DNA of 23,103 nucleotides, taken from assembly GCA_028565635.1 (NCBI GenBank), contig JAOXYB010080832.1:1-23103 (forward strand), given 5' to 3'. Both the position numbers and the translations under genes were made by a program. This DNA is from Phoronis ovalis. Its lineage: Eukaryota > Phoronida > Phoronidae. Below the pieces are notes generated by a model that ran no database searches, had not been told where the DNA came from, and worked only from the letters and a program-made list of their open reading frames with translations. This document shows positions 1 through 23,103 of this stretch, one piece after another; positions within the stretch are counted from its first letter, which is position 1; each line of letters opens with the position of its first letter.

Positions 1-1807
1 CTGCAAAGGTATCGCTGATTTTTGAATATTTTGAAGATCAAACGTGCGGGTGTTTTGTAAAATAGTGCATAGTTTCATCAAAGCAATTTCGAAATTAAAT
101 TAATTTCAAGTCACTGATGCATTTAAGGTATGTCAGGCTAGGGTTTCAATATTTTGAAAACATGTACGTGGGACATTAATTTCCTATCTATTCATTTGGG
201 TGGATAATAGAACCTATCCTTGGATGTCACGATATAGATCCAATTATAGAACTAAACTGTTGAGGTGACTCAATATGTTTATGATTATATTGCACCAATA
301 ACTTTTGGCGGAAAATAACTACCAGTTTTTTGATAATATGCATAACACATTGTTATTAGTCTTGCAACCAGTTTTTCTTTTTATGTGAAGTAATGTTATG
401 TTACTTTCTTATATTAGGAATGATATACTTGTTAACGATTTTACTTGTATATACATTGTATGTTGCTGTTTCTGTGTGATTAATGTTATGTACTGTGTTA
501 CTTTGTAACCCTTCTTTTTATAGCTGTGAATTGCAAGAATTCCTTTACGGTTTTGGTATTTATGAGGATAAATATGCATAACAATTATGTGAACATACTG
601 CATGGCAATTATATAGCCCAACACGCTGCAGCCGTATGAAAGTCATACGTGTACGTATATATATTAAGCCATTGTCACAAGTAGTGATTTGGATAACTGT
701 TACCTAATACAAATATCAAAAATCACCGTAATGGCATTCTTTCGCTAGCTATATAGTTAAAGTTCTTGTTACTGACACCGCGTTACTTGACAGGGCTTTA
801 TGAGAATAAACTGGAATTGAATTGTTAACCTTGCGTTATCGGTTATCCAACTGAAGACCATTTTAATCCCAGTGTTAAGCAAGATGTGCTGTGAATGTTT
901 AAATGAATGGAATGCTGGCATAAAATTAAAAATGCTTTACGAAATGAAGCACCTAGGATTTGTTTTGATTCAATACTGTATAATTTAACTTATAATAATC
1001 TGTGATTTTGATTTTTGCAAAAAAAATTATTATTAATTTAAATGTTTTTATTTCCCATCATTAGTCGGATGATCCGTCTCAAATTGAAGTATTTCCTCAT
1101 ATATGCCAGAAATAACTATACAAACTTGAAACCACACACATCACGACACAAACCTAACTACAGCAATAAATGTCCTGTCATACGTCATAAAGAATGTTGT
1201 TGTGATGAACGGTCCATCGCTTGTTTTCGATGATACAAAAATAATGCGGTTTATTAGGAACCAGGAGTAAGTATTCCATGTAGGAGTAGGTGTTCCATGT
1301 ACCTTAATTCCTTGTCCCGAATTCACTTCATTTTTTAAGACTAACAACGTGTCTTTCGGAGAGGGTCGTGATTACGAGCTGTGTGCATGGAAGGCATGTG
1401 AAGTGTGAGAACGAAAATCGTAGTCCGAAACTAAAGAAGTGAAGTGTGGTGAAGAAGTATGGTACATGTACGTACACTTTACATGTAAATACATGTTACA
1501 TGTATGTCAAATCAAACACAATATCTATATTCTGACTACATGAGGTTGATATCAAAACAAAATATGTCGAGGGCATTAATAAAATATACAATGAAAATTC
1601 TGGCCAAAAAAGGCCTCTAGAGAATAATTAATTTAAATTTTGTAGACATTCAATTTGTAATAAGGAGAAAAGAAATACGCATCACATTCTATTCGAATCT
1701 AATCCTTTGCTCCAAATGCTACACTTTATTTTCCTATCAAAACGTGTAACATTTCTAGCCTTAAACTCAAAAACGGAATGAGGATTTTAAATTTTTTAAT
1801 TTGAATA
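1..1807. other. AT-rich intergenic stretch, no gene seen
   Basis: I find no convincing exon here: open frames are short, low in complexity and lack splice context. Two small structures stand out. A 19-bp unit with the core GGAGTA..TTCCATGTA is repeated twice in tandem at 1263-1300. A cluster of overlapping ACATGT palindromes lies around 1460-1507. The right end leads into the block conserved upstream of both peptide genes. Distal regulatory sequence for copy A could lie here but cannot be shown. Confidence 0.6.
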
Positions 1808-1915
1808 TTCCATGGACCAGATTTGTAACTCTTAGCTACGTCACAAAAAATCCATAAAGGTGTAAATGAAATTACCAAAATTATTCTTAACTTTATTTGT
1901 CGGCTTGCAAGCAAG
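1808..1915 (+). promoter_or_regulatory. Conserved upstream block and probable untranslated exon 1 of copy A
   Basis: This block aligns with 9696-9802 upstream of copy B with preserved spacing of about 105 bp from a CATGG motif to the exon end. Shared pieces are CATGG.CC near 1811, CTTAGCTA at 1831-1838 and CGGCTTGCAAGCAAG ending at 1915. Copy A continues GTGTGT after that point, a plausible 5' splice donor. The first coding exon begins just after a pyrimidine-rich acceptor (AG at 2428-2429) only five bases before the ATG, so a spliced, untranslated first exon is needed. I infer that this block contains the core promoter and exon 1, with an intron of about 514 bp. No clear TATA box is conserved between the copies. 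Confidence 0.5.
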
Positions 1916-2305
1916 GTGTGTTTTAATTTGTTACTATCATATGAAACTTAAAAGTAAAACTTAAAAGCAAGTTTATGTAAAATCAACTGATGACGCAAAG
2001 TAGTATTTCGTTACTTAAATTCATTTGTGATAGCTATCTGTAACTATCCTGCTTTATGTAACGATTATGAAGCGGAGTTTCCAAACAAACTGTTCTAACA
2101 AACGTGATCATTATGATATTTATGTTAATATATTTTTAAGTTTACGTCACATAATAATCAGAGACCACTTGCTGCTTTTTACATGTAGACTACTAATGCA
2201 CGGGCATATTAACGAAATTTTATTTGCGCAATTTTTAAAATGTACCTTATACGATAATGTTCCGCTTTTATCAGTGTGATATAACTGCTGCGTTAACTTT
2301 CACAC

Positions 2306-2392
2306 ATACCTGTACTTTAACTGCAGTATTTGGTATACCTGTACTTTAACTGCAGTATTTGGTATACCTGTACTTTAACTGCAATATTTGGT
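2306..2392. repeat. Three tandem copies of a 29-bp repeat in intron 1 of copy A
   Basis: Units lie at 2306-2334, 2335-2363 and 2364-2392. Each begins ATACCTGTACTTTAACTGCA and ends TTTGGT. Units 1 and 2 are identical and unit 3 carries one G-to-A change. The array stops 36 bp before the splice acceptor of the signal-peptide exon. I did not see it upstream of copy B. The near-identity of units suggests recent slippage, and length may vary between individuals. Confidence 0.9.
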
Positions 2393-2434
2393 ATATCAGT
2401 TTAATTATTGGTGCGGAGATATTTTTCAGATAAG

Positions 2435-5400
2435 ATGAAGTTAACGTACATCCTCCTATTGCTGGTAGTGGTAGCCCTTCTGGTAAATGATGGAGATGCA
2501 TGGCGCAGACGTCGACGTCGACGTGGATGGGGAAGGATACGTATTCGACGCTTTCGTATACCACGTATTCGGCTTCCACGTATTCGTATTCCACGTATTC
2601 GTCTTCCACGTATTCGTCTTCCACGTATTCGACTTCCTAGAATTCGTCTACCTCGCCTGGGGTAAGGGCAAACATTTAAATTTACGTTTGTAATGTAGAT
2701 ATCCACACCGTCGGCTCTTACTGCAACTTTCAGTAATGTGTAAACCCAGATTTGCAATAAGGTGTATGTAACTGTGTGTTTACGAGATACGGGTAAATCA
2801 GTATACCTGTTTTCGGGTTGGAACCACTGCAAAGTTACTTTATTGCTTCCTTTCACATATCCCTTCGCGCTGAGGGAATACAACTACAAAACTGACTGAT
2901 TTATAAATATAGATGTAACCGGTTGTGCGAGTTAATGTATAGATATATTATATTACAAGTTTAAGAGAGCCAATACATACAAAAACCAGGCTAGATTTGC
3001 AAAAGCAGTTCCTCATAAACCAAACCAAACAGATGTAAGTTAAGATTCTAAAGTTATGCGCAGAATCGCCACTGCTGACGAAATTCTGAACAAAATTAAC
3101 TAGGGCAATAAAGATTTGTCACAATGATATTTAGTTTATTGAAAATATTTCAGAGGTTTGTGCAAAAACGTGGGGTGTGGATTACTTTGCAAAAAGGTGC
3201 CATCTTGGGTCAAGAATTGCTGTACTACTGCCTGTCCTTACATCTGTTCTAAAATACCTATAGTTGGAAAACGAGGATTTAACGAGCAGGTAATTAAGAT
3301 ACTCATGCGAAGGGTTGAATATGTTTAGAAATACAGCAAGAAGTAACTATAAACATATTAACGGGGGCGATCCTGTTTTTGTGTAAATAATTGGCGATAT
3401 TTGCAGATACATATCATCGTCTATGGGGAACTAAAGACAAAAAGTGAAACCGAACTACAGAACAAAAAATGAAGCTTTACGAACAGATTGTTTTGTGAAG
3501 GGGGTTCAAGTTATTAGTCGTCGTTTGAATATTAGTTTATGATTGCAGTTGCCTAACTTTGATACTTTGTGATTGCAGTTGCCTAACTTTGATACTTTAT
3601 TTTGAAATTGAATTACTCGTTTTCGTACATTTCAGATCGAGAACATGAGGAATCTTCAAGCAATGCCTTCTGACTTCAGTGTTTACGATAATAACAACGA
3701 CCAGAAGATTTCCAGGGAAGAGTTTGCTAACGCGTTACGGTCTTCTATTCTTCATTCAAGAGAAGCCTTTGATCACGGCGATGGAAATAGTAAGTTTGTA
3801 CTGAAATAAGAACTATCTCAATGCTTTAGTTGATTTGTGAAAACTTATCTTGGTTGAAACATGTTTCTGTTTTTGAAACTATTCTCCATCACTGTGTTTT
3901 GTCTATACAATTTATGGCAAATATTTTTTTGGTTTTGCGCCTGTAAAACTTAAAAAACAATTCCAGGCGGACAGAGATTTTATTTGCGTCATTGCAAAGT
4001 ACAAACTTGTTTTTTTTCCCATAAGAATGACGAAACTAATTAATAAATAATACATGCTGCTGATGATTTATTTATAAAAAGTGGTGTAAACTATATTGTT
4101 AAATTTTCTAAAAAAATCTGATATTTATCTTTGCACAATTAATTACACGAAATTAATTATTGGTGTATTTATTTCTAAGAATAGGAAATTTTACAAGTTT
4201 ATTTACTACAGAATTGTTTTTGGCAAAAGTATTTTATTGATTGCGCGAAGTATTGTTGACACTACGTGTTAATTTTAGTTTTTTTAATGCCAACATCTTA
4301 TACTTTTTGGTTGAAACGAATAAAATCTTGAGGCATATGCGCTCTTTTAATATCCCAAATTTGAATTCAGTTCTATTTCCCATTGGAATACTGTTCATGG
4401 ATTTGCAAGACTGCAGCAGCGTATCAGAGGTCGGAAGCCCATATCAAACAGAGATAACATGTATTGCTCTATTTTATACGAAAGAACTTTATAATGGAGA
4501 TAGATGGGATTTCCAACGATGTGTTGTTTATGCCGCTTAATATATTGAATTGCCAATTTTTGCAGATGACGAATATATGGATATGGATGAATTTGACCAC
4601 GCCCCTTTTTACCGTGACGAGAGCGATCTAGAAGCTTTGAGGGCTAGAGCTCTTTCGGATGATGACATTGACGGTATGTAAGGAACGCTGCGGAGCATAT
4701 GAGCGATGCGAACAAATAAGCAGTAATCTGATTTCTAACTTTCTTTTGAAGCGTTCAGAAGTTTACACATGTACTTTAATTAATCTCAGCAGCTTCTTTC
4801 CCAGGTAACTTAGCTTCTTGAGGGCATGATATCTAATAGTGCATAGCTCACATAACAATGTATGCTATTTATAAACACTTTAATTTTATTTCGTATATAT
4901 TTATCATTTTGAATTCAATAAGACACTTGAGCCATAACAATTCATAGCAGCAACGATAACCTAGTATGTGGTCACGCTCTCCCACGCATTATTATTGCAA
5001 TGTCATTATACATTAAATTATTTATATATTTATCTACACCTATGAGCAGAAAACAATCATTAAGCCCTTGACATTTCAGTCAATGTATGCAGTTATATAA
5101 AGATTCTGATACTTCATACATTTTTTTTAATTCCATATATTTATAGTTATTATCACCCATTTTTAACGTAATAACTTAATACAATCATAAGTTAAAGTTT
5201 CACCAAAAATGGGACAGGTGTTAGTCTAATGTGTAATTAAGTACACAACAAACACTATTAGTTGAACCTTTACAAACATTGCAAAGAAAGATTACATAAA
5301 TAAAATTTAAGATAAAAAAATGACTGTCTATAATGACTTATGATACCATTAATTTGTCTTGTAATACACTTTGATAGTACTATACAACAGACATCACCAG

Positions 5401-6752
5401 AGGTCGACAGGTTCGATGCACAGCACATGTAGCTGATTTTTTAAAATAACTGCACAATTGCGTCTAAAACATGTTTAACAAATAAAGCGAGTTACAATTG
5501 CTCGACTATGCATATGTCTGCAAAGTATAATAATTTGGATAACGACGAGTACAGACTATTTGCAAGCTCTTGGTAGAGCCTCGTCCTAAACGGCATTTCT
5601 ATAAAAGAGTACTAGTTACCTTAAAATTATGTTCATATACCTTTCAATTACATAATAATAGGTTAATTCATTTTTTATAGACGATGACGATCTCAATGAT
5701 GATGATGATGATGATGATGATGAAGCACTTAAACGAATACTGGAAGGTAGGTATATTTATTGTTATAAAATAAAGTTGTCTTGTCTTAGAATACCTTCCT
5801 TCTGGCATAAAACTGTATATCTAAATTTTATTTTTTATAAAATCGAATATAATTTACTTTAGCAAAAACGCAACATGCCATCCTTTGCGTCAGATACGGC
5901 TTCACCACTGCCCAGCGGTTCGTCACAGGCATTCAATTGTTAAGCGATAATCGGACCAAGTAGCAGTTATGTTTGAAAGTCTTTCAGGCCCTGAAATACT
6001 AGTAGTAGATTCCTACAGTAGTTTACGAGTTACTCAATGATCAAGCAATTTCATATGTGCATTAATTGCTTACCAACTATATATTTGCTGTATTGTAGAT
6101 GATGACCTTGACCTTGACGATAATGATATGTCCAACGATGAACTTGAAAGAGCTTTGGAAGACATAGGTATGCGTAACGCATGAACGAACATGAAATATA
6201 ATCCAACAAAAACCAAATATCTAATTTCCGTAACAGTTATGTTTGAAAGTCTTTCAGACCCTGAACTATTAGCAGCAGATTCCTAGGCACCGGTTAATCA
6301 CAATGATCAAGTCATTTCATTTGTGCATTAATTGCTCATCAACAATGTATTTGCTGATTGTAGATGATGACCTTGATGATAGTGATATGTCTAAGAAAAT
6401 GCTTTCAAGACATGGGTACGCGTAACATATGAACGAATACGAACTGTAATCCTGTGATCTTCTAGAAAATGCTTCTGATAATGTATAATTTATTTTTTCG
6501 AATAATTTCGGAAATAACATATAATTTTCTAAAATTTTGTTCAGCATGAAAACGAGGCCGCTGCTACTGAAACTTTTTTTAAGCAAATAGTCGGTAACTA
6601 GTCCTGACAACCCCCCACTCTTTATAGTATCACTCATGATATGCAGTAGGTTACAAGCAGTCCATAACGTTCTTCCAGCCATTTCTGTATAGTATCATTG
6701 CTGTGTGCTTGTAGATAATAACGACGATGACGAAGATGAGGATAAGAAGTGA
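2435..6752 (+). CDS. Copy A: secreted Arg-rich/Cys-rich amidated peptide precursor with EF-hand and poly-Asp propeptide
   Basis: Seven coding exons are assembled by splice site and phase: 2430-2661 (ATG at 2435), 3154-3289, 3636-3789, 4566-4673, 5681-5746, 6099-6167 and 6715-6752 (TGA). Together they give 265 aa. Residues 1-22 are a hydrophobic signal peptide (MKLTY..., likely cut after GDA). Residues 23-33 are Trp/Arg/Gly; 34-73 are eight pentads, mostly RIRLP. Cysteines lie at 79, 84, 88, 98, 99, 103 and 107. Gly-Lys-Arg at 114-116 is a classic amidation plus dibasic cleavage site, so the predicted mature peptide is about 23-113, with roughly 25 Arg, 5 Lys and no Asp or Glu. EF-hand loops are at 139-150 and 170-181. 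The rest is an Asp-rich tail ending DEDKK. Role (inferred): a membrane-active or antimicrobial secreted peptide with an acidic, calcium-binding pro-region. Internal Arg pairs could also be cleaved. The family is not recognised. Arasin- and penaeidin-like precursors share the Arg/Pro plus Cys idea but not this Cys pattern or tail. Confidence 0.88.
2534..2653 (+). repeat. Coding 15-bp minisatellite encoding eight Arg-rich pentads (copy A)
   Basis: Eight 15-bp units encode RIRIR, RFRIP, RIRLP, RIRIP, then four RIRLP. The commonest unit is close to CGTATTCGTCTTCCA. Several middle units differ at one or two bases, which fits unit gain and loss by slippage or unequal exchange. The register is preserved because 15 is a multiple of 3. 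Copy B has nine units of different composition. The repeat also opens long antisense frames, which are shadows. Confidence 0.92.
3541..3599. repeat. Two tandem copies of a 30-bp repeat in intron 3 of copy A
   Basis: The unit starts GATTGCAGTTGCCTAACTTT and continues GATACTTTGT. It occurs at 3541-3570 and again from 3571, with the last base or two changed. It ends about 35 bp before the splice acceptor of the EF-hand exon. Each unit contains an internal TTGCAG that looks like a weak acceptor. I did not find the array in copy B. Confidence 0.9.
5964..6430 (+). repeat. Tandem segmental duplication of an exon and its upstream intron in copy A
   Basis: The segment from about 5964 to 6190 (intron end, exon 7 and the start of the next intron) is repeated at about 6234-6430. 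Matching landmarks are CAGTTATGTTTGAAAGTCTT at 5964 and 6234, AGATTCCTA, TGTGCATTAATTGCT just before the acceptor, GATGATGACCTTGA at the exon start, and GCGTAAC..ATGAACGAA after the donor. The first unit carries the working exon (6099-6167). The second carries a damaged one (6364-6415). Copy B does not have the duplication, so it probably arose in copy A after the genes split. Confidence 0.88.
6364..6415 (+). pseudogene. Decayed duplicate of acidic exon 7, frame-disrupting if spliced in
   Basis: The acceptor (TGTAG, 6359-6363) and donor (GTACGC at 6416) look usable, and the first residues read DDDLDDSDMS like exon 7. However, the exon is 52 nt, while the functional neighbour is 69 nt. All other internal tail exons preserve phase 1 to phase 1; this one leaves phase 2. 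Spliced to the last exon it would read Gly and then stop, ending the protein in SKKMLSRHG and losing the acidic DEDKK tail. Either it is skipped as a pseudo-exon or it makes a shorter isoform. Transcript data would decide. Confidence 0.65.
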
Positions 6753-6938
6753 AAAGCGCAAAACCGAATTCGATAAACACAGTCGATGTATCGTGGTCAT
6801 GAAAGCCGGATAAAGCAATATCTCTACCAAAAGGATTGTTTACAAGCTTCATAGTTTTGGCACAATTCTAATTTTTATTTTTATACCGTAGAATATGCAA
6901 AGTACCCATTTCACATTTATGTACATTTCAATTAGAGT

Positions 6939-6944
6939 AATAAA
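6939..6944 (+). terminator. Poly(A) signal of copy A
   Basis: AATAAA lies 187 bp after the TGA stop, within an otherwise gene-free, AT-rich 3' region. It is the first perfect match after the stop that I see, so it is the likely end of the copy A transcript. Confidence 0.6.
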
Positions 6945-9695
6945 TAGCAGTCTTCTAATGTTTCTAGCAACAGTTTTGTTTATCTATTCGGTTGTCTCAT
7001 TTGTATAATATGACATAAATTTAGCTGTCTCGTTCTGTGAATCTGTTGACTGTATGTATGTTTTTTAAATCACTAAAACGTCATAGCGCCTTAAGAACAT
7101 CGTGTTGTAGAGAGGATATTTGTATAAAAGTGCCTCCCTCTTTACTGTAAGAAACTACTTCTGTATTTGGATTTGTTTGATGTAGAGTTGTTCTTCTTAC
7201 CGAATGATTGGCAACTACTGGAGCTGTGTATACAATCTCTTCCAAATATATAGCTGGCTGAAATGTACACACCGTTGCTTTGTTACATGCGTAGTGTTAC
7301 CTTTATTTACCTTACTTATATATAACTATTCTTGAATATAAAATAGTAAGACTTAGATCATGAAATTGTATATCATGATCTGCTTTTATTTCTCCCAGAA
7401 ATGGACCCCTCATATAGATTACAGTTGGTAAATAAAAAATGTTACTGTCTTAGTTAAACGCTAGGAGAATATTAATGTCTGGTTTAAACGCTAGGAACCG
7501 CCACTGAGAAGGCATTTAACGTACACATGCGCAGCGGATACGGAACGTACAACTTTGACAGTAAATGACAGCGTAAGTGATCCACCGGACACGGCTGCAC
7601 CATCGATAGAGGTGCGCGCCTAAACGTATTGTTTTGGTCAGAAAACTCCTTTCGTTAATAGTATATAGAAGATTCTTTTTGTTAATTAATATCATAACCC
7701 CTCTATTACTTTTTTATATAGATACAAATATTACTTTTTTACTAATCTTTAAAAGTATTTATCAAATATCAAATTTTTAACCCCTACTGTTATTCTAGCA
7801 CTTAATTCGATTACATAAATTTAAGGACACTCCAGCGGTTTAACAAAGCTCTAAAAGAAAAAAGCAAACTAATTTTTAAAATCAAATCACATTTCCATGA
7901 ATTTTCTACAAATATTTCAGAGACTATATGACTTTATTTACTTTATATGTTCAGCAACAAACTGTGAAGTATCCGGGAGTTTCCAACCACGGAACACAAA
8001 ATAATTAATAAGGTGAGAATTCGATCCCCGAACCATGGTGCGGCACATATATACATATACAGTCACATTGAAAGAGTCACCGGGCCATGTCCCTATTATA
8101 AAGACACTTCTGTGTCGAAAGGAGACCTAAATAATAGCCACCGGAAAATTGGACGCAGCGGCTGTGTCATACAAAGTACAATGATATAACATCAGGCCTA
8201 CCTAACCGGCATAGACTCAAACCGTCAATCCGCACTCGCGCCCCTGTTTCCTACCATTCGAACTCCTTTTCCGGCTTTCGCATCGAAATTCCTGCTATTC
8301 GATCCGTAAACTCGCACAAGTAGCCAGGAACTCGTACAGATTTCCGGAGATCCAGACCTATTGTTCGACAAGTGTTCGAGTCTCTGGAAATCTGTACCAG
8401 TTCCTAGCAACATGTGCGGGTCTACGGAAGCGACGGTAGAAGTAACAAGAATTTTGGTGAGAAACTCGGAAAAAGGGTTCGATTGGTAGGAAACAGGTGC
8501 GCGAGTGCAGATTGACGGTTAGAGTCTACGCTGGTTATAATTAGATAGGCCTGAACATGGTATAAAAGAAAGTATTCGATTCTGCGCGATTTTTGAGATG
8601 AATAGTGTCTGTTGGGGGCTATTTTTAACTGTACTAGATAAAGTTTAATAAACTTTATTTAAGAGAGTTTTTTTATATTTCTGAGTGTTTTGCAAACCAG
8701 GATTGGTGCATTTAAGGAATGTCACAATTTAAAAACAAAACTATATACATTTTTTCTTGTCACGATTTATCCATTTGGTAGTAATCAAAAGTACAAAAAT
8801 AACCCATTTTTCAATATATTTTTGAAAGAGAATTATTAAAGTGACATAAATTTATGAAATTTATGTATGCCCTCATCTAGGTCTTGTCGGACAAGACAAT
8901 AGACCTGAAACCATACTATGACGACACACAAATATTATCAAGGGTAAAACGTTTTTTTGGCATAATGTATGAAAACGGTAATTGTTTATTTAGCTAATGG
9001 GCTATTTATGCCAAAAAGGTGGCACTGCTTTCTAAGCGTAACGTCGTGCGACGGAATGTCTTCAATATATCACGACTTATAATTACGTATTGAAATTGTG
9101 GCGATATCATGTGATATGTTGTAAAACGCAAAGAAATGAATTAAAACTTCAAACTGCCGGTGCACGCGTGGCAAATGATCGTGTATGTCTACATTATCTT
9201 AACAGGCCCCAAACTTACATTTAATTCTGCCCAAAATAGATATTAGTAGGAAAAAAAGTATAATACAGAACGTAAAAATTGAAGTATTTCTATAATGCCC
9301 TTGACAGCAATAAAATGTAAAGTTCTGGATTTTGTTATAAACGTTATTGTTTTCTCTCTGGCAAACTGCCCATATCACGTATTAGTAAAAACCATATCAA
9401 TACGGGCAGTATGCGCCAGCTGAACCGCACTAGAAGTAAGAATTCCAGATGAATTTCAGAATCAGTATAGCCTGACTATGTACAAAATATGAAATGAAAT
9501 AATATGAGTTCATTTACTTTGCACAGGTAGACTTCATAGACTGACGTAGAGGCTCGTATAGAACACGACGTTTCACTGCAATATCTTTTTCTTATTCAAA
9601 AGCATCACAGATGCTTGATAAAGCGCTTACTCTTAAAAGTTAACGCCACGGATTTTATAACTCAAACAAATCAATGTGGATTTAAGATTGGATTT
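6945..9695. other. Intergenic region between the two tandem copies
   Basis: No gene is supported. The notable content is a 13-bp direct repeat (TTAAACGCTAGGA) near 7455 and 7482, a large foldback element at 8185-8564, and a less AT-rich patch around 7960-8150 that looks like worn repeat DNA. That patch includes AATTCGATCCCC near 8018, a weak resemblance to a Pol III B box. Open frames in this stretch are short or lie inside the palindrome. Confidence 0.6.
8185..8564. mobile_element. About 380-bp foldback (palindromic) MITE-like element
   Basis: The left half matches the reverse complement of the right half almost from end to end. Paired landmarks are AGGCCTA (8194-8200) with TAGGCCT; AGACTCAAACCGTCAATC with GATTGACGGTTAGAGTCT; CACTCGCGC with GCGCGAGTG; CTGTTTCCTACCA with TGGTAGGAAACAG; and near the centre CAGATTTCC with GGAAATCTG. 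The midpoint is near 8374 with a loop of only about 30 nt or less. No transposase frame is present, so it is non-autonomous. A target-site duplication is not obvious. Its better GC content sets it apart from the flanks. Confidence 0.85.
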
Positions 9696-9802
9696 TTCAT
9701 GGGCCGAAATTTATAGCCCTTAGCTATGCCGCATCAATTAATAAAACAACTTAGTAAAACATTTCATGACTTTATTTACCGGCTTGCAAGCAAGTAATTA
9801 AG
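9696..9802 (+). promoter_or_regulatory. Conserved upstream block and probable untranslated exon 1 of copy B
   Basis: This is the counterpart of 1808-1915: CATGGGCC near 9699, CTTAGCTA at 9719-9726 and CGGCTTGCAAGCAAG ending at 9794 keep the same order and spacing. Two donors are possible. GTAATT at 9794 falls where copy A splices. AAG|GTACGT at 9803 is the stronger consensus. The coding exon starts after the acceptor at 10159-10160, giving an intron of roughly 360 bp. TTTATAG at 9710 may be a TATA-like element but is not preserved in copy A. Confidence 0.5.
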
Positions 9803-10165
9803 GTACGTTTTTTATTTGTAAAGGTAACATTGATAGTCGGATACTATAGACTCACTTTGTTATAATTGTTCAAGAAGCATAATATGATCGTGCATTAAAA
9901 GCACATGATATTTATAACAGTTATATAAAAGACATTGAAATTCTCGAAAAATTGTTCTGTAGATTTTGTTGTCGGATTTTCTATACTAAGCATTTTCTTT
10001 ATCATACTGTTGAAAACAGTACAATTTTTTGGTAGATATAATTGTATTTACTATGAAATTGGGTTTTAGCTTTCACCGGTACCTAGCATATTTCTTTTTC
10101 AAATATTTCCAATCTTTATAATTATTTTCAGCATATCATTTGTCGCTGTTTTTTTTTCAGGTAAA

Positions 10166-13100
10166 ATGAAGTTAGTGTGCGTCCTCCTTTTGCTGACAGT
10201 GGTCATGCTCCTGGTAAACGAAGGAGATACTTGGGGCAGACGAAGATGGTTTCGTACCCCACGCTTTCGTTTCCGACGCTTTCGTTTCCCACGTATTCGT
10301 TTTCGACGCTTTCGTTTCCCACGTATTCGTTTTCGACGCTTTCGCATCCCTAGAATTCGTCTTCCTCGTATTCGCCTGGGGTAAGTTTAAACTGTCCTGT
10401 ATAATTTAGCCTACACACGCTCACACTGTCAGCTTGTACGACTGCAAATGTAATAATACTTACACCCAGATTTGTGCTAATGGATGAAAATTTTAAAAAT
10501 GTAACTATAACTGATAATTCAAACAAAAAAGGTGAGATAGACTTAACTACTTGTGTATGTTCAGTACTGTTGCCGTTCTGAAAAAAACTTGAACATGGGC
10601 AATAGAGGTATGTAGTAATTGTACTGAGTTGATTCAAAATTTCAGAGGTTTGTGTAAAGGCGTGGGATGCGGATTACTTTGCAAAAGAGTACCACATTGG
10701 GTCAAGAATTGCTGCAGGACTGCCTGCCCTTACATCTGTTCTAAAATACCTGTAATTGGAAAGCGAGGATTTAGCGAACAGGTATGATACTTATTCGAAG
10801 GGTTAGATTAATCTAGATTTTCTGTAAGAAATAATTCAACAATATTCACGGAATTTCAATTTAAAAATGACACACGTTATTTGTAATTTTTTGTACTTTA
10901 AATATGAAGGTATAAATATTAGCAAAAAAATAAAACGTTGTTTTAATTAAAAAAATGGCATCTAAATTACTACATTTACACAACTACGGAACATAAAATG
11001 TGCACTTAACGGCAAAGAATTCGACGTCATCTCTCAAGAAAGTGCAAAATAGAATGTTTTGAATGTCAGCTTAGCTATCTGTCTCGTAGTTGCCCAAGTC
11101 TTAATTAAAATTAATTATTGACACAAAAATATGACTTGTGTGTAGACTCCAAAAATTGTTTGCATACATTTCAGATCGAGAACATGAGAAATCTACAAGC
11201 AATGCCTTCTGACTTCAGTGTTTACGATAATAACAATGATCAGAAGATATCCAGGGAAGAGTTTGCTAACGCGTTACGGTCTTCTATTCTGCATTCCAGA
11301 GAAGCCTTTGATCACGGCGATGGAAATAGTAAGGCTCAAGTTCAGGCTTACAATTTTTTTAGTTGAATCATTTTTGATCAAACTTACACATTCAATTCGT
11401 AAAAGCTGACGTACACAGTGGATGTATATGTTTTACCATGTGTATTTGCTTGCAATGTGCTTCCTATCTGAATAACATGACATAACTCTACATGTTGCAA
11501 TTACTGTACAGTAGATAGGTATCTATCGCACTAACGTATACATGAAACAAATCCGCGATTACTGATTATATTGGTATTACTGTTAAAGGAAAGGGATGAC
11601 TTGTTTTATTAAAAAATAACAAATTGAAATAACGAATGGGGTTAAATTACAGCTGAGTTAGTTTTTCAATATGAAATGATTTTCTTTATTTGTGAAACGG
11701 GGTTAGGAGTACTCCAAAGCTTTTTCAGGATGTGGATAACTTTGCACGCAATTAATTGATTTCACGGGTCTTTCTTAAAGTTTGCTTATTAGATAGTCAA
11801 TTCATTTATCAAAATAAAGAATTTTGCAAGAAGAGATAGAGCAGAAATCTTTAGCACTGAAGTTTATGGTCTAATGCCAAATTATTACAGAGGATGACTT
11901 TATGGACATGGACGAATTTGATCACGCCCCTTTCTACCGCGATGAGAACGATCTAGAAGATATGCGGGCTAGAATTCTTTCAGATGATGAATTCGATGGT
12001 ACGTAATTTTTCCATAAAAGTGGCTCAAATATATAGTTGTAATACAACTATAGCAGCGATTTATTATATTTAAAAATTTAATATAATTCATTAGTATTTC
12101 TACGTAACATATTGTATATATTAATCGAATGATAACTTTCCGCAATTACAACGTGGACCTCGCTATTTTGATGATGATGTGCAACAATTACAGATCTAGG
12201 CTCTAAAAAAAAGTGATAAACCTATACATCATTCTGCAAAAAAATGTGCAAAAAATGTAAGGTGAGACATACCAAATACATAAAATCTAAAAATCGGTCA
12301 ATTGTGACCACAACCGCAATTGCATTCCATGTTGTGAGAGTCAGTGAAGCATGGAAGCTTTTGTATTTATTAATCAATGTCTTCTGATCTACTGTGATTA
12401 CTGTGTACAGACATTTTCCGGGTACTGTTTTTCTCCTTCAATTATCTGAATTTCTACTATATATATATATATATCCTTCCCTATTACTTAAAGGAGACTT
12501 GCTGTTCTTTTTTCTAGATGACGACCTTGATGATGACGATGGTGAGGAAGAACTACAACGAATGCTTGAAGGTAACAATCTGTCTATGTATCAAATCACT
12601 GGAAACAATTAATGTTGTACCCTCGGGGAGAGCACTAATATATATTAAGAATTATAATAATTAAGAATATGAAGAATACGACCATGTTCCTCCAAAGCGG
12701 TCATTTTTTATGCAGAAATCTTTAGAAATGGGTCCACTTTAGAAAATTACCTACGAGTTTACTTTTCATAGGAAAATCCCGATTTGGAGTGACTTTCGAA
12801 AATCAGTCTCTCTTTTTGAGCAAAAAACCTACCACTAGTCAGAACCTTTTTTCGAGTGATATACCTAAAAATAGGCTTATTTCTGAATCAAAATCCCCGG
12901 CAAAAATCTCTAGAAATATGTGGATATTTTGAGGCACATCTCCGTCTAAATGATATACCAGTGCACATCGAGATTATGCTTAAATCATGTTGAAATTACA
13001 AAAATGCTCTGTAGCATTCTTTTAAATGTTACAGAATATGCACTCTACAGTATATACCAGTTTGTGTCATTGTGTCTTGTCTCGGACATTTGTACCCTTA

Positions 13101-15568
13101 TTTTAAGAATACATTTACTAATGTTAAAATAGCAATTGTTAGTGCAAAGCGTAAAATTAGTTTTAAAATAGGTTGATCTTGGCCAAGCAGCTACAAAGTA
13201 TTTTACGTCTAATGCTGCCGTAATACTGGGCTTACCCAATTGTATTTCAATCTACCTGTAATATGTAAACCGGTATGATAAGCCTGGAATATATATATTT
13301 GTTTCTGAGGTTCTAACTAACTTTGCTATATGATTTTAATTTTCTTAGTTGCTCATTGGGTGGCACTTTGTTACGATATTTTGATTTTATACTTAGAATC
13401 CTGTATGAGAAGAGTGTGTACATAGATGCATATTTCTAAAACTGTAGTAGGGAAACTAGACGGTAAAATGCAAAAATGTGATTTATAAGTGAAATAAAAT
13501 AAAACATAAAAGGTCCAAAGATTTCAGTATAATGTAGCAATGTGTAAATGTAGGATTTGTTCATTGGCTCATTAACCTTGTCAAAACAAAATGATAAAAA
13601 AGATCGATCGTAGTTTTACTTTTCTAACGAAAACAGAGGATTTTGAGGATAGGTCGAGAAGAAATACGAAAGACTGGAAAACAACCGTGGGTGGTCATGA
13701 CATACTTTTGATTTATCCAGTGTAGTTTATTTTTTTGAACATGCATGCAATTAAAAGTCCATCCAACTCTACTACAACAGTAGAAAACAATGTCTATTTG
13801 TTTGAAGAATTTAACTTATTTCATGAGGACCAGCCACAACTTTCACTTGCATAATTTTTTTTTCAAATATAATATACGACTTCTTTACCCATTACAGCTG
13901 TAATTAATAACAATTATCATTTTATCGCTAGGTACCGCTACCATGGCATAAGCCATTCACTTACATGCATCTTAAAAATATTTTCCAGAAAGAATTATCG
14001 AAATTGTTCAATCCATTTTGAAGTTATAGACATTTGTGTTGGTGTCTCTGGAGGTTATACTATTATAACCTTTATTACCCATAATGCAAAGTGATGATGA
14101 CATAAGAGGTGAACAAGGTTTTCATGTAACCCGGCATATAGGAAAAATATATTTTTTAATTGATATTCACCCATAACAGCACCAAAATGCAGTTTTTTTT
14201 AAAATATACCTTATACTATACATCGTACTTTTATAAAAGTTATATTTCAATAGTAAATCACCACCTAATAAATGAAATATAAATGATTTTACAGCACGTT
14301 ACTATACAAATGCTATACCGAAGTCAGAGTACTTTGCATTATGGGCAATACAAGTTTATAAAGGCAGCTTCCATAGCCACCAACATAGAGCCTGTTATTT
14401 CAAAATGAATTTAATAATTTAGATAATTCTTGTGGGAAATTATTCTTTGAAAATGTACCTCAAGGGATGGCTTATGTTATGTTAGTGACATTTTATTAAT
14501 CTTGAAAAGATATATCAATACCCTCATATTGTGACATTATTGGTGCATAGCTCTGTCGTACAAGTATCATTTCTTTGTGCGTTGTGCAAGACAATGACAT
14601 TTTTATCCACTAATTTTTACTTATATATGCATATGGATCGTAACAGAATTAGAGCCGTGTATCCGATTTCTAATAGAAATATTTTGCCATTATTGCATAC
14701 ATCTTGTGTTTTTAGAATGCTCATATACAAATAGTTGTACTACGTAGAAGCTTACTAGATAGCATAGTCGTTAATGGTAACGCTGCATTTGTTCCGTCGA
14801 GAATTTGTGATTTTATATGCGAAATCATAAATTCTGAACAAACAAATTCATGCAATTCAATTATCATTATTGTCAAGTGAATATCTTTTTGACGAAACTT
14901 TCATTTGGCAAAAATTATCCATTCAATACGACACTGCTAGTTTAGTTTTCTTGTATGTGTAATGTCTGTATATCTGCTTCACTGCAGATGATGATGATAT
15001 GGACACAGATGATGACGATGATGCTGATGATGATAAGTCTGATGACAATGAACTTGTCAGAGCATTGGAGGAAGAAGGTACGTGTGACTTGTGACCAATA
15101 AATGCCATTATTAATAATTAAATTATGAGTTTTTTTCTCTATAGGTAAGTGACGTTATTACTAAAAATTAATGTGATTCCATTCCAACTGTTAGATCTAC
15201 ATATTTCATGAAGGTTACGGTTATTACCGCGCGCGTTACATAGCTGTTTCGCTTGTGTGAATAATACCACCACGTTTTGTTCTATATCTCTAAAGCAAAT
15301 CATCTAATTAACACCAAAATTTACAGTCGGGTATATATTTTAAATGTTGTCAACAAATTCGCCTTATAGTGAAATGGTAACAGTATCGTGACCGGCATAT
15401 CCCCATGATAATTGTTATTAAAGCCTTATGGCATAATACAGCAGAGAACATATGTCTATAGCTATTCCGTGATTTTTTTTGACAATGCATGTATTAAATG
15501 AAGTTTTGTTTATACTTATAGTCGATAGACTTCAAAACGACGATGAAAAAGACGAGGATAAAAAGTAA
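10166..15568 (+). CDS. Copy B: paralogous Arg-rich/Cys-rich amidated peptide precursor with EF-hand and poly-Asp propeptide
   Basis: Coding exons are 10161-10380 (ATG at 10166), 10646-10781, 11175-11328, 11891-11998, 12518-12571, 14988-15077 and 15522-15568 (TAA). They give 267 aa, with every intron phase the same as in copy A. Residues 1-22 are the signal peptide (MKLVCV...GDT). Residues 23-27 are WGRRR, and 28-72 are nine pentads that alternate RFRFR/RFRFP/RIRFR and finish RIRLP, RIRLG. Cysteines are at 75, 80, 84, 94, 95, 99 and 103. Gly-Lys-Arg at 110-112 predicts an amidated peptide of residues 23-109. EF-hand loops are at 135-146 and 166-177. The tail keeps the E-L-x-R-x-L-E motifs and ends DEDKK. 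Compared with copy A, the EF-hand exon is protein-identical, the cysteine exon has seven replacements, exon 6 is shorter and exon 7 longer. Intron 6 is about 2.4 kb and holds an inserted element. Function is inferred as for copy A. Confidence 0.88.
10247..10380 (+). repeat. Coding 15-bp minisatellite encoding nine Arg-rich pentads (copy B)
   Basis: The units encode WFRTP, RFRFR, RFRFP, RIRFR, RFRFP, RIRFR, RFRIP, RIRLP and RIRLG. A 30-bp higher-order unit (RFRFP-RIRFR) is repeated, seen in DNA as alternating CGCTTTCGT and CGTATTCGT. Phe replaces much of the Ile/Leu of copy A, and Arg often replaces the fifth-position Pro. The arrays have therefore been rearranged separately since the gene duplication. 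The last pentads resemble copy A most. Confidence 0.9.
12458..12474. repeat. (TA)n microsatellite in intron 5 of copy B
   Basis: A pure alternating TA run of 17 bp lies about 43 bp before the acceptor of the short acidic exon at 12518. It is simple-sequence DNA with no other visible role. Confidence 0.85.
14037..14385. mobile_element. MITE-like element of about 350 bp in intron 6 of copy B
   Basis: Terminal inverted repeats of roughly 60-65 bp begin TGTTGGTG at 14037 and end CACCAACA at 14385. The best-matched inner part is CCCATAATGCAAAGT (about 14078-14092) against ACTTTGCATTATGGG (about 14331-14345). The interior is AT-rich and has no transposase frame. Edges are estimated from arm matching; I could not identify a target-site duplication with confidence. 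It helps to explain why this intron is much longer than its counterpart in copy A. Confidence 0.72.
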
Positions 15569-15734
15569 AATGGGAAAGGAGGACAAGAAGTAAAATGCGA
15601 AATGATCAAAAGGAATTCGACAAACGCTATCAAATTGGCACAGAGACGGTTATCAAACTGCATAGTTTATAACGCAACAACAATTATTCTTTTTATACGA
15701 AATATATTCATTTTATATACTTCCCAATTAGGAA

Positions 15735-15740
15735 AATAAA
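15735..15740 (+). terminator. Poly(A) signal of copy B
   Basis: AATAAA occurs 167 bp after the TAA stop, a spacing close to that in copy A (187 bp). It is the likely end of the copy B transcript. Confidence 0.6.
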
Positions 15741-16522
15741 CCAAAAGCTTTTCTTGCATGCAAAATAGCATAATGTCTTTGTTATTCTTCCGCTGTATTT
15801 CGGCTTGGAATCATAATGCCTCTGATCTGGCTAACGACGCGTAAATGTTACCACGAACCAAAATACTAGTAGGAGTTTAGGATCGTTTACCTACCAGTAG
15901 TATATATTCAAATTGCATGCCTGTTTATGACGGTCTTGCAAATCACCGTTACTATTAGGAAGCGTTCACTTGCGTTCTTGGAGAGTGGATTTCTCAAAAT
16001 ACCTATGGTACACACTAAATCTCGTAAGGATGTAACCTCTAAGTTAGTTTATAATGTAAAGTGTTTCTTACCTTTAAATCATTATGAAAGCGAAAGTGAA
16101 ATCGGGAATGTATTGTAATGTGTGACAGTAGCAATACATCAGACACAATGTTCTTTTGCATTAACGTTGCGATTATACTAGAGAACGCGCGATGATTTGT
16201 AAAATACTAATTGCTGAAGGCATCTTAATTATTACCTAAAGATCTATTCATCGTCCTCAACGTTTCCGTAAATGTTATGGTGGAATGCAACTGGACTAGT
16301 ATAAAATATGAAACACGTACGTTGCTAATTATATATATTTCAAGAACTTGTGCACTACATGACAACGAATGTGTGTAACACTGACAACACCTGTTAATTC
16401 TGCTGCAGGTCATTTGCCCTGAATCCAAAAGATAACATTATACATTTGTACATAAATTCGCGCTACTATAGAGTATGCGCTTTAAAAAAAAATTGACAAA
16501 CAGTTTATCACTACATATTTTT
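15741..16522. other. Spacer between copy B and the convergent GPCR gene
   Basis: No gene is supported. Open frames near 15927-16118 (+) and 16225-16428 (-) have no recognisable content or splice context. The region should contain the 3' UTR of the minus-strand receptor. On the minus strand the receptor stop codon itself sits inside an AATAAA, so a more distal poly(A) signal is probably used. Confidence 0.5.
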
Positions 16523-17698
16523 TTATTCTTTTTTCGGTGTTCGGAATTCTGAGGCACGAATTTGAGTGTCTGTACTTATGTTAACAGACGTAGTTTTAAA
16601 ACCGTCATGTACTCTACTCTCGCTCTGTGTGTGGGAATCCAATGAACCAGTTTTGCACTTGCACAACATGTGCTTTAATTCAGCTCGAAAACGCGAACCA
16701 CTAATAACATACAAATAGAAGCTAGCGCTGTGATTCAGTATCGGCAACAGAGGTATCAATGCTTTTAATATAGCCTTTAGTGTCGGATTGTTGTCATAGG
16801 TACCAATTACATAGAAAATGGAAATGCTGGAGTAGGTGGAAGTCATCAACAAAAAGAATAATGACACTGCTATCAGTAGCTGCGTGATCTGTGAACCAGC
16901 ACCTGTAGACATTTTTCGTGATGTCTTTCTGAAATTAACTGCGAACGCTTGGCCGCTTTTTCTCAAAGATATGATAATTCCAAAATTACAAGCGAAAATG
17001 ACGATTGCGGGTACGATGGAATAAACTGTTAGACGTAACCATACTTCTACATATCTGAGTACGAGTAATGTTGAATCTGGTTTGGCTAGGCCACATTTAC
17101 CATCCCCTGTTATAGACGGGTAACTCACGGTCCAAAATGTCTGTATGTTGTAACTAAATATTAAAAGTGAAGGAATCATAACGACAGCACACGCGTTTCT
17201 CTTAGAAATCCTTTTTCTCAAAGGAAATCTTATTGCAAGAAAACGATCGATAGACAACACCATTAAAATATAAGCTGATGCTAAAGTTGCGCTGCGGTAG
17301 ATGAAGTACAAACTCTTGCATAGAACATTGGCAATTTGTGTGTTTTCAATGTATTCTAAAAAGTAGACTGGAGCTGAAAATACCACAAGTAGATCCATAA
17401 TAGACATGGATGAAAAGTATATCATACTTGAACCGTTGCTGTTTTTACAGTTTCGTAAGAATAGACTGGCTGATATAAAGTTACCCAATAACCCGATTGC
17501 ACCTATAATTATTCTGAGATATTTTCCAATTTCTGTCCATAGGGTGACATCATAAGATGATTGATCGACAGTGGTAGTGTTAAAATTATCTTTTAACGTT
17601 GAAATATTCAGAACATCTAGCGACAATGTAGATTCGTTAAAAGGGTCGGCACCGCTGTGGTTGAAACTGTTTATAATCACCATCGTAGAAACACCCAT
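16523..17698 (-). CDS. Orphan rhodopsin-class (class A) peptide-type GPCR, single exon
   Basis: The 391-aa protein is intronless. It is probably a plasma-membrane receptor coupling an extracellular peptide ligand to G proteins. The N-terminus (1-58) has no clear signal peptide and four N-glycosylation sequons (Asn13, 21, 31 and 40). TM1 (about 60-81) contains LLGN with Asn73. TM2 contains Asp102. Cys127 before TM3 and Cys202 in the second extracellular loop form the expected disulfide pair. TM3 ends in Asp-Arg-Phe (151-153) instead of the usual DRY. TM5 has Pro230. In TM7 the NPxxY motif is replaced by an NHSASFY-type sequence, as in many lophotrochozoan FMRFamide-like receptors. The C-tail has CKC, possible palmitoylation. 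The start was chosen as the first Met of the frame, which leaves a normal-length N-terminus. The ligand is unknown; subfamily assignment needs a phylogeny. Confidence 0.92.
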   Translation of the reverse strand: MGVSTMVIINSFNHSGADPFNESTLSLDVLNISTLKDNFNTTTVDQSSYDVTLWTEIGKYLRIIIGAIGLLGNFISASLFLRNCKNSNGSSMIYFSSMSIMDLLVVFSAPVYFLEYIENTQIANVLCKSLYFIYRSATLASAYILMVLSIDRFLAIRFPLRKRISKRNACAVVMIPSLLIFSYNIQTFWTVSYPSITGDGKCGLAKPDSTLLVLRYVEVWLRLTVYSIVPAIVIFACNFGIIISLRKSGQAFAVNFRKTSRKMSTGAGSQITQLLIAVSLFFLLMTSTYSSISIFYVIGTYDNNPTLKAILKALIPLLPILNHSASFYLYVISGSRFRAELKHMLCKCKTGSLDSHTQSESRVHDGFKTTSVNISTDTQIRASEFRTPKKE

Positions 17699-20600
17699 TG
17701 AAGAAGATCTGTTGTAATAACAGACTGTCTATGGTTCAATTATGGGTTAAATATATTTAATTTTATTTCAAAGTTAAGAACGCTTATTCTTTATTGTGAT
17801 GCACCTCACAACTAGTCTGCTGTCCATTACTGTTCACGTTAACACAGTGTTAGATACTTTTTATTTGCTTTAGATAGTCAAATGTGCAGTTTAGTGTGCA
17901 AAAACACAGCTCGATTCAAGTATTTATTCAAAAAAAAATATAACATAATGGTCCCACTTTTATATTATATGTACATACAAGCTTCCTTATATACAGTTCT
18001 TCTAAATCTGTAAAGTCTCAATATATTTCCAGGGATAGCGTTGTATGTATCTGTGATGTTATTTTTAAATCCTCACACTTTATATGCGTCCAAGTGAATA
18101 TATAATAACAAGATGTTGGTCATTTTGTTATAAGCTTTCATTACCATTAAGAATATCATTAGCCATTAGAAATATCAATCTCTTAAAATCATGGCTATTA
18201 GGATTATTACATATACGCTATATTACGTTACTTTACCAAATAGCGATGGTGGCTGTAGACTACGTAATAATAATACTTATGCTAAATAATCTTACCTAAG
18301 CCCTACTCGTTATTAGGGTAATCAGACATTGTATATCAGATTCAAGTGCTAATTACAAACTTAAAGTTCGGAGGTACGATAGCATTATGTTCTATCAGAA
18401 TTAATACACCAATCAGAAAACATGTTACGATGATTATTATCATGTCTTTACTTCTTAGTTTTAATAATTGCTGTAAACCCGGAAATTGTTCATTTGTTTT
18501 CGCTTGTTTTTTTAAAATTTTCTTAGAAAACAAGCAGGTGCGGGAGAGCACTTAAAAGTATGCATTTTTACACTACCTCAGATCAGTACAGGTGTTTTCA
18601 CAAAAAAATTAAATGGCATTGACTATTCAACAGAAACTGTACATGAAGAAGAGGACAAATTCGCATGTTTGCCCAAAACACTAGCGCAATTTAAAACGAT
18701 TTTAAAAATCAAAACTTGTGTTACATTTTAAACCAAGTGTTTGTTTTTGTTTATGTCACCAAAACACTACAATTTTATCAAGAAAGATTTTGTGTTGTTA
18801 TTGCAAGAGAAAAAACAATATTACAAACAAAAATGACAAGGTTACAAAAAGAAAAAAAAGCACAAGTAGATCTCATAGAACGGTTCTATTTGTTATATTT
18901 TTGACTCGTTGGTATAAGTAGTCTAACTGAAGTACAACCGAGTACATGTGACGATTGTACTTTTGATGCTACCTGTCTATTTTTACATGCCTATTTTTTA
19001 TTATTGTGGTCACTATGAACGGGCATGAACTAGGTTCATCTAAGTCAAAACTATGATATATAACATTCTTTAATTAACTCAGCAAAGTATAGTTTAACCT
19101 AGGATAATAAATATATATCGCAGGTGGAATTGCACAGGTTAGATATCCTGTGCAATATCACTGTAAGAGATGGCTAATATAGTACGTGTTGATTGTTTTG
19201 TGGCACTTTTATTCCTTCAAGTATTACATAATGTACATGTGTATTTTGTTGATCACATTTATTAAGATGACATACTTTTCTGTGTCTTTTTTTTAGTACT
19301 TTGAGTGTAGCTAGATACAGCATTACAAACTTAGTAATTATTCGTCAACGATTAGTTTTCAACACCTATATACCTTTGTGTATGGAGATATCTGTTGTAT
19401 GTATTACTTATGTACGTATTTCCGTATTACGTATTGAATCTATATTTTTTTCATCGATATTCTATGTCATGACCAGTTGTCATGTTATCATGCCTCTAAC
19501 AAGTTAAAGTGCTGTATCGCATTAGTTTGAACTGTATTATTTGATATGTCCTAAAATGCGTTTTTTTCCGATAACCCACTGAAACCAGTAAAACAAATAA
19601 TACTATAATATAATAAAAGAAACATCTGGAAGTTATTCATGGGGGCTTTTACAATTCATGAATAATCTAGAATTAGAAATATGTAGAGATACATAATCGT
19701 CTACAGTCCCAACTGTAATTTAGTGATGAAACAAACGACTAACACCTTGTACAATTAAACCTAAAGTACTAACAATTAAAAAATGAAATAAAAACAGAAT
19801 TATTAGTGTATAAAATAACTACATAATGCAAGCATGTAATGTATAACGGTCTTTGTCAAAATTCACCAACACTGTCACCATGCGGTTACTAGAATATTAA
19901 GCAGAACAGACATATTTTCGTCATTTTCCAGTTTTGTTGTTTTCTTGGTTACAGTAAGTTTTCCGGGATAATAATTTTGTTTTTTACCATTTCGGGATAG
20001 TAATTACTCTTATCCGGTTAACAGAATTTTACGGATTAGTAACTTAACAGATGATTCTTGATACTAATACAAATGCCCAAAATGATGTTCGCGAGGTAAT
20101 CAAGAGAACAGCACCGGAGACGATCCTAGCTTGAAATGAATTGGGAGATGACTGATTCTAATACTACTTTATATCTGCTATTGTGTTAATTACTGTATAA
20201 AACCAATAATCAGAATCTACGTTTTATCTCGTAGATCATCCTTGGGAAAAACACGAAAACTTCAACTGTAACAATGTCCGTCAACTTTGCCTCACGTGCT
20301 TGCATTGTACATCGAGAGGGAACAGTGGAGCTTTTATTAGAGCGATAACTATGGCGAATATTTAAAAATAAAGAAATGAAATATATTAAACGTCGTGTTC
20401 TATACGTGCCTCTAGGTCAGTACAACTATGAAGTTTACCAGTACAAAGTAATTAATTCAAGAACTATTTTTCATTAACAAACATTTTTCATTAACAAATA
20501 TATCTCAAATTTCCGTATGTGTGTGCTATTTGACAAGGGGGTAACACCACAATGTGCATATGTGTATCCTTTGCCAAATTGGAGGATTTTTTAGAGATAT

Positions 20601-20699
20601 CCATATAATGAATACAGTAGGCTTGTCTTCCATATTTCTTAATTTAGGTAAATGTAAATTTGTTGGCAGCTACAGAGATCGTGGGCTTAAAGTACTTAC
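17699..20699. other. AT-rich region with no supported gene
   Basis: This stretch should hold the promoter of the minus-strand receptor at its left edge. If the C18orf63-like gene is intact, its downstream exons should also lie here; I searched by eye and could not identify them. Scattered open frames (for example 18084-18299 +, 18342-18555 on both strands, 18716-18921 +) look random. A short frame starting with ATG at 20275 on the plus strand reads MSVNFASRACIVHREG and soon stops; it is too short to call. Confidence 0.5.
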
Positions 20700-22167
20700 C
20701 CACCGCATTTAGTTTGTCAGCCACAGTAACAAAGTGTCTTCCTTGTACTAAATATTGTCCAACTTGATTCCAAGCTGGTGCAAGCCTGGCAAGCAATGAA
20801 TAGGTGAAACAAGACTGGTACATGGTTGGTGTTACTCTAACAGGATTTGATGTCTAAAATAAAACAAGACTGGTAGATGGTTGGCATGATAGCCTCGGGA
20901 GACCTTGAGGTCAAAAGGTCAAAATCATGTGAAACTCAGATACCTTTGATGAATATTGCCAGCAACATAAACTTATTTATAAATACCCATTCGAGCTCCC
21001 AGTGAAGCAATCGTTCAGGATGGTATGATTGAAATCTCACCTCAACTTCTAATTTTTTTAACCTGCCTTGGATTCTACCAGTTTTGTATAAACTTTGCTA
21101 AAAAAAATCATGATCTTGCTTAGTGTTATAATTTTTGGGTCTACCTTTATTAGAGGGATTTTACTTTTAAAATTATAATATTTAATAACACTAATTGTCA
21201 ACTGAAATCTTCCACTGAATTATTTCATAACAAAAATATCATTCATGAATTTGAAGTATTTTTAATCTCAGATATTTTTTTAATTTTCAAAAATAACATG
21301 TATTGCCCTCATAACAATATGGACTTTCTTTTCTTTCCCCATGGCTGGTGTTGCAATAATATCAGGCTCAGTGAAGATAAGTTCTCTGAAAATAAAAGAA
21401 GCTGTTTATTAACATATGAAATCATATGAATCAGTTATACATTTTCATATCAGATTTTGAATAACCTATTATCATATTAAATATATCAGTATATGATTGG
21501 ACTTTGTAACGATATTTTAATAATTTTACAAAGTGGGATTAACTCAGGATCATATTTGCCAGTTTAAATAAAAATGATTTGCTTAATAATATATACTCTC
21601 TTTATCAAAAGTAAATTGTAAACAAAACATCTCACCAGCAAGTCTTGCAGCCAAAGAATTGCACAAGACAACGAAAACATGAAGAAAAGAAGCATTATAC
21701 ATTTAAACTGGCAATATTTAGACATACCTGCATCGAAGTATCTGCGGTTGGTGACTGTTAGTAATTCTGTTATTACCATCTCCAGTTTTCAAAGAAGTTG
21801 TGATGCGACACAGTTCTTTGGAAATTTGGAGGGTCGCCAAAGAATAGTGTAGCGCCTCCGCATGATGACAACATATCTAGAATTATATGCGCCAGTATAA
21901 AACGACTTTTTTTACGTATATCTGTTCACATATTTATTTTTAAAATGTAAAACAATTCTTTATCACGAACACTTTTAATTACTAAAAACTTGAATGAAAC
22001 GTTTAATACTAGTTACTAATATATTTTTCAAAATCAAGAAGTTCTGAATTTTTCATGCAGTCATGTTGAATTGCATCCACATCGCATACAGCATTGCAGA
22101 TAATATCCACTACCACGGTCACCTTGCGAGAAAGCGTAGTTATATTTTTAAAGAAATATACGCCTTT
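20700..22167 (-). CDS. C18orf63-like (DUF4708 family) gene, partial, three exons proposed
   Basis: The strongest exon is 20853 down to 20700. It has an acceptor TTTTAG, donor GTAAGT and 51 codons containing SLLARLAPAWNQVGQYLVQG, closely resembling what I recall of vertebrate C18orf63 (SLMARLAPAWNR...LIQGREF). Just upstream, 21383 to 21298 encodes FTEPDIIATPAMGKEKK, matching the segment around DILTSP that precedes it in the family, and joins in phase 0 (its donor GTTATT is weak). A more speculative first exon is 22167 to 22017 (acceptor ATACAG, donor GTAACT), reading GVYFFKNITTLSRKV; its phase fits the next exon if the CAGAG acceptor is used. About 20 family residues between the two better exons are missing, so a small exon may be unseen. 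The initiator exon and the downstream exons were not found. The family has no known function. Intact gene versus remnant is undecided. Confidence 0.6.
21600..21874 (-). repeat. Possible dispersed repeat inside the C18orf63-like locus
   Basis: On the minus strand this stretch is richer and more protein-like than its flanks in more than one frame. The frame from ATG 21874 reads GGATLFFGDPPNFQRTVSHH before a stop at 21773, and the frame ending at 21564 reads FDAGMSKYCQFKCIMLLFF. Similar strings are familiar to me from short predicted mussel proteins, which would fit a high-copy element rather than a gene. That is recollection, not a search. It is not counted as an exon of the neighbouring gene, although a good donor (CAG|GTATGT, 21728-21733) lies inside it. 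Confidence 0.3.
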
Positions 22168-23103
22168 CTGTATAATCTATATTAGCTGTTCAGGACCTTT
22201 GAATTCCCTGGCCTTTTCTCTTCGCTATGTCCCTCATTTTATAAAAGGGATGTTACGTACAGCAAAAATTACAGTTTTTGAACCTTCAGTACTCCGTGTA
22301 GACTTAATTCTTGAAAAGTATTGCAAAACAATCAACTTGCCAGTAGCGGAAATTAGCAGACAACCGGAAATCCCTTCTTACTCTGTATTGTTGCGCTATC
22401 TGTGTTTAAAATAAATGTATCCATTCGCAGCCAGCCATTATGGATTGCAATTGCTGTGAGTGTAAAATGCAGTTCCTTTGATTTTAACACATTTAAAATT
22501 AACGCATTAAATAATGTTGTTAACATTATAATCACGATAATCGTTGGATAGTGTGCCTTATCATAGTTTATTTGCCACTTTTCATCATGCCGACTTGAAT
22601 CCACCTGGTGCTGGAAATGAAAATAACAAATATCTATTAAATTCTACACAGATACCTCTGGAAAAAGGTGTCCGCAGGGGTTACAGACGTGACACCAAAG
22701 ATATTTTTTTTACTGGGAACCTATTCTATCTGAAAAATTGGTGTGCATATTTCATTAGAAAATTTTTTCACGGATGACCACTTACTCCCTGATTATACTC
22801 CTTGTATATAATTATATACTTGCCGGGCTATTAATCACTAATACTCTGCAGAAAGCACACGAGTAATTATTATCAAAATTTCTTTCATGTCCAAATATAT
22901 GCATTTTATCAGCTTAGGTAGCCTCAATGTATATAGACTGCTCGTTATATTTTTACTCATTTAATTTGTTCGCCCCTGAGTTATTCCGTGGCAGGATCTG
23001 TAGACTGACATCAGTCGTTAGAAACTTTGATTGGAAGTTTTTTAATAAATGCATTATAGTACTAAAATACATAAAACAGTTGCGAGAATAAACTGGTAAG
23101 CAA
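22168..23103. other. Right-end region with one unexplained open frame
   Basis: A plus-strand frame runs to TAA at 22412-22414. Its last 75 or so codons (from about 22190, just after a TGTTCAG acceptor-like site) have ordinary protein composition (LRYVPHFIKGMLRTAKITVF...). An AATAAA overlaps the stop. I do not recognise it. It could be a last exon, a repeat-derived fragment or chance. Nothing else in this stretch is convincing; minus-strand frames over the same DNA look like shadows. Confidence 0.3.

Follow-up and report, generated by a model that had tools for sequence, protein, structure and literature searches.

Do the two tandem loci on this contig of Phoronis ovalis encode secreted cationic peptides with a calcium-binding acidic propeptide, and is such a peptide new? 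Copy A (2435-6752) and copy B (10166-15568) are both located on the + strand of the window, i.e. the whole stretch of 23,103 nucleotides analysed. Each copy consists of seven coding exons, and the original prediction of two seven-exon models with matching phases was borne out: each chain is an uninterrupted frame between ATG and stop, the entry phases are 0, 2, 0, 1, 1, 1 and 1 in both copies, and the exon junctions are GT/AG. The coding lengths including the stop are 798 nt (A) and 804 nt (B), corresponding to precursors of 265 and 267 amino acids. The order of parts is the same in both precursors: a leader, an Arg-rich array, a seven-Cys module ending in GKR, two EF-hand loops and an Asp-rich tail. 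The predicted amidation signal at the end of the seven-Cys module, and the pairing of EF-hand loops with an Asp-rich tail in a single precursor, were likewise recovered in both copies, the latter by loop pattern and charges. The predicted array of Arg-rich pentads was found in copy A only.

Exon 1 (2435-2661 in copy A and 10166-10380 in copy B) carries the predicted signal peptide, judged by eye from the N-terminus, and the array. In copy A this exon is an open frame with the donor GTAAGG and a 15-bp tandem repeat, and the array consists of RIRLP-type pentads, whereas repeat analysis of the copy B model displayed 30-nt units of ten residues, FRFPRIRFRR. The array is 46% Arg, with 13.0% (A) and 10.0% (B) Pro, and has a net charge of +25 (A) and +23 (B). 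Exon 2 (3154-3289 and 10646-10781) encodes the module, with the spacing C-x4-C-x3-C-x9-CC-x3-C-x3-C and a charge of +5 and +6, giving the mature region a total of +30 and +29. The junction between array and module is without a dibasic site, and the predicted mature peptide is 91 (A) or 87 (B) residues long with 7 Cys; the propeptide is devoid of Cys in either copy. Since R-x-R-R sites are located within the array (one RIRR and a poly-Arg start in copy A, three RFRR spaced by 10 residues in copy B), a furin-like protease might chop it into short pieces. A structure model of the Cys module, built from two sequences, was helical and of low confidence (pLDDT 60.6), not certain enough to support a search by fold. 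Against the PDB, the module gave chance-level matches only (best E 0.16).

Exon 3 (3636-3789 and 11175-11328) encodes EF-hand loop 1 and the start of loop 2, which is divided between exons 3 and 4; exon 4 (4566-4673 and 11891-11998) holds the remainder, followed in copy A by an acidic linker. The Asp-rich tail is encoded by exons 5 and 6 (5681-5746 and 6099-6167 in copy A, 12518-12571 and 14988-15077 in copy B), and exon 7 (6715-6752 and 15522-15568) includes the stop, with AATAAA at 6939 and 15735. The tail exons of the two copies correspond loosely, and blastn also matched exon 5 of copy A to exon 6 of copy B. A duplicated exon 6 remnant of 52 nt is present at 6364-6415 on the + strand (repeat families D4-D6, D11 and D14); it was rejected as a spliced-in exon of copy A, since its inclusion breaks the frame.

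The propeptide is preceded by KR and has a net charge of -45 (A) and -46 (B). Both of its loops fit the canonical 12-residue EF pattern in each copy. The pattern alone is weak: when the propeptide was shuffled 2000 times at constant composition, 361 shuffles had at least one loop and 26 had at least two. Pfam EF-hand_6 scored 27.4 bits in copy A against a cut-off of 25, and 24.3 bits, slightly below it, in copy B; at a lax E of 10, EF-hand matches covered two stretches per copy. Exon 3 is covered by a Pfam EF-hand match; the exon 4 portion by itself had no Pfam match, and the call of loop 2 therefore rests on its residues. In the PDB, the EF part had weak matches to ordinary EF-hand proteins (best E 0.0052).

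A separate secreted-looking EF-hand protein, L011, was found on contig C3072 of the same assembly. Its two EF loops likewise lie close together (30 against 31 residues), and an intron interrupts its loop 2 at the same position; a cationic part was not seen, and the identity is 33% over about 45 residues. The intron position was compared among 33 sources, including the window, L011 and 30 loci out of the 98 EF-hand_7 matches. The split of loop 2 at codon 4 in phase 1 occurred in three other loci, and because one of these (L016) is calmodulin-like, the position is not diagnostic and was dropped as a sign of common origin with L011.

On the mitochondrial contig of the assembly (C1114), both strands carry genes, in contrast to what the available descriptions give for Amarsipobranchia, and the assembly may be mixed. 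Its gene order, cox3-atp6-nad3-nad2-cox1-cox2 / -nad5 -nad4 -nad4L -cob -nad6 -nad1, differs from those of Solemya, Nautilus and Solenogastres as far as the available passages describe them. Among the 5 of 279 first-look candidates that were scored for bacterial 16S in the assembly, none matched.

A comparison of the two units by blastn returned 12 rows, 10 of which overlap coding exons. The others were a 25-nt AT-rich match outside exons and an upstream block at 1801-1915 in copy A and 9688-9794 in copy B, both on the + strand, with 69.8% identity over 116 columns, a score reached by 0 of 100 dinucleotide shuffles. The block is likely a promoter end or a putative non-coding 5′ exon, in copy A ending in CTTGCAAGCAAG before gt. 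An acceptor-like CAG is found 5 nt upstream of the ATG in both copies, and together with the block this suggests an eighth exon, 5′ and non-coding, ahead of coding exon 1 in each copy.

Similarity overshoots the exon edges by at most 17 nt for six of the seven exons. Exon 2, in which 117 of 136 nt (86%) are identical, is flanked by weaker similarity of about 70% over 72 and 75 columns (52/72 and 50/75), and a sharp end of conservation at every exon edge was accordingly rejected. The dN/dS between the copies was 0.23 for the whole coding sequence (p = 3e-15), 0.27 for the seven-Cys module and 0.45 for the array, for which the purifying signal alone was weak (p = 0.042); the signal peptide alone gave a weak sign of purifying selection (p = 0.34). 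The EF unit was markedly more constrained than the mature region (dN/dS 0.09 against 0.37), with replacement changes at 10 of 213 sites compared to 32 of 194 (p = 1e-4), approximately 3.5-fold fewer per site. In exon 3, all 51 residues are identical despite 7 synonymous changes (p = 6e-6). Synonymous divergence was the same in the EF unit and the mature region (p = 1.0). On these figures taken together, both genes look real, and the propeptide seems constrained beyond its charge. The tail had replacement changes at 25 of 133 sites (p = 4e-5 against the EF unit) and is acidic in both copies although its sequence changes. As judged from these substitutions, the EF unit preserves sequence and the tail preserves composition.

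A propeptide more tightly constrained than the peptide may also indicate that the functional product is the acidic part. The EF-hand/Asp-rich part could then serve as a secreted matrix or granule protein that binds calcium, e.g. of biomineral or mucus granules, the Arg-rich/Cys part a basic packing or anchoring domain, and the chain maybe never cut. The conservation of the EF exon, the highest of all parts, would fit, as would the net charge of the full chain after the leader (-13 in copy A and -15 in copy B) and the short EF spacing of L011. The two halves are, however, separated by the GKR amidation/dibasic signal, identical in both copies, and mussel precursors of like arrangement are peptide precursors according to the parts of the literature available; we regard this explanation as unlikely. 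The amidation signal and dibasic sites would also suit a signalling (neuropeptide- or hormone-like) or gland-secreted peptide in place of a defence peptide, and the R-x-R-R sites at every tenth residue of copy B could give short repeats. Signalling ligands are generally conserved, in contrast to the array units, which differ between the copies at the dN/dS given above, and an array so rich in Arg, joined to the Cys module without a dibasic site, also speaks against such a product, which appears less probable still.

The models derive from the assembly alone, and two genes might have been misread as one, the signal/Cys exons and the EF-hand exons belonging to separate transcripts; the similarity of exon 2 that continues for about 75 nt into the next intron could be read in this direction. 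But exons 2 and 3 have the same order, strand and phase-0 join in both copies, exon 3 lacks its own leader, and the comparison of the units found no further conserved block between the two, unlike upstream of exon 1. A division into two genes is thus highly improbable.

We consider it rather probable that both genes encode secreted precursors of a host-defence type, a variant of the mytimycin-type layout, acting as follows. The precursor would enter the secretory pathway, as its N-terminus indicates, and both EF-hands would fold on binding calcium in the secretory lumen. Once folded, they would hold the acidic propeptide (-45) close to the cationic peptide (+30), and we propose that the precursor, neutralised in this manner, stays harmless and soluble through folding and storage. 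Cleavage at GKR, trimming and amidation would free one chain of approximately 90 residues, in which an extended Arg-rich array precedes a seven-Cys module that is disulfide-bonded and possibly helical; as the number of Cys is odd, the freed peptide may dimerise. Its targets would be anionic, most likely microbial membranes. The identical exon order and phases, the conservation centred on exons and the change from positive to negative charge across a conserved GKR support this explanation, as do the low dN/dS of the EF unit relative to the mature region and a tail that stays acidic. Neutralisation of the cationic part by the acidic part is plausible from the charges. Mytimycin and myticalins, characterised mussel peptides which in the available descriptions share pieces of the layout, likewise count in its favour. 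The cationic Cys-containing peptide is probably antimicrobial.

No named family matched the precursor as a whole in the Pfam, PDB and protein-database searches, which agrees with the original prediction of an apparently undescribed peptide. In the protein database, the whole precursor yielded 2371 candidates with none at E 0.001, the EF/tail alignment none at E 0.001 among 8000 scored, many of them probably drawn by Asp-rich words, and residues 76-206 none at E 10 among 51. Animal coverage of this database is uncertain, and the absence of relatives is therefore weak evidence of novelty. The peptide itself looks new, and the combination of an Arg/Pro array, an amidated seven-Cys module, two EF-hands and a poly-Asp tail was not found described. 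The claim of an undescribed peptide may hold for this combination but not for the pieces of its layout, which are known from mytimycin and myticalins in the sources available. The view that no EF-hand was known from a propeptide of this kind proved wrong, since the acidic C-terminal extension of mytimycin has one (PMC8004829, PMC3210125).

Penaeidins, arasins and hyastatin-like peptides, as far as covered by the excerpts available, share an extended Pro/Arg-rich N-terminal domain followed by a Cys-rich domain (PMC11678341, PMC4954822). They are crustacean, with 6 Cys in penaeidins and two disulfides in arasin 1 against 7 Cys here, and the available part of PMC11678341 does not mention an EF-hand propeptide for them. 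Proline-rich antimicrobial peptides are defined, in the portion of PMC7736402 available (Box 1), by at least 25% proline, antimicrobial activity and DnaK or the ribosome as target, and the Pro content of both arrays is well below this. Myticalins and modiocalins, according to the available parts of PMC5577615, have a signal peptide, an Arg/Pro-repeat cationic peptide, a dibasic site, amidation and an acidic propeptide, as do copies A and B with GKR and their strongly negative propeptides; the two genes described also have an intron immediately upstream of the ATG, as is suggested here. Myticalins are Cys-free, 23-42 residues long and built of PRY-type triplets, unlike the longer peptides with 7 Cys and the RIRLP pentads of copy A, and the term EF-hand has no occurrence in PMC5577615.

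Mytimycin, a mussel antifungal peptide, was compared by its published description, on the available parts of the papers. Mytimycins share with copies A and B a signal peptide, a cationic Cys-rich peptide, a dibasic site, an acidic EF-hand C-terminal extension and the multicopy state (PMC8004829, PMC3210125). Their 54-aa mature peptide is followed by a 75-aa extension with "an EF hand-motif", or "EF hands" in a figure legend of PMC6628016; here, KR is followed by two EF loops. Their conserved backbone comprises 10 Cys out of a total of 10-14, in arrays starting with CC (PMC8004829, Table 1), against 7 in both copies, and the gene has 3 exons separated by 2 introns (PMC3210125) against 7 coding exons; neither an Arg array nor a poly-Asp tail is mentioned in these accounts. 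A restriction of mytimycins to Mytilida has been suggested, and the function of their EF-hand is stated as unknown (PMC8004829). This role can be approached by comparison now that another cationic peptide of different build, maybe from another lineage, is seen to have an EF-hand propeptide, with its EF unit more constrained than the peptide. Tentatively, and with considerable doubt, the EF-hand propeptide may be a calcium-dependent lock: at high luminal calcium it would wrap around the two-domain cationic peptide and silence it, and a drop in calcium or proteolytic cleavage would release it. Mytimycin and the present genes would then either have arrived independently at calcium-gated storage of host-defence peptides or stand at opposite ends of a single old family. 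If two unrelated peptides do keep a calcium-binding propeptide, calcium probably works in their storage or release.

The window corresponds to contig C4502 of an assembly of 77.4 Mb in 4805 contigs. The gene models, reconstructed from splice sites, place copy A at 2435-6752 and copy B at 10166-15568, both on the + strand, each with seven coding exons (265 and 267 residues, respectively) and with the same exon entry phases, 0,2,0,1,1,1,1; exon 4 of copy B starts at 11891. A blastn comparison of the two units gave 12 rows, of which 10 overlapped coding exons; the others were an upstream block (1801-1915 / 9688-9794), matched as well by 0 of 100 shuffles, and a 25-nt non-exonic match. Similarity stopped no more than 17 nt from the exon edges in six of the seven exons, and around exon 2 it extended 72 and 75 columns at approximately 70%, compared with 86% inside the exon. 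Intron lengths were unequal, and the 50-nt flanks were 34-56% identical when compared ungapped. Matching phases and similarity mostly on coding exons thus bear out the tandem seven-exon gene pair of the original prediction, which is well supported as real. Each ATG follows a pyrimidine stretch and a CAG five bases 5′ of it, which makes a non-coding first exon likely for both genes.

Just 5′ of the copy A start codon lies a 29-bp minisatellite (2306-2395, 3.1 copies, 98% matches), and the tandem-repeat listing of the window contained none at the corresponding place in copy B. A 25-bp tandem duplication (15554-15603) includes the final codons of copy B together with its stop and leaves a second GAGGAC..AAGTAA unit in its 3′ UTR. 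Between the copies, a fold-back element (8203-8537) has 95-nt arms, 84% complementary, and inner arms of 48 nt (8303-8350 / 8381-8428, 85%); it is perhaps a small non-autonomous mobile element. A single-exon rhodopsin-family GPCR of ~391 aa is found at 16523-17698 on the minus strand (7tm_1, E 6.5e-23), its best solved relative being somatostatin receptor 2 (E 1.2e-13).

Both precursors begin with a leader that is hydrophobic as judged by eye. The array follows, with 54 (A) and 50 (B) residues, 46% Arg, 13% and 10% Pro and a charge of +25 and +23, and contains R-x-R-R sites. The Cys module has 37 residues, seven cysteines spaced C-x4-C-x3-C-x9-CC-x3-C-x3-C and a charge of +5 (A) or +6 (B), and is followed by G-K-R. 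AlphaFold2, given two sequences of the Cys exon, placed helices at 3-13 and 17-33 (mean pLDDT 60.6), which is only a hint at a two-helix fold. The propeptide of 149 (A) and 155 (B) residues lacks cysteine, has 58 and 62 acidic residues and carries a charge of -45 and -46. Its EF-hand loops are DNNNDQKISREE and DGNNDEYMDMDE, the latter replaced by DGNKDDFMDMDE in copy B. Glycine is common at position 6 of such loops; both loops lack it and retain the usual coordinating positions. Pfam EF-hand_6 scored 27.4 bits in copy A (cut-off 25) and 24.3 in copy B, and the exon 4 part searched alone against Pfam gave no match.

Between the copies, dN/dS fell from 0.57 for the leader (p 0.34) and 0.45 for the array (p 0.042) to 0.27 for the Cys module and 0.09 for the EF unit; the tail value of 0.10 is rough because synonymous divergence is saturated there (dS 2.2). 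Exon 3 had 7 silent changes and 0 replacements. Synonymous change was equal in the mature region and the EF unit (p 1.0), whereas replacement changes affected 32/194 and 10/213 sites, respectively (p 1e-4). Compared with the EF unit, the tail evolves faster (p 4e-5) and yet retains its acidic character. We read this as the EF unit being kept residue by residue and the tail in composition, while a pure charge buffer would be expected to show equal looseness in both. The best account would be a cationic peptide stored charge-neutralised by a folded calcium-binding propeptide and released by cleavage at GKR, then amidation. The odd cysteine number would give one free Cys or a dimer, and processing may be more extensive than GKR cleavage, given the R-x-R-R sites.

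Assembly searches, with the Cys exon and the EF exons as queries, returned both copies and one weak extra match (E 0.109), a secreted-looking EF-hand protein with a short-spaced EF pair, L011 (contig C3072, 1240-1626 and about 2807-3015). Its loops are 30 residues apart, compared with 31 in the window genes and 36 in a calmodulin-like locus. The intron that L011 shares with them at the same point of EF loop 2 was dropped as a sign of kinship, since three other loci among the 33 sources scanned also have it. No relatives of the precursor were found among 5.8 billion database proteins, of uncertain animal coverage. Donors for an EF-hand exon are plentiful in the assembly, which contains no fewer than 98 EF-hand_7 matches (E up to 1), two of them from the window itself.

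A mitochondrial gene set, distributed over both strands, is found on contig C1114 of the same assembly (15,713 bp, 72.6% AT); atp8 was not recognised by eye at the place after cox2. Mussels belong to Amarsipobranchia. In Amarsipobranchia bivalves the mitochondrial genes all lie on one strand, according to the accessible part of PMC3704766. The order on C1114 is near that of chiton and abalone, as far as the accessible text of PMC3704766 and PMC5162086 gives it, except that atp6 sits between cox3 and nad3. Should C1114 and the window genes come from one animal, that animal would be a mollusc outside the mytilids or a different lophotrochozoan. The assembly may be mixed.

The original prediction had held an EF-hand in such a propeptide to be unrecognised, and this main argument for novelty fails, because the mytimycin precursor (23-aa signal peptide, 54-aa mature peptide with 12 Cys, 75-aa C-terminal extension) has an EF hand-motif in that extension, its role stated to be unknown in the accessible text (PMC8004829). 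The layout is therefore already known. Identity with mytimycin is ruled out by exon number and by Cys number, seven compared with the 10-14 given there for mytilids. Among search results and excerpts from the literature on antimicrobial precursors, from which subscription papers were mostly missing, mytimycin was the only EF-hand-bearing antimicrobial precursor recognised. Myticalins share the Arg/Pro repeats, dibasic site, amidation signal and acidic propeptide, and the two genes described in the available part of PMC5577615 also have an intron just before the ATG, as copies A and B probably do; unlike myticalins, both copies have cysteines. The proline content of the array falls short of the 25% that defines proline-rich peptides in the part of PMC7736402 available. 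An extended basic part joined to a Cys part is shared with penaeidins and arasins, as described in the accessible part of PMC11678341 and in the search entry for PMC4954822. The gene pair encodes a variant of an already known precursor type, whose function we infer.
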